A stretch of DNA of 55,496 nucleotides from Lachnospiraceae bacterium (lineage in GTDB: Bacteria; Bacillota; Clostridia; Lachnospirales; Lachnospiraceae): the NCBI GenBank assembly GCA_017427775.1, contig JAFRSD010000030.1, positions 1-55,496 on the forward strand, in the 5' to 3' direction. Shown here one piece after another: positions 1-55,496 of the stretch. The notes below the pieces were generated by a model, which did not search any database, was not told where the DNA came from, and worked only from the letters and a program-made list of their open reading frames with translations. Each line of letters starts with the position of its first letter. The first letter of the stretch is position 1. A program made the position numbers and the translations under genes.

Positions 1-252
1 CACAATCCGATGTTGTGCGCCCCGCGCACAACGAGTGAACGCATCGCGTTCACGAGTGTTCTTTAACCGTCTCAGTTTAAACATCTGACTTATTAATAAG
101 CCTGTGTTTCCTGAAATTTACATTTGTTAAAGTTCGCTTCTTTTCATCGAAATGAAAGAAACATTTCAAACGAATCTTCAAGGTTGTTTCACTATTCAGT
201 TTTCAAAGTACGAAGTGTTGCCCAAGCGAACGCTCAAGCAAACAGCTTGATT
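1..252 (-). other. Leader of a leftward rRNA operon (partial, runs off the left edge)
   Basis: This stretch lies directly downstream of a strong leftward promoter. Read on the minus strand, it carries a CTTTGAAAACTGAATA-like stretch near 191-206, which resembles the boxA region seen in rRNA leaders and spacers of Firmicutes. Nearer the edge there are two perfect short inverted repeats, around 11-20/22-31 and 36-54. No protein gene is convincing here. The 16S gene itself is not in the window, so the assignment is inference from the promoter and the boxA-like element. Confidence 0.5.
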
Positions 253-281
253 AGAATAACACACGCTCTCTTTATTGTCAA
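253..281 (-). promoter_or_regulatory. Sigma-A promoter reading leftward (rRNA-type)
   Basis: On the minus strand a perfect TTGACA (276-281) is followed after 17 bases by TATTCT (253-258). It fires away from the origin into the leader above. Confidence 0.7.
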
Positions 282-307
282 CACTTTTTTTGAACTTTTT
301 TGTTCAA

Positions 308-395
308 CGGAGAAAGAGGGATTTGAACCCTCGCGCCGGTTACCCGACCTACACCCTTAGCAGGGGCGCCTCTTCAGCCTCTTGAGTATTTCTCC
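308..395 (-). tRNA. tRNA-Ser (anticodon GCU)
   Basis: The minus strand folds as an 88-nt class II tRNA. The acceptor stem GGAGAAA pairs with TTTCTCC, the discriminator is G, the T-arm has GGTTCAAATCC, and there is a long variable arm, as expected for serine. The anticodon triplet GCT lies at 359-361. The CCA end is not encoded, because TTG follows the discriminator. It sits between its own promoter (471-499) and the rRNA-type promoter (253-281). Confidence 0.95.
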
Positions 396-470
396 TTGCT
401 GAAATCCCTGTCAAAATATGCAGTTTTTCACACGCCTTAAAAACCCTCCTAATGGGGTGGCGCATTGTTT

Positions 471-499
471 AATATATCAAAAACAAGGCGCTCTGTCAA
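471..499 (-). promoter_or_regulatory. Promoter of tRNA-Ser
   Basis: On the minus strand TTGACA (494-499) is separated by 17 bases from TATATT (471-476). It is placed about 75 bases upstream of the tRNA-Ser 5' end and has no other gene in between. Confidence 0.7.
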
Positions 500-545
500 T
501 ACTTTTTGCGTATTTTCGGCTTGTTTTTCCCTTGTTTTTTCGATG

Positions 546-580
546 AAAAAAACGCCTCGGAATCTGCATTCCGAAGCGCC
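546..580 (-). terminator. Intrinsic terminator after the HAD gene
   Basis: An 11-bp stem with one G-T wobble and a GCAG loop (553-579) is followed on the minus strand by a run of seven T. It lies about 45 bases past the HAD stop codon. A shorter T-run on the other side could also let it stop rightward transcription. Confidence 0.75.
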
Positions 581-626
581 TTTTTCATCTCTCACAACAT
601 TCTGTATGTAATGCCTTTCGCATATA

Positions 627-1283
627 CTATAGAAGGTCTTTTCCTTCCATTTTCCTTTGCACTTCTGTAAGCGTTCGACATACGGCTTTGCATTTGCCGC
701 AGATTTCATCATCGGGCTCCAGCATATCCGGGACCATGACCGGGATCATTCCCGCAGCATGCGCAGCTCGGATCCCGTTGAATGAATCCTCTATTACGAC
801 ACAGTCCGCGGGCGCTGCTCCGAGCTGTTCCGCCGCATATAAAAAGATATCCGGCGCCGGTTTGCTTCTTGAAACGCTCTCTCCGCCGACGATCACATCG
901 AAGAACTCCATCAACCCGGCCTCCCGCAGCTGTGATTCAACCCGTGTCTGCCTAGTAGATGAAGCAAGCGCCGTCGGAATACCGTTATTCTTTAAAAATG
1001 TAAGAATTTCCCGAGTGCCTTCTTTTACCGGAAGGCGTCCGCCGTCGTACCGTTCGTGAAACAAAGCACTCGCTTTCTTATCGAAACTGTCATACGGAAA
1101 ATCCTCTCCGTACGCATCTAAGCAGATCTGCCTCGTGACCTCCGGCGTGACGCCGATGCACCTTCGGTATACTTCGTCCATTCCGGCAAGCCCGTGATCC
1201 TCCGCAACTTTCTTCCAGCACAGATAAGTTGCTCTCTCGGAGTCAAATATCACGCCATCCATGTCAAATATGACTGCTTTCAC
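627..1283 (-). CDS. HAD-family phosphatase (beta-phosphoglucomutase-like)
   Basis: Predicted cytosolic phosphatase or phosphosugar mutase of the HAD superfamily, 218 residues. Motif I is DMDGVIFDSE near the N-terminus (nucleophile D7, acid/base D9), motif II is ASST, motif III is the lysine in SKPAPDIF and motif IV is VIEDSFNGI. A helical cap lies between motif I and motif II, as in subfamily IA enzymes. I chose the GTG at 1281-1283 because AGGAGG lies about seven bases upstream and the HAD fold begins immediately; an open frame continues 50 codons further upstream without homology. The substrate cannot be told from sequence. It is the last leftward protein gene before the tRNA and rRNA region. 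Confidence 0.85.
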   Translation of the reverse strand: MKAVIFDMDGVIFDSERATYLCWKKVAEDHGLAGMDEVYRRCIGVTPEVTRQICLDAYGEDFPYDSFDKKASALFHERYDGGRLPVKEGTREILTFLKNNGIPTALASSTRQTRVESQLREAGLMEFFDVIVGGESVSRSKPAPDIFLYAAEQLGAAPADCVVIEDSFNGIRAAHAAGMIPVMVPDMLEPDDEICGKCKAVCRTLTEVQRKMEGKDLL

Positions 1284-1397
1284 CGGCTTCTCCTCCTGAT
1301 TCTTTGTTTCATCACATATTAACTGTCTTATGATGCCCTGCCTCTTCCCCGTATCCTGCCTGAAGACGGTTTTCGTTCTCTTTCGCAGACGGAGTGC

Positions 1398-1442
1398 AAA
1401 ACAGCGGGGTGCAAGCCTTGTAACGCTTATCAAACCCCGCTG
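1398..1442 (-). terminator. Possible terminator after gyrA
   Basis: A 9-bp perfect stem (CAGCGGGGT with ACCCCGCTG) closes a 23-base loop just past the gyrA stop and is followed by only four T on the minus strand. It is weak by the usual criteria. Confidence 0.5.
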
Positions 1443-1473
1443 AATGGTTACTTTACCAAATCCGAATCAGTAA

Positions 1474-4098
1474 TTACTCTTCGGTTTCTTCGGAATTCTC
1501 TTCCCCTTCGGTCAGATCCTCTTCTTCGGAAAATTCCTCGTCCGCATCGAATTCCTCGCCCTCGTCGGCTTCCACTTCGTCATCTTCCGCGCGAAGTTTC
1601 CGTTCCAGATCGGCAATCGTATTCTCGTCGGATTCCTCATTATCCTGAACGATTGCAAAGCTTGCAACCCGGATATCCTTGGTCGGATCCACGTTCATGC
1701 AGATCACGCCGCTCGTACTGCGTCCGATCTTATTGATATTTCCTACAGGAATTCGGATCAGGATGCCTTCGTTCGTGATCATGATAATCTCATCGTCGTC
1801 ATTTACCATCAATGCGCCGACCAGATTACCGGAACGTTCATTGATCTTGTAGCAGCGTACGCCCTTTCCTCCACGGTGCTGTACCGAGAACTCATCGGTG
1901 TCGGTTCTCTTTCCAAGACCGAATTCCGACAGGAACAGCGGTGCATCGCCTTCGTCCGAAACAAGCATCGATACTACAGCGTCGCCTTCTTCAAGACGCA
2001 TACCGTATACGCCCATCGAGTTACGGCCTGTTCCGCGAACATCCTTTTCATTGAAGCGGATGCACTGGCCCATCTTGGAAACAAGGAGAATATCCTTCTT
2101 GTTGTCGGTAGCCTTTACGGAGATCAGCTCGTCATCATCACGGAGAGCCATGCCCTGGATACCGGTCTTACGGATATTTGCGTAAGCCTGCATGCGGGTC
2201 TTCTTAACAATACCGTTCTTGGTCGCCATGAACAGGTAACGGTCATCACCGAATTCCTTCAATGCGATTACGGCCGTGATCTTCTCGCCGCCGCTCAGCT
2301 GCAGCAGGTTTACGATCGCGGTACCGCGCGCGGTACGCGAAGCTTCCGGAATCTCGTAAGCCTTCATGCGGTATACGCGGCCGGTATTCGTAAAGAACAG
2401 CAGATAATGGTGGTTGGTCGTCATGAACAGATCCTCGATGAAATCATCCTGGATCGTCTGCATGCCCTTGATTCCCTTACCGCCGCGGTTCTGCGTGCGG
2501 AACTGGTCGGGATCCATTCTCTTGATATAGCCGAGTTTCGTTCTCGCGATAACAATCGGATCGTCCGGGATCAGATCCTCCATCGAGATATCATATTCGT
2601 CAAATCCGATCGTTGTTCTGCGGTCGTCACCGTATTTTGCGGCAATCGCGGAAATCTCGGTCATGATAACCGTAAGAAGCTTCTTCTCATCAGCAAGAAT
2701 TTCTTCAAACTCATGGATCTGCGCCATCAAAGCGTCGTATTCCGCCTGAAGCTTCTCGCGCTCCAATCCGGTCAGCTGACGAAGACGCATGTCAACGATA
2801 GCCTGTGCCTGAACATCATCAAATTCAAAGCGGTCCATCAAGCGCTGCTTTGCTTCCTGCGTCTGCTTGGAAGAACGGATGATGCGGATGATCTCGTCAA
2901 TGAAATCAAGCGCCTTCAAAAGAGCTTCCTTAATGTGCGCCTGCTCTTTAGCCTTCTTCAGATCGTACTGCGTTCTGCGGGTAACAACCTCCTCCTGATG
3001 AAGTAGATAATACCGGAGCATATCGTGAAGATTCAAAATCTTCGGCTCGTTATTTACTAGCGCAAGCATGATAACGCCGAAGGTATCCTGCAGCTGCGTA
3101 TGCTTATACAAATGATTCAGCACAACCTGCGGGTTCGCATCCTTACGGAGTTCGATCACAACGCGCATACCCTGACGGTCGGACTCATCGCGGATATCCA
3201 CGATTCCGTCCACGCGCTTATCCTTATGCAGGTCCGCAATCTTTTCGATCAGTCTTGCTTTGTTTACGAGATACGGAAGCTCGGTTACGATGATCCGGTT
3301 CTTGCCGTTCTCCATCGGCTCGATATCGGTAACCGCACGAACGCGGATCTTTCCGCGACCGGTACGGTATGCTTCTTCGATACCCTTTGTTCCGAGGATC
3401 ATGGCTCCGGTCGGAAAATCCGGTCCCTTGATGATTTCCATGAGTTCCTCAATGGTCGTCTCGCGTCCTTCAATCTTATCGTCGATAAGTTGATTTACGG
3501 CGGCAATCACCTCGCGAAGGTTGTGCGGCGGAATGTTGGTCGCCATACCTACCGCGATACCGGTTGTTCCGTTTACGAGAAGGTTCGGGAATCGTGCCGG
3601 CAGAATGGTCGGCTCCGTCTCCGTTTCATCAAAGTTCGGAATCATGTCAACCGTGTCTTTATTGATATCCGCAAGCATTTCTACGGAAATCTTCGAAAGA
3701 CGGGCCTCTGTATATCGCATTGCTGCGGCTCCGTCTCCGTCCACCGAACCGAAGTTTCCGTGTCCGTCAACAAGCGGGTATCGGGTATTCCAAGGCTGCG
3801 CCAGTACAACTAACGCTCCGTAGATGGAGCTGTCGCCGTGCGGATGGAATTTACCCATCGTATCACCGACGATACGGGCGCACTTACGATGCGGTTTATC
3901 CGGACCGTTGTTCAGTTCGTTCATTGCATGCAAGATACGTCTCTGAACCGGCTTCAGACCGTCCCTGACATCCGGGAGTGCACGGGCCGCAATAACCGAC
4001 ATGGAGTACTCAACGAAGTACTTTTCCATGGTTTTTTTCAGGTCGACATCATCGATTTTATCGAATACATGCTCGTCCATTATGATCTTATCGTCCAT
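1474..4098 (-). CDS. gyrA: DNA gyrase subunit A
   Basis: Breakage-reunion subunit of the type II topoisomerase that introduces negative supercoils, 874 residues. The catalytic tyrosine is Y129 in [10 protein letters not shown]. The GyrA box, here QNRGGKG, marks the start of the C-terminal DNA-wrapping domain and separates gyrase from topoisomerase IV. The quinolone-determining segment reads [13 protein letters not shown], so glycine 94 stands where E. coli GyrA has D87. The last 55 or so residues are a very acidic tail (many E and D) of the type found in many gyrases. It starts 14 bases after gyrB, so the two are co-transcribed. Confidence 0.97.
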
Positions 4099-4112
4099 AC
4101 TTACCTCTCCCG

Positions 4113-7152
<3,040 letters not shown>

Positions 7153-7177
7153 GGAAACTCCCGTTCATTACTTCCGC

Positions 7178-7393
7178 TTACTGTTTTGCGGAAATTACAA
7201 ATTGCTTTCCTTTCCATTCCACAACGTCTCCGTTGTAGAGCTTGCGGCCTCTCCGGTCATCCACTTCACCGTTAACCTTCACTTCACCGGAAGTGATCAC
7301 GATTTTTGCTTCCACTCCGCTTTCTACCAATCCAGCAAGTTTCATTGCCTGGCCGAGTTTAATAAACTCATCACGGATATTTACTGTCTGCAT
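7178..7393 (-). CDS. rlbA: Small S4-domain RNA-binding protein (RlbA/YaaA)
   Basis: A 71-residue protein made almost entirely of an S4 RNA-binding fold. The core FIKLGQAMKLAGLVESGVEA followed by VKVNGEVDDRRGRKL is diagnostic. It occupies the conserved slot between dnaN and recF that Bacillus calls yaaA, and a role in ribosome assembly is suggested for the family. The ATG has GGGAG a few bases upstream. Its gap to dnaN is 15 bases, so it belongs to the same operon. Confidence 0.9.
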   Translation of the reverse strand: MQTVNIRDEFIKLGQAMKLAGLVESGVEAKIVITSGEVKVNGEVDDRRGRKLYNGDVVEWKGKQFVISAKQ

Positions 7394-7408
7394 AGTATTC
7401 TCCCTTTA

Positions 7409-8515
7409 TTACCGGTTTCCGATGTTAACCGGAAGAATCAGATAAATGTAACTGTTATCGGAATTTCTGATAAAGCAGGGATTTCCAACCGTAGTAAGGA
7501 AAAGCGTAATGTCTTCGTCATCAATGGAACGAAGCACATCCGTAATAAACTTCGGATTCAAACCGATCGTAATATCATTACCTTCTTTGTAAATCGTAAG
7601 CTCGTCATCCATCGTTCCGAGCGAACTCTTCATATTAACGGCAAGAACGCCGTCTTTAATATCGATGATAACCGGACGTCTCTCGGACTCTTTTACAAGA
7701 AGGCTTGCACGGTCGATACAATCGGCAAACTCCCTCTTATTCAGGGAAACCTTAGTCGTATATCCGGAATTCAGCATCGGGTTCAGGTTATAGAAACGTC
7801 CCTCGATCAGTCTCGAAAGAACAATCGTATGATTCATTTCAAAGATAACCAGATTCTTCATGAAGAAGATATTTACTTCATCCTCCACATTGCCGCTCAA
7901 AATCTTGCTGATTTCAAGAAGCGTCTTTCCGGGAATAACGGCAGTCTGGTTTGCATACTCTTCTCTCAGATCAATCGTACGGATAGCAGCACGGTGTCCG
8001 TCCAGTGCAATAACACGAAGCTTGCTTCCGGTAATCTCAAAACACTCACCGGTACGGATCTGATCCGCTTCGTTCAAAGAAACCGCAAAGATGGTCTTCG
8101 AAATCAGTTCCTTCAAAGTAAATTGAGACATCTTTACGCCGTTTACTCTTTCGTAAGAAGGAAGCGGCGGAAAATCATCTCCTGGAAGACCGGCAATTTT
8201 GAACTTGGCCTTTCCGCAGGTAATATAAATCACATAATCCTGATCAACTTCGATAAATACGATGTCCTCCGGAAGCTTGCGAATGATATCATAGAAAATC
8301 TTCGCATTTACCGCTATTCTTCCGGGATTGTCAACACGGCATAAAATACGGATTTCGATACCGAATTCCATATCATTGGCGGTAATCACGAGATTACTGT
8401 CTTTCGCCTCCAATAAGAAACATTCAAGAATCGGGAAAGATGTTTTTGAGGAAACGGCACGGAACGCAGTCCCCAAAGAATTAACAAGTTCCGATTGATT
8501 ACAGATGACTTTCAT
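7409..8515 (-). CDS. dnaN: DNA polymerase III beta sliding clamp
   Basis: Ring-shaped processivity clamp, 368 residues, three repeated clamp domains. The N-terminus MKVICNQSELVNSLGTAFRAVSS and the C-terminal LILPVNIGNR fit the family. I start it at the ATG at 8513-8515, which has AAGGAG six bases upstream; the 13 codons before it in the open frame run through that site. It is separated from dnaA by 268 bases that contain DnaA-box-like sites, and a TATAAT-like element at 8587-8592 on the minus strand could serve a dnaN promoter, though I see no good -35. Confidence 0.97.
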   Translation of the reverse strand: MKVICNQSELVNSLGTAFRAVSSKTSFPILECFLLEAKDSNLVITANDMEFGIEIRILCRVDNPGRIAVNAKIFYDIIRKLPEDIVFIEVDQDYVIYITCGKAKFKIAGLPGDDFPPLPSYERVNGVKMSQFTLKELISKTIFAVSLNEADQIRTGECFEITGSKLRVIALDGHRAAIRTIDLREEYANQTAVIPGKTLLEISKILSGNVEDEVNIFFMKNLVIFEMNHTIVLSRLIEGRFYNLNPMLNSGYTTKVSLNKREFADCIDRASLLVKESERRPVIIDIKDGVLAVNMKSSLGTMDDELTIYKEGNDITIGLNPKFITDVLRSIDDEDITLFLTTVGNPCFIRNSDNSYIYLILPVNIGNR

Positions 8516-8783
8516 AGATTCTCCTTTTCCGAAATCCGCCGAAGCGATTTTCATGATGATTAATGATTAAAAAGAATAGTATTATTATTATAGGCAGTGG
8601 ATTCGTGGAAATCTCTTTCCGAGCCTTATAAATACTGGCTTTTACAATTTGATAAAGCGTTGTATCCGGAAAGGATAAAACTGCCTGAAAAGTGGATAAA
8701 TCAAACACGTTTCAAAAGCGTTTATAAGAAGAAAAAATACTCCCCTGAATTATGAAAAGGAATTCCTCAAATCTATCCACAAT
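8516..8783. other. dnaA-dnaN intergenic region with DnaA-box-like sites
   Basis: This 268-base AT-rich gap holds two one-mismatch DnaA boxes: TTATCCACT on the minus strand at 8691-8699 and CTATCCACA on the plus strand at 8773-8781, right at the dnaA 3' end. Together with the boxes upstream of dnaA it suggests a bipartite origin like that of Bacillus subtilis. No gene is supported here. Confidence 0.5.
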
Positions 8784-10157
8784 TTATTCGATATTGATCT
8801 TCTTTTTTAATATTTCAATGGAAGATGCAACCGTAGGATCCGTCTTGATTGCCTTCTGGACTTTGCCGTATCCGTAATGTACGGTAGAGTGATCAAGTCC
8901 GCCGAGAGCCTTTCCGATATCATCAAAGGATAGCGTAGTAAATTCACGGCATAGATACATGGCAATCTGTCTCGGAAAAGCAACATCTCTCGTCTTCTGT
9001 CTGGAAACAAGCTGCGAAGAAGTGATTCCGTATTGTTCCGCGATGACTTCCAGAATGAAGGGCATTGTTACGGTCTTCTTCATGTCCGGAATGATATAGT
9101 CCTTCAACGCTTCCTCGGCAAGTTCAAAGGTAACCTTACGGTTCTGCAGTTTACCGAGTGCAACAACTTTGGTAAGAGCTCCTTCCAGATCACGAATGTT
9201 ACTCTTAATGTTGTCTGCAATATAGGTAAGGATTGCGTCGTCAATTGTCAAATGGTTCAATTCTGCTTTCTTACGAAGAATTGCCATTCTGGTTTCAAAA
9301 ACGGGAGCCTGAATATCTACGGTCAGTCCCCATGCAAAACGGGAACGAAGTCTTTCATTCAGAATCTGCAGATCGCTGGGTCTCCGGTCGGACGAAATGA
9401 TAACCTGCCGGCCCGATTCCCTCATCTCATTAAAGGTGTAGAAGAATTCTTCCTGCGTTCCTTCCTTATTTATAATAAACTGGATATCATCTATCAGAAG
9501 GACGTCGTTGCTCCGGTATTTCTTACGAAACTCCTCTAAGGACTTTGTGCTGGAAGATCCGCTGTGAATGGCTTTGATCAGTTCATTGGTATAAGTTTCG
9601 CTCGTGATGTAGAGAACCTTCATATCCGGATTGTGTTCGAGAATGTAATTGGCAATCGAATACATAAGGTGTGTCTTACCGAGTCCGGGGCCGCCGTAAA
9701 TGTAAAGCGGATTGTAAAGTTCGCCGGGCTGCTCGGCAACTGCAAGCGCTGCAGCATGTGCGGTATTGTTATTCTCTCCGACAACGAAATTATCAAAGGT
9801 ATATAACGGATTCAAAAGGCGCGGAGATCCCGCCATCAGAAGGCGTTCTTTTCTCTTTTGGTCGTCCTCCTGCTTTTGAATCTGGGTTTTCAGGACAAAT
9901 TCAACTTCAAAGTTTTCGAAAATGATTTCTTCAATCGCCGTTTTAATAAAAAAGCCATACTTATTGCGGATAAAGATCAGACTTTGCGGGTGAACAACGG
10001 TATCATCGACAATAAGGGTGACAATGTTATCTTCCAAATCGTAAATTTTCAGAGGAAGAAGCCAGGTTCGGTACGAAACATCGGAAACATTATAGTTATT
10101 CTTCATGTATTCCAGAATGTCCGGCCACTTCTCTTCGAGCATCTGTTTCGTGTACAT
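8784..10157 (-). CDS. dnaA: Chromosomal replication initiator protein DnaA
   Basis: AAA+ initiator that binds DnaA boxes and melts the origin, 457 residues. Domain I is the N-terminal 90 residues, domain III carries Walker A (GGPGLGKTHL) and Walker B (LLIDDIQF), and domain IV carries the helix-turn-helix signature ending in GGLDHSTVHYGYGKV. The ATG has GGAGG five bases upstream. A strong promoter lies about 75 bases further up. It heads the leftward replication gene block and directly borders oriC. Confidence 0.98.
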   Translation of the reverse strand: MYTKQMLEEKWPDILEYMKNNYNVSDVSYRTWLLPLKIYDLEDNIVTLIVDDTVVHPQSLIFIRNKYGFFIKTAIEEIIFENFEVEFVLKTQIQKQEDDQKRKERLLMAGSPRLLNPLYTFDNFVVGENNNTAHAAALAVAEQPGELYNPLYIYGGPGLGKTHLMYSIANYILEHNPDMKVLYITSETYTNELIKAIHSGSSSTKSLEEFRKKYRSNDVLLIDDIQFIINKEGTQEEFFYTFNEMRESGRQVIISSDRRPSDLQILNERLRSRFAWGLTVDIQAPVFETRMAILRKKAELNHLTIDDAILTYIADNIKSNIRDLEGALTKVVALGKLQNRKVTFELAEEALKDYIIPDMKKTVTMPFILEVIAEQYGITSSQLVSRQKTRDVAFPRQIAMYLCREFTTLSFDDIGKALGGLDHSTVHYGYGKVQKAIKTDPTVASSIEILKKKINIE

Positions 10158-10228
10158 GAAAACCTCCGGAATCTATGCGGAAAATGTGATAAAACAACAT
10201 ATTAGACCAGTATCAGGATAACATGTAT

Positions 10229-10257
10229 ATTATAATATATATGTTCGCTTTTTACAA
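10229..10257 (-). promoter_or_regulatory. dnaA promoter
   Basis: On the minus strand TTGTAA (10252-10257) and a perfect TATAAT (10229-10234) are 17 bases apart, about 72 bases upstream of the dnaA start. A two-mismatch DnaA box (10213-10221) lies just downstream, so autoregulation by DnaA is plausible. Confidence 0.75.
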
Positions 10258-10484
10258 GTGTTTTTCCCTTCCTTCACACAGAACTTATTTTTTACGGATA
10301 AAACGCTTTATTTTCGCTTATTTTACGTTTTTTGATAAAAAAGAGACATTTTTATCCTGTTATGACAAATTATGAAATCTAAAACAGGGCAGATTTCGGG
10401 TATAAAATGTTATAAACATTTATAAACAATCCGGTGTATTTATACGAAGCAAGTAGTATTGCGTAAAATGGGAATACTAAAAAG

Positions 10485-10507
10485 TTATCCACAAAAAATG
10501 TTGATAA
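10485..10507. promoter_or_regulatory. Inverted pair of DnaA boxes
   Basis: TTATCCACA (plus strand, 10485-10493) matches the consensus exactly. TTATCAACA (minus strand, 10499-10507) has one mismatch. They face each other with a five-base gap. Confidence 0.75.
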
Positions 10508-10558
10508 GTTGATAGATTTATTAACATTTTTACGCATATTTTGCCTTATTTTTTCTGA

Positions 10559-10587
10559 TTGACTTTTAGAAAGCAATTCACTATAAT
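10559..10587 (+). promoter_or_regulatory. rpmH promoter
   Basis: TTGACT (10559-10564), a 17-base spacer and a perfect TATAAT (10582-10587), 43 bases before the rpmH start. It marks the rightward edge of oriC. Confidence 0.85.
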
Positions 10588-10630
10588 AGACAATGCAATT
10601 TTATCGAATTCCGAAAGGAGGGCTTTATTT

Positions 10631-10765
10631 ATGAAGATGACATTTCAGCCGAAGAAGAAGAGCCATGCTCGCGTTCACGGTTTCCGTCAGAGAATGCTTA
10701 CAGCAAACGGAAGAAAGGTTTTGTCCGCCAGAAGAGCAAAGGGCAGACACAGTATTTCCGCTTAG
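10631..10765 (+). CDS. rpmH: 50S ribosomal protein L34
   Basis: A 44-residue, highly basic ribosomal protein. The family signature [15 protein letters not shown] followed by [13 protein letters not shown] is complete. The ATG at 10631 has AAGGAGGG about ten bases upstream; the open frame extends further upstream but runs through the promoter, so that extension is not real. It heads the conserved rpmH-rnpA-yidD-yidC-jag block. A terminator overlapping its stop codon probably reduces transcription into rnpA. Confidence 0.97.
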
Positions 10766-10789
10766 GCTGCAGTTTATGTAGCCTTTTTT
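10764..10789 (+). terminator. Partial terminator between rpmH and rnpA
   Basis: An 8-bp stem (one G-T) with a GTTTA loop followed by six T. It starts inside the rpmH stop codon. It would let L34 be made in excess over the RNase P protein from one promoter. Confidence 0.75.
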
Positions 10790-10833
10790 CTTGTTTTGAT
10801 TTGAGGCGGAACCGATGAAGGGAGGCCTTAAAG

Positions 10834-11166
10834 ATGAAAATAATTTCCTTGCGGAAAGGAAGAGAATTTTCGGATGTTTATCGCCTTGGAAGCAGTAAGG
10901 CGAACAAGTATCTTGTTATGTATATACGTAACAATGATCTGAATCACAACAGAATAGGAATCAGCGTAAGCAAGAAGATCGGAAACAGTGTCGTAAGACA
11001 CCGGATCAAACGGCTGATCTACGAGAGCTTACGCTTAAACGGCGATCGGATCAACACCGGGTTGGACGTCGTCGTCATTGCAAGGGGAGCTGCAAAGGAC
11101 AGGACATACCGTGAGATTTGCGATGCGGTATTACATTTGGCTCATATTTCAAAGATAATGCCATGA
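10834..11166 (+). CDS. rnpA: Ribonuclease P protein component
   Basis: Protein subunit of RNase P, which trims tRNA 5' leaders, 110 residues and basic. The RNR motif region appears as [25 protein letters not shown], which contacts the RNA subunit. A GGGAGG ribosome binding site precedes the ATG. Its stop overlaps the yidD start in ATGA. Confidence 0.96.
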
Positions 11167-11375
11167 AGAAGATACTGATACTTTTAATTCGTTTTTATCG
11201 TAAGTTCCTGTCCCCGTTAAAGGGAAGGTCCACCTGTATTTATACGCCCACATGTTCCCAGTATGCAATGGAAGCCATTGAAAAGTACGGAGCTATCAAA
11301 GGCACCTGGCTTGCGGTCCGCAGGATCTTAAGGTGTCACCCCTTCCATAAGGGAGGCTATGATCCCGTGCCTTAA
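11163..11375 (+). CDS. yidD: Membrane protein insertion efficiency factor YidD
   Basis: A 70-residue cysteine-containing protein associated with membrane protein insertion. It has the family core [19 protein letters not shown] and the ending [18 protein letters not shown]. The N-terminus is an amphipathic, basic hydrophobic helix. I start it at the ATG that overlaps the rnpA stop by four bases. yidC follows 15 bases later, so it is translated as part of one unit. Confidence 0.93.
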
Positions 11376-11390
11376 TTAGGAGGACCATTA

Positions 11391-12824
11391 ATGAATTTTA
11401 TATTTTTGACGCAGGTTTCCGGTATTCTTAAACCGTTTGCGTGGATCATGGGTAAGATCCTCAATCTGGTTTATATGCTGGTTTCCTGGCTGGGCATCCC
11501 GAATATCGCTCTGTGTATCGTATTATTTACGATCGCGATCAAGATGCTCACGCTTCCGCTGACGATCAAGCAGCAGAGAAGTGCTAAGTTTTCCGCAAAG
11601 ATGCAGCCGGAACTTCGTGCTATTCAGGATAAGTACAAGGGTTACGACCGCAGCGACCGGGAAGCCATGTACCGCATGCAGGAGGAGACCTCTGCCGTAT
11701 ACAGAAAGTACGGTACCAGTCCTCTCGGCGGATGTCTGCCGCTGATCATCATGCTTTTCATCGTATTTGCCCTGTATCGTGTTATCTACTCGATCCCGGC
11801 ATATGTACAGCCCGTTAAAGATCTTTATACGCCGATCTCTTCGGACTGCATGGCTAAGATGTCTTCATTTGCCTATAATGAGGACGAATCCGCGGAAACC
11901 GCTAAAGAAGGTTATCTTTCCAAAGATGCTACCGCAGCTCTGGAGCAGTTTCTGGAAGCCGAGAAACTTTCCCTTCGTGACCGTAAGGCCAAGAAGGAGA
12001 AGAACTGGGATGAAAACCGTGTTATTGACCTGATGTCCGTTCTCGGAACGGAGGCCTGGGAAGACTTCTTAAACGGTAAGGTTTTCTATGTGAAGGATTC
12101 CGTAACCGGAGAGACGAAAGAAGATCCCAAGTACAGCAAATGGAACGCTTTTTGCCAGACCGATGCATTCAAGGAGTTTACGCAGGGAAAGGACGAAGCA
12201 AAGGAAGATATTCTTCGCGTAAACAGTCTGTTCGGCGGTTACAGCATTCTTGATCCGCCCGGCTGGAAGCTTACCCCGATGCTTCTGATCCCGATTCTTG
12301 CGGCAGTTCTGCAGTATATCCAGTCCATGCTCCAGATGAAGGTGCAGAAGAGCGGCGAAGAGAAGAAGAAGGACGACAATTCCCCTGCCGGAAGCATGGA
12401 AGGAATGATGAAGATCATGCCGATCATTTCGGGTGTCTTCTGTGTATTCTTCCCGGTCGGCGTAGGTATCTACTGGGTTGTTAACTCCGGTGTATCCATT
12501 CTCCAGCAGCAGGTGATCAACAAAAAGCTTGATAAGATCAGCATCGATGATATCGTTGCATCCAACGAAGCAAAGGTTGCTGAAAGAAATAAGAAGCTCG
12601 GAATCGTTTCCACCGGAAATGAAACGTCTTCGATCGCAAAAACGAAGACCAAGACTATCACCGGTGTATATGAGAACAAGGCCGGAAAGCAGAACGATAA
12701 CGATAAGCGTCCTGCACAGAAGGTTTCCGACAAGAAGAAGGAAGAAATTTCCAAGAATGCCGCGGAAGGCAAATCCAACATTTCCGCGATTGCAAATCTG
12801 TACCGTAACGACGATGACGAATAA
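11391..12824 (+). CDS. yidC: Membrane protein insertase YidC/Oxa1
   Basis: Insertase that helps hydrophobic segments enter the membrane, 477 residues. The conserved core is visible as the TM segment around 33-60 with TLPLTIKQQRSAKF, the hydrophilic groove segment through residue 110, then LGGCLPLIIMLFIVFALYRV, and the last TM hairpin FPVGVGIYWVVNSGVSILQQ near 350. There is no lipoprotein signal, unlike Bacillus SpoIIIJ. The segment from about residue 140 to 280 is a long charged insert between TM segments, and the C-terminus is a basic tail of about 100 residues likely to contact the ribosome. AGGAGG precedes the ATG. Confidence 0.94.
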   Translation: MNFIFLTQVSGILKPFAWIMGKILNLVYMLVSWLGIPNIALCIVLFTIAIKMLTLPLTIKQQRSAKFSAKMQPELRAIQDKYKGYDRSDREAMYRMQEETSAVYRKYGTSPLGGCLPLIIMLFIVFALYRVIYSIPAYVQPVKDLYTPISSDCMAKMSSFAYNEDESAETAKEGYLSKDATAALEQFLEAEKLSLRDRKAKKEKNWDENRVIDLMSVLGTEAWEDFLNGKVFYVKDSVTGETKEDPKYSKWNAFCQTDAFKEFTQGKDEAKEDILRVNSLFGGYSILDPPGWKLTPMLLIPILAAVLQYIQSMLQMKVQKSGEEKKKDDNSPAGSMEGMMKIMPIISGVFCVFFPVGVGIYWVVNSGVSILQQQVINKKLDKISIDDIVASNEAKVAERNKKLGIVSTGNETSSIAKTKTKTITGVYENKAGKQNDNDKRPAQKVSDKKKEEISKNAAEGKSNISAIANLYRNDDDE

Positions 12825-12906
12825 GCCGGGACATTTTCCGGCCGGATCATAAGGTCCGGCGGAGTTCCGTATTCGAACCCGCCGCACCGGAAACAGGAGG
12901 ATTAAT

Positions 12907-13860
12907 ATGGCAGTGAAAGAGTATTCCGGCAAGAATGAGGAAGAAGCAAAGGCTGTGGCCGCTGCGGATCTCGGAATTGCCGCCGAAGAACTTGTATATG
13001 AAGTAATTGAAGAAGAAAAGGGCGGTTTTCTCGGCCTTTTCAAGAACTGTAAGATTGCGGTAACGCTTCCCGAAGAGCAGTCCGATCTGTCCGCATCCGT
13101 TGCGGAAGCGATTGCGGAGGTTGCGCAGAGCACGATCACACCCGCAAGCGGTGAGACCCCTGCCGAGGTTGCCGTTGATTTTATCAAGAAAGTACTTACC
13201 GAGCTTGGTTTTACCGCTGATATTTCCGCTACCGTTGAGGAAGAGGAAGGAAACATCTATATCAATGTTGAAGGCGATGACATGGGCACCCTGATCGGAA
13301 AGCGCGGTCAGACGTTAGATGCTCTTCAGTATCTGACCAGCCTTGTTGTAAACCGTGCCTGCAACCAGTATTACAAGATTAAGCTCGATACCGAGAACTA
13401 TCGTGCAAGACGTAAGGAAACGCTTGAGAATCTTGCAAAGAATATTGCCGGTAAGGTTAAGAAGACCAGAAGAAGCGTTGCGCTTGAGCCGATGAACCCG
13501 TATGAGAGACGCATTATTCATGCGGCTCTTCAGAACGACAAATACGTAGAAACCCACAGTGAGGGCGAAGAGCCTTACCGTAAGGTTATCGTTTCCATGA
13601 AGAAGGGTGTTACGTATGACGGCGGACGCGGTTACGGCCGCGGAGGCTACAACAGAGGCGGATACGGCAACAATAACCGCGGAGGCTATAATCGCGGCGG
13701 ATACGGCAACAAGGGCGGATACGGCGGCAACCGTCGTCCTCCGAAGCCGCGCTACAACGATAACAGCAGTGACTACAGCCAGGATTATATGAAGGATTAC
13801 GCAGCTTACAAGGAAGCCCGCGCTGCCGAGAAGGCGAAGAACGAGGGCGAGAAGCAGTAA
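12907..13860 (+). CDS. khpB: RNA-binding protein KhpB/Jag with a glycine-arginine-tyrosine tail
   Basis: RNA-binding protein of 317 residues, encoded after yidC as in other Firmicutes. Order of parts: Jag_N domain (1-55, ending GGFLGLFK), an acidic and Ala-rich linker, a KH domain (about 97-165, loop GKRGQTLDALQYLT), an R3H domain (about 170-235) and then a low-complexity tail. Residues about 240-275 are built from GYGRGGYNRGGYG-like units, and the end is charged. The family usually stops after R3H, so the RGG/RGY tail is unusual and suggests extra RNA contact or condensation. An AGGAGG site precedes the ATG. Confidence 0.92.
   Translation: MAVKEYSGKNEEEAKAVAAADLGIAAEELVYEVIEEEKGGFLGLFKNCKIAVTLPEEQSDLSASVAEAIAEVAQSTITPASGETPAEVAVDFIKKVLTELGFTADISATVEEEEGNIYINVEGDDMGTLIGKRGQTLDALQYLTSLVVNRACNQYYKIKLDTENYRARRKETLENLAKNIAGKVKKTRRSVALEPMNPYERRIIHAALQNDKYVETHSEGEEPYRKVIVSMKKGVTYDGGRGYGRGGYNRGGYGNNNRGGYNRGGYGNKGGYGGNRRPPKPRYNDNSSDYSQDYMKDYAAYKEARAAEKAKNEGEKQ
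13621..13735 (+). repeat. In-frame RGGY-type repeat in khpB
   Basis: Imperfect repeats of GGCGGATACGGCAAC and CGCGGAGGCTACAA type encode the glycine-rich tail of KhpB. The near-identity at the DNA level suggests expansion by slippage or unequal exchange. Confidence 0.7.
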
Positions 13861-13882
13861 ATATTTGATAGTTGATGATTCG

Positions 13883-13919
13883 GAAGGGAGAGGAATGCGA
13901 TTTCCTTCTCCCTTCTTTT
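13883..13919 (+). terminator. Terminator after khpB
   Basis: A stem of GAAGGGAG and further pairs around GGAAT with ATTTCC, closing on a short loop, then TTCTTTTC. It lies between khpB and mnmE, and no separate mnmE promoter is obvious. Confidence 0.6.
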
Positions 13920-13989
13920 CAACTGACAAAGAAACGGCGCCGGAGCAGGCAGGACGCCGCTTTCATCGAGCCTGCGCAAGGGTACCGGA

Positions 13990-15459
13990 ATGAATAATGA
14001 CACGATTGCGGCTATCGCCTCCGGGCTGAGCGCCGCCGGAATCAGTATCATCCGCATCAGCGGACCGGATGCATTCGGAATTGCTTCAAGGGTTTTTCGG
14101 ACCGGAAAATCCGAAGCCCCGATCGGGGAGCGGATAACCGGATGGGAAAGCCATACGGTGCACTACGGCTTTATCGCGGACGGGGAAGAAATTATCGATG
14201 AAGTAATGCTTCTGATCCTGAAAGCACCCCGTACGTTTACGAAAGAAGATACCGTGGAAATCGATTGTCACGGCGGTATTGTTGTGACGAAACGGATTCT
14301 TTCGCTTATTCTTTCCTGCGGCGCAAGACTTGCGGAACCGGGAGAGTTCACGAAAAGAGCATTTCTTAACGGACGAATCGACCTTTCCCAGGCTGAAGCC
14401 GTGATGGAATTGATCGGAGCCAAGAACGAACGGGCCGTAAGAAACTCCGTGAAGCAGCTTCGCGGTGCACTGCGCAACCGGATCAATGTGCTCAGAACGA
14501 AGATTCTTTCGGATGTTGCTACCATCGAAGCATCTCTTGACCAGCCGGAGTATTATTCGCTCGAAGGCTTTGCGGAGAAGCTTCATGAAGCGGCTTTGGA
14601 AGAACGGACGGAGATTGAAAAGATGCTTCGCTCCGCGGAAAACGGGCGCATGATCCGGGAGGGTATCAAGACGGTAATTCTCGGTAAGCCGAATGTCGGC
14701 AAGAGTTCTTTGATGAACGCTCTTGTCGGAGAGGAACGTGCCATTGTTACGGAAATCGCCGGAACGACAAGGGACACGCTTTCCGAAGAAATCCGGCTGA
14801 ACGGGATCACGTTACTGATCGTGGATACGGCCGGAATCCGTAATACGCCCGACCCGGTTGAAAAGATCGGTGTTTCGCGTGCCCACGAAAAAGCGGAGGA
14901 TGCTGACCTCATATTGTATGTGGCGGATGCATCCACGGCATTGGAACAGGCCGACCGCGATATTATGAAAGCTTACGCAGGCAAGAAAATGCTTGCCGTA
15001 TTGAATAAAACCGACCTGACAGGAAATCTTTCCGCGGACGGGATGAAGCCGGAGCATATGCCGGAAGAGGCAGATCCGGCACGATCCCTTCGTACAACCG
15101 AATCGGATTTGAGAGATCTTCTTTCGGTGTGCGGCTGTACGGCTGAGATTGTCCCTGTTTCCGCAAAGGAAGGAACCGGTCTTGATGTTCTCGAGGAGAA
15201 GATCACCGCTATGTTCTTTGCCGGAGACCTGGTTGCGGATGAGGAGTCGGTTATCACGTCCGACCGGCATAAAGAATGCCTCCGGAATGCTTATGAGAGT
15301 CTCGGAAAAGTTCTTTCAAGCATTGAAAACGGAATGCCGGAGGACTTTTATTCCATCGATCTGATGGGTGCATATGAAGCCCTTTCGCGTATTGTCGGAG
15401 AGGATGTTGACGAAGATTTGATCAACCGCATATTTGAACGGTTCTGTCTGGGCAAATAA
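13990..15459 (+). CDS. mnmE: tRNA modification GTPase MnmE
   Basis: GTPase that acts with MnmG to build cmnm5U34 in tRNAs, 489 residues. An N-terminal folate-binding domain is followed by a helical domain with an embedded G domain: G1 GKPNVGKSS (near 228), DTAGIR, NKTDL and SAKEGTG. It ends in the conserved FCLGK with the catalytic cysteine. The stretch between NKTDL and SAK is about 20-25 residues longer than in E. coli MnmE. AAGGG sits seven bases before the ATG. mnmG and rsmG follow. Confidence 0.96.
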   Translation: MNNDTIAAIASGLSAAGISIIRISGPDAFGIASRVFRTGKSEAPIGERITGWESHTVHYGFIADGEEIIDEVMLLILKAPRTFTKEDTVEIDCHGGIVVTKRILSLILSCGARLAEPGEFTKRAFLNGRIDLSQAEAVMELIGAKNERAVRNSVKQLRGALRNRINVLRTKILSDVATIEASLDQPEYYSLEGFAEKLHEAALEERTEIEKMLRSAENGRMIREGIKTVILGKPNVGKSSLMNALVGEERAIVTEIAGTTRDTLSEEIRLNGITLLIVDTAGIRNTPDPVEKIGVSRAHEKAEDADLILYVADASTALEQADRDIMKAYAGKKMLAVLNKTDLTGNLSADGMKPEHMPEEADPARSLRTTESDLRDLLSVCGCTAEIVPVSAKEGTGLDVLEEKITAMFFAGDLVADEESVITSDRHKECLRNAYESLGKVLSSIENGMPEDFYSIDLMGAYEALSRIVGEDVDEDLINRIFERFCLGK

Positions 15460-15491
15460 GCGGGTAATACGATAGGAATCTAAAAGAAATT

Positions 15492-17426
15492 ATGGAAAAG
15501 GTCATTCCCGAATTCTATTGCGACGCATACGATGTTGCGGTTATCGGAGCCGGTCATGCCGGCTGCGAAGCGGCACTTGCTTCCGCGCGTCTTGGCTGCG
15601 AAACCATTTGCTTTATGGTCAGTACGGATACGATCGCGATGATGCCCTGTAACCCCAATATCGGCGGTACGAGCAAAGGCCACCTTGTGAAGGAAGTGGA
15701 CGCTCTCGGCGGAGAGATGGGGCGGAACATTGACAAGGCATTTATCCAGAGTAAGATGCTGAACCGCAGTAAAGGTCCGGCGGTACATTCACTCCGCGCA
15801 CAGGCGGATAAGCAGAAATACAGCAAATGTATGCGTCAGGTGATGGAGAATACCGAGCACCTGACCTTAAAGCAGGCAGAGGTATCGGAGCTCCTTTATG
15901 ATACCGCGGCTGACGGAACCAAGACGGTTACCGGTGTAAAGACGGTTTCGGGAGGAATCTATCCTTGTAAAGCCGTGATCCTTTGCAGCGGCGTGTATCT
16001 GAACGCGCGCTGTATCTTCGGGGAAGTCAGCACTTATACAGGCCCGAACGGCACGCCGAGGGCGACGCATCTGACGGATTCCCTGATTGCCGCGGGCATC
16101 GAAATGTACCGGTTTAAGACCGGGACGCCTGCCAGAATCGACCGTCGGACGATCGACTTTTCCGTAATGGAAGTCCAGAACGGAGATGAGCCGGTTGTTC
16201 CGTTCTCCTTCACCAATACGCCGGAAGGAATTGCGCGCGAGCAGGTGCCGTGCTATCTGACTTATACCAACGAAGAGACGCACAAGATCATTCGTGCGAA
16301 TCTCGACCGTTCTCCGCTTTTCTCGGGTGCTATTGAGGGAACCGGGCCGCGTTATTGCCCTTCGATTGAAGACAAGGTTGTAAAGTTTCCGGAGAAGGAC
16401 CGTCATCAGGTGTTCATCGAACCGGAAGGAGAGTACACGAATGAGATGTACCTTTCCGGCATGTCCTCGAGCCTTCCGGAAGAGGTTCAGATTGCGATGT
16501 ACCGCTCCGTAAAGGGACTGGAGCACGCGAAGATAGTTCGTAACGCATATGCGATAGAATATGACTGTATCAACCCGATGCAGCTTTATCCGACGCTTGA
16601 GTGCCGCAAGATCAAAGGTTTCTTCAGCGCGGGGCAGAGTAACGGCAGCAGCGGCTACGAGGAAGCCGCCGCGCAGGGAATCATCGCCGGTATCAACGCT
16701 GCACGTAAAGTTCAGGGTAAGGAAGGGATCATTCTCGACCGCTCCCAGGCATATATCGGTGTATTGATCGATGATCTCGTGACAAAGGAGACGCACGAGC
16801 CGTATCGTATGATGACTAGCCGCGCGGAGTACCGCCTGCTTTTAAGACAGGACAATGCGGACCTCCGGCTTACCGAGATCGGACACGAGGTCGGGTTGAT
16901 CGATGAAGAACGGTATCAGCGCTTTTTAGAGAAGAGAAAGGCAATTGAGGATGAACTGGAACGGCTTTCCGTTGCGGTTCTCGGAGCATCTGCTTCGGTT
17001 TGCGAAACGCTTCGTTCTCTCGGAACTTCCGAGATCCATACGGCAACTTCGCTTTTAGAGCTTCTGCGCAGGCCGGAACTGGATTATGAGAGTCTTGCCG
17101 TTCTTGACCCGGAGCGTAAACCGCTTCCTGCGGATGTGATTGAGCAGGTTGTTATAAATATCCGTTATGAGGGCTACATTGAGCGGCAGATGCAGCAGGT
17201 TGAGCATTTTAAGAAACTCGAGAGCCGCAAGATTCCCGAGGACTTCGATTACGATGCGGTTCCTTCCATCCGCATTGAGGCACGGCAGAAGCTGAAGCAA
17301 TTCCGTCCGGTCAATGTCGGGCAGGCATCCCGCATCAGCGGTGTTTCGCCTGCTGACATATCGGTTCTTCTGGTTATGCTCGAACGTGTTTTGAAGGCTG
17401 ACGGCAATAAGACCGGCCGGCAGTAG
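15492..17426 (+). CDS. mnmG: tRNA uridine 5-carboxymethylaminomethyl modification enzyme MnmG
   Basis: FAD-dependent partner of MnmE for wobble uridine modification, 644 residues. The dinucleotide-binding motif is [12 protein letters not shown] at the N-terminus. Family signatures [12 protein letters not shown] and [16 protein letters not shown] and the C-terminal helical tRNA-binding region with [15 protein letters not shown] are all present at full length. It follows mnmE by 32 bases and precedes rsmG by 38. Confidence 0.97.
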
Positions 17427-17464
17427 CCGGTTATTCTCGGAAAATGTTACAGTAAGGGTGAATC

Positions 17465-18211
17465 ATGTATCAGGACAAAGTATTAACTGACGGACTTCGC
17501 GAATTGGGAATTCCCTATACCGACAGACAGATGGATCAGCTTCACGTTTATTACGAGATGATGGTTGAGAAGAATAAGGTTATGAATCTCACCGGCATTA
17601 CGGAATATGACGAGGTTGTTGTTAAGCATTGGCTCGACAGCCTTTGCTTTGCGAAAGTGTATCTACCTTTGCGGAAGGATGGATTCTGCCCGAAACTGAT
17701 CGATGTCGGAACCGGAGCAGGTTTCCCGGGCATTCCGGTTAAGATACTCTTCCCGGAAATCGAGGTATTACTCCTCGATTCTTTACAGAAAAGAATCACA
17801 TTTCTACAAGATGTTGTAAAGGCTCTCGAGTTAGACACTATATCTTGCGTTCATGGACGAGCAGAGGAGCTTTCTATAAAGCCTGCTTACCGGGAAACGT
17901 TTGATTTTGCCGTTTCGAGGGCCGTTGCGAGACTGAATTCCCTTGCGGAGTTATGCGTACCGTTTGTTAAGGAAGGCGGTTCGTTTGTCTCCTATAAGGC
18001 AGATGCTTCCGAGGAGGAAATTGAAGAAAGCCTGTATGCGATTAAGACGCTTGGATGCGCAAAGCCGAAGGTTCTCTCTTATGTTGTTCCCGGTTCGGAT
18101 CTTACGAGAAAGCTTGTTGTGGCGCAGAAGATTTCAACCACTCCCGGGAAGTATCCCAGAGGCGGAGGTAAGCCGCTGAAGGCACCTCTGTTGCAGCCTG
18201 TTAAACGATGA
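17465..18211 (+). CDS. rsmG: 16S rRNA (guanine527-N7) methyltransferase RsmG
   Basis: SAM-dependent methyltransferase acting on G527 of 16S rRNA, 248 residues. The SAM motif is DVGTGAGFPGIPVKI near residue 80, followed by LLDSLQKRITFLQ and VSRAVARLNSLAEL. The C-terminal YPRGGGKPLKAPL is typical. AAGGG precedes the ATG. The transcript ends at the hairpin formed by the adjacent parS palindrome. Confidence 0.96.
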   Translation: MYQDKVLTDGLRELGIPYTDRQMDQLHVYYEMMVEKNKVMNLTGITEYDEVVVKHWLDSLCFAKVYLPLRKDGFCPKLIDVGTGAGFPGIPVKILFPEIEVLLLDSLQKRITFLQDVVKALELDTISCVHGRAEELSIKPAYRETFDFAVSRAVARLNSLAELCVPFVKEGGSFVSYKADASEEEIEESLYAIKTLGCAKPKVLSYVVPGSDLTRKLVVAQKISTTPGKYPRGGGKPLKAPLLQPVKR

Positions 18212-18217
18212 TGATTG

Positions 18218-18249
18218 CGGGATGTTTCACGTGAAACATCCCGTTTTTT
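18218..18249 (+). terminator. parS: parS site embedded in an intrinsic terminator
   Basis: The 16-bp site TGTTTCACGTGAAACA (18223-18238) matches the ParB-binding parS consensus. It is the centre of a perfect 26-bp palindrome (18218-18243) directly followed by six T. In RNA the palindrome makes a long GC-closed hairpin with a U-tract, so the same bases should serve as the rsmG terminator and as a ParB nucleation site. Confidence 0.88.
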
Positions 18250-18453
18250 CTCCGTTGAAAGCGATGAGAAGTTACCTGAAATTCCTCACATTTTATTGAT
18301 GGTGATTATTTTGTGTTTTTTCGGAATTCTATGGAAACTTCATGCAAAGTATGATATACTTTCGATTGCACCCCTAAAAGAAGGTGCTTCGGGGAGAAAA
18401 CAGTAATATTTTTGGATGCGCTTTCTAAAACAGCGTGTCGCGGAAGGGATAAT

Positions 18454-19251
18454 ATGGCTAAGATTATTGCTATTTCAAACCAAAAGGGAGGCGTCGGAAA
18501 GACGACAACTGCGGTTAATCTTGCAGCTTGCCTCGCGGAATTCAGCATGAATGTGCTTCTTGTGGACATCGATCCGCAGGGAAATGCGACGAGCGGACTC
18601 GGGATCGAGAAGAATCGCGACCGGGCCAATACCTATGGAGTACTGATTGGCGAGTGCAGTATAAAGGATGCCATTGCGCATACGGCTTTTGAAGGCTTGG
18701 ACGTTGTACCTTCTACCGTAGATCTTGCAGGCGCTGAAGCGGAACTTCTTACGGCGGACAACCGCGAGTACATTCTCCGGAAAGAACTGGAGTCGGTTGC
18801 AGAGCAATATGACTATATTATCATTGATTGCCCGCCGTCTTTGAATATTCTTGTTTTAAACGGTTTGTGCGCTGCAGATACGATGATCTGCCCGTTGCAG
18901 TGCGAATTCTATGCATTGGAAGGACTTTCCCAGCTTCTGGAGACGGTGCATATGGTCCGCACGAGACTGAACAACCGGCTTACATTCGGCGGCATTCTCT
19001 TTACGATGTTCGACGGGCGTACGCGTCTTTCTGCACAGGTTATCCAGAATGTCCGTCAGACATTACGGGAACACATCTTTAAAACGGTTATTCCACGTTC
19101 TGTCAGACTGTCTGAGGCACCGAGCTACGGCGAGCCGATCACCGAATATGATAAGCGGTCTGCGGGTGCGGAAGCGTATCGGAATTTCGCCCGCGAGATT
19201 CTGGGCGCTGACGGACACAGAATCCATGTAAGAAAGAAGAAAAAGCGCTAA
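18454..19251 (+). CDS. parA: Chromosome partitioning ATPase ParA (Soj)
   Basis: Deviant Walker ATPase of chromosome segregation, 265 residues. Walker A is KGGVGKTTTAVNLA at the N-terminus, switch I region DIDPQGNATSGLG, and Walker B region YIIIDCPPSLNIL. It acts on the nucleoid together with ParB. I start it at the ATG at 18454, with AAGGGA four bases upstream; 14 further codons upstream are open but unlike the family. There is no noc gene between rsmG and parA, unlike Bacillus. A TATACT at 18354-18359 may be its -10 element. Confidence 0.95.
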   Translation: MAKIIAISNQKGGVGKTTTAVNLAACLAEFSMNVLLVDIDPQGNATSGLGIEKNRDRANTYGVLIGECSIKDAIAHTAFEGLDVVPSTVDLAGAEAELLTADNREYILRKELESVAEQYDYIIIDCPPSLNILVLNGLCAADTMICPLQCEFYALEGLSQLLETVHMVRTRLNNRLTFGGILFTMFDGRTRLSAQVIQNVRQTLREHIFKTVIPRSVRLSEAPSYGEPITEYDKRSAGAEAYRNFAREILGADGHRIHVRKKKKR

Positions 19252-19321
19252 AGATTACCGGAAACAATTATGATTTGATACAGATAATCAGGCATGCCGC
19301 GAGGCTTTACGGAGGTTTACA

Positions 19322-20215
19322 ATGGCGAAAAAAGGACTCGGAAAAGGCTTGGAATCCTTGATTTCCAACAAGCTTGACCTTGAAATGAATGAATATATCC
19401 AGAGAAATGACGATAAGGTTTCACGTGAAACAATGCTTCCGATCGGAAAGGTTGAACCGAACCGTGACCAGCCGCGCCGTCATTTTGATGAGGCCGCGCT
19501 GAATGAATTGGCTGCCTCCATCAAAGAGCATGGAATTATTCAGCCGCTGATCGTTCATGAGAAAGGGGACTTCTACGAGATCATTGCCGGAGAGCGCCGT
19601 TGGAGAGCAGCGCATATTGCTGGACTTAGCGAAGTGCCGGTTCTTGTTAAGAACTATGAGCCCCGCGAGCTCTATGAGATCGCGCTGATTGAGAACCTCC
19701 AAAGAGAGAATCTGAATGCGGTCGAGGAGTCGATTGCATATCAGAAACTGATCAAGGAATACAATCTGACGCAGGACGAGGTTGCGAAACGAATCGGCAA
19801 GAGCCGTGTAGCAATCACGAACTCGCTTCGCCTTTTAAAGCTTGATAAAGCCGTACAGCAGATGCTGATCGACGGAACCATCTATGCAGGCCAAGCGCGC
19901 GCCCTTCTTGCAATCGAAGACGGTGAAGCACAGGCTGCTGCAGCCAAGAAGGTTGTAGATGACGGAATGAGTACCCGTGAAACAGAGGCTTATGTAAAGA
20001 GGCTTCTCACACCTGCACCCAAGAAGACACCGGCGGCGAAGAATCATGCGGAGGAAGCCGCTTACAAACATTATGAAACGGCCCTCAAGAGATGTCTGGG
20101 AACGAAAGTTTCGATTACGCGAAAGGGCAAAGTCGGCGGAAAGATTGAGATTGATTACTATTCAGTAGACGATTTCGAACGGCTGATGGATCTTCTCGGC
20201 GTGAAAGATCTGTAA
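19322..20215 (+). CDS. parB: Chromosome partitioning protein ParB (Spo0J)
   Basis: CTP-dependent DNA clamp that loads at parS and spreads, 297 residues. The N-terminus KKGLGKGLESLI binds ParA. The CTPase core has QPRRHFDEAALNELAASI and GERRWRAAHIAGL and ENLQRENLNAVEE. The helix-turn-helix is around LTQDEVAKRIGKSRVAITNSLRLL (written here only to locate it, about residues 140-165), and a C-terminal dimer domain ends the protein. Its own gene carries a parS-like site coding for VSRET. GGAGG precedes the ATG. Confidence 0.95.
   Translation: MAKKGLGKGLESLISNKLDLEMNEYIQRNDDKVSRETMLPIGKVEPNRDQPRRHFDEAALNELAASIKEHGIIQPLIVHEKGDFYEIIAGERRWRAAHIAGLSEVPVLVKNYEPRELYEIALIENLQRENLNAVEESIAYQKLIKEYNLTQDEVAKRIGKSRVAITNSLRLLKLDKAVQQMLIDGTIYAGQARALLAIEDGEAQAAAAKKVVDDGMSTRETEAYVKRLLTPAPKKTPAAKNHAEEAAYKHYETALKRCLGTKVSITRKGKVGGKIEIDYYSVDDFERLMDLLGVKDL
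19417..19432. promoter_or_regulatory. parS: Second parS site inside parB
   Basis: GGTTTCACGTGAAACA matches the parS consensus at 15 of 16 positions and has a perfect 14-bp palindromic core. It encodes V-S-R-E-T in ParB, between the ParA-binding N-terminus and the CTPase core. It lies 1.2 kb from the first site and 9 kb from oriC. Confidence 0.85.
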
Positions 20216-20256
20216 TCTCATTTTCCGGGATGACCGGTACGAATCAGGAGGAAGAA

Positions 20257-20811
20257 ATGCTTAGCAGTATTATGACCAATAGAAAGCTGCCGTTCCTTGC
20301 AATGTTCGAGGACTTCGGCATTAATGCAGAGTATCTGATCATCGCGATACTGGTACTTCTTCTGGGGCTGCTTTTCTTTAATATGGTTATGCTGGTGAAA
20401 TACAACCAGCTGAAGGAACGCTATCGCGACTTTATGAGGGGCAGTTCCGGAAAGAGTCTCGAGGAGAGAATCTTAACCCGGTTCAAACAGATTGACACTT
20501 TGAACGAACGGATCGATGATACCATCGACCGCGTGAAGCTTCTTGAAGATGCTAAGGACACTTCCTTTAAAAAGATTGCGATCCATCGTTACGACGCATT
20601 TGCCGAGATGGGCGGAAAGCTCAGCTACAGTCTCTGCCTTCTGAATGATGACAATGACGGTTTCATCATGACAAGCATGCACAACAGGGAAGGCTGCTAT
20701 ACATACGTGAAGGAAGTCATCAAAGGCAACACTTTTGTCATGCTCTCTGAAGAGGAAAGACAGGTGCTTGATGAGGCGTTAAGCTCCATCGATACCATCC
20801 AGTCGATGTAG
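20257..20811 (+). CDS. DUF4446 family membrane protein
   Basis: Protein of 184 residues of unknown function. It has one membrane helix (about residues 27-50), a polar helical region from 55 to 105 (possible coiled coil), and a C-terminal domain with the pattern HRYDAFAEMGGKLSYSLCLL and DDNDGFIMTSMHNREG that marks DUF4446. I start it at the ATG at 20257 with AGGAGG five bases upstream; the nine codons before it run through that site. It follows parB by 41 bases and is probably in the par transcript. A cell-envelope or segregation role is possible but unproven. Confidence 0.8.
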   Translation: MLSSIMTNRKLPFLAMFEDFGINAEYLIIAILVLLLGLLFFNMVMLVKYNQLKERYRDFMRGSSGKSLEERILTRFKQIDTLNERIDDTIDRVKLLEDAKDTSFKKIAIHRYDAFAEMGGKLSYSLCLLNDDNDGFIMTSMHNREGCYTYVKEVIKGNTFVMLSEEERQVLDEALSSIDTIQSM

Positions 20812-20829
20812 GTTCTCTCAGAGAAGATA

Positions 20830-20857
20830 TTGAAGGACTCATTCGAGTCAATATAAA
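20830..20857 (+). promoter_or_regulatory. Candidate promoter of the DUF3881 gene
   Basis: TTGAAG (20830-20835), a 16-base spacer and TATAAA (20852-20857), 70 bases upstream of the next start codon. Confidence 0.5.
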
Positions 20858-20927
20858 GACATCGAAAATACAGACGAAAGAAAATATAAAAATAACGCGT
20901 TATATTTTCAAGAGGAATCAGATTTAT

Positions 20928-21812
20928 ATGCACAGTTACTTGAAAAGCATAGGATTCAGCAACATTAACTCGAAAGAAAAAGAGGAAGAGTTGCTCAATA
21001 AGATAATCCGTTATGCTGACAGAAAATCGATGATCTCCATTTCACAGACGACGGACGACCAGTACGCCGAGTATTCGTGCGAAGTTGCTCCCGGACTCGG
21101 GGTGACAGTCCGCGGTCAGATCGATGAGGCGGATCATTTTCATATGGATCACTATTTTCCGTTTCTCACTCCTCGCATGGTGACGAGCGACGAAGAGCTC
21201 TTCATCGAGAAGAAAAGTGAGAACGATTCGTATGGGGCACTCGGAGATGATTACCGGATCGGGATGTCGCTGATCTTTCATCTTCAGAATGCGGTCGACT
21301 TCCTCCGGAATAATAAAACAGGAGAAACATCGGTTCACTGCCCTTACAAGCTTTCGGCACTTGCTTCAGAAGGAACGATACTGTTCCCGACGATGAAGAC
21401 CGTCCAGGACGTAAAGGACGCGAGCGAAGAGACGAAACAATATGCGAAGATGGTTGCCGCCGCAAAGAAGGGTGACCAGGAAGCCATCGAAACTCTGACT
21501 ACCAGAGACCTGGACGTATACACGACGGTAAATGACCGGATGAAGGAAGAGGACGTGTTCTCCATCGTAGACACCTCCTTTGCCCCTTATGGCATGGAAA
21601 GCGAGATATACCGGATCGTCGGCATCATCCTTTCGGTTGAAGAGCGCATTAATACATTTACAAAAGAAAAAGTGCTCGTCATGGGCATATACTGTAACCA
21701 TATCGTGTTTGATCTCTGCATCAATGCAGCCAATCTGCTCGGTGTGCCTGAGAAAGGACGCCGGTTCCGCGGCGTGGTATGGCTTCAGGGTCGGGTCGAG
21801 TTTGACCGGTAA
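20928..21812 (+). CDS. DUF3881 family protein
   Basis: Soluble 294-residue protein that I recognise as DUF3881, a family essentially limited to Lachnospiraceae and relatives; its function is unknown. There is no signal peptide or membrane segment. The N-terminus MHSYLKSIGFSNI and the C-terminal half, with VDTSFAPYGMESEIYRIVG and YCNHIVFDLCINAANLLG, look like a folded two-domain protein. AGAGGAA precedes the ATG by about nine bases. A promoter lies just upstream and tRNA-Arg follows. Confidence 0.75.
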   Translation: MHSYLKSIGFSNINSKEKEEELLNKIIRYADRKSMISISQTTDDQYAEYSCEVAPGLGVTVRGQIDEADHFHMDHYFPFLTPRMVTSDEELFIEKKSENDSYGALGDDYRIGMSLIFHLQNAVDFLRNNKTGETSVHCPYKLSALASEGTILFPTMKTVQDVKDASEETKQYAKMVAAAKKGDQEAIETLTTRDLDVYTTVNDRMKEEDVFSIVDTSFAPYGMESEIYRIVGIILSVEERINTFTKEKVLVMGIYCNHIVFDLCINAANLLGVPEKGRRFRGVVWLQGRVEFDR

Positions 21813-21853
21813 TCTTCAGAGCTTTTTTCGGAAGGCTCACGGAACTTTTCCGA

Positions 21854-21882
21854 TTGACAACCGAAACAGAATAAGCTAGGAT
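21854..21882 (+). promoter_or_regulatory. tRNA-Arg promoter
   Basis: A perfect TTGACA (21854-21859), a 17-base spacer and TAGGAT (21877-21882), 37 bases before the tRNA. Confidence 0.7.
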
Positions 21883-21919
21883 TAATAAGGTCAAGCAAGA
21901 ATCGCACAATTTTATATGA

Positions 21920-21993
21920 GTCTGCGTAGCTCAGATGGATAGAGCGACCGCCTCCTAAGCGGTAGGTCGGGTGTTCGAATCACCTCGCGGACG
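21920..21993 (+). tRNA. tRNA-Arg (anticodon CCU)
   Basis: A 74-nt cloverleaf. Acceptor GTCTGCG pairs with CGCGGAC (one G-T), the anticodon loop is CTCCTAA with anticodon CCT, and the T-arm has GTTCGAATC. It reads AGG codons. CCA is not encoded. Confidence 0.95.
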
Positions 21994-22078
21994 CCTGCAT
22001 ATTATGCGGGATTCCACCGACACCATCCGGTAACGGTAATTCCGCTTACAAATTTATAATGAGAGGGGGGAGACGATC

Positions 22079-22423
22079 ATGACAAATCAAACGAAGACCG
22101 GAACGAACAGAACCATGACGGTATTCTGCCGTCCGGCAGCGCGTAAGTTTGCTTTGGCAATCGGTCTTCTCCTTATTTCCGTCTTGATGGGTTCCGCGTT
22201 CTACGTGGCGGCAGAGGCCGGCCATGAATGTACGGATGCGGACTGCCCGATCTGTCTCAGCATTGAGGCGTGCGAAAGCATGCTTCGTCAGGCTGATAAC
22301 GGTGTCCTTCCGTTAGCAGTCAGCCTTGTTATCTCTATCTCGTTAATCCTTGCGGGAACGAAGGCAGTTTCGAATTTTTCGCAGGAATCCCTTGTTTCTA
22401 TGAAAATCCGAATGAATGATTGA
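22079..22423 (+). CDS. Small Cys/His membrane protein next to the zinc importer
   Basis: 114 residues, not assigned to a named family. A hydrophobic helix (about 25-45, partly signal-like) is followed by the motif HECTDADCPICLSIEACE, where one His and four Cys could bind a metal, and then a second membrane helix (about 77-93). The predicted Cys/His loop lies between two helices and so probably outside the cell. It sits directly before znuA-like genes and a GGGGGG-rich ribosome binding site precedes it. I infer a role in sensing or handing over zinc; direct evidence is lacking. Confidence 0.7.
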   Translation: MTNQTKTGTNRTMTVFCRPAARKFALAIGLLLISVLMGSAFYVAAEAGHECTDADCPICLSIEACESMLRQADNGVLPLAVSLVISISLILAGTKAVSNFSQESLVSMKIRMND

Positions 22424-22444
22424 AGAGAACTCTTCGGGAGCAGT

Positions 22445-22470
22445 GCGCCCTTTAAAAAGGCGCTTGTTTT
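22445..22470 (+). terminator. Weak terminator after the Cys/His gene
   Basis: Stem GCGCC/GGCGC with a nine-base A-rich loop, followed by TTGTTTT. TTGTTT at 22464-22469 and TATTCT at 22487-22492 (17 apart) could be a promoter for the transporter genes. Confidence 0.5.
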
Positions 22471-22566
22471 CGTATGTTCAAAAGAGTATTCTCAGAAGGA
22501 AAGCAGGCCAAACCGATATAAACATTGATGAGATTAGGCGCGGTCTGTAGTGGAGGTTTTAAATTA

Positions 22567-23568
22567 ATGAAGAAAAGAATTGCGGTATTGTTATCGCTTG
22601 TATTAATGATCGGATGCCTTACCGGCTGTAAATTCGGTTCGTCCGATCCCTCAAAGGACGGCAAATTTAAGATTGTTACGACCATTTTCCCGGAATATGA
22701 CTGGGTAAAGGCAATACTCGGAGAAGACCCGGCAAAGGCTGAGGTTACGCTTCTGATGGACAACGGCGTGGATCTTCACAGTTATCAGCCGACGGCTGAC
22801 GATATCATGAAGATTTCCACCTGCGACGTGTTCATCTATGTCGGCGGCGAGTCGGACAAATGGGTCGACGGTGCCTTGAAGCAGTCGACGAATAAGAAAC
22901 TGGTTGTTATCAATCTGATGGAAGTACTCGGTGATTCCGTAAAAGAAGAGGAAGTCGTTGAAGGTATGCAGGAAGAGGATGAGCATGACCATGAAGACGG
23001 TGAAGACCATGATCACGAGGACGAAGAAAAGGAATACGACGAGCATGTATGGCTCTCTTTAAGAAACGCGCAGAAGCTGGTAAATGCGATTGCGGACGGT
23101 ATGAAGAAGGCTGACGCGGACAATGCTTCTACTTATGAAAAGAATGCCAATGCCTATATCGAAAAGCTGAAGCTCTTGGATGAAGAGTATAAAAAGGCGG
23201 TTTCGGAGGCCTCGGTAAAGACGCTTCTATTCGGAGACCGTTTTCCGTTCCGCTATATGACCGATGACTACGGGTTAACGTATTATGCCGCATTTGTCGG
23301 CTGCTCTGCGGAGTCAGAGGCCAGTTTTGAGACGATCACTTTCCTTGCCGGAAAGGTTGACGAGCTGAATCTGAAGAACGTCATGGCCATTGAAGGCAAA
23401 GACCACCGTATCGCCGAGACGATCATACAGACAACGAAGAACAAGGATCAGAAGATTCTTTCGTTGGATTCGATTCAATCCGTTACTTCAAAGGACGTGA
23501 AGGACGGTGTAACTTATCTTTCCATTATGGAAAAGAATCTGTCGGTATTGAAGGAAGCGCTGAAATAG
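22567..23568 (+). CDS. znuA: Zinc-type ABC transporter substrate-binding lipoprotein
   Basis: Cluster A-I metal-binding lipoprotein, 333 residues, anchored outside the membrane. The signal peptide ends in the lipobox LTGC near residue 21. Metal ligands expected of the family are seen in GVDLHSYQPT and DEHVWLSL. A His/Asp/Glu-rich loop lies around residues 135-160, as in zinc-binding ZnuA proteins. I start it at the ATG at 22567, ten bases after GGAGG. The ATPase and permease follow directly. Zinc is more likely than manganese because of the histidine-rich loop, but this is inference. Confidence 0.88.
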   Translation: MKKRIAVLLSLVLMIGCLTGCKFGSSDPSKDGKFKIVTTIFPEYDWVKAILGEDPAKAEVTLLMDNGVDLHSYQPTADDIMKISTCDVFIYVGGESDKWVDGALKQSTNKKLVVINLMEVLGDSVKEEEVVEGMQEEDEHDHEDGEDHDHEDEEKEYDEHVWLSLRNAQKLVNAIADGMKKADADNASTYEKNANAYIEKLKLLDEEYKKAVSEASVKTLLFGDRFPFRYMTDDYGLTYYAAFVGCSAESEASFETITFLAGKVDELNLKNVMAIEGKDHRIAETIIQTTKNKDQKILSLDSIQSVTSKDVKDGVTYLSIMEKNLSVLKEALK

Positions 23569-23580
23569 GAGGGCGTGAAA

Positions 23581-24387
23581 ATGGCTTTACTCTCGATTCA
23601 AAATCTGTCGCTTGGGTATGAGTCACATGTGATCGCAAAGGATATCAACTTTACGGTCAACGCGGGCGATTACCTGTACATAGTCGGAGAAAACGGCTCC
23701 GGAAAGAGTACGCTGATGAGGACCCTGCTCGGTCTTAAGGAGCCTCTCGGCGGCAGTGTTTTGGTCGGAGACGGCCTGAGGAAGAACGAAATCGGGTATC
23801 TGCCGCAGCAGACAGTGGTCCAGAAGGACTTCCCTGCATCCGTCAGAGAGATTGTTCTCTCGGGGTGCCAGGGGCGCTGCGGCCTGAGACCGTTTTACAG
23901 CCGTGAGGATCGGAAGCGGTGCGAGGAAAACATGGAGCGCATGGGAATCACGAAACTTGCGAACCGCTGTTACAGAGAGCTGTCCGGCGGACAGCAGCAG
24001 AGGGTTTTACTCGCAAGAGCATTGTGCGCAACGAGCAAGCTGCTGCTTCTTGACGAACCGGTTTCCGGACTGGATCCGAAGGTAACCGATGAAATGTACC
24101 GTCTTATTTCCGATTTAAATAAAGGCGGAATCATGGGCGGCGAGGCTATCACGATCATTATGATCAGTCACGATATCGCTGCTGCGGTCCGCTATGCGAC
24201 GCATATCCTTCATATCGGATCGGAAATCTTCTTCGGAACGAAGGAGGAATACCTGCAGAGTAAGGCAGGAAAGATGTTCCTGGCGGGTATGCAGGAGGAA
24301 GGAAGCGCCGCAGCTCTTAAAGAATCCGGCGCCGAGACCGCAGGGGATGCCTCCCGCACAGCAGGGAAAGGCGGTGAGAACGCATGA
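23581..24387 (+). CDS. znuC: Metal ABC transporter ATP-binding protein (ZnuC-like)
   Basis: ATPase of 268 residues that drives metal uptake with the neighbouring permease. Walker A is GENGSGKST, Q-loop LPQQTVV, signature LSGGQQQRVLLARA, Walker B LLLLDEPVSGLD and a switch histidine in MISHD. The last 40 residues are an Ala/Gly-rich tail. I prefer the ATG at 23581, eight bases after AGGAGG, over the GTG six bases earlier. Its stop overlaps the permease start in ATGA. Confidence 0.9.
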   Translation: MALLSIQNLSLGYESHVIAKDINFTVNAGDYLYIVGENGSGKSTLMRTLLGLKEPLGGSVLVGDGLRKNEIGYLPQQTVVQKDFPASVREIVLSGCQGRCGLRPFYSREDRKRCEENMERMGITKLANRCYRELSGGQQQRVLLARALCATSKLLLLDEPVSGLDPKVTDEMYRLISDLNKGGIMGGEAITIIMISHDIAAAVRYATHILHIGSEIFFGTKEEYLQSKAGKMFLAGMQEEGSAAALKESGAETAGDASRTAGKGGENA

Positions 24388-25238
24388 CGGAAATTATAGA
24401 GAAGCTTTCGTTTTATCTGTCTCATCCGTTCGTACAGCGCGCCGTGATCGTCGGCGTTTTGATTGCGCTCTGCTCCTCGCTTTTGGGCGTTACGCTTGTA
24501 CTGAAGCGGTTCTCCTTTATCGGAGACGGATTGTCGCACGTTGCATTTGGCGCAATGACCATTGCGGCTGTGACCAATCTCACCAATAACATACTGCTTG
24601 TCATGCCGGTCACGGTGATCACGGCAATCCTGCTGCTTCGGAGCGGACAGAACGCGAAGATTAAGGGCGACGCCGCTGTGGCGATGATTTCCGTGGCGTC
24701 GTTGGCGTTCGGTTATCTGATCATGAATCTGTTCCCGTCCTCTTCGAATATTTCCGCGGACGTGTGCAGCACCCTGTTCGGTTCGGTATCCATTCTGACG
24801 CTGACAAATGTGGAGGTTTGGACCTGTACGATCCTGTCAATCGTGGTTGTGATCGTATTTATTCTTTTCTATAACAAGATTTTCGCAGTCACATTTGACG
24901 AAGATTTCTCGAAAGCCACCGGAACGAAGGCCGACGCGTACAATCTTCTGATCGCAATCGTTACCGCGGTGATCATTGTACTTGCGATGAATCTGGTCGG
25001 ATCGTTATTGATTTCGGCGCTTGTGATCTTTCCGGCGCTCTCGGCGATGCGGGTATTCCGCAATTTCCGTTCGGTTACGATCTGTTCCGCGGTGCTTTCC
25101 GTATGCTGCGCTTTTCTCGGGATCATCATATCAATCCTGTACGGAACGCCGATTGGCTCAACAATTGTTGCGGTAGATACAGTTGCATTTTTGATATGTA
25201 CTTTGGTAGGATTATTGTGCGGAGGTAGAAGCAGATGA
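24384..25238 (+). CDS. znuB: Metal ABC transporter permease (ZnuB-like)
   Basis: Permease of the ABC-3 family, 284 residues with about eight membrane helices. The cytoplasmic coupling segment SFIGDGLSHVAFGAM and the later LVGSLLISALVIFPALSA are characteristic. Its start overlaps znuC by four bases and its stop overlaps the lipoprotein gene by four bases, so translation is coupled along the unit. Confidence 0.9.
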   Translation: MTEIIEKLSFYLSHPFVQRAVIVGVLIALCSSLLGVTLVLKRFSFIGDGLSHVAFGAMTIAAVTNLTNNILLVMPVTVITAILLLRSGQNAKIKGDAAVAMISVASLAFGYLIMNLFPSSSNISADVCSTLFGSVSILTLTNVEVWTCTILSIVVVIVFILFYNKIFAVTFDEDFSKATGTKADAYNLLIAIVTAVIIVLAMNLVGSLLISALVIFPALSAMRVFRNFRSVTICSAVLSVCCAFLGIIISILYGTPIGSTIVAVDTVAFLICTLVGLLCGGRSR

Positions 25239-25816
25239 GAAAATGGTTTGGTTTCATTCTCTGTCTTGTGATGGCTGCGGCTCTCACGGGATGCGGAAAA
25301 GGTAATTCCGGCTCCGGGCACGGCACCGGCACGACCATGACAAGCGTGAGCGATGTGCTGAAGGGCGGAATGACGAAAGAGGAGCCGACAGTGACAACGG
25401 AAGCACCGACGGTGAAGGCCAATCCCGTATGGGAAAGCGGTTCCGCTACGGTCGCGAGCAAATCCGACAGCGTCGATGTGGATCTTTCGGGAATGTCCGT
25501 GGAAATGGCCTGCAGTGAAATTTCCAGAATGTGGGAAACGCCGGAGGAGTATAAAGGAAAGACGATCCGGATCTCCGGTGAATACAGCGGCTATGTAGAT
25601 CCTACGACCAATAACCGCTACGATAACTGCATCGTATATGTGGATCCTACCGGATGCTGCACGTACGGAATCGAATTTGTCCTGACGGATGAATATAAGT
25701 ATCCGGAATACTATCCGGATGAAGGCGCTACGGTTTGTGTTGTCGGTGTATTTGATACCTACATGGAAGGCGAGTACGAGTACCTCACATTGCGCAATGC
25801 ACAAAAAGCAAACTAA
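25235..25816 (+). CDS. Lipoprotein coupled to the zinc importer
   Basis: 193 residues, family not named by me. The signal peptide ends in the lipobox LTGC near residue 20. A Gly/Ser/Thr-rich linker follows, then a compact domain of about 100 residues with KGKTIRISGEYSGY, a DPTGCCTYGIEFVL motif and VCVVGVFDTYMEGEYEYL. The alternating beta pattern suggests an OB-like barrel. The vicinal cysteines could bind metal or form a disulfide. The four-base overlap with znuB argues for a role in the same uptake system. Confidence 0.75.
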   Translation: MRKWFGFILCLVMAAALTGCGKGNSGSGHGTGTTMTSVSDVLKGGMTKEEPTVTTEAPTVKANPVWESGSATVASKSDSVDVDLSGMSVEMACSEISRMWETPEEYKGKTIRISGEYSGYVDPTTNNRYDNCIVYVDPTGCCTYGIEFVLTDEYKYPEYYPDEGATVCVVGVFDTYMEGEYEYLTLRNAQKAN

Positions 25817-25823
25817 AAACAAA

Positions 25824-25860
25824 AACGACGGAGACGCTAAATAATTGCATCTTCGTCGTT
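25824..25860. terminator. Bidirectional terminator between the zinc operon and degV
   Basis: A 14-position stem with two mismatches, AACGACG facing CGTCGTT, and a nine-base loop. The minus strand is followed by TTTTTGTTTTT, the plus strand by TCTTTA. Confidence 0.8.
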
Positions 25861-25878
25861 TCTTTATGCGAAATACTT

Positions 25879-26760
25879 TTACAGAGTATTCTCCGCGCCC
25901 CAGAAGAATGCGCCGATCGTACCCGGTCCGGTGTGGCTTCCGATGATGGTGCCGACCTCATGAAGCTCGACTTTGCCGCGAAGGTTCGGGAATTTCTCTT
26001 CAATCAGAGCAATTACCGCATTCGCGTCATCAAGACAATCGGAATGGCAGAGGTGGCAGGGACCCACATAGTCCGCACCGCCTTCCGCAACCTGAAGCAT
26101 GCGGGAGACAAGAGCCGCCATGACTTTCTTCTTCGTACGGATCTTCTCGCGCGGAATGAGATGACCCTCCGAATTGATATTCAGAAGAGGACATATGCCG
26201 AGCGTATCGCCGATTAGACCGGCTGCTTTCGATACGCGTCCGCCGCGGACAAGATATTTCAACGTCGTGGTGAAAAACCAGCCGTTCGCGTGCTTCCTCC
26301 GCTCCTCAACGCGTGCCGCGGCATCCTCAAGGGAAACGCCTTCGGCGAGCAGATCGGCCGCATAATCCGCAACAAGACCGTGACCTGCGGAAGCGCTCAG
26401 GGAATCGATGATGATAAGCTTGCGGTCCGGGAACTCTTCCTCTAACATTGCTCTCGCGTTGTTAGCACTGTTGATGGACCCTGAGAGGCCGCTTGAAAAA
26501 GCAATGTGAAGAATATCGTAACCTTCCTCGAAAATTCCCTTGAAGAAGTGATAATACTCATCAATATTGATCTGACTGGTGCGTGTTTCGGCACCGTTCC
26601 GCATGGCGTCATAAAACTCGGTCAGCGGAATTGTCTTGCCGAAATCGTCGAGATACGTGGTTCCGCCGAGATCATAGTGGAACGGCAGGCACCGGATCCC
26701 ACGGCTTCTTAAGTACTCTTCGGACAGGTCCACTGTTGAACAGCAGGTAACAATATACAT
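25879..26760 (-). CDS. DegV family fatty-acid-binding protein
   Basis: Cytosolic protein of 293 residues of the DegV/FakB family, whose characterised members hold fatty acids for the FakA kinase. Visible features are the N-terminal MYIVTCCSTVDLSEEYLRSRGI, the TSQINIDEYYHFF segment, the lipid-contacting FSSGLSGSINSANNA and the C-terminal GTIIGSHTGPGTIGAFF. I start it at the ATG at 26758-26760 with AGGAG nine bases upstream; the longer open frame adds 55 unlike residues. No fakA lies nearby, so whether it works in fatty acid use here is open. Confidence 0.88.
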   Translation of the reverse strand: MYIVTCCSTVDLSEEYLRSRGIRCLPFHYDLGGTTYLDDFGKTIPLTEFYDAMRNGAETRTSQINIDEYYHFFKGIFEEGYDILHIAFSSGLSGSINSANNARAMLEEEFPDRKLIIIDSLSASAGHGLVADYAADLLAEGVSLEDAAARVEERRKHANGWFFTTTLKYLVRGGRVSKAAGLIGDTLGICPLLNINSEGHLIPREKIRTKKKVMAALVSRMLQVAEGGADYVGPCHLCHSDCLDDANAVIALIEEKFPNLRGKVELHEVGTIIGSHTGPGTIGAFFWGAENTL

Positions 26761-26850
26761 ATTCGGAATCTCCTTTTCCGTCTCTCCCTCAAAAAGCGCA
26801 AAATAATACGCAAGCATTCCGAAAAGCGCCGATTGCGAGTAGAATATTTC

Positions 26851-26879
26851 TTGACAAAGCGTACAATAAGCAATATACT
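26851..26879 (+). promoter_or_regulatory. Promoter of the XRE regulator
   Basis: A perfect TTGACA (26851-26856), a 17-base spacer and TATACT (26874-26879), 74 bases before the start codon. It may also drive the downstream attenuator, because no clear promoter is seen in the short gap before the leader peptide. Confidence 0.75.
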
Positions 26880-26952
26880 TGAGCCAATCGAGTGTAATTC
26901 TACCACCGGGAACAGACAAATACAAGCGACATTTTTTACCCTAAGGAGTAAT

Positions 26953-27561
26953 ATGATACCTGCCGAAGAACAAACTGACAGAAGCAGACGGTTCGCACAC
27001 ATATGGTCCGCCTCCAGGGCAGATGCCGGAAGGACGCAGGCGGAAATGGCCGAGGGACTCGGGATTTCCCGAAAGACGGTCCAGAACTGGGAGAACGGCG
27101 TTACCGCACCTGATCTGTTTACGGGCTGTGAATGGTTCCGTTTTCTCGGGTTAAACCCTTTGCCGTATTACCTCGCATATCTGTTTCCCGAGTTCTTCAA
27201 GGATACCGATCCCGAGGAGAACGATGATGCGCTCGGAAACGCGTTGATGGAACTCGTACAGAATATGTCGACCGCGGAGAAACGCCAGTTGCTGTTTTTG
27301 CTCGCGGGAAGGCACGGAAGCCCCTGGAACTCCCTGTTACAGATGTTCACGGCGCATTGCCATACGAGCATGCGGTCGCGGGTAAATGTGGCGCGGGCGG
27401 TTCTCGATAATTACGAGATGGAAGCGAAAACGGGTGATCTGGTATGCCCGGACAACATTGCTCCGGATCTCGAACTCCTGCGGGAGTCCATCGAGCAGGG
27501 AAAGAAAGCGGCAATGGACCGCACGGGCGGATATAAGCCCATTTTGAACCGGGATAAGTAA
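26953..27561 (+). CDS. XRE-family transcriptional regulator
   Basis: DNA-binding protein of 202 residues. A helix-turn-helix lies at about residues 20-55, with RTQAEMAEGLGISRKTVQNWENG. The rest is a helical region, PEENDDALGNALMELVQNMSTAEKRQ and further, of unknown role. AAGGAG lies four bases before the ATG. It sits immediately upstream of the aromatic leader peptide in the same direction, so it may be co-transcribed with, or regulate, the aro operon. Both ideas are inference from position. Confidence 0.85.
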   Translation: MIPAEEQTDRSRRFAHIWSASRADAGRTQAEMAEGLGISRKTVQNWENGVTAPDLFTGCEWFRFLGLNPLPYYLAYLFPEFFKDTDPEENDDALGNALMELVQNMSTAEKRQLLFLLAGRHGSPWNSLLQMFTAHCHTSMRSRVNVARAVLDNYEMEAKTGDLVCPDNIAPDLELLRESIEQGKKAAMDRTGGYKPILNRDK

Positions 27562-27580
27562 TCTCCCGGGAATAACGAAA

Positions 27581-27609
27581 CGACCACGTCCGGCAAGTCC
27601 GGTCGGTTT
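27581..27609 (+). terminator. Weak hairpin between the XRE gene and the leader peptide
   Basis: Outer pairs CGACC/GGTCG close a loop that can itself form CCGG/CCGG, followed by GTTTT. It may partly terminate the XRE transcript. Support is weak. Confidence 0.35.
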
Positions 27610-27627
27610 TCGGAGGAACAATCAGTT

Positions 27628-27714
27628 ATGCAGACAATCGGTCAGCACGCATTTTATTATTGGTTTTACTTTTACTTTACCGGCTTTTGTGGTAAGGTTA
27701 ATTTGCGTGCCTAG
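27628..27714 (+). CDS. Aromatic leader peptide of the aro operon attenuator
   Basis: A 28-codon open frame, ATG at 27628 and TAG at 27712-27714, with GGAGG at 27612-27616. Residues 9-17 are nine consecutive aromatic residues, FYYWFYFYF, with another Phe at position 20. All three aromatic amino acids occur. The peptide is followed by alternative RNA helices and lies directly before the shikimate, phenylalanine and tyrosine genes. This is the layout of a ribosome-mediated attenuation leader such as E. coli pheL. When aromatic aminoacyl-tRNAs are scarce the ribosome should stall in the run and allow read-through. It has no function as a protein that I can infer. Confidence 0.9.
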   Translation: MQTIGQHAFYYWFYFYFTGFCGKVNLRA

Positions 27715-27761
27715 ATTTATGACGAAATCATAACGTGAATCCAATGCGGCACAGATTAACC
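27696..27761 (+). promoter_or_regulatory. Antiterminator helix of the aro attenuator
   Basis: Segment 27696-27711, the end of the leader peptide frame, can pair with 27748-27761. GGTTAAT pairs with ATTAACC (seven perfect pairs), then T-G and T-A, a two-base bulge, and GTGCC pairs with GGCAC. This uses the upper stem and loop of the terminator, so the two folds exclude each other. The upstream strand ends one base before the leader stop codon, so a ribosome finishing the peptide would mask it, while one stalled in the aromatic run would leave it free. Confidence 0.8.
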
Positions 27762-27775
27762 TGCGTCGCATTTTT
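27743..27775 (+). terminator. Attenuator terminator before aroF
   Basis: Stem AATGCG/CGCATT extended by six more positions with one G-T and one A-C mismatch, loop ATTAAC, followed by a U-tract of five (two overlapping the stem). It ends 31 bases before the aroF start codon. Confidence 0.85.
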
Positions 27776-27805
27776 CTTTATAAAATCTTATCGGAGGACA
27801 GAAAC

Positions 27806-28807
27806 ATGATAGTAGTATTGAAACCCAATGTCGGAACAGAGCGTGAAGAGCAGCTGATCGGATGGTTTAAGAGTCTCGGACTCGGCGTACATGTATCCGA
27901 AGGTCAGTTCCAGACGGTGCTCGGACTGATCGGCGATACGAGCAAAGTGGATTCCGATCTCGTGGCAAGCCTCGACATTGTTGATTCCGTAAAGCGCGTA
28001 ACGGAGACATTCAAATGCGCAAACCGCAAGTTTCATCCCGAGGATACGGTCATAGAAGTCGGCAACGTCAAAGTCGGCGGAGGAAACTTCTGTATGATTG
28101 CAGGCCCCTGCTCCGTAGAGAGCGAGGAGCAGATCGTCGGGATTGCCAAGGCTGTTAAGGCGGCGGGAGCAAACATGCTTCGCGGCGGCGCTTTCAAGCC
28201 CAGAACATCCCCGTACGATTTCCAGGGACTGAAGGCAGAAGGAATCGAGCTTTTGAAGATTGCAAGACAGGAAACGGGACTTCCGATCGTTACGGAGATC
28301 ATGAACGCTTCCGATCTGCCGCTTTTTGAGGATGTCGACGTATTGCAGGTCGGTGCACGCAACACGCAGAACTTCGACCTTTTGAAGGAACTCGGACATA
28401 CCGGAAAGCCGATCCTTTTGAAGCGCGGCATCGCCGGAACGCTGAAAGAGCTTCTGATGAGCGCAGAGTACATTATGTCGAGCGGCAACGAGAACGTCAT
28501 CCTTTGCGAGCGCGGCATCCGTTCCTACAGCGATTACCTGCGGAACACGCTGGATCTTTCCGCGGTTCCGATGCTTCACGAATTGACGCACCTTCCCGTT
28601 GTCGTTGATCCGAGCCATGCGACCGGTATGGCGAGAATGGTTCCGCCGATGGCGCTTGCCGCTACGGCCTGCGGCTGTGACGGCCTGTTGATCGAGGTTC
28701 ACAACGATCCGCCGCACGCACTTTGCGACGGCGCACAGTCGATCCGTCCGGAAGAGTTTGCAAAGCTCGCCGGTAAAGTTATGGCTGTTCGGGAGGCGTC
28801 CAGATGA
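27806..28807 (+). CDS. aroF: 3-deoxy-7-phosphoheptulonate (DAHP) synthase
   Basis: First enzyme of the shikimate pathway, joining PEP and erythrose 4-phosphate, 333 residues. A ferredoxin-like N-terminal domain (about 1-70), the feedback-inhibition module of the Thermotoga and Bacillus type enzymes, is followed by the barrel with [45 protein letters not shown] and [14 protein letters not shown] precedes the ATG. It is the first gene after the attenuator and overlaps tyrA by four bases, so the committed step is under the leader's control. Confidence 0.96.
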
Positions 28808-29634
28808 AAGTCGGAATTGTAGGGCTCGGCCTGATCGGCGGGTCCTTTGCCAAAGCATACAGTAAGGAAGGACACGAGGTATGCGCGTTTGATACGGACG
28901 AGGCGATCTTCCGCTTTGCCGTATTAAGCGGTGTTGTTTCGAAGGAATTGACGGATGAGGAGATTCCTACGTGTGATTTGATCTTGATCTGTACTTATCC
29001 CGAAGCGGCAGTCCGCTATATGGAGGAAAAGGGGCCCGTTTTCGGCCCGAAACCGATTGTGATCGACTGCTGCGGAACAAAGCAGAACGTTGTCGGACAC
29101 GGCTTCGAATGTGCGAAGAAGTACGGATTTACCTATATCGGCGGGCATCCGATGGCCGGGACGCAGTTCTCCGGCTTCAAGTATTCCAAGGAAAATATGT
29201 ACCACGGTGCGCCGATGGTGCTTGTACCCGAGAAGAACGACGACATTACGTTTTTGGACCGCGTGAAGCAGCTTCTGATGCCTGCAGGGTTCGGAAGCAT
29301 CACCGTAACGACGGCCGAAACGCACGACAAGGTCATCGCATTTTCCTCACAGCTCGCACACGTCGTTTCGAATGCGTACGTGAAAAGCCCTTCTGCGGAA
29401 ATCCATACAGGGATGTCGGCGGGAAGTTACAAGGATATGACAAGGGTTGCATGGCTGAATCCCGAAATGTGGACGCAGTTGTTTCTGGATAATGCGGACA
29501 ATCTGGTCCGTGAGATCGACACGCTGATGGAGAATCTTGCGCAATACCGCAAGGCAATTGCGGAAGGCGACCGCGGGACGCTCATTAAGCTCTTAGATGA
29601 AGGACGTAAACGCAAAGAGGAGGTAGACGGATGA
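28804..29634 (+). CDS. tyrA: Prephenate dehydrogenase
   Basis: NAD(P)-dependent enzyme of the tyrosine branch, 276 residues. The dinucleotide fold is VGIVGLGLIGGSFAKA at the N-terminus. The conserved GGHPMAGT and the catalytic-region FSSQLAHVVSNAYV are present. There is no C-terminal ACT domain, unlike Bacillus TyrA, so tyrosine feedback must act elsewhere or through the active site. Start and stop overlap the neighbours by four bases. Confidence 0.93.
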   Translation: MKVGIVGLGLIGGSFAKAYSKEGHEVCAFDTDEAIFRFAVLSGVVSKELTDEEIPTCDLILICTYPEAAVRYMEEKGPVFGPKPIVIDCCGTKQNVVGHGFECAKKYGFTYIGGHPMAGTQFSGFKYSKENMYHGAPMVLVPEKNDDITFLDRVKQLLMPAGFGSITVTTAETHDKVIAFSSQLAHVVSNAYVKSPSAEIHTGMSAGSYKDMTRVAWLNPEMWTQLFLDNADNLVREIDTLMENLAQYRKAIAEGDRGTLIKLLDEGRKRKEEVDG

Positions 29635-30674
29635 TTTCCGTACAGGTAAAAGCCGGAAAAGGATACCGCGTATTGATCGGAGCAGGTCTTTTAAAGGATC
29701 TCCCGGCGAAGCTCTCGGAAGTGACGGGCTCTAAGCATGTGATGCTCGTTTCGGACGATACCGTATGGGGGCTTTACGGGGAGACGGTTCAGGCAGGCCT
29801 TAACGAGGCGGGATACCGGACGGAAACCTATGTCTTCGCGCACGGAGAAGCAAGCAAGAACCTTTCGGTATACGGAGCGCTTCTTGAGAAGATGTGCGAC
29901 GCCCATTTAACAAGAGAGGATCCGTTGCTTGCGCTTGGCGGCGGAGTAGTCGGCGATCTTGCCGGATTTGCCGCGGCGACCTATCAAAGAGGCGTGCCGC
30001 TCGTGCAGCTCCCGACGACGCTTCTGGCGGCCGTGGACTCTTCGGTCGGCGGAAAGACAGCGGTTGACCTGCCGAACGGAAAGAACCAGGTGGGGGCATT
30101 TTACCAGCCCGCTCTTGTTGTATGCGATACGAATACGTTTGCAACGCTTCCCGAAACGGAATATCAAAACGGTTGCGCGGAGATCATTAAGTACGGAATG
30201 CTTTCCGGAAGCGAAGAGCTGTTCCGGATGCTAAAGGACCAGCCGGTTCGCAACCGGTACGAGGAGATTGTCGGACGGTGCGTTTCCATTAAGCGTGATT
30301 TCGTCGAGGAAGACGAGTTTGACCGCGGACTCCGGATGCTCTTGAATCTCGGACATACGGTCGGGCATGGCATTGAAGCGTGCAGCGGCTTTACAATCCC
30401 CCACGGGCAGGCGGTTGCGATCGGAATGGCTGCGATTGCGCGCGGAACGGCGCGAAAAGGCTTATTCGACAGCGCTTCGGCCGAGGAACTTGTAAACCTG
30501 ATCAAGGCATACGGACTTCCGACGGAGCTTCCGTTTTCCAAAGAGGAAATCGCTGCAAAAGCGATGAGTGATAAGAAAAATACGACCGATGCCATGCGGA
30601 TCATCATCCCCGAGCGCATCGGAACCTGCCGGATCGAGAAGATTGTGCCGGCAGCGTTTACGGAGTGGTTTTAG
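29631..30674 (+). CDS. aroB: 3-dehydroquinate synthase
   Basis: Second shikimate pathway enzyme, NAD- and metal-dependent, 347 residues. Family signatures are ALGGGVVGDLAGFAAATYQRG, LPTTLLAAVDSSVGGKTAVD, the metal ligand region GCAEIIKYGML, and LNLGHTVGHGIEA. The start overlaps tyrA in ATGA and aroA begins one base after its stop. Confidence 0.96.
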   Translation: MISVQVKAGKGYRVLIGAGLLKDLPAKLSEVTGSKHVMLVSDDTVWGLYGETVQAGLNEAGYRTETYVFAHGEASKNLSVYGALLEKMCDAHLTREDPLLALGGGVVGDLAGFAAATYQRGVPLVQLPTTLLAAVDSSVGGKTAVDLPNGKNQVGAFYQPALVVCDTNTFATLPETEYQNGCAEIIKYGMLSGSEELFRMLKDQPVRNRYEEIVGRCVSIKRDFVEEDEFDRGLRMLLNLGHTVGHGIEACSGFTIPHGQAVAIGMAAIARGTARKGLFDSASAEELVNLIKAYGLPTELPFSKEEIAAKAMSDKKNTTDAMRIIIPERIGTCRIEKIVPAAFTEWF

Positions 30675-30675
30675 A

Positions 30676-31884
30676 ATGATTTATACGATTCAGGCGGGGA
30701 TGCGCACCGGCATGGTGACGCCGCCCGTTTCAAAATCGATCGCACACCGAAAGCTGATCTGCGCAGCGCTTTCCGAAGGAGCATGTGTCGTGGACTGCGG
30801 TCCGGCGGAGGAACTATCCGCCGATATTACCGCTACGGAGGACTGCTTAAAGGAACTTCTTCACGGCGGCAGCGTGCTTCCGTGCAAAGAGAGCGGCTCT
30901 ACGCTTCGTTTCCTTCTTCCGGTTGCGGCGGCGCTCGGCGCGGATGTTTCGTTTCATATGGAAGGGCTTCTGCCGAACCGGCCGCATAAGGAATTGATCG
31001 AGCAATTGGTTCTTCACGGCGCGAAGATCCGTCAGGACGGCAGCGAGCTGTACTGTAAAGGTCCGCTTGATCCGGGCACCTATACGATTCCCGGCGGTGT
31101 TTCCTCGCAGTTTATTTCGGGGCTTTTATTCGCTCTTCCGCTTCTTGCGGGCGACAGCCGGATCGTGATTGAAGGAAAGCTCGAATCGGCGGCATATGTC
31201 GCGATGACCGAACAGGCGGTCCGCGAAGCCGGGATCCGGGTAATAAAGGAAGAAAACGGATATTTCATCCCCGGCGGGCAGAAATACCGCGCAAAAGCAT
31301 ATGAAACGGTGGAAAAGGACTGGTCCGGCGCCGCATTTTACCTATGCATGGGCGCGCTCGGGACGGAAGGGATAACCGTTTCGGGACTTCGCAAAGATTC
31401 GCTTCAGGGCGACCGGAGTATCCTTGCTGTTTTGAGAGGATTCGGGGCTGAAGTTACGGAAAGCGAAGCCGGAATCCTTGTAAAAAGGGGCGCTTCGATG
31501 AAGCCGCAGACGATAGATGCGTCGGAAATACCCGATCTGGTGCCGGTAATCTGCGTATTGGCAGCAGGAATCAACGGCGAGACCCGCATTACCCATGCGG
31601 AACGGCTTCGTTATAAAGAATCGGACCGTCTTGCAACGACGGCGGCACTGATCCGCTCGCTCGGCGGGAATGCGGAGCAGACGGCGGACGGCTTGCTCAT
31701 AAAAGGGACGGGAACGCTTACCGGCGGAACGGTGGATCCCTATAAGGACCACCGTATCGCTATGTCGGCAGCGGTTGCGGCGGCAATCTGCCGTGATCCC
31801 GTGGTGATAAAAGATGCGGAATGTGCCGGTAAATCATATCCCGGCTTCTATCAAGACTTGGAACAACTGGAGGTAACTGGATGA
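30676..31884 (+). CDS. aroA: 3-phosphoshikimate 1-carboxyvinyltransferase (EPSP synthase)
   Basis: Adds the enolpyruvyl group of PEP to shikimate 3-phosphate, 402 residues. Substrate-binding signatures are PPVSKSIAHRKLI at the N-terminus, ESGSTLRFLLPVAA near 75, and the C-terminal RYKESDRLATTA and DPYKDHRIAMSAAVAA. The segment ESGSTLR replaces the GNAGTAMR of enteric enzymes, so it is unlike the enteric class I form. It is slightly shorter than the usual 425-430. I start it at the ATG at 30676; 36 upstream codons of the open frame overlap aroB. Confidence 0.94.
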   Translation: MIYTIQAGMRTGMVTPPVSKSIAHRKLICAALSEGACVVDCGPAEELSADITATEDCLKELLHGGSVLPCKESGSTLRFLLPVAAALGADVSFHMEGLLPNRPHKELIEQLVLHGAKIRQDGSELYCKGPLDPGTYTIPGGVSSQFISGLLFALPLLAGDSRIVIEGKLESAAYVAMTEQAVREAGIRVIKEENGYFIPGGQKYRAKAYETVEKDWSGAAFYLCMGALGTEGITVSGLRKDSLQGDRSILAVLRGFGAEVTESEAGILVKRGASMKPQTIDASEIPDLVPVICVLAAGINGETRITHAERLRYKESDRLATTAALIRSLGGNAEQTADGLLIKGTGTLTGGTVDPYKDHRIAMSAAVAAAICRDPVVIKDAECAGKSYPGFYQDLEQLEVTG

Positions 31885-32954
31885 GCAGTACTTACGGGGA
31901 AAATATCAGAGTAACGATATTCGGGCAGTCGCATTCGCCGGCAATCGGCGTCACGTTGGAAGGCATTCCGGCCGGAGAACGGATTGATTTCGAAGAACTG
32001 TCCGCATTTACCGCAAGAAGGGCGCCCGGCGGGCAGGCATATGCTACGGCGAGGAAGGAAGCTGATCTTCCGGAGTTTCTTAGCGGTGTTAAGATGAATG
32101 TTACATGCGGAACTCCGATCACGGCGATCATTCGGAATACCGATACGCGTTCGGGCGACTATGAGAACCTGAAAACGGTTCCGCGTCCCGGACATGCGGA
32201 CTTTACGGCGAACGTCAAATATAACGGATATCAGGATTATGCCGGCGGCGGACATTTCTCCGGTCGGCTTACTGCGCCTTTATGCATCGCAGGCGGTATC
32301 TGTAAACAGATCCTTGCCCGAGAAGGAATCCGTATCGCTGCAAGAATCGCAGCGATCGGCGGGGTGAAGGATGAAGGCAAACTTACCGAAGCAGTGCTCG
32401 GTAAGACCTTTCCTGTTATGAACGACGCTCAGGGCGAGAAGATGCTTGCTAAGATCGCGGAAGCGAAAGCGGAAGGCGATTCGGTCGGCGGAATCTTGGA
32501 ATGCGCGGTGTTCGGACTTCCCGCGGGACTCGGGGATCCGATGTTCGACGGAATGGAGAACCGGATCGCGCAGATCGTCTTCGGAATTCCGGCGGTGAAA
32601 GGACTTGAATTCGGCGTGGGATTTGCTGCAGCCGAAATGCGCGGAAGCGAAAACAACGATGCCTTTACGGTTGAAAACGGGCGTGTTGTTACAAAAACAA
32701 ACCATTGCGGCGGGATCCTCGGCGGGATTACAAACGGAATGCCGCTTACGTTCCGTGCCGCGTTTAAGCCTACGCCTTCGATCGCGAAGGAGCAGGACAG
32801 CGTAAATCTTACGACCATGGAACCGGTAAAGCTTGCGGTTAAGGGACGGCATGATCCGTGCATCGTTCCGCGCGCCGTGCCGGTTGTCGAGGCGGCAGCC
32901 GCGATCGCGGTCTATGATGCATGGCTCGGAAGACGAAAGGAGATACAGGCTTGA
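31881..32954 (+). CDS. aroC: Chorismate synthase
   Basis: Last common step, FMN-dependent, 357 residues. Signatures are the N-terminal TIFGQSHSPAIGVTLEGIPAG, the central GRLTAPLCIAGGICKQIL, GGILGGITNGMP and RHDPCIVPRAVPVVEAAAA. The start overlaps aroA by four bases in ATGA and the stop overlaps the pheA TTG start. Confidence 0.95.
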   Translation: MSSTYGENIRVTIFGQSHSPAIGVTLEGIPAGERIDFEELSAFTARRAPGGQAYATARKEADLPEFLSGVKMNVTCGTPITAIIRNTDTRSGDYENLKTVPRPGHADFTANVKYNGYQDYAGGGHFSGRLTAPLCIAGGICKQILAREGIRIAARIAAIGGVKDEGKLTEAVLGKTFPVMNDAQGEKMLAKIAEAKAEGDSVGGILECAVFGLPAGLGDPMFDGMENRIAQIVFGIPAVKGLEFGVGFAAAEMRGSENNDAFTVENGRVVTKTNHCGGILGGITNGMPLTFRAAFKPTPSIAKEQDSVNLTTMEPVKLAVKGRHDPCIVPRAVPVVEAAAAIAVYDAWLGRRKEIQA

Positions 32955-34093
32955 ATATTCAGGATTACCGAAAGAAAATCGATGAGATAGACGATAACCT
33001 CGTGCGGCTGTTCGAGGAGCGGATGGATGTGGCGGCCGCGATCGCGGACTATAAGAAGGCCAATTCCATGCCGGTCAAAGACCCCGCGCGGGAGAAGGAG
33101 AAGGTTCTCGACGTTTTAGATAAGACGAGGGACGATCTGAAGGAATACACGCCTCTTCTGTTCCAGGTGCTTTTCGAATTGAGCCGCAGCTATCAGACGA
33201 GACGCAACGGGGCGGAAACGGAACTTACCGATCAGATCAAGGCTGCGATCGAGCAAACGCCGTCCATGATCCCGGACAGCCCGAGCGTTGCATGCCAGGG
33301 CATTGCCGGAGCCAATTCGCAGGCGGCCTGCGAGAAGTTGTTCCGTTACCCGAAGACGTTCTTCTGCTCTTCGTTTGAGGCGGTTTTCTCGGCAATCGAG
33401 ACCGGTCTCTGCACCTACGGTGTCATTCCGCTCGAGAACAGCAACGCCGGCTCGGTAAATAAAGTCTATGATCTGATGATGAAGCACCGTTTTTATGTGG
33501 TTCGGAGTATCCGGCTGAAGGTTCGGCATAACCTGCTTTGTAAGCCCGGTGCGGAGCTCTCCGATATTAAGGAAATCTATTCCCACGAGCAGGCGATCAG
33601 CCAGTGCTCCGATTTCCTGCAGACGCTTAAGAACGTTCGCGTGATCCCGTGCGAGAACACCGCTGTAGCCGCGAAAATGGTTGCCGACAGTGACCGGAAA
33701 GACATTGCTGCGCTTGCCAGCGAGCAGTGCGAATCGCAGTACGGCTTAAAGTGCATTCGGAAATCCGTTCAGAATACCGATAACAACTATACCCGTTTCA
33801 TCTGCATCGCGAAGAAGCTTGAGATTTATCCCGGCGCGAACCGGACAAGCCTCATGATGACGCTTCCGCATGAGCAGGGATCCCTTTTTAAGATGCTCTC
33901 CCGCTTCTACGCGCTCGGCATCAACCTGAACAAGCTTGAAAGCCGTCCTCTTCCGGACCGCGAGTTCGAGTTCATGTTCTATTTTGACCTGGATACACCG
34001 GTTTACTCGCCGAACCTGACCCAGCTGATCGGCGAATTGCAGAATTCCTGCGATTTCTTCCAGTATCTCGGCAGCTACAGCGAGGTAATCTGA
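32951..34093 (+). CDS. pheA: Bifunctional chorismate mutase / prephenate dehydratase
   Basis: Phenylalanine branch enzyme of 380 residues. AroQ-type chorismate mutase occupies about 1-85 (YRKKIDEIDDNLVRLFEERM, with the conserved R and K residues), prephenate dehydratase about 110-290 (CQGIAGANSQAACEKLF and GVIPLENSNAGSV, and NTDNNYTRFICI), and a C-terminal ACT domain carries NKLESRPLPDREFEFMFYFDL, the phenylalanine-binding ESRP motif. I start it at TTG 32951, eight bases after AGGAG and overlapping the aroC stop. Confidence 0.94.
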   Translation: MNIQDYRKKIDEIDDNLVRLFEERMDVAAAIADYKKANSMPVKDPAREKEKVLDVLDKTRDDLKEYTPLLFQVLFELSRSYQTRRNGAETELTDQIKAAIEQTPSMIPDSPSVACQGIAGANSQAACEKLFRYPKTFFCSSFEAVFSAIETGLCTYGVIPLENSNAGSVNKVYDLMMKHRFYVVRSIRLKVRHNLLCKPGAELSDIKEIYSHEQAISQCSDFLQTLKNVRVIPCENTAVAAKMVADSDRKDIAALASEQCESQYGLKCIRKSVQNTDNNYTRFICIAKKLEIYPGANRTSLMMTLPHEQGSLFKMLSRFYALGINLNKLESRPLPDREFEFMFYFDLDTPVYSPNLTQLIGELQNSCDFFQYLGSYSEVI

Positions 34094-34094
34094 T

Positions 34095-35375
34095 ATGATA
34101 CAATGCGGCCTTCTCGGAGAGAAACTCGGGCACAGCTACTCGCCTGCCATCCACAAGCGGCTCGGCACATATGCATATGATCTGTATGAAAAGGCGCCGT
34201 CCGAAGTGGAGGGTTTCTTAAAGGACGGCAAATGGCACGGCCTCAACGTGACGATCCCGTATAAGAAGACTGTCTTCCCGCTTCTTCACGAGGTAAGCGA
34301 AACCGCAAACGCCATCGGAAGCGTCAACACGATCGTACGCCGTCCGGACGGCACGCTGTTCGGGGACAATACCGACGCGTACGGCTTCCGGAAGATGCTG
34401 GAGCGTTCGGGCGTTCCGGTTGCCGGCCGAAAGGTTCTGGTGCTCGGAAACGGCGGAGCCGCCGCGGCGGTTTTATATGTATTGAAAAGTGCCGGCGCGC
34501 AGGTGGTTGTCATAAGCCGGAGCGGGCCGGATAACTATGAAAACCTTGACCGTCACGCGGATGCGATTATGATCGTCAATACGACGCCTCTCGGGATGTA
34601 TCCGAATAACGGCGCTGCTGCCGTTGACCTGACTCATTTTCCGAAATGCGAGGCGGTACTCGACCTGATCTATAATCCTGCACGGACGGCGCTTCTGCTG
34701 CAGGCGGAACGACTCGGAATCCCTTATGAGAACGGGCTTTATATGCTTGTCGCGCAGGCAAAACGGAGTGCGGAGCTGTTTCTCGGAGCGGAAATTGCCG
34801 ATTCTAGGATTGACCGGATATACCGCGAGCTTTCCGTCCTTCTTATGAATATCGTTTTGATCGGAATGCCGGGTTCGGGGAAGAGCACTGTAGCAAAGAA
34901 ACTTGCCGCGATCAGTGACCGTACGGTTTATGATGCCGATGCGGAATTTGAGAGGAAATACGGCAGAACGCCCGAGGACGTGATCCGTTCGGAGGGGGAA
35001 GAGGCATTTCGGAAGATGGAAACAGAAGTGCTTCGTGCTCTCGGGGCGCTGTCCGGTACGATTCTCGCAACCGGCGGCGGGGCCGTGACAAGAGAGGAGA
35101 ATTACCCGCTTCTTCACCAAAACGGAATCATTGTATGGATCAAGCGGGACGTTTCCGAACTTGCGACGGAGCATCGTCCGCTTTCGCAGATGACCGGCAG
35201 GGAAGCGCTTTACGAGAAGAGGAAGCCGATGTACGAGGCATTTGCCGACTGCAGCGCGGCATACGACGAACCTGCGGAGCAGATCCTCGAAGCGGTTACG
35301 GCGTACGTGGAGAAGGCTGAAACGGCAGCGACGTGCGCGGCGCATGCTGAAAAGGCTGTCGGACGAAAGGACTGA
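34095..35375 (+). CDS. aroE-aroK: Fused shikimate dehydrogenase - shikimate kinase
   Basis: 426 residues that join two consecutive pathway enzymes. AroE covers about 1-248, with KLGHSYSPAIHK, the catalytic lysine in LNVTIPYKK, the NADP motif VLGNGGAAAAVLYVL and NTTPLGMYP. AroK covers about 251-410, with the P-loop GMPGSGKST, DADAEFERKYG, ATGGGAV and RPLSQM. The junction is direct, with almost no linker, and residue 251 is a methionine without a ribosome binding site in front, which supports a true fusion. The last 20 residues are an Ala/Glu-rich tail. It starts one base after pheA. Confidence 0.94.
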   Translation: MIQCGLLGEKLGHSYSPAIHKRLGTYAYDLYEKAPSEVEGFLKDGKWHGLNVTIPYKKTVFPLLHEVSETANAIGSVNTIVRRPDGTLFGDNTDAYGFRKMLERSGVPVAGRKVLVLGNGGAAAAVLYVLKSAGAQVVVISRSGPDNYENLDRHADAIMIVNTTPLGMYPNNGAAAVDLTHFPKCEAVLDLIYNPARTALLLQAERLGIPYENGLYMLVAQAKRSAELFLGAEIADSRIDRIYRELSVLLMNIVLIGMPGSGKSTVAKKLAAISDRTVYDADAEFERKYGRTPEDVIRSEGEEAFRKMETEVLRALGALSGTILATGGGAVTREENYPLLHQNGIIVWIKRDVSELATEHRPLSQMTGREALYEKRKPMYEAFADCSAAYDEPAEQILEAVTAYVEKAETAATCAAHAEKAVGRKD

Positions 35376-35381
35376 TCAGAT

Positions 35382-35819
35382 ATGAAATTTCTTGTTTTAA
35401 ACGGACCGAACCTTAACATGCTCGGCATCCGTGAGCCCGCGATCTACGGGGCGCAGAATTATGCGGCGTTGGTGGAATTCGTAAAGAAGTCGGGCGAGGA
35501 AGAAGGGATTGAAACCGACGTCTTCCAAAGCAATCACGAAGGCGTATTGGTCGATAAGATCCAGGAAGCACTCGGCGTTTATGACGGAATCGTCATCAAC
35601 CCTGCGGCATATACCCACACAAGCGTGGCAATCTTAGACGCGCTGAAGGCAGTTTCGCTGCCCGCGGTGGAAGTTCATCTTTCAAAAGTATCCGAACGCG
35701 AGGATTTCCGCCAGATTTCCTACGCGGGCAAGGCATGTATAAAGCGTTATGAAGGGCTTGGATTTGAAGGATACAGGGAGGCAATTCGTTTTTTGAAAGC
35801 GTATCTTCAGCAGGCATAA
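35382..35819 (+). CDS. aroQ: Type II 3-dehydroquinate dehydratase
   Basis: Third shikimate pathway step, 145 residues. Signatures are LNGPNLNMLGIREPAIYG with the catalytic tyrosine, FQSNHEGVLVDKIQEA, INPAAYTHTSVAILDAL and VEVHLSKVSEREDFR. It follows the fusion gene by six bases and completes the set of enzymes from DAHP to chorismate in this operon. I see no clear terminator after it. Confidence 0.94.
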   Translation: MKFLVLNGPNLNMLGIREPAIYGAQNYAALVEFVKKSGEEEGIETDVFQSNHEGVLVDKIQEALGVYDGIVINPAAYTHTSVAILDALKAVSLPAVEVHLSKVSEREDFRQISYAGKACIKRYEGLGFEGYREAIRFLKAYLQQA

Positions 35820-35869
35820 GAGTAAGGTTCGGGACGCCCGGAAAGTGCCGCGTGTAAGGCAGATTTACA

Positions 35870-35898
35870 TTGACAAATGTGCGCTTTCGTGGTACAAA
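35870..35898 (+). promoter_or_regulatory. Promoter of the flippase-like gene
   Basis: A perfect TTGACA (35870-35875), a 17-base spacer and TACAAA (35893-35898), 60 bases before the start codon. Confidence 0.6.
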
Positions 35899-35957
35899 AT
35901 AGAAGCGGATGAGTAATATGTTTCACAACGATTTTTGCTTTGTTTTGCGGGGGTCCC

Positions 35958-37124
35958 TTGAAAAAGTTCAGAGATAAATTCGGCATGTTGCTTCAGCTGT
36001 TGATCGTTGTTGCGGTCGCTGTCATAACGCTGTGCATTATGTTTCACGGCGATGAAGCGCATAAGATCCTTCATCATCTGAAGCGTGCCAAAAAAGGTTG
36101 GATCATACTGGCTGCGGCATCGATGATCTTCTTCGTATTTGTCGAGTCAGTGCAGTTGAAGATCATGTTCACGGGCATGAAACAGACCATCAGCCTGTGG
36201 AAGTGCTTCCTGCTTTCCAATGTCGAGTATTTTTTTGCACAGATCACGCCCGGTGCGTCGGGCGGTCAACCGATACAAATGGTATACATGAGCCGGCTTG
36301 GAGTGGATGTCCTGGTCGGCGCTTTGGCGTGCATGATGGTTGCGGTTATGTATAAGGCCGCATTCCTGACGATCTTCATCGTTGCGCTGATTTTCCGGCC
36401 CGATCTCGTTCTCAGTTCCATTTCCCGCGTGCCGATCCTTTTCTCCATCGGCGTTTTGTTCCAGCTGATCTCCATAACCGCGATTCTGTTGTGCATCTTC
36501 CGTCCGTCCATCGCGTCGGCGGCAGTGAAAGGAATCATCAATATCGGTGCCAAGCTGCATATCGTAAAGCACCCTTCGCAGGCGTTAACAAAGGCCGATA
36601 ACTCGATCCTCATGTACCGCGAAGGCTCTTCGTTCCTAAAAAACAACAAATGGGTCGTATTCCGAATGTTCCTCTATACGATCGCGCAGCGTCTCGCGTA
36701 CTTTTCGGTAACGTACTTCGTGGCAAAGGCTCTCGGCGTGCACCATGTGGACTGGCTCAGCGTTGTTTCCGTCCAGGCAATCCTTTCGCTCTCCGTGGAT
36801 ATGCTTCCGATACCCGGGGCGGCAGGCGCCAACGAGGCGGTATTCGTCAATCTGCAGCGCAAACTGTTCCATGAGTCCATGATGGGCGCGGGACTCCTTT
36901 TAAACCGCGGCATCACGTATTATTTCCTGCTGATGAGCTGCGGCGTATTTACGATTTTCGCCAATATTATCGCGGGCAAGAAGAAAAAGAAAGAGCGTCT
37001 CGAAGAGGCGATCGAGCCGGTTCCGGTTGTTGTAAAGGATATCCGGACCGAGGCCGGAGCACCTACGGAGGAGCTCGCAAAAAAACCGGAGCCGCCGGAT
37101 CCCGATCCGATAGAACGGGGATAA
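35958..37124 (+). CDS. Lysylphosphatidylglycerol synthase TM-region / flippase-like membrane protein
   Basis: 388 residues, about eight membrane helices, of the UPF0104/YbhN-like family related to the flippase half of MprF. Marked by NVEYFFAQITPGASGGQPIQ early and VDMLPIPGAAGANEAVFV late. It lacks the soluble aminoacyl-transferase half, so it may move a lipid or related molecule without making it. The C-terminus is a charged and Pro-rich cytoplasmic tail of about 50 residues. I start it at TTG 35958, four bases after GGGGG; an upstream TTG at 35940 lies within that region. It is apparently a single-gene unit. Confidence 0.82.
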   Translation: MKKFRDKFGMLLQLLIVVAVAVITLCIMFHGDEAHKILHHLKRAKKGWIILAAASMIFFVFVESVQLKIMFTGMKQTISLWKCFLLSNVEYFFAQITPGASGGQPIQMVYMSRLGVDVLVGALACMMVAVMYKAAFLTIFIVALIFRPDLVLSSISRVPILFSIGVLFQLISITAILLCIFRPSIASAAVKGIINIGAKLHIVKHPSQALTKADNSILMYREGSSFLKNNKWVVFRMFLYTIAQRLAYFSVTYFVAKALGVHHVDWLSVVSVQAILSLSVDMLPIPGAAGANEAVFVNLQRKLFHESMMGAGLLLNRGITYYFLLMSCGVFTIFANIIAGKKKKKERLEEAIEPVPVVVKDIRTEAGAPTEELAKKPEPPDPDPIERG

Positions 37125-37160
37125 GCAGCACCGGTTATACAATTCAGTACGGTATCTCAG

Positions 37161-37188
37161 ACAGGAGCGGTAGTTTTACTGCTCCTGT
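37161..37188. terminator. Shared terminator between convergent genes
   Basis: ACAGGAGC pairs with GCTCCTGT, plus a few inner pairs around TTTTA. It overlaps the last codons of the leftward esterase gene, and it can end both convergent transcripts. The T-tracts are short. Confidence 0.55.
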
Positions 37189-38336
37189 CCTTTATATACG
37201 CTTGTTTTCAGCGCCGCGAGGTCAACGGAAACCGGAAGCCCGCGGATCACAAGGTCAAAATACGGAAGCATCAGCTCGAAGTCTTCCTCAAGGACCGCAT
37301 GTCCTTCTTTGTGAAAATGACATACGAACCGGTCTCCTAAGCCGAGGAATGAATAAAGCCTGTCGGCTTCGCGGTAGCATTCCCACATGGAAGGCGCATT
37401 GACCCAGTCCTCGCCGGTGCAGGCGGCGATCAGGAAATAACATCGGTCCGCCCCTGCTGCCAGCGCAGCCAGTTCGTACTGCTCCACCGGAATGTCCTCC
37501 GGAGAGGCATATGCACGGAACGCCTCGTTAAACCAGCCGCGTTCCGAATCCGACTGCAGACAGCTGAGCGGCTCATTGGTTCCGTAAGTGTAGGCATCGG
37601 AAGCGCCGACGCCCGAAAGGTCATAAGTCCGTCCTTCCGAAGTATAGCGATAGAGGGCGAGTCCGCCGGCACCCGAACAGGCGGGAGCGACAAGCCGGAA
37701 GCGGGGATCGAAAGCACCGCATACCGCGGTTGCTTTGCCCCAGCGCGATACACCGGTGACGATAGAGAACTCCGGATTGATTCCGAGCGCTTCCCCCGCG
37801 CCTGCAAGCAAAGCGTCAAGTATTTTCGAAGCGCCCCAGGCCCACGCCATCAGAACGCCGGTCTGCGTCTCCGGGGCCTCTTCGTGATACGGATAGCAGT
37901 CGTAAAATGCGCCGTTATGCTTGATATCGTCGGATGCGACAAGCGTGCTGTTATTCGGAATGACCGCGTAACCGCGCTTCAGCGCCGCTTCCATCGAAGG
38001 AAGCCCGTGCATGCTGATAATGACCGGATAGCCGCCGTCCGGCTTTTCGACGGAAGCGTCCGGCAGGAATACCGGCATGGACCAGGACCCGCTCCGACCG
38101 TTCACGGAAACCGTAACCGTGAGGTTCTTCGCGCCTTCCGCGGGAATGATCCCGAAGAATGAGATCATCTGCGCCCCTTCATCGGAAATGGCATAGCTTA
38201 CGGTCTCTCCGCTTCTCCACTTCCCGTACATGCAGTCTTCGTATTGTCCCCGCAGCTCCGCTGCGCGTTCGTCCCATTCCGCCGGGCCGGTCATTCTGCG
38301 GCCGTCCGCGAAGGTGAAAATATCCGGATAATTCAT
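37176..38336 (-). CDS. CE15-like glucuronoyl esterase family protein
   Basis: Alpha/beta-hydrolase of 386 residues resembling carbohydrate esterase family 15, which cuts ester links between glucuronic acid on xylan and lignin alcohols. The nucleophile is the serine in VTGVSRWGKATAVCGAFD, compared with GCSRxGKGA in the family. A histidine in HFHKEGHAVLEED near 345-355 fits the catalytic base. There is no signal peptide, so it would act inside the cell, perhaps on imported oligosaccharides. It is read opposite to its neighbours with its own promoter. GGGGG lies nine bases before the ATG. Confidence 0.75.
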   Translation of the reverse strand: MNYPDIFTFADGRRMTGPAEWDERAAELRGQYEDCMYGKWRSGETVSYAISDEGAQMISFFGIIPAEGAKNLTVTVSVNGRSGSWSMPVFLPDASVEKPDGGYPVIISMHGLPSMEAALKRGYAVIPNNSTLVASDDIKHNGAFYDCYPYHEEAPETQTGVLMAWAWGASKILDALLAGAGEALGINPEFSIVTGVSRWGKATAVCGAFDPRFRLVAPACSGAGGLALYRYTSEGRTYDLSGVGASDAYTYGTNEPLSCLQSDSERGWFNEAFRAYASPEDIPVEQYELAALAAGADRCYFLIAACTGEDWVNAPSMWECYREADRLYSFLGLGDRFVCHFHKEGHAVLEEDFELMLPYFDLVIRGLPVSVDLAALKTSVYKGQEQ

Positions 38337-38377
38337 GGTTGTAAACCCCCTGAGAATTCTTGATCTTACTCCTTTTG

Positions 38378-38406
38378 AGTATAACGGATGAGAAGGGAAT
38401 GCGCAA
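38378..38406 (-). promoter_or_regulatory. Promoter of the CE15-like gene
   Basis: On the minus strand TTGCGC (38401-38406), 17 bases, then TATACT (38378-38383), about 40 bases before the ATG. Confidence 0.6.
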
Positions 38407-38475
38407 CATCACTCTTGTGGGAATGACAGAATATTTTGCATTTTCCGCAAAGGAAAATCCGACGCCCGCGGGGAA

Positions 38476-38504
38476 TTGCCCGGGCAGGATAATTCTGCTA
38501 TAAT
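38476..38504 (+). promoter_or_regulatory. Promoter of the Cys-rich DUF3795-like gene
   Basis: TTGCCC (38476-38481), 17 bases, then a perfect TATAAT (38499-38504), 71 bases before the start codon. It is divergent from the esterase promoter. Confidence 0.65.
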
Positions 38505-38575
38505 TATGATGGTGTGGGATTGCCGGTCTTGACCGGAGTAAAACGCGAAGGAGGAAGCGGGCCGCTGCCTGCGGG

Positions 38576-39040
38576 ATGACTATGGATTATACGAAGATTA
38601 AAGAAGAATTTGAGAAATACGGCGTGGAGTTTAAGCCCGAACTGATCGGCGAGGGTCTCACGGAGGAGCAGAAGCAGGAGATCAACCCTTGCGGAACTTT
38701 CTGCGGCAAATGCGATGATTACGGCGTAACCTGTGACGGCTGTCGTAACCGCGGAGGACGTCCGCTCTGGTATCAGATGTTCGGAACGACGGCGCCCTGC
38801 CCGTACTTTGCATGCACTTCCGAGAAAGGCATCCATGACTGTTCGCAGTGCGGTAAGCTGCCGTGCGCGGAATACTTCTCCTATCCGGATCCGGATATGG
38901 CGATCGAGTATAAGCAGTGGTGGTTCAAGCTTCGCATGAACAATCTGAAGAAGTGCAACCCCGACTGCAAGGTTGAGGTTATGGACACGTATGAGCAGAA
39001 TGTGGTGAAATATCTCGGAGAAGAAGACGCCAAGAATTAA
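38576..39040 (+). CDS. Cysteine-rich DUF3795-like protein
   Basis: 154 residues, probably cytosolic and metal- or iron-sulfur-binding. Cysteines come in pairs: CGTFCGKCDDYGVTCDGC near residues 39-56, CPYFAC near 75-80, CSQCGKLPC near 90-98. This spacing matches my memory of DUF3795 proteins, whose function is unknown. The start is either the ATG at 38576 or the one six bases on; the best Shine-Dalgarno, AAGGAGG, is 20 or more bases upstream, so initiation is uncertain. A strong terminator follows. Confidence 0.7.
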   Translation: MTMDYTKIKEEFEKYGVEFKPELIGEGLTEEQKQEINPCGTFCGKCDDYGVTCDGCRNRGGRPLWYQMFGTTAPCPYFACTSEKGIHDCSQCGKLPCAEYFSYPDPDMAIEYKQWWFKLRMNNLKKCNPDCKVEVMDTYEQNVVKYLGEEDAKN

Positions 39041-39078
39041 GAATTATTTAAGAAACGCACAGGAGTTACGTAAAGACT

Positions 39079-39129
39079 TCCGGTCGGATCTGTTGTATGG
39101 TATAAGCAACAGAGGTCGACCGGATTTTT
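39079..39129 (+). terminator. Strong terminator after the DUF3795-like gene
   Basis: TCCGGTCG pairs with CGACCGGA, an inner CTGTTG pairs with CAACAG, then five T. Confidence 0.85.
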
Positions 39130-39176
39130 ATTTCCGGGGGATAAGAATAACCGCGTAAGAAAGCGAGGATAAGAAA

Positions 39177-39983
39177 ATGAATAAAGAAGCAATCGTAACC
39201 GCAAAGGATATTTCGAAAACCTTTTCCAATGAAAGCGTGCAGCAGCACGTGCTGAAGAACCTGAACCTGAACATCTGCAGAGGCGATTTCACGGTTATCA
39301 TGGGAAACTCCGGTTCCGGCAAGAGTACGCTCCTCTATACGCTCTCCGGAATGGACCGACCGACGCTCGGAACGGTAACCTACCACGTTGACGGAGGGGA
39401 TGTGGAAATCTCGAAATACAACAATGACGAGCTTGCGAAGTTTCGAAGAGACCATGCCGGATTTGTCTTCCAGCAGAATTATCTGAATGATTCGATGAGC
39501 GCGCTCGATAACGTCATGGTGTGCGGCCTTTTGAAGAATAAGGACCGTAAGGCACTTGCGGAGCGTGCTAAGAAGCTCCTTACCAGCGTGGAGATCGAGG
39601 AGCGCGACCAGCGCAAATTCCCGGCACAGCTTTCGGGCGGCCAGCAGCAGCGGGTTGCCGTTGTACGAGGCGTCATCAACGAGCCCGAGATTCTGTACGC
39701 TGATGAACCGACCGGCGCGCTGAACTCCCAGAATACGGAAAATGTGCTCAATATCCTGACAGACCTGAACAAGCAGGGACAGAGCATCGTTATGGTAACT
39801 CATACGATCAAGGCTGCCGAGCGCGGCAACCGCATCCTTTATCTTGCGGACGGCGTGATCACCGCCGAGATCGATCTCGGGCCGTATGCAGGCGACTACC
39901 GTGACGAGAGTAACCCGAAACTTAGTGAGGCAAAGGAACGCCACGCGAAGCTGAAGGCGTTCTTACAGGAAATGGGGTGGTAA
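39177..39983 (+). CDS. ABC transporter ATP-binding protein (MacB/LolD type)
   Basis: ATPase of 268 residues partnered with the FtsX-like permease that follows two bases later. Walker A GNSGSGKST, Q-loop FVFQQNYL, signature LSGGQQQRVAVVRG, Walker B ILYADEPTGALNSQ, and the switch histidine in VTHTIKAAERG. The EPTGALN sequence is typical of exporters of peptides or lipids and of antimicrobial peptide resistance transporters. It sits upstream of a two-component system, which suggests the transporter is induced by the compound it handles. Confidence 0.9.
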   Translation: MNKEAIVTAKDISKTFSNESVQQHVLKNLNLNICRGDFTVIMGNSGSGKSTLLYTLSGMDRPTLGTVTYHVDGGDVEISKYNNDELAKFRRDHAGFVFQQNYLNDSMSALDNVMVCGLLKNKDRKALAERAKKLLTSVEIEERDQRKFPAQLSGGQQQRVAVVRGVINEPEILYADEPTGALNSQNTENVLNILTDLNKQGQSIVMVTHTIKAAERGNRILYLADGVITAEIDLGPYAGDYRDESNPKLSEAKERHAKLKAFLQEMGW

Positions 39984-39984
39984 G

Positions 39985-42384
39985 ATGTATAAGCTTTTCT
40001 TTATTGCCCGGAACAATATGAAAAAGCAGAAGGGCGACATGATCACATTCCTTCTGTTCACGATGCTTGCTTCGTACCTGATCTTCCAGTGCGCTTCGGC
40101 GCTTCTCGGAATGGGAAAGGTAATGAACAGCCGGTTTGAAGACGTGAACGGCGCGGAGGTGCTCATCTTCGGAGACGATTATGAAGAGGAAGTTGCGGCG
40201 TGGGAGCAGGCTTTAGACGAAACCAAGGACATTGTCGATGTGGAAAAGACGCCGTTTCTCAGGTTGTACTGCTCTTACCGGAATACGAAGAACAAGGAGT
40301 TTGAGGAGTACGAGTTTTATGTAGAGCCGTACACCGTCAACCCGAAGTACATGAACCTCGGAATTGATTCGAAGGATCTGAAAGAAGACGACATTCTGAT
40401 TCCGATGTTTTTAAAGAGCCGTTTCTCCGTTGGGGACACGATGGAACTGAAGTTCAACGATACCGTGTATTCCTTCCGCATTGCGGGCTACACCGAGGAC
40501 CCGTACTTCTCTTCCTCCATTAACGTTACGATCTATTACTGCCATATGTCGCAGGCAAGGATCGATACGATTGCGGCGAGCCATCCGGGACTTGCGGGAA
40601 TGGGCATGGTGTTCCGCGGCAAAGTGGACGAAAAGGCACTGGAGGACGGGCTTCTGACCGCGGATGTCGAGAAGGCGGTTACGACAGCTTACCACCGGCT
40701 GATCGCATCCTCCGAGGAGGAGCATCCGGAGCGGAATTACAACAATTTTACGGCGGTTAACTGGCAGATGATGCGCGGCGGCGCACAGTTCCTTCCGCAG
40801 GTCGTGATGGCGGTTGTTCTTCTGTTCGCAGTCATCGTTCTGGTCGTCGCATTTGTCATCATTGCTTACGGCGTACGGGATTTCATCCTGCGGAACATGA
40901 AGAATACCGGAATTCTGGAGGCCGCCGGTTATACGACCGCAACCCTTCGCGCTGCACTTTGCGTACAGATCGTGACCGTCGCATTGGTCGGAAGTTTGAT
41001 CGGTATTATTGCGGGACTGTTAACGCAGAAGCCCTTCGGAAACCTTGTGAGCGGTATCCTCGGGATCTCGTGGAACCAGCCGGTTCACTGGGGCGCGGCA
41101 ATCGGCACGCTTCTCGGTCTTTCGCTTACGACGTTTTTGATCGCCTGGGTTCTCGGCGGACGTTATAAGAAGATTACGGTTCTCGACGCGCTGCGCGGCG
41201 GAATCAATACCCATAACTACAAGAAAAATCATATTCCGCTTGATAAGTCGGCCATGCCGCTTCCGGTTGCGATGTCCCTTAAGAGCACGCTCGGCGGAAA
41301 GAGGAGAAGCATTCTTCTGATTGCGATCACGGCGATTCTTGCGATCGCGATGACCTGCGGCTTCGCTCTTTACGAGTCGTTCGGCATGAATAAAAACGCG
41401 ATGGGCGAGATGTTCGCGTTTGAGATCGGTACGATTCAGGTCATGAACGTAGACCCTGCCTGCGAAGAGGATCTGCAGAAGATGGAAGGGGTCAGCAACA
41501 GCCTGATGTATGTCGGATTTGAGCCGGTCATCCGGTTAGGTGACAAGGAGTATTCCGCTTACACATTTGCCGACGAGGATACAAATAAGCGTCTCAATCT
41601 GATGATGCTGAAGGGCCGCGTGGAGATGCATGACAACGAGATCCTTCTGACGCAGGCGCTTGCCGAGGAACTCGGCTGCGGAATCGGAGACGTTGTAACG
41701 GTGACACTCGGAAAGAAATCGGCGGAATATATCGTAACGGGCTTTGACCAGCGGATGGAGCGAATGGGCAGAACCGCCAACATGACGCTTGCGGGAGCCG
41801 TGAAGGTGCTCGGTTCCGTTGAAAAGGTAACCTTTATCATTACCGCGAAGGAAGGCTACGGCTTCTCCGATATGGAAAAGGGAGTAAAGGACGTCTGTGC
41901 AGCGCATGACTGTAATGATTTCGTTATCGTCAACAGCGAAAAGTACATGAAGGTTACGACCGGTACGGTTTCGATAGCCATGAAAGCGGTATGTGCCGTA
42001 ATCTCCCTGATTACCATCTTCATTGTTTCGTTTACCATCGCCCTCATCATCCGCGGAAAGATCACACGCGAATGGCGTTCCATGGGCATTGACAAGGCGC
42101 TCGGTATGACGAGCGGCCAGCAGATCGTACAGATCATGCTTTCAAACCTTCCCGCCGTAATTATCGGGAGCATCCTCGGGGTCGTTCTTGCAGGCCCCGC
42201 GGGAAGCGCCCTGTGCCGTGTGATCTTCAGCTTGTTCGGCATGAAGAAAGTCTGCTTCGGTGGTTCGCTCTTCTTTAAAACCATAAGCGCCGCAAGCATC
42301 GTCCTGATGGCAGCAGTTACCGCCGCCCTCATGGGGCTCCGCGTACGCCGCATGAAGCCGGTTGAGATGATCACGGAGGAATAA
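39985..42384 (+). CDS. ABC transporter permease with two FtsX domains
   Basis: 799 residues. Membrane helix 1 (about 17-40), a large extracytoplasmic domain (about 41-262), three helices (about 265-390) forming the first FtsX domain, then helix 5 (about 432-455), a second outer domain, and three more helices (about 665-790). This is the duplicated architecture of large FtsX-type permeases rather than the single large-loop arrangement of BceB. The substrate is unknown. A terminator separates it from the regulator genes. Confidence 0.85.
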   Translation: MYKLFFIARNNMKKQKGDMITFLLFTMLASYLIFQCASALLGMGKVMNSRFEDVNGAEVLIFGDDYEEEVAAWEQALDETKDIVDVEKTPFLRLYCSYRNTKNKEFEEYEFYVEPYTVNPKYMNLGIDSKDLKEDDILIPMFLKSRFSVGDTMELKFNDTVYSFRIAGYTEDPYFSSSINVTIYYCHMSQARIDTIAASHPGLAGMGMVFRGKVDEKALEDGLLTADVEKAVTTAYHRLIASSEEEHPERNYNNFTAVNWQMMRGGAQFLPQVVMAVVLLFAVIVLVVAFVIIAYGVRDFILRNMKNTGILEAAGYTTATLRAALCVQIVTVALVGSLIGIIAGLLTQKPFGNLVSGILGISWNQPVHWGAAIGTLLGLSLTTFLIAWVLGGRYKKITVLDALRGGINTHNYKKNHIPLDKSAMPLPVAMSLKSTLGGKRRSILLIAITAILAIAMTCGFALYESFGMNKNAMGEMFAFEIGTIQVMNVDPACEEDLQKMEGVSNSLMYVGFEPVIRLGDKEYSAYTFADEDTNKRLNLMMLKGRVEMHDNEILLTQALAEELGCGIGDVVTVTLGKKSAEYIVTGFDQRMERMGRTANMTLAGAVKVLGSVEKVTFIITAKEGYGFSDMEKGVKDVCAAHDCNDFVIVNSEKYMKVTTGTVSIAMKAVCAVISLITIFIVSFTIALIIRGKITREWRSMGIDKALGMTSGQQIVQIMLSNLPAVIIGSILGVVLAGPAGSALCRVIFSLFGMKKVCFGGSLFFKTISAASIVLMAAVTAALMGLRVRRMKPVEMITEE

Positions 42385-42393
42385 AGAGAAAAT

Positions 42394-42427
42394 GCGGGAA
42401 GTCCTGTTATTCGGGGCTTCCCGTTTC
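42394..42427 (+). terminator. Terminator after the ABC permease
   Basis: CGGGAAG pairs with CTTCCCG, extended by CC/GG, then TTTCTTT. Confidence 0.75.
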
Positions 42428-42560
42428 TTTGCGGCAAATGTTGCCGGACCGATCCGCTTTTCCGCGCCGTTTCGGTCTTTTGCTTTTCTTTCCGGCGTGC
42501 TATACTGTTCTTAACAGCGGAACAGATCCGGCGGAAGATACATGGAAATCGGAGGGAACC

Positions 42561-43328
42561 ATGCATTATCAGGTTTTGATTGTGGATGATGAGATTGAAC
42601 TTGCGAAGATGACAGCGGAATATCTCACGATGTTCGATATAACGGCCGCAAGCGTATACAGCGCTGCGGACTGCTATGCTTTCTTTGAGGACAATACGGC
42701 GGAAATGATCCTTTTAGATATCAATCTCGGGGACGGATCCGGCTTCTCGGTCTGCAAAAAACTGCGTGAAGAGTATAATCTTCCGATTCTTTTCATCAGC
42801 GCGCGGCAGAGCGATGACGATGTCCTTGCGGCACTCAGCATCGGCGGCGACGATTATATCAAAAAGCCGTACAGTCTGTCTGTACTGCTGGCGAAGGTAA
42901 AGGTCAATCTGAAGCGCATCGGAGAGCTTCGCGCCGTGCAGGAGGCGGAACGCACAATGGCACCGGGACAGGGTCCTGCAGACGGAACGGCACCCGGAAA
43001 GAGCGCCCCGGGAACGGGCGGACCGGCAGATCCTTCCGCGGAACAGCTGTCGATCGATCCGGCCACGATGTCGGCGATCCGCGGCGGCGAGCGGATCCCG
43101 CTGAAAGCGAAGGAATTTGCCCTTCTGAAATGCCTTTATGATCATAAAAATACGATTGTCACGAAGGAAGTCCTTTTCAACGAAGTATGGGGCGATGCAT
43201 TTTACAGCGACGGAACGCTGAATGTTCATATCCGTAAGCTCCGTGAGAAACTGGAGGAGGACCCGAACGCCCCGAAACGGATTAAAACCGTCTGGGGTAC
43301 GGGATATATTTTGGAGACGGAAGCATGA
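42561..43328 (+). CDS. OmpR-family response regulator
   Basis: 255 residues. Receiver domain 1-120 with phosphoacceptor D53 (LLDINLGDGSG), acidic pocket D9-D10, and the lysine in KKPYSLSVLLAKV. A Pro/Gly/Ala-rich linker of about 40 residues follows (roughly 135-170), then a winged-helix DNA-binding domain (GGERIPLKAKEFALLKCL through KTVWGTGYIL). The linker is longer than usual. GGAGG is five bases before the ATG at 42561. It overlaps the kinase gene by four bases. Confidence 0.92.
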   Translation: MHYQVLIVDDEIELAKMTAEYLTMFDITAASVYSAADCYAFFEDNTAEMILLDINLGDGSGFSVCKKLREEYNLPILFISARQSDDDVLAALSIGGDDYIKKPYSLSVLLAKVKVNLKRIGELRAVQEAERTMAPGQGPADGTAPGKSAPGTGGPADPSAEQLSIDPATMSAIRGGERIPLKAKEFALLKCLYDHKNTIVTKEVLFNEVWGDAFYSDGTLNVHIRKLREKLEEDPNAPKRIKTVWGTGYILETEA

Positions 43329-44635
43329 AATACCGGAATCGGATCGTAATCATATACATTTTCGTCATGCTTGCCGCGCTGGCTGTTCTCTTCGTGCTTT
43401 CGGGGCAGAAGGCACACACGAAACGGGATATGGTCGCTTATAATGATCTGATGTTCCGCATCGAAGAAGCCTACCGTGGCGGCCGGCCGTGTGCGGAGAT
43501 CGAGAAGGCGTTTGATTGCCGTATCGTTCTTTCGGAGGATGGCAATGCGGAAGTGATACGTGCCTATGCGGATTATTCGCTTGTCATGGATTTCGCGCCG
43601 GAAGGAACGGTGATCGGACATGTTATTTTCCACGATGTCAGCGAGGAATTCCTGCAGACGCAGCAAAGGACACGCCGGACGATGTTACTGTTCTGGGCGG
43701 CCGTATTTGCCGCGGGGATCGTATTTCTGCTCCTTCTCGACTGGTTCTTACTGAAACCGTCGCGGGAGATGAGCGGGCTTTCCGAGCAGATCGCGAAGGG
43801 CAATCTCGACATGCCGCTCCCGATCCGTAAGCACAATCCGTTCGGAAATCTTGTGGAAGGCTTCGATCTGATGCGCGAGGAGCTGAAAGCATCCCGCGAA
43901 CGGGAAGCCGAGGCGGAAAAGGCGAAGAAGGAGCTTGTTGCGGAACTGGCCCACGACATAAAGACGCCTGTCGCGACGATCCGTGCGACCTGCGAAGTGA
44001 TGGAACTGCGGCAGCAGCGGCGCATTGAGCAGCTGAAGGGATCCGCGGACGGTGAGGGAATTGCCGAAGCGGAGGACGTTTTAGAGAAGGCGCGGACCAT
44101 CGCGCATAAGACCGACACGATTCAGCACCTGATGGATAATGTATTCCAGACAACGCTTGAGGAGCTGGACCGCATCGAGGTTAAACCGACGGAGGAAAGC
44201 ACTTCGATCATCGAGGAATACTTCCGGAATCTCAAGAATTACGGGAATATCATTTTGGAGAACGCAATCCCGTCGTGCCTTGTTTATATGGACCGGCTTC
44301 GGATGGAACAGGTTATCGACAATGTGGTCGGAAACTCCCATAAATATGCGGGAACGGATATCCGCGTACGCTTTGACGAGGTAAAGATGAAGACCTCGGA
44401 CCGGGAGGATTCCCCGTTTATCCGGATCCGCGTGCGGGACGAGGGCCCCGGCGCGAGCGAGGAGGAACTTCCGATGCTCATGGAAAAATACTACCGCGGC
44501 AGCGGCGCGAAGGGACAGGCCGGCTTCGGTCTCGGGCTTTATCTGACACGTTCCTACATGGAGAAACAGGGCGGCGGCGCCGAGGTTTATAACGATAACG
44601 GCTTTGTCGTGGAGCTGTATCTTCGGAAAGTATGA
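43325..44635 (+). CDS. Sensor histidine kinase
   Basis: 436 residues. Two membrane helices (about 8-27 and 119-138) frame an extracytoplasmic sensor of about 90 residues. A HAMP-like segment follows, then the H-box with H210 (ELAHDIKTPVATIRA), an N-box (QVIDNVVGNSHKYA), and G-boxes (RDEGPGASEEEL and GFGLGLYLT). It pairs with the response regulator whose stop it overlaps. With the ABC exporter upstream it likely senses an envelope-active compound; this is context-based inference. Confidence 0.92.
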   Translation: MKYRNRIVIIYIFVMLAALAVLFVLSGQKAHTKRDMVAYNDLMFRIEEAYRGGRPCAEIEKAFDCRIVLSEDGNAEVIRAYADYSLVMDFAPEGTVIGHVIFHDVSEEFLQTQQRTRRTMLLFWAAVFAAGIVFLLLLDWFLLKPSREMSGLSEQIAKGNLDMPLPIRKHNPFGNLVEGFDLMREELKASREREAEAEKAKKELVAELAHDIKTPVATIRATCEVMELRQQRRIEQLKGSADGEGIAEAEDVLEKARTIAHKTDTIQHLMDNVFQTTLEELDRIEVKPTEESTSIIEEYFRNLKNYGNIILENAIPSCLVYMDRLRMEQVIDNVVGNSHKYAGTDIRVRFDEVKMKTSDREDSPFIRIRVRDEGPGASEEELPMLMEKYYRGSGAKGQAGFGLGLYLTRSYMEKQGGGAEVYNDNGFVVELYLRKV

Positions 44636-44636
44636 G

Positions 44637-44675
44637 AATATGGCGGGAGAGGGATTCTTCCGCCGATATTTTTTC
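44637..44675 (+). terminator. Terminator after the kinase gene
   Basis: AATATGGCGG pairs with CCGCCGATATT (one bulge), loop of about 13, then TTTTTTC. Confidence 0.8.
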
Positions 44676-44695
44676 TTTTCTTTTGGAAAATGATA

Positions 44696-44704
44696 TGCTA
44701 TAAT
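44696..44704 (+). promoter_or_regulatory. Extended -10 promoter of the phosphodiester glycosidase gene
   Basis: TGCTATAAT, an extended -10 element with a perfect TATAAT at 44699-44704, 40 bases before the start codon. No good -35 is seen. Confidence 0.55.
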
Positions 44705-44744
44705 ATTCAAACATTCTGCATAATAACATTTGAGGGGGAATTTC

Positions 44745-45752
44745 GTGAAAAAGCAGAGACCGATTTGGGCAATTTGTTTCGGGTTGGTTCTGGCGGCCTT
44801 TACGACGTATGTGATGTTGGACGTATTTGTCATCAAGCGCCCGCTTGATACGAATGCGACTACGATCAACCTGGCATTGTTCGCAACGCCTACACCGCCG
44901 CCGACACCTTCACCTACACCGTCTCCGGCAGTAACGCCGGATGTGACGGGACCGGCAGAGCCTACGGAAACGCCGACACCGACACCTACGCCGACGCCGT
45001 CGTATTTTTCGGAGGAGGTCATCGCGACCGATACGTTCTATTCGAACGACCATCTGTCCATTACCATTTCCGAGTATCGCGAGAACAATACGCAGATCCA
45101 TGTGGCAGAGGTTCGCGTCAGCTCGGCACAGTATCTTCTGACCGCATTTGCCAACGACACGTACGGCCGGAACATTTATCAGAAACCTTCCGAGACCGGT
45201 AAGCGTGTGGGCGCCGTATTCCAGATCAACGGCGACAACTACGGTTCGCGTGAGGGCGGATACGTTATCCGAAACGGTGTCCTGTACCGTAAGACCGGTA
45301 ACAAGAACAAGAAAATGGACGTTCTGTGCATCATGCCGGACGGCGATTTCTACTTTACGCACTCGAACCGCGAGAGCGCGCAGGATCTGATGGACAAAGG
45401 CGTATGGCAGGCATTTACTTTCGGGCCGGTGCTTGTGGATAACAGTGAGATCAAGGTCGGCGTCAAGGACGAGGTAGACCTTTGCTATGTGACGAACCCG
45501 CGTACCGCGATCGGCATGATCGAACCGTTACATTACATCTTCCTTGTGGCGGACGGACGTACGGCGAAGAGCCACGGACTTTCGATCTACCAGGTAGCGG
45601 ACTTTATGCTTCGTCTCGGCTGCACCAAAGTTTACAACATGGACGGCGGCGGGTCATCAACCATGGTTTTCCAGAACAAGGTTGTGAATTTCCCGACTTC
45701 CGACGGACCTTATTACGAAAGGGGAGTGTCTGACATTGTCTACCTGCGGTAA
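44745..45752 (+). CDS. Phosphodiester glycosidase family protein (NAGPA domain)
   Basis: 335 residues, membrane-anchored and exposed outside. One N-terminal helix (about 8-30) is followed by a Thr/Pro-rich linker (about 45-85, repeated TPTPTP) and an NAGPA/DUF2233 domain (about 115-335) with INGDNYGSREGGYVIRNG, NPRTAIG and the hallmark NMDGGGSSTMV near the end. Family members cut GlcNAc-phosphate-type diesters or act on wall polymers. The start is GTG 44745 after GAGGGGG. Its 3' end overlaps the next gene by 17 bases. Confidence 0.87.
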   Translation: MKKQRPIWAICFGLVLAAFTTYVMLDVFVIKRPLDTNATTINLALFATPTPPPTPSPTPSPAVTPDVTGPAEPTETPTPTPTPTPSYFSEEVIATDTFYSNDHLSITISEYRENNTQIHVAEVRVSSAQYLLTAFANDTYGRNIYQKPSETGKRVGAVFQINGDNYGSREGGYVIRNGVLYRKTGNKNKKMDVLCIMPDGDFYFTHSNRESAQDLMDKGVWQAFTFGPVLVDNSEIKVGVKDEVDLCYVTNPRTAIGMIEPLHYIFLVADGRTAKSHGLSIYQVADFMLRLGCTKVYNMDGGGSSTMVFQNKVVNFPTSDGPYYERGVSDIVYLR

Positions 45753-46206
45753 GGTTTTCCGGCTGCACTGGAAGATTTTTTTCGGTGTGACCGTATTTGT
45801 CGGGATCTTCTCGGCGGTCTATGAACATTTTGCGCACGGCGTCCGCTCGAAGCCGATGATCTTCGCATTTGCCTACCCGCTGCTTTTAGGGGTGGTACCG
45901 ATCGTGGCGCTTGCTTATCTTCAGGTGATGAAGAAGATCAGCTACGAGGGAAATGTGCGTGCGGGCATCAATCTCTTCTATTCCGGGATCGCGACGCTGA
46001 CGCTCGGGTCGATCTCTTCGGGGGTTGTTGAGATTTACGGAACGACCAACCATCTGATCAAGTATTTCTATCTGGCCGGCTGTCCGCTGCTGGTTGCGGG
46101 GCTTATTCTGACGGCGGTCGGACTTGTCATGAAAGTTAATCAGGCCAACAGGGCCGATGACGGCGATGACAGCATTGAGGACTTTGCAGTAACCGATTAT
46201 TTATAA
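45736..46206 (+). CDS. Four-helix membrane protein of unknown function
   Basis: 156 residues, no family recognised. Hydrophobic segments at about 12-30, 42-62, 77-100 and 110-132 suggest four membrane helices, with a short acidic C-terminal tail. It starts at TTG 45736 within the end of the phosphodiester glycosidase gene, with AGGGGAG nine bases before. The overlap implies translational coupling and a shared envelope role. The TTG start is uncertain. Confidence 0.65.
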   Translation: MSTCGKVFRLHWKIFFGVTVFVGIFSAVYEHFAHGVRSKPMIFAFAYPLLLGVVPIVALAYLQVMKKISYEGNVRAGINLFYSGIATLTLGSISSGVVEIYGTTNHLIKYFYLAGCPLLVAGLILTAVGLVMKVNQANRADDGDDSIEDFAVTDYL

Positions 46207-46225
46207 AACTTAAGGAGGCATATAT

Positions 46226-46618
46226 ATGCAGGAGGTTTACGATTTTTTGAAGGCATGCGGGACCTACTATCTCGCAACGGTTGAAGGGGATCAGCCGAGA
46301 GTACGTCCGTTCGGAACGGTGGACCTTTTCGAAGGAAAGCTTTACATCCAGACCGGAAAGATCAAGCCCGTTTCCAAACAGCTTCATGAAAACCCGAAGG
46401 CGGAAATCTGCGGGTTCATGAACGGACAGTGGATCAGGGTTGCCGGCAAGCTGATCGCGGATGACCGCAGGGAAGCAAAGGCGCATATGTTAGATGCTTA
46501 TCCGCAGCTTCGCGGCATGTACAATGAGGACGACGGAAACACCGAAGTGTTCTATTTTGACGGCGGTACCGCGACGATCGCTTCGTTCGGCGGAGCACCG
46601 AAGGTTATAGAGTTTTAG
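46226..46618 (+). CDS. Pyridoxamine 5'-phosphate oxidase family (flavin-binding) protein
   Basis: 130 residues, a split-barrel flavoprotein fold. The core TYYLATVEGDQPRVRPFGTV and the middle ICGFMNGQWIRVAGKLI are the family pattern. Small members like this usually bind FMN or F420-like flavins but are rarely true PNP oxidases, so the reaction is open. GGAGG lies six bases before the ATG. It is 19 bases after the membrane gene and is followed by a hairpin. Confidence 0.85.
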   Translation: MQEVYDFLKACGTYYLATVEGDQPRVRPFGTVDLFEGKLYIQTGKIKPVSKQLHENPKAEICGFMNGQWIRVAGKLIADDRREAKAHMLDAYPQLRGMYNEDDGNTEVFYFDGGTATIASFGGAPKVIEF

Positions 46619-46623
46619 AAAAC

Positions 46624-46655
46624 CGGGGAATCTCAGAAGGGATTCCCCGATTTCG
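46624..46655 (+). terminator. Hairpin terminator after the PNPOx-like gene
   Basis: CGGGGAATC pairs with GATTCCCCG, loop of about eight, then ATTTCGACTTT. The T-tract is short, so it is moderate. Confidence 0.55.
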
Positions 46656-46687
46656 ACTTTTCAAAGCGTGATAAAGAGAGGAACAGA

Positions 46688-48286
46688 ATGATGATAAACC
46701 CGATTACGAGAGCCGATTATCCCGATCCGGACATTATCCGCGTCGGGGATACCTTTTACATGATCAGTACGACAATGTATTTCTTCCCGGGCGGGGAGAT
46801 CCTCCGTTCCTACGACCTCGTGCACTGGGAGATCGCGGCGAGAATATTCGATGCGATCGACGGAACGCCGGCGGAGCACCTGACGGACGGGGCAAATGCC
46901 TACGGCAAAGGCATGTGGGCAGCGTCTCTTCGGTACCACAACGGCAGGTTTTACGTCGTATTTGTCTCACACGGACAGGAAAATACGCATCTCTTTACGG
47001 CGGAGAAGGTTGACGGACCGTGGGAGCATCATGTGATCCGCGGCTATTTCCATGACTGCTCGCTGTTGTTCGACGATGACGGCCGCATATTCTTAACTTC
47101 GGGCAATATGCAGATTCATCTGACCGAGCTTTCCGAGGATCTTTCCGGTCCGAAACCGGGCGGCATCGATACGGTGATTGTTAAGGACAATCCGGAAAAG
47201 GTGTTCCTCGGGTACGAGGGTTCCCATTTTTATAAGATCAACGGACGGTACTATCTGACGCTGATCCACTGGCCGAAATCGGTTTCGAGACGGACGGAGG
47301 CGGTATTTACCGCGGACCGCGTCGAAGGGCCGTATGTCGGAAGGGACGTCTGCTGGGACGACATGGGTTACCACGGGCAGGGCGTTGCACAGGGCGGCAT
47401 CGTTGATACGCCGGACGGAAGGTGGTATTCGGTGATGTTTCGCGATTCCGGCGCGGTCGGACGCATTCCCGTTCTTGTTCCGTTTCATTTTGCGGCAGAC
47501 TGCCGGGACGGTTTCACGGACGGACTGACCGGAGAGCCGTGTGTCTTTGAGGCAGCGGATGCCGGAGCGGAATTCCCCGTCTTCGGCGAGGACGGCCGCA
47601 TTCCCGAATCGTTTGATACGCCGGACCTTCGGCCGGGGTATGTTTATGAGCCGCTGTTTACTTCCGATGATTTTGCTTACGCGGGAGAAACACGGTCGAA
47701 GCTGAAGCCGCAATGGCAGTGGAATCACATCCCGGTCGAGTCGGATTGGAGAATTGCCCGGAACGACGGACTTGCGGTCAGAACCGGACGTACGGACACG
47801 AATCTCGTGCAGGCACGAAATGTGCTGACGCAGCGCATGCGTTATCCGAAATGCGCGGCGGAGGTAACGGTTGACGCGACGTTTATCAAGGAAGGCGATT
47901 ACGCCGGGCTTTGCGCACACCAGGGATGCTACGGAATGATCGCGGTAACGAAGAGAGACGGCGGCTATGAGGTTGTACGTCTTGTACGGCCGCATCCCGT
48001 GCAGGGATTCGGGATCGGAAGCAATGACAACGAACCGGGCGTGATCACGGACAGGATTGCGGTTGACGGCCCGGTTGTGAAGTTGCGGCTGGAAGCGGAC
48101 TTTACCGATATGGCGGATACGGCAAAGTTCTTCTATGAAAATGACGGTGCTTTTATTGCCCTGGGGGCGGAGCATAAGCTTGCCTTCCGGCTTGATCACT
48201 TTACCGGCGCGCGATTCGGACTTGCCTATTTCGCCGAAAAGGAAGCCGGCGGAACGGTGATATTCAGAAAATTCCGGTACGAATAA
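46688..48286 (+). CDS. Glycoside hydrolase family 43 protein
   Basis: 532 residues, probably a beta-xylosidase or arabinofuranosidase. A five-blade propeller domain (about 1-305) has the catalytic base in DYPDPDIIRVGDTFY, the pKa-tuning Asp likely in HDCSLLFDDDG, and the general acid likely the Glu in YEGSHFYKINGRYYL. A beta-sandwich accessory domain (about 320-532) completes it, as in GH43 xylosidases. There is no signal peptide, so it would act on imported oligosaccharides. GAGAGG precedes two in-frame ATGs (46688 and 46691). It is 8 kb from the CE15-like gene, so a shared hemicellulose role is possible. Confidence 0.87.
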   Translation: MMINPITRADYPDPDIIRVGDTFYMISTTMYFFPGGEILRSYDLVHWEIAARIFDAIDGTPAEHLTDGANAYGKGMWAASLRYHNGRFYVVFVSHGQENTHLFTAEKVDGPWEHHVIRGYFHDCSLLFDDDGRIFLTSGNMQIHLTELSEDLSGPKPGGIDTVIVKDNPEKVFLGYEGSHFYKINGRYYLTLIHWPKSVSRRTEAVFTADRVEGPYVGRDVCWDDMGYHGQGVAQGGIVDTPDGRWYSVMFRDSGAVGRIPVLVPFHFAADCRDGFTDGLTGEPCVFEAADAGAEFPVFGEDGRIPESFDTPDLRPGYVYEPLFTSDDFAYAGETRSKLKPQWQWNHIPVESDWRIARNDGLAVRTGRTDTNLVQARNVLTQRMRYPKCAAEVTVDATFIKEGDYAGLCAHQGCYGMIAVTKRDGGYEVVRLVRPHPVQGFGIGSNDNEPGVITDRIAVDGPVVKLRLEADFTDMADTAKFFYENDGAFIALGAEHKLAFRLDHFTGARFGLAYFAEKEAGGTVIFRKFRYE

Positions 48287-48349
48287 TGTGCATTTCGCGG
48301 ACGCGAAGCGGTTCTTCGGACCGAAACAAATGCAGGAGGGAGAACGAAA

Positions 48350-49324
48350 ATGGAACTATGGGACGCTTATGACAGCCGCTTTCGAAAGATTCCGGGCGTA
48401 ACGCTCGTTCGCGGCGAAGAGGAGCAGATGAAACCGGACGTGTACCATCTTGTCTGCGACATTCTGGTGCGCCATCAGGACGGAACATACCTTCTTATGC
48501 AGCGTGACGCGCGCAAGACTTGCCCGCTCATGTGGGAGGCCTCGGCAGGCGGTTCGGCACTGCAGGGTGAGACGGCACTTCAAAGTGCGATCCGTGAGCT
48601 GCGTGAGGAAACGGGCATCGTATGCGAGGACCTGAAAGAGGTCGGAAGTGTTGTGAATCCGAAGACGCATTCGATCTATGTATGTTTTCTCTGCGAGACG
48701 GACTGGGATAAGGACGCGATCACGTTACAGGAAGGCGAAACGATCGCATTTGCCTGGGTAAGCCGCGAGAAGCTGCTTTCCATGGGACCGGAGGAGCTGA
48801 TGACGTACCGGATGCAGAGCTTTCTTCCCGAACTTCACAGGAAGGATGTCACGCTTCCGTGCGGGGACGGCTTCGTGTCAATCCGTGTCGGCGCCATTAT
48901 CATGCGGGACGGAAAGTTCCTTATGGTCGGCAATGACCGGGCGGATTACCTGTATTCGGTCGGCGGACGCATCCAGTTCGGGGAAACCGCGGAGGAAGCG
49001 GTTGTCCGTGAGGTCATGGAGGAAACCGGCGTGAAGATGGAAGTCGACCGCCTCGGTTTTATTCACGAGAATTACTTCCGCGGAGACGCGCCGAAGAACT
49101 TCGGAAAGCTGATCTATGAGATTTCGTATTTCTTTTACATGAAGGTGCCGGATGACTTTGCTCTGTTAAGCGACGATTTCGTCGAAGGCGAGTCGATGGA
49201 GCATCTCACATGGGCGACGGTCGATGACAAGAGAAAAATCTATCCCGAATTCTTCCGGGAGGAACTCCGGCATCCGGAGCAGGCGCTGAAGCATTTTGTG
49301 ACGGACGAACGCAAGGACAGGTAG
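48350..49324 (+). CDS. Tandem Nudix hydrolase
   Basis: 324 residues with two complete Nudix boxes. The first (about 65-90, GGSALQGETALQSAIRELRE then ETGI) lies in an IPP-isomerase-like Nudix domain. The second (about 205-230, GGRIQFGETAEEAVVREVME then ETGV) lies in a separate domain. Both boxes keep the metal-binding REx2EE pattern, so both are likely active on nucleoside diphosphate-linked substrates. GGAGGG lies about eight bases before the ATG. Such fusions are uncommon and the substrates are unknown. Confidence 0.88.
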   Translation: MELWDAYDSRFRKIPGVTLVRGEEEQMKPDVYHLVCDILVRHQDGTYLLMQRDARKTCPLMWEASAGGSALQGETALQSAIRELREETGIVCEDLKEVGSVVNPKTHSIYVCFLCETDWDKDAITLQEGETIAFAWVSREKLLSMGPEELMTYRMQSFLPELHRKDVTLPCGDGFVSIRVGAIIMRDGKFLMVGNDRADYLYSVGGRIQFGETAEEAVVREVMEETGVKMEVDRLGFIHENYFRGDAPKNFGKLIYEISYFFYMKVPDDFALLSDDFVEGESMEHLTWATVDDKRKIYPEFFREELRHPEQALKHFVTDERKDR

Positions 49325-49328
49325 CCTA

Positions 49329-49357
49329 TTGACATTTTCCGTATTATTCGCTAAACT
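49329..49357 (+). promoter_or_regulatory. SCIFF peptide promoter
   Basis: A perfect TTGACA (49329-49334), 17 bases, then TAAACT (49352-49357), 52 bases before the precursor start codon. Confidence 0.75.
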
Positions 49358-49408
49358 GAACGCAGAGTTACGTATACTTGATAACAGGTACGGAAACAGG
49401 AGGATTTT

Positions 49409-49561
49409 ATGAAGACGAAACATATTAAGACGGTTAAGACCCGTAATCTTTGCGAAAGCGCTAAGAAGGGCGGCTGCGGTGAGTGCCAGACTTCCTGCCA
49501 GTCCGCATGTAAGACGAGCTGCGGTATTGCAAACCAGAAGTGCGAGAAGAGCAGCAACTAA
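49409..49561 (+). CDS. SCIFF ranthipeptide precursor (seven cysteines)
   Basis: A 50-residue precursor below usual ORF length cut-offs. It has the SCIFF family layout: a basic leader KHIKTVKTRNL, then GGCGECQTSCQSACKTSC and a final cysteine at 45. The six family cysteines are at 23, 26, 30, 34, 38 and 45. An extra cysteine at 15 gives seven. In this family a radical SAM maturase makes thioether links from cysteine to alpha-carbons of other residues. AGGAGG is five bases before the ATG. The maturase gene follows, after a strong terminator. Confidence 0.93.
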   Translation: MKTKHIKTVKTRNLCESAKKGGCGECQTSCQSACKTSCGIANQKCEKSSN

Positions 49562-49586
49562 TTGAAGAGTAAGTCTTTACAGGTAA

Positions 49587-49616
49587 AAATATCGCCCCTG
49601 AGGGCGATATTTTTTT
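49587..49616 (+). terminator. Strong terminator between SCIFF precursor and maturase
   Basis: Eleven perfect pairs (AAATATCGCCC with GGGCGATATTT), loop CTGA, then a T-tract. It probably makes the precursor far more abundant than the enzyme. Confidence 0.9.
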
Positions 49617-49707
49617 CGGGATCGAACGGGCAGCGCCGCAGGGTGTTCCGCACTACTTCGGAGCGGGTTTTGCGGACGCTGTTCCATGACGGTTAGGAGG
49701 AATCTTT

Positions 49708-51075
49708 TTGATACATCAATATAAGCTCGGCGGGCATGATATCGTGATCGATGTCTGCTCGGGAGCCATACATGAAACCGACGACGTGACCTATGATCTG
49801 ATCGCGAAGTATAAGAGCACCGCGAAGGACGAACTGATCGCGGAGCTCGCGAAGGAATATAATCTTCCCGAGGACGAGGTCGCTGAGATCTATGACGATA
49901 TCGCGGAGCTCGAGAAGGACGGGCAGCTCTTTGCGCCGGACACATTTGCCCCGATGGCGGGCGAACTGAAGGCAAGAACGAGCGGCGTTATCAAGGCATT
50001 GTGTCTGCATGTCGCGCATTCCTGCAATCTCAATTGCTCATACTGTTTCGCGAGCCAGGGACGGTTCCACGGCGACCGCGCGTTGATGAGTCTCGAGACC
50101 GGCAAGCGCGCGATTGACTTTTTGATCGAGAATTCCGGGACGCGCCGGAATCTTGAGGTGGATTTCTTCGGCGGCGAACCCCTTCTCAACTGGGATGTGG
50201 TGAAGGAGATCGTTGCTTACGCAAGAAGCATCGAGAAGGAGAAGAAGAAAAACTTCCGTTTCACGCTGACGACCAACGGCATGCTGATTGATGACGACGT
50301 TATCGCATTTGCCAACAAGGAGATGCACAACGTCGTATTAAGCCTGGACGGGCGGAAGGAAGTGCACGACCGTTTCCGCAAGGACTATGCCGGAAAGGGC
50401 AGCTACGACGTGATCGTGCCGAAGTTTCAGAAGCTTGTTGCGGCGCGCGAAGGAAAAGGATACTACATCCGCGGAACTTTCACGCACGCCAATCCGGATT
50501 TTCTTGAGGACATCAAAACAATGCTGGATCTCGGCTTTACCGAGCTGAGCATGGAGCCGGTCGTATGTGCGCCCGGGGATCCGATGGCGCTCACGGAAGC
50601 CGATATACCGGTTGTTATGGACCAGTACGAAAAGCTTGCCGAACTGATGCTTACGAGGACAAAGGAAGGCCGGCCGTTCACGTTCTACCATTACATGATC
50701 GACCTCGAGGGCGGGCCGTGCATTTATAAGAGGATCAGCGGTTGCGGTTCGGGAACGGAATATATGGCAGTAACGCCTTGGGGAGACCTGTATCCCTGTC
50801 ACCAGTTCGTCGGCGAGGATGCGTTTAAACTCGGCGATATCCGGAACGGTGTGACCAATACGGAGAAGCAGGGCGAATTCATGGCATGCAACGTATATGC
50901 GCGGGAAGAATGCCGGGATTGCTGGGCAAGACTTTTCTGCGCGGGCGGCTGCGCGGCCAACGCGTACCATGCGACAGGCTCGGTGCGCGGCGTCTACAAG
51001 GCCGGTTGCGAGCTGTTTAAAAAGAGGCTCGAATGCGCGATCATGGTAAAGATCGCTGAGCAGGAAGAGGAATAG
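49708..51075 (+). CDS. SCIFF maturase (radical SAM, SPASM domain)
   Basis: 455 residues. It begins with an N-terminal peptide-recognition (RRE-like) region, MIHQYKLGGHDIVIDVCSG. The radical SAM cluster motif CNLNCSYC lies near residue 110, and the auxiliary clusters sit in the C-terminal SPASM region around CHQFVGED and CRDCWARLFCAGGCAANAYH. It forms thioether crosslinks in the neighbouring peptide. The start is TTG with AGGAGG seven bases upstream. Pairing with the precursor gene makes the assignment firm. Confidence 0.93.
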   Translation: MIHQYKLGGHDIVIDVCSGAIHETDDVTYDLIAKYKSTAKDELIAELAKEYNLPEDEVAEIYDDIAELEKDGQLFAPDTFAPMAGELKARTSGVIKALCLHVAHSCNLNCSYCFASQGRFHGDRALMSLETGKRAIDFLIENSGTRRNLEVDFFGGEPLLNWDVVKEIVAYARSIEKEKKKNFRFTLTTNGMLIDDDVIAFANKEMHNVVLSLDGRKEVHDRFRKDYAGKGSYDVIVPKFQKLVAAREGKGYYIRGTFTHANPDFLEDIKTMLDLGFTELSMEPVVCAPGDPMALTEADIPVVMDQYEKLAELMLTRTKEGRPFTFYHYMIDLEGGPCIYKRISGCGSGTEYMAVTPWGDLYPCHQFVGEDAFKLGDIRNGVTNTEKQGEFMACNVYAREECRDCWARLFCAGGCAANAYHATGSVRGVYKAGCELFKKRLECAIMVKIAEQEEE

Positions 51076-51147
51076 AAAAGAGGGGGTTTCCGGTGCTGCG
51101 GCAGGCACGGTACCGGAACGGGGATATGCCTGCAAGAGGAGAGGGGT

Positions 51148-52548
51148 ATGAATACACCGATTTATGATTTTGTTGAGGCTTATAAGGAGAGCAATCCCGT
51201 AAGACTTCATATGCCGGGGCATAAAGGCGTGCCCGGCGTACTCGGCGCAGAGCCGTACGATATCACGGAGATTGACGGCGCGGACGTACTGTCGCAGGCG
51301 TGCGGCATTATCGCGGAGAGCGAGGCCAATGCCGGCGAACTGTTCGGCTGCCGCACGTTCTATTCGACCGAAGGGTCGTCCTTATGTATCCGTACAATGG
51401 TATTTCTCGCAAAGAAATTTGCCATCCGGTGCGGGCTGAAGCCGTTCATCCTTGCGGCGAGAAATGTGCACCGTTCCTTTGTTGACGCGGTGGCCCTGCT
51501 CGATGTTGATGTTGAGTGGATCATGCCGCGCGCGGACGATTCCTATGAAAGCTGCAGCGTGACAGGCGAAGAACTCGGCGAAATCATTGACAGTTACCGC
51601 GCACAGGGCCGGATGCCAGTGGCGGTTTACGTGACGAGCCCCGATTATCTCGGAAACCTTGCCGACATTTCCGCGCTTGCGGATGCCTGTCACAGCAGAC
51701 GCTGTCTTCTCATGGTTGACAATGCCCACGGCGCGTATCTCCGTTTCCTTGCGGAATCGGCGCACCCGATCGATCTCGGCGCCGACGTGTGCTGCGATTC
51801 GGCGCACAAGACGCTGCCGGTGCTGACGGGCGGCGCGTATCTGCATATCTCCCGCGGCGTGGCACCGTTTTTAATGGATTATGTCGGAAGGGCGATGGCG
51901 CTGTTCTCAACCACAAGCCCTTCATATCTCATTCTGCAGTCGCTTGACCTCTGCAATGCTTACCTGGCGGAGGCCGGCGCGGCATTTGAGCAGGCAGCGG
52001 TCCGGACGGACAAGCTCCGTGCCGCGCTGATGGTTGCCGGATATAAGACGGTCGGAGACGAAAGGCTTAAGATTACTTTGGCGGCAGGCGAGGCGTTTGC
52101 CGACGGCGAATGGCTTGCGGAGCAGCTCAGCGCGGAAGGCATTATCGTTGAGTATTATGATTATAAACATGTTGTCATGATGTTCTCTCCGAAGACGACC
52201 GAAGCGGAATATGAAAAGGTCCGTGAGGTGCTGATCGGTCTGGCCGGCAAGCTTCCCGGAAGGGCGCCGGAGGAGACCGGCGTAACCGGCGAGGAAGGGA
52301 ACGAAGAAGCGTCCGGCGGAATTGCCGGCGAGGTTCGCGTTCCCGCTCCCGAACGCGCCATGACGCCTGCGGAAGCAATCCTTGCGGAGAGCGAATATGT
52401 CGATGCCCGCGACTGTGCCGGACGGATCCTTGCGGAGCCGCTTGTAAGCATGCCGCCCTGCGTTCCGGTGTACATGTGCGGCGAGGTACTTGATGCCGAA
52501 GCACGCAAATACATCCGCGGAAGCGTCCGCGTCGTTGTTCGAAAATAA
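51148..52548 (+). CDS. Orn/Lys/Arg decarboxylase family PLP enzyme
   Basis: 466 residues, a fold type I PLP enzyme. MPGHKG near residue 22, the PLP-contacting aspartate D191 in VDNAHGAYL, and the Schiff-base lysine K221 in DSAHKTLPVLTGGAY are typical of aspartate-racemase-like lysine, ornithine and arginine decarboxylases. It is the short form and the C-terminal domain is reduced. A Glu/Gly-rich insert lies about residues 370-405. AGGAGAGGGG precedes the ATG. The exact substrate is unknown; it follows the SCIFF maturase. Confidence 0.86.
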   Translation: MNTPIYDFVEAYKESNPVRLHMPGHKGVPGVLGAEPYDITEIDGADVLSQACGIIAESEANAGELFGCRTFYSTEGSSLCIRTMVFLAKKFAIRCGLKPFILAARNVHRSFVDAVALLDVDVEWIMPRADDSYESCSVTGEELGEIIDSYRAQGRMPVAVYVTSPDYLGNLADISALADACHSRRCLLMVDNAHGAYLRFLAESAHPIDLGADVCCDSAHKTLPVLTGGAYLHISRGVAPFLMDYVGRAMALFSTTSPSYLILQSLDLCNAYLAEAGAAFEQAAVRTDKLRAALMVAGYKTVGDERLKITLAAGEAFADGEWLAEQLSAEGIIVEYYDYKHVVMMFSPKTTEAEYEKVREVLIGLAGKLPGRAPEETGVTGEEGNEEASGGIAGEVRVPAPERAMTPAEAILAESEYVDARDCAGRILAEPLVSMPPCVPVYMCGEVLDAEARKYIRGSVRVVVRK

Positions 52549-52566
52549 ATCAAATCAAACGTTTTT

Positions 52567-52588
52567 TTAATCTTTCCTTAATCTTTCC
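52567..52588 (+). promoter_or_regulatory. Perfect 11-bp tandem repeat, probable response-regulator operator
   Basis: TTAATCTTTCC occurs twice in exact tandem (52567-52577 and 52578-52588). A period of 11 is one helical turn and is the standard spacing for OmpR-family dimers. The repeat ends five bases before the -35 element, the place expected for an activator. The response regulator encoded downstream is the natural candidate. Confidence 0.7.
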
Positions 52589-52592
52589 CACA

Positions 52593-52620
52593 TTGTCATT
52601 TCATCTTGCCTTGGTAACAT
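52593..52620 (+). promoter_or_regulatory. Promoter of the DUF4342-regulator-kinase operon
   Basis: TTGTCA (52593-52598), 16 bases, then TAACAT (52615-52620). The weak -10 suits an activator-dependent promoter. Confidence 0.6.
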
Positions 52621-52671
52621 AAAGCCATCGAAAGCACAAATGAAGTGCAAGGAAAGAAAGGAAACAGGATC

Positions 52672-53229
52672 ATGAATATGACGAAAGAAGAAAAGATTAC
52701 AAAGATTTGTGAGAAGGTTATGGTAACGAGAGAAGAGGCCGAGGCTGCACTGAATGCCTGCGGCGAAGACATCCTCGATGCCGTATTGTACCTGGAAGCA
52801 AGCGGACGCCTTCGTTCCCGTAAGGGCGTAGCATTTACCGAAGAGTACTACGATGAGCCGGTAAAGAGCGAGCCCGTTAAGCAGACACGTAAGAGCGAGT
52901 CGTTCGGAGAAGCGCTCGGCAGATTCTTCGGATTTGTCGTAAAGCTGATCAAAGCCGGCTGCGAGAACTGCCTTGACATCGAACGTCACGGCGAATCGAT
53001 TCTCCGCATCCCGTTGATCATCCCGGCGCTGCTCCTGATCCCCTGCTTCTGGCTTGAAGCAATTCTCCTGGTTGTCGGCCTGTTCTGTGAGTGCCACTAC
53101 TCTTTCAGCGGACCGGCGTTCAACAAAGACGACAAACTGAACCGTGCTGCCAGAAAGGCTTCTGAGCAGGCGGAACGGTGGAAAGCAGATTTTAACCGCG
53201 GTTACGATAACTACGAAGATAATCAGTAA
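52672..53229 (+). CDS. DUF4342-family protein with UBA-like N-terminus
   Basis: 185 residues. Residues about 6-45 form a UBA/TS-N-like helical bundle (KICEKVMVTREEAEAALNACGEDILDAVLYL). A charged linker follows, then the DUF4342 region (VKLIKAGCENCLDIERHGESILRIPLIIP) leading into hydrophobic segments about 120-145. A membrane-associated cytoplasmic protein is likely, function unknown. I start it at the ATG at 52672 (a second ATG is two codons on). It lies between the tandem operator and the regulator-kinase pair, so it is probably the main output of that system. Confidence 0.75.
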   Translation: MNMTKEEKITKICEKVMVTREEAEAALNACGEDILDAVLYLEASGRLRSRKGVAFTEEYYDEPVKSEPVKQTRKSESFGEALGRFFGFVVKLIKAGCENCLDIERHGESILRIPLIIPALLLIPCFWLEAILLVVGLFCECHYSFSGPAFNKDDKLNRAARKASEQAERWKADFNRGYDNYEDNQ

Positions 53230-53237
53230 GTGAGGAA

Positions 53238-53267
53238 AGGCCGGGTCTTCACCAGTCCCGGCCTCTT
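53238..53267 (+). terminator. Partial terminator between DUF4342 gene and response regulator
   Basis: GGCCGGG pairs with CCCGGCC, with inner CT/AG pairs, then CTCTTTC. It likely lowers expression of the regulator pair relative to the first gene. Confidence 0.6.
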
Positions 53268-53304
53268 TCGTACCGAAGCTGCGGTAGAACGGAAGGAATA
53301 AAGT

Positions 53305-53991
53305 ATGGCAGTACGCGTATTGATCGTGGAAGACGAAGAGCAGATTGCCCGTTTTACGGAGCTGGAGCTCAAACACGAAGGTTATGAGGTCGCAAAGGCG
53401 GCAGACGGAAGAACAGGACTCTCCATGGCGGAAGAGGGCGGATACGATATCATTTTATTAGATATCATGCTCCCCGGGCTGAACGGGCTCGAGGTACTCC
53501 GCAGGCTCAGAAAGACGTCGGAGGTTCCGGTGATCCTTCTTACGGCAAGAGACGCCGTAATGGATAAGGTGTCGGGGCTGGATTCGGGTGCAGACGACTA
53601 CGTGACGAAACCGTTTGCGATTGAAGAACTGCTGGCGCGTATCCGCGTGGCGCTGAAGAAGAAAGCTTCGGCCAAGCCGGCGGAGGAGGAATCGTGCCTT
53701 ACTTACGGCAAACTGAAGGTCAATCCGACCGCTTACAGCGTCACTTACGACGGAACGGCGATCGAGCTGTCGAAGCGCGAGTTTGACCTTCTGACCATCC
53801 TTTTACAAAACCGGAATATCGTCCTTTCCCGCGACACGCTTCTCGGAAAGGTGTGCGGTTATGACTATTTCGGCGAGACAAATGTGATAGACGTATATGT
53901 GCGCCACGTGCGCAGCAAGATCGACGAGCCGTACGGGATCAACATGATCCAGACCGTGCGGGGCGTAGGGTATGTGATCAAAGACGAGTAA
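53305..53991 (+). CDS. OmpR-family response regulator
   Basis: 228 residues. Receiver domain 1-120 with D53 (LLDIMLPGLNG), the acidic pair near E9-D10, and the KPF lysine. A winged-helix domain covers about 132-228 (LSKREFDLLTILLQ to TVRGVGYVI). The linker is short. It lies downstream of the tandem 11-bp repeat and immediately before its kinase. A GGAAGG precedes the ATG. Confidence 0.93.
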   Translation: MAVRVLIVEDEEQIARFTELELKHEGYEVAKAADGRTGLSMAEEGGYDIILLDIMLPGLNGLEVLRRLRKTSEVPVILLTARDAVMDKVSGLDSGADDYVTKPFAIEELLARIRVALKKKASAKPAEEESCLTYGKLKVNPTAYSVTYDGTAIELSKREFDLLTILLQNRNIVLSRDTLLGKVCGYDYFGETNVIDVYVRHVRSKIDEPYGINMIQTVRGVGYVIKDE

Positions 53992-54018
53992 CGCGCTTAG
54001 CCGCGTAAGGAGATAACT

Positions 54019-55317
54019 ATGAACCAGGCGGAGCAGCAGGCAAAGGAAAGAAAGAAAAAGATGCGTTCCACCGCCGGGAAGATCCATCGGCTTTTCCTCG
54101 GAAAGCTGTTCCTGATCTTCCTGTTAATGGATTTGGTTCTCGGAGCAATCGGTTTCAGCGGACTGCTTTATATCGCCGAAACGGAAAGCCTCGGTTCCTT
54201 TTCGATGAAGGACACGGATGTGGACTTTGTCGGGGATTTTTGGAACGACGAGGTGTCCCTGCAGTTCACGAGAGGCGATGAAACCGCGATTTTTACGCCC
54301 TCGAGAGACGTTCTTTTCGTCGTGCGCGGGCTGAGTCTCGGATTATTGGGAACGGAAGGATTCCTGCTTCTGTGGGCATTCCTCTTCTACCGTTTCCCGA
54401 TCAGAAGAAAGCTTCGTCCGCTCCGGGAAATGGCCGAATCCGCGCAGATGCTCACCGGCCTTGACTGGGAGCAGGAGAAGATGGCCAACCTGACCTACGC
54501 GATCAGCCATATCGACGCGGGTTCGGGCGCACCGAGACTGGAAACGCATGACAGCGAACTTCGCGGGATTGAAAATGCCATGAACGACCTTCTTGACAGG
54601 ATGCGGGAATCGTACCGCGAGCAGACGCGTTTTGTAAGCGATGCTTCCCACGAGCTTCGTACCCCGATCGCGGTTATCAAGGGTTATGCGGATATGCTTG
54701 ACCGCTGGGGTAAGGAAGACGAGCAGGTACTGACGGAAGGAATCACCGCGATCAAAGCCGAATCCGACCGCATGAACACGCTTGTGGAACAGCTTCTGTT
54801 CCTTGCGCGCGGCGATTCCGGACGGCAGCATCTTACGATGGAGGAGATCAGCCTCTCGAATATCATGCAGGAAGTGTATGACGAGTCGGTCATGATCGAC
54901 ACCAAGCATAAATACGAGCTTCAGCGGGAGCCGGGGGACATTGTATGTATCGGCGACTACGGAATGCTTAAGCAGGCGGTCCGCATCTTTGTGGATAACG
55001 CCGCGAAATACACTACCGAAGGAGATACGATCAGCCTTCGTGTAGGCATCAACCGTGCGCGGCTCTGCCCGTACGTATCCGTTCAGGATAACGGTATCGG
55101 CATGAGCAGCGAGGACGTAAAACATATTTTTGAGCGGTTCTACCGCTCCGATGTGGCGAGAAACAGCAAGACCGGCGGAACCGGTCTGGGGCTTTCGATC
55201 GCCAAATGGATCATCGACCGCCATCGCGGAACAATCGAAGTAATCACAAGAGAAGAAATCGGTACAAGATTTACCGTGTACCTTCAGCCTGCGACCACGG
55301 AAGCCGCGAAGGCGTGA
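54019..55317 (+). CDS. Sensor histidine kinase with HAMP domain
   Basis: 432 residues. Membrane helices at about 29-52 and 106-124 bracket a short outer domain of about 50 residues. A HAMP region leads to the H-box with H211 (DASHELRTPIAVIKGY), N-box (QAVRIFVDNAAKYT) and G-boxes (VQDNGIGMSSED and GGTGLGLSIAK). It partners the preceding regulator. An IS element lies just downstream. Confidence 0.93.
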   Translation: MNQAEQQAKERKKKMRSTAGKIHRLFLGKLFLIFLLMDLVLGAIGFSGLLYIAETESLGSFSMKDTDVDFVGDFWNDEVSLQFTRGDETAIFTPSRDVLFVVRGLSLGLLGTEGFLLLWAFLFYRFPIRRKLRPLREMAESAQMLTGLDWEQEKMANLTYAISHIDAGSGAPRLETHDSELRGIENAMNDLLDRMRESYREQTRFVSDASHELRTPIAVIKGYADMLDRWGKEDEQVLTEGITAIKAESDRMNTLVEQLLFLARGDSGRQHLTMEEISLSNIMQEVYDESVMIDTKHKYELQREPGDIVCIGDYGMLKQAVRIFVDNAAKYTTEGDTISLRVGINRARLCPYVSVQDNGIGMSSEDVKHIFERFYRSDVARNSKTGGTGLGLSIAKWIIDRHRGTIEVITREEIGTRFTVYLQPATTEAAKA

Positions 55318-55360
55318 AGAAGGGGGAGCTCAGATAAGAATAAGCCCGGCAGCGATGATA

Positions 55361-55496
55361 TGTACCCAGAATCCTGGACACTTTATCTATGATCAACCGA
55401 AACACATGGATGCTTCCCTGTATCTTGCAGGGGGCATCCATTTTGTTTTCGCCTGAATCCGCTCGTTGTTGTAGTAATCTATGTATTCTTTCAGGG
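55361..55496 (-). mobile_element. IS3-family insertion sequence (right end, partial)
   Basis: The coding sequence for the C-terminus of a transposase lies on the minus strand and runs off the window. TGTACCC at 55361 and GGACACTTT just inside it look like the terminal inverted repeat of an IS3/IS150-group element. The other end is outside the window, so target duplication and completeness cannot be judged. Confidence 0.75.
55393..55496 (-). CDS. IS3-family transposase, C-terminal fragment (truncated by window edge)
   Basis: The minus strand encodes about 34 residues up to the stop at 55393-55395, including EYIDYYNNERIQAKTKWMP and REASM, the conserved end of the DDE transposase OrfB of the IS3/IS150 group. 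The rest lies outside the window, so whether the element is intact is unknown. Confidence 0.85.
   Translation of the reverse strand, partial: LKEYIDYYNNERIQAKTKWMPPARYREASMCFG

Follow-up and report, generated by a model that had tools for sequence, protein, structure and literature searches.

What controls the aromatic amino acid operon of this Lachnospiraceae bacterium? By the textbook, amino acid operons of Gram-positive bacteria are under T-boxes and TRAP. The stretch of DNA analyzed here (55,496 nucleotides, referred to as the window) carries an eight-gene aro operon, which comprises the common pathway and continues into the Phe and Tyr branches as far as the last transamination; no trp gene was found among the eight. 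The original prediction, made from the sequence of the window, placed leader-peptide, ribosome-mediated attenuation ahead of this operon, a reading that is backed by the exclusive folds, the conservation and the covariation described below. The operon has the following features:

27793..27797, + strand, Shine-Dalgarno sequence of aroF, GGAGG (direct sequence reading)
27806..28807, + strand, aroF, DAHP synthase of the TIGR01361 type (protein-family models)
28804..29634, + strand, tyrA, prephenate dehydrogenase (147 bits with the best NCBIfam model, whose cut-off is 295)
29631..30674, + strand, aroB, 3-dehydroquinate synthase (protein-family models)
30568..31884, + strand, aroA, EPSP synthase (ORF as listed; the true start is probably further in)
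31881..32954, + strand, aroC, chorismate synthase (protein-family models)
32921..34093, + strand, pheA, chorismate mutase-prephenate dehydratase (Pfam PDT and CM_2 over cut-off, NCBIfam below)
34095..35375, + strand, aroE-aroK fusion, shikimate dehydrogenase-shikimate kinase (Pfam models Shikimate_dh_N and SKI, both above cut-off)
35382..35819, + strand, aroQ, type II 3-dehydroquinate dehydratase (protein-family models)

The leader and its exclusive folds in the window

The enteric pheL and trpL leaders fold by a scheme of 1:2, 2:3 and 3:4 helices, and the segments upstream of aroF are numbered in the same way:

27612..27616, + strand, Shine-Dalgarno sequence of the leader, GGAGG (direct sequence reading)
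27628..27714, + strand, leader peptide ORF MQTIGQHAFYYWFYFYFTGFCGKVNLRA, 28 codons, stop codon TAG at 27712-27714 (translation)
27645..27651, + strand, segment 1, GCACGCA, partner of 27704-27710 in the untranslated leader (minimum-energy fold)
27652..27678, + strand, control codons Phe-Tyr-Tyr-Trp-Phe-Tyr-Phe-Tyr-Phe (direct sequence reading)
27696..27711, + strand, segment 2, GGTTAATTTGCGTGCC, 5' arm of the antiterminator (folding, duplex, covariation in 19 loci)
27743..27772, + strand, terminator hairpin AATGCGGCACAG-ATTAAC-CTGCGTCGCATT, segments 3:4 (-14.1 kcal/mol, followed by a T tract; covariation in 19 loci)
27748..27761, + strand, segment 3, GGCACAGATTAACC, 3' arm of the antiterminator, common to the terminator (folding, duplex, covariation)
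27771..27779, + strand, T tract of the terminator (direct sequence reading)

Direct reading of the sequence bore out the predicted 28-codon frame with its own GGAGG, nine consecutive aromatic codons and a stop at 27714, coordinates included. The leader starts with the ATG at 27628, at a rather long distance of 11 nt from the GGAGG. A ribosome binding site and a short translatable ORF, as expected of an attenuator, are therefore present 5' of the aro operon, and the codon run encodes Phe and Tyr, the operon's own end products. In the same genome, 21 matches to five consecutive Phe/Tyr codons (nine of them on the minus strand) were counted, compared to 42 for the reversed control pattern; judged by the open frame alone, the sole leader-like match among the 21 was that at 27664, in a scan that needed five unbroken Phe/Tyr codons and that shorter or interrupted runs escape.

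The region 27630-27779 folded with -42.3 kcal/mol (z = -4.1), and none of 200 shuffles folded as well. For segments 2 and 3, which had been predicted to pair over about 14 pairs, we obtained 13 pairs as a two-strand duplex and 15–17 in the nascent-RNA fold with a ribosome in the run. Segment 3 lies in the terminator hairpin, which covers 27743-27779 including its T tract, and cannot serve both folds, in agreement with the predicted exclusion of one by the other. An intrinsic terminator is thus located between the leader and aroF, though this hairpin was missing from a consensus terminator scan of 27400-27900. The control codons lie between the arms of an additional helix (27645-27651:27704-27710), absent from the original prediction, that is the counterpart of the 1:2 helix in classical attenuators. 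In the window alone, the antiterminator duplex was unexceptional (p = 0.104, dinucleotide shuffles), and the case rests on conservation and not on this single sequence.

The window was also folded with a ribosome at each codon, its leading edge being assumed 9 nt past the A-site codon. With the ribosome at codons 1-2, no antiterminator was obtained and the terminator formed, and with the ribosome at the stop codon only the terminator remained. With the ribosome in the aromatic run, 15–17 antiterminator pairs formed in the nascent RNA. These foldings fit the prediction that a ribosome at the stop blocks the antiterminator and one in the run does not, with the qualification that the nascent antiterminator is not specific to the run, as it also appeared at codons 3-8 and, with 13–17 pairs, at codons 18-20. 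In the full-length fold, the antiterminator was favored only for codons 14-17, the last Tyr-Phe-Tyr-Phe of the run, and the terminator was favored at equilibrium for codons 9-13, so that in this model a response at the early run codons would depend on kinetics.

Conservation and covariation upstream of aroF

Loci for comparison (numbered with the prefix L) were picked by their AroF protein only, 80 from public contigs (the best 80 of 584 confirmed) and 30 from related whole genomes, the locus of the window included. The 110 fetched AroF loci were used except one that was left out because it had no upstream sequence (109 loci), and removal of the near-duplicates L056, L094 and L097 resulted in 106 upstream regions. 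By a strict rule (a short ORF no more than 250 nt from aroF, with ≥6 aromatic among 10 residues), a leader was detected in 75 of the 106 loci, the window counted, in this sample with the best 80 of 584 contigs, and was missing in 31. In the controls, such an ORF occurred in 243 of 10600 dinucleotide shuffles (2.3%), in 2 of the 106 regions when reverse-complemented, and upstream of 14 of 397 further long ORFs from these loci. Phe plus Tyr ranked first of all 190 residue pairs with 73 loci, against 25 for the second pair. A looser rule (5 in 10, 330 nt) was passed by 89 of 106 loci. L060, L101, L102 and L103, which have no terminator and were taken for the C-terminal coding part of a gene lying upstream, were dropped by hand, and L016 was kept despite its weak run (only FYY), resulting in 85 leaders. 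A Shine-Dalgarno-like sequence (≥4 matching bases) preceded 81 of these, and a terminator was located 3' of 84; L018, which had none, was left out of the duplex tests, which thus comprised 84 loci. Shuffles preserved dinucleotides for the leader frequency and the per-locus duplex tests, and were simple for the arm swap and spacing tests and for the promoter and class-wide tests.

Nineteen near loci, including that of the window, were aligned to assess covariation, with shuffle counts that ignore the relatedness among the 19 rows. In the antiterminator, 91.2% of the cells were paired, and 16 double-change cells were observed compared to 6.7 in shuffles, a value reached by none of 500; by a weaker measure, five pairs with double changes were found, a number reached by 24 of 500 shuffles. 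Sliding the antiterminator partner by 1–3 columns reduced pairing to 25–55%, in a comparison that somewhat favors the unslid version because the structures were drawn from L098, one of the alignment rows. The terminator was paired in 95.4% of its cells and had nine double-change cells, again reached by 0 of 500 shuffles. Alignment columns 85, 87, 88, 89 and 101 are common to both structures. The column pair 26:98 showed UA, GC, AU, CG, GU and UG, which are six standard pair types; as this column pair falls outside the stem drawn for the terminator, that stem does not account for its covariation. Two folds that exclude each other are hence both conserved, as in an attenuator. An alignment of relatives' upstream regions had been proposed along with the original prediction, and the two signs it looked for were seen: the aromatic run is kept (75 of 106) and compensatory changes occur in both the terminator and the antiterminator.

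Leader arms also matched the terminator arms of their own locus. After centring, the own arm had an advantage over swapped ones of 3.25 kcal/mol in 84 loci (permutation p = 2e-4) and, class-wide, of 4.65 kcal/mol in 48 loci (p = 2e-4), while the own leader was top-ranked for only 5 of 84 terminator arms (median rank 15.5). Tested per locus, the antiterminator duplex reached p ≤ 0.05 in 33 of 84 loci, and the 1:2 helix, which is present in the window, in 32 of 84. In 54 of 84 loci, compared to 21% in shuffles, the antiterminator arm began 10–20 nt past the end of the aromatic run, a distance that approximates the leading edge of a ribosome paused at the end of the run and is thus suited to a stalled ribosome. 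The stop codon was located 5' of the antiterminator arm in some loci, inside it in others and 3' of it in yet others. As its position varies and the distance from run to arm is kept, it is the spacing and not the length of the peptide that is more constant.

The peptide itself could be the sensor, if its nascent chain arrested the ribosome in response to a free aromatic compound, as in TnaC, and not to tRNA charging. In favor of such an arrest, the closest species have leaders that are almost the same, and a motif like S-W-G ... S-A-G-Y-F is retained in one sub-type. Across the relatives, however, composition and not sequence is kept, the positions of Phe and Tyr varying from run to run. In addition, the RNA element GTAAGG-TAATTTG shifts in relation to the frame: it is part of the ORF in the window, whereas L015, L096 and L098 have it at the stop codon or 3' of it, which indicates that RNA, not peptide, is conserved there. 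We consider peptide arrest very unlikely.

From the leader ORF, its codons and the conserved, covarying and mutually exclusive folds, we infer stalling, read-through and a physiological response of the following kind. When Phe or Tyr is scarce, the leading ribosome would stall in the Phe/Tyr run and leave segment 2 free; segment 2 would then pair with segment 3, no terminator would form, and RNA polymerase would proceed into aroF and the seven genes behind it. When Phe and Tyr are both plentiful, the ribosome would reach the stop codon and cover segment 2, allowing the 3:4 terminator to form. If the leader were untranslated, pairing of segments 1 and 2 would lead to the terminator as well. Very probably, the element attenuates transcription by way of a translating ribosome and responds to the charging of tRNA-Phe and tRNA-Tyr.

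The leader of the window is directly preceded by a further gene with a promoter of its own:

26851..26879, + strand, sigma-70-type promoter TTGACA-N17-TATACT before the helix-turn-helix gene (11/12 consensus matches)
26953..27561, + strand, helix-turn-helix (HTH_3) gene directly 5' of the leader (PF01381, E = 1.3e-9)

The promoter at 26851-26879 is the nearest good one to the attenuator of the window. No promoter was seen in the 200 nt 5' of the leader, and the sole plus-strand promoter-like site near it (9/12 matches, 27631-27660) lies inside the leader. The HTH gene is probably co-transcribed with the leader and, since the nearest good promoter precedes the HTH gene and none precedes the leader, the attenuator is probably intercistronic in the clade of the window (L013, L095, L096, L097 and L100), between the HTH gene and aroF. 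HTH copies in L013/L094, L095, L096, L097 and L100 were 65–94% identical, and their stop codon is near the leader start or overlaps it; counted from the first base of that start, the HTH frame ends 4 nt further on in L100 and 17 nt further on in L096. By eye, a promoter was recognized at the same place in L013, L095, L096 and L097, and as TTGACA/TATAAT in L100. In no other locus among L013-L268, many with only 500 nt upstream, was the HTH gene found; in L098, which belongs to the same genus, a promoter immediately precedes the leader and no HTH gene was detected. Around the HTH promoter (26839-26903), GTAGAAT (26839) and its inverse ATTCTAC (26897) form a flanking pair, with similar sequences by eye in L013 and L095, and this pair is a possible candidate operator for the HTH protein itself.

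As the HTH gene adjoins and no promoter was seen between it and the leader, the hairpin might merely be the terminator of the HTH gene and the rest coincidence. The probability of this is close to nil: a promoter with ≥10/12 matches was found in the 110 nt before 55 of 85 leaders compared to 2.5% of shuffles, the window being among those without one, and among L013-L268 the HTH gene was found only in the clade of the window, yet leader, antiterminator and terminator are kept elsewhere.

Amino acids probably sensed and the place of T-boxes

One leader watching all three aromatic amino acids, as originally proposed, did not hold up. The runs of the 85 leaders contained 314 Tyr, 275 Phe and 20 Trp residues, with any Trp in only 17 of 85 runs. 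The Trp share of the aromatic residues was 3.3% in the runs compared to 9.0% in long ORFs of the same loci, and being below the long-ORF level, it indicates that Trp is not selected for in the runs. On this composition, Trp was rejected as a co-equal signal. The operon is also without a trp gene, and trpE has a T-box of its own, so the leader most likely senses Phe and Tyr and not all three. It is a separate matter whether Trp, through the single Trp codon of the window, is a true third input of this particular attenuator. The codon is kept in the clade of the window, as FYYW in L013, L095, L096 and L097 and as FFYW in L100, and a minor Trp input is possible for this clade. That Trp is a true third input nevertheless appears rather doubtful, given the depletion across the 85 runs, the run without Trp in L098 of the same genus, the T-box upstream of trpE, and the failure of a ribosome at the Trp codon (codon 12) to hold the full-length antiterminator in the folding model.

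T-boxes (RF00230) likewise read tRNA charging and act by antitermination, and they need no translated leader. The genome had 12 T-box matches, six of them over Rfam's cut-off. T-boxes precede tyrS, pheS and trpE. The T-box upstream of trpE (E = 5e-18, 85 bits, below the Rfam cut-off of 93) has by our own reading the specifier UGG, one base off the register of the model; the one upstream of tyrS has the specifier UAC; and in that upstream of pheS (91 bits, below cut-off) UUC can be read only with an insertion. T-boxes thus appear to control the trp genes and the synthetases for Phe and Tyr, and a translated leader the aro operon.

Since T-boxes are this common in the genome, the region before aroF could be one as well, or another riboswitch or a protein-bound (TRAP-like) leader, the aromatic ORF being accidental. 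At gathering scores, Rfam yielded two tRNAs only in the whole window, and with the threshold relaxed to E = 10 it gave just two weak matches in 27300-27900, both unrelated. No T-box core motif was present in the 89 aroF upstream regions sampled in the class. Furthermore, the aromatic ORF is far more frequent (75 of 106) than expected by chance. A T-box at the aro operon was rejected, with neither a covariance-model match nor a core motif, and a leader of any of these kinds is extremely improbable compared to Phe/Tyr attenuation by a translated leader. In 40 loci of relatives, Rfam gave no match at the leaders and one T-box, in L292 (347-590, 114.6 bits), located ~900 nt upstream of an aroF without an aromatic leader. 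Another T-box, in L003 (G000:C41:37786-38030), has a UUC (Phe) specifier and precedes a phenylacetate-CoA ligase-like gene (TIGR02155, 542 bits, below the cut-off of 646).

Distribution, known systems and significance

In the class, 212 of 291 genomes had an AroF match, from which a non-random sample of 89 AroF genes was taken (the 29 loci that came first among those returned, plus 60 chosen by going down the matches, one per genome). The 6-in-10 rule identified a leader in 52 of the 89 and none in 37, in a sample that includes two short upstream sequences (L185, 132 nt; L223, 99 nt); without three loci that overlap the first set (L181=L016, L186=L036, L197=L040), 51 of 86 had a leader. In the phylum, AroF matched in 176 of 199 genomes, and a leader was found in 17 of the 29 returned loci examined, all 17 from genomes listed outside the class; L280 repeats L264, and L279 passes the rule but looks doubtful. 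Both samples stem from the top of the match lists and therefore favor AroF proteins close to that of the window. Such a leader had been predicted to be unusual in a Clostridia-like genome, and this is so against the textbook expectation only, the leader being frequent in the class (52/89) and the phylum (17/29). A second leader architecture, in which S-(W/L/Q)-(G/S) stands between two runs and S-A-G-Y-F comes after them, is common in these two samples; in L227, L230, L232, L247, L260, L261, L291 and L293, the Phe/Tyr runs flank S-(W/L/P)-(G/S) and the tail is like SAGYF or SAGFF. In the class sample, upstream of aroF genes with ≤4 aromatic residues in 10, a terminator hairpin was present within 200 nt in 16 of 27 cases (shuffled, 6 of 40), and other attenuators may act there.

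The leader was also found before pheA. Of 14 loci examined in the genus of the window, eight with pheA-first operons have an F/Y leader preceding pheA (L166, L167, L169-L174). In L168 and L179, the sequence available 5' of pheA yielded no leader by the threshold, and L175, L176 and L178 are truncated by contig ends. Six further frames elsewhere in these 14 loci were over the threshold. In one genome (G060, L099/L177), an AroF 77% identical to that of the window has no aromatic leader, and a separate pheA has a leader-like ORF; this aroF was perhaps transferred. Within one genus, AroC was 71–90% like that of the window in the aroF-first group (comparison of L125-L130 with L134-L144), 59–62% in pheA-first operons with aroF (L131-L133), and 47–52% identical in operons without an AroF match, which are pheA-first where seen. 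These groups perhaps reflect operon replacement.

The mechanism is classical ribosome-mediated attenuation, known for pheA and trp in enteric bacteria and for aroR-aroF in Corynebacterium. The window resembles the enteric pheL and trpL leaders in its control codons, its 2:3 and 3:4 helices, a putative 1:2 helix and the terminator before the operon; it differs from them in mixing Phe and Tyr, in preceding a whole chorismate-Phe-Tyr operon and in belonging to another phylum, and no sequence kinship is claimed. The pheL-pheA and trpL-trp attenuators (PMC11802643) each respond to one amino acid. For the C. glutamicum aroR leader (Phe-Tyr-Phe) before aroF, PMC11802643 and PMC4046766 report that stalling raises transcription under Phe limitation and that Tyr is without effect. 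Both this leader and that of the window are aromatic leader peptides 5' of a DAHP synthase gene, but aroR-aroF belongs to the Actinobacteria and has three control residues, whereas six or more are common here. The predicted uORFC-13-1, with Phe codon(s) and an adjacent terminator before aroF, is presented in PMC8632094 with 24 representatives from Acholeplasma and environmental sequences only and a U run that codes for at least one Phe; by description, the level at which the two were compared, the window leader is like it in having a uORF and a terminator before aroF. Database-predicted attenuators before tyrA supraoperons are given in Table 7 of PMC1173090, among them one for pheA > aroA-I-beta > tyrA > aroF of Thermoanaerobacter tengcongensis. 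These are similar in operon content but are generic terminator/antiterminator predictions, with no leader peptide described in that part of the article. Other cases are histidine attenuators before hisZ in C. difficile and Bacillus, cited in PMC4833913, and, in the B. cereus group, a tyrosine operon reported to be preceded by a T-box (PMC2494555). In the open-licence literature, screened mostly by title and the start of the abstract, we recognized no description of an F/Y leader in Clostridia; an earlier notice is possible. As far as our searches reach, the breadth in this group, the lack of an Rfam match and the position behind an HTH gene in the clade of the window are new.

Taken together, we lean toward a reading in which Phe/Tyr leader attenuation is a main and ancient phylum-wide control of the common aromatic pathway, follows whichever gene heads the operon (aroF or pheA), and operates alongside T-boxes for the tRNA synthetases and the Trp branch. 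The leaders would then form an undescribed RNA family with at least two architectures, and the HTH gene would have joined the transcript upstream in the clade of the window.

One genome appears to read the charging of Phe, Tyr and Trp tRNAs by T-boxes (tyrS, pheS, trpE) and, at its aro operon, by a translating ribosome. Transcription-translation coupling has been questioned for some Gram-positive bacteria. For tests of the attenuator, evolution supplies a ready set of compensatory variants. If the proposed mechanism is true, it would imply widespread and testable transcription-translation coupling in anaerobic gut and rumen bacteria.
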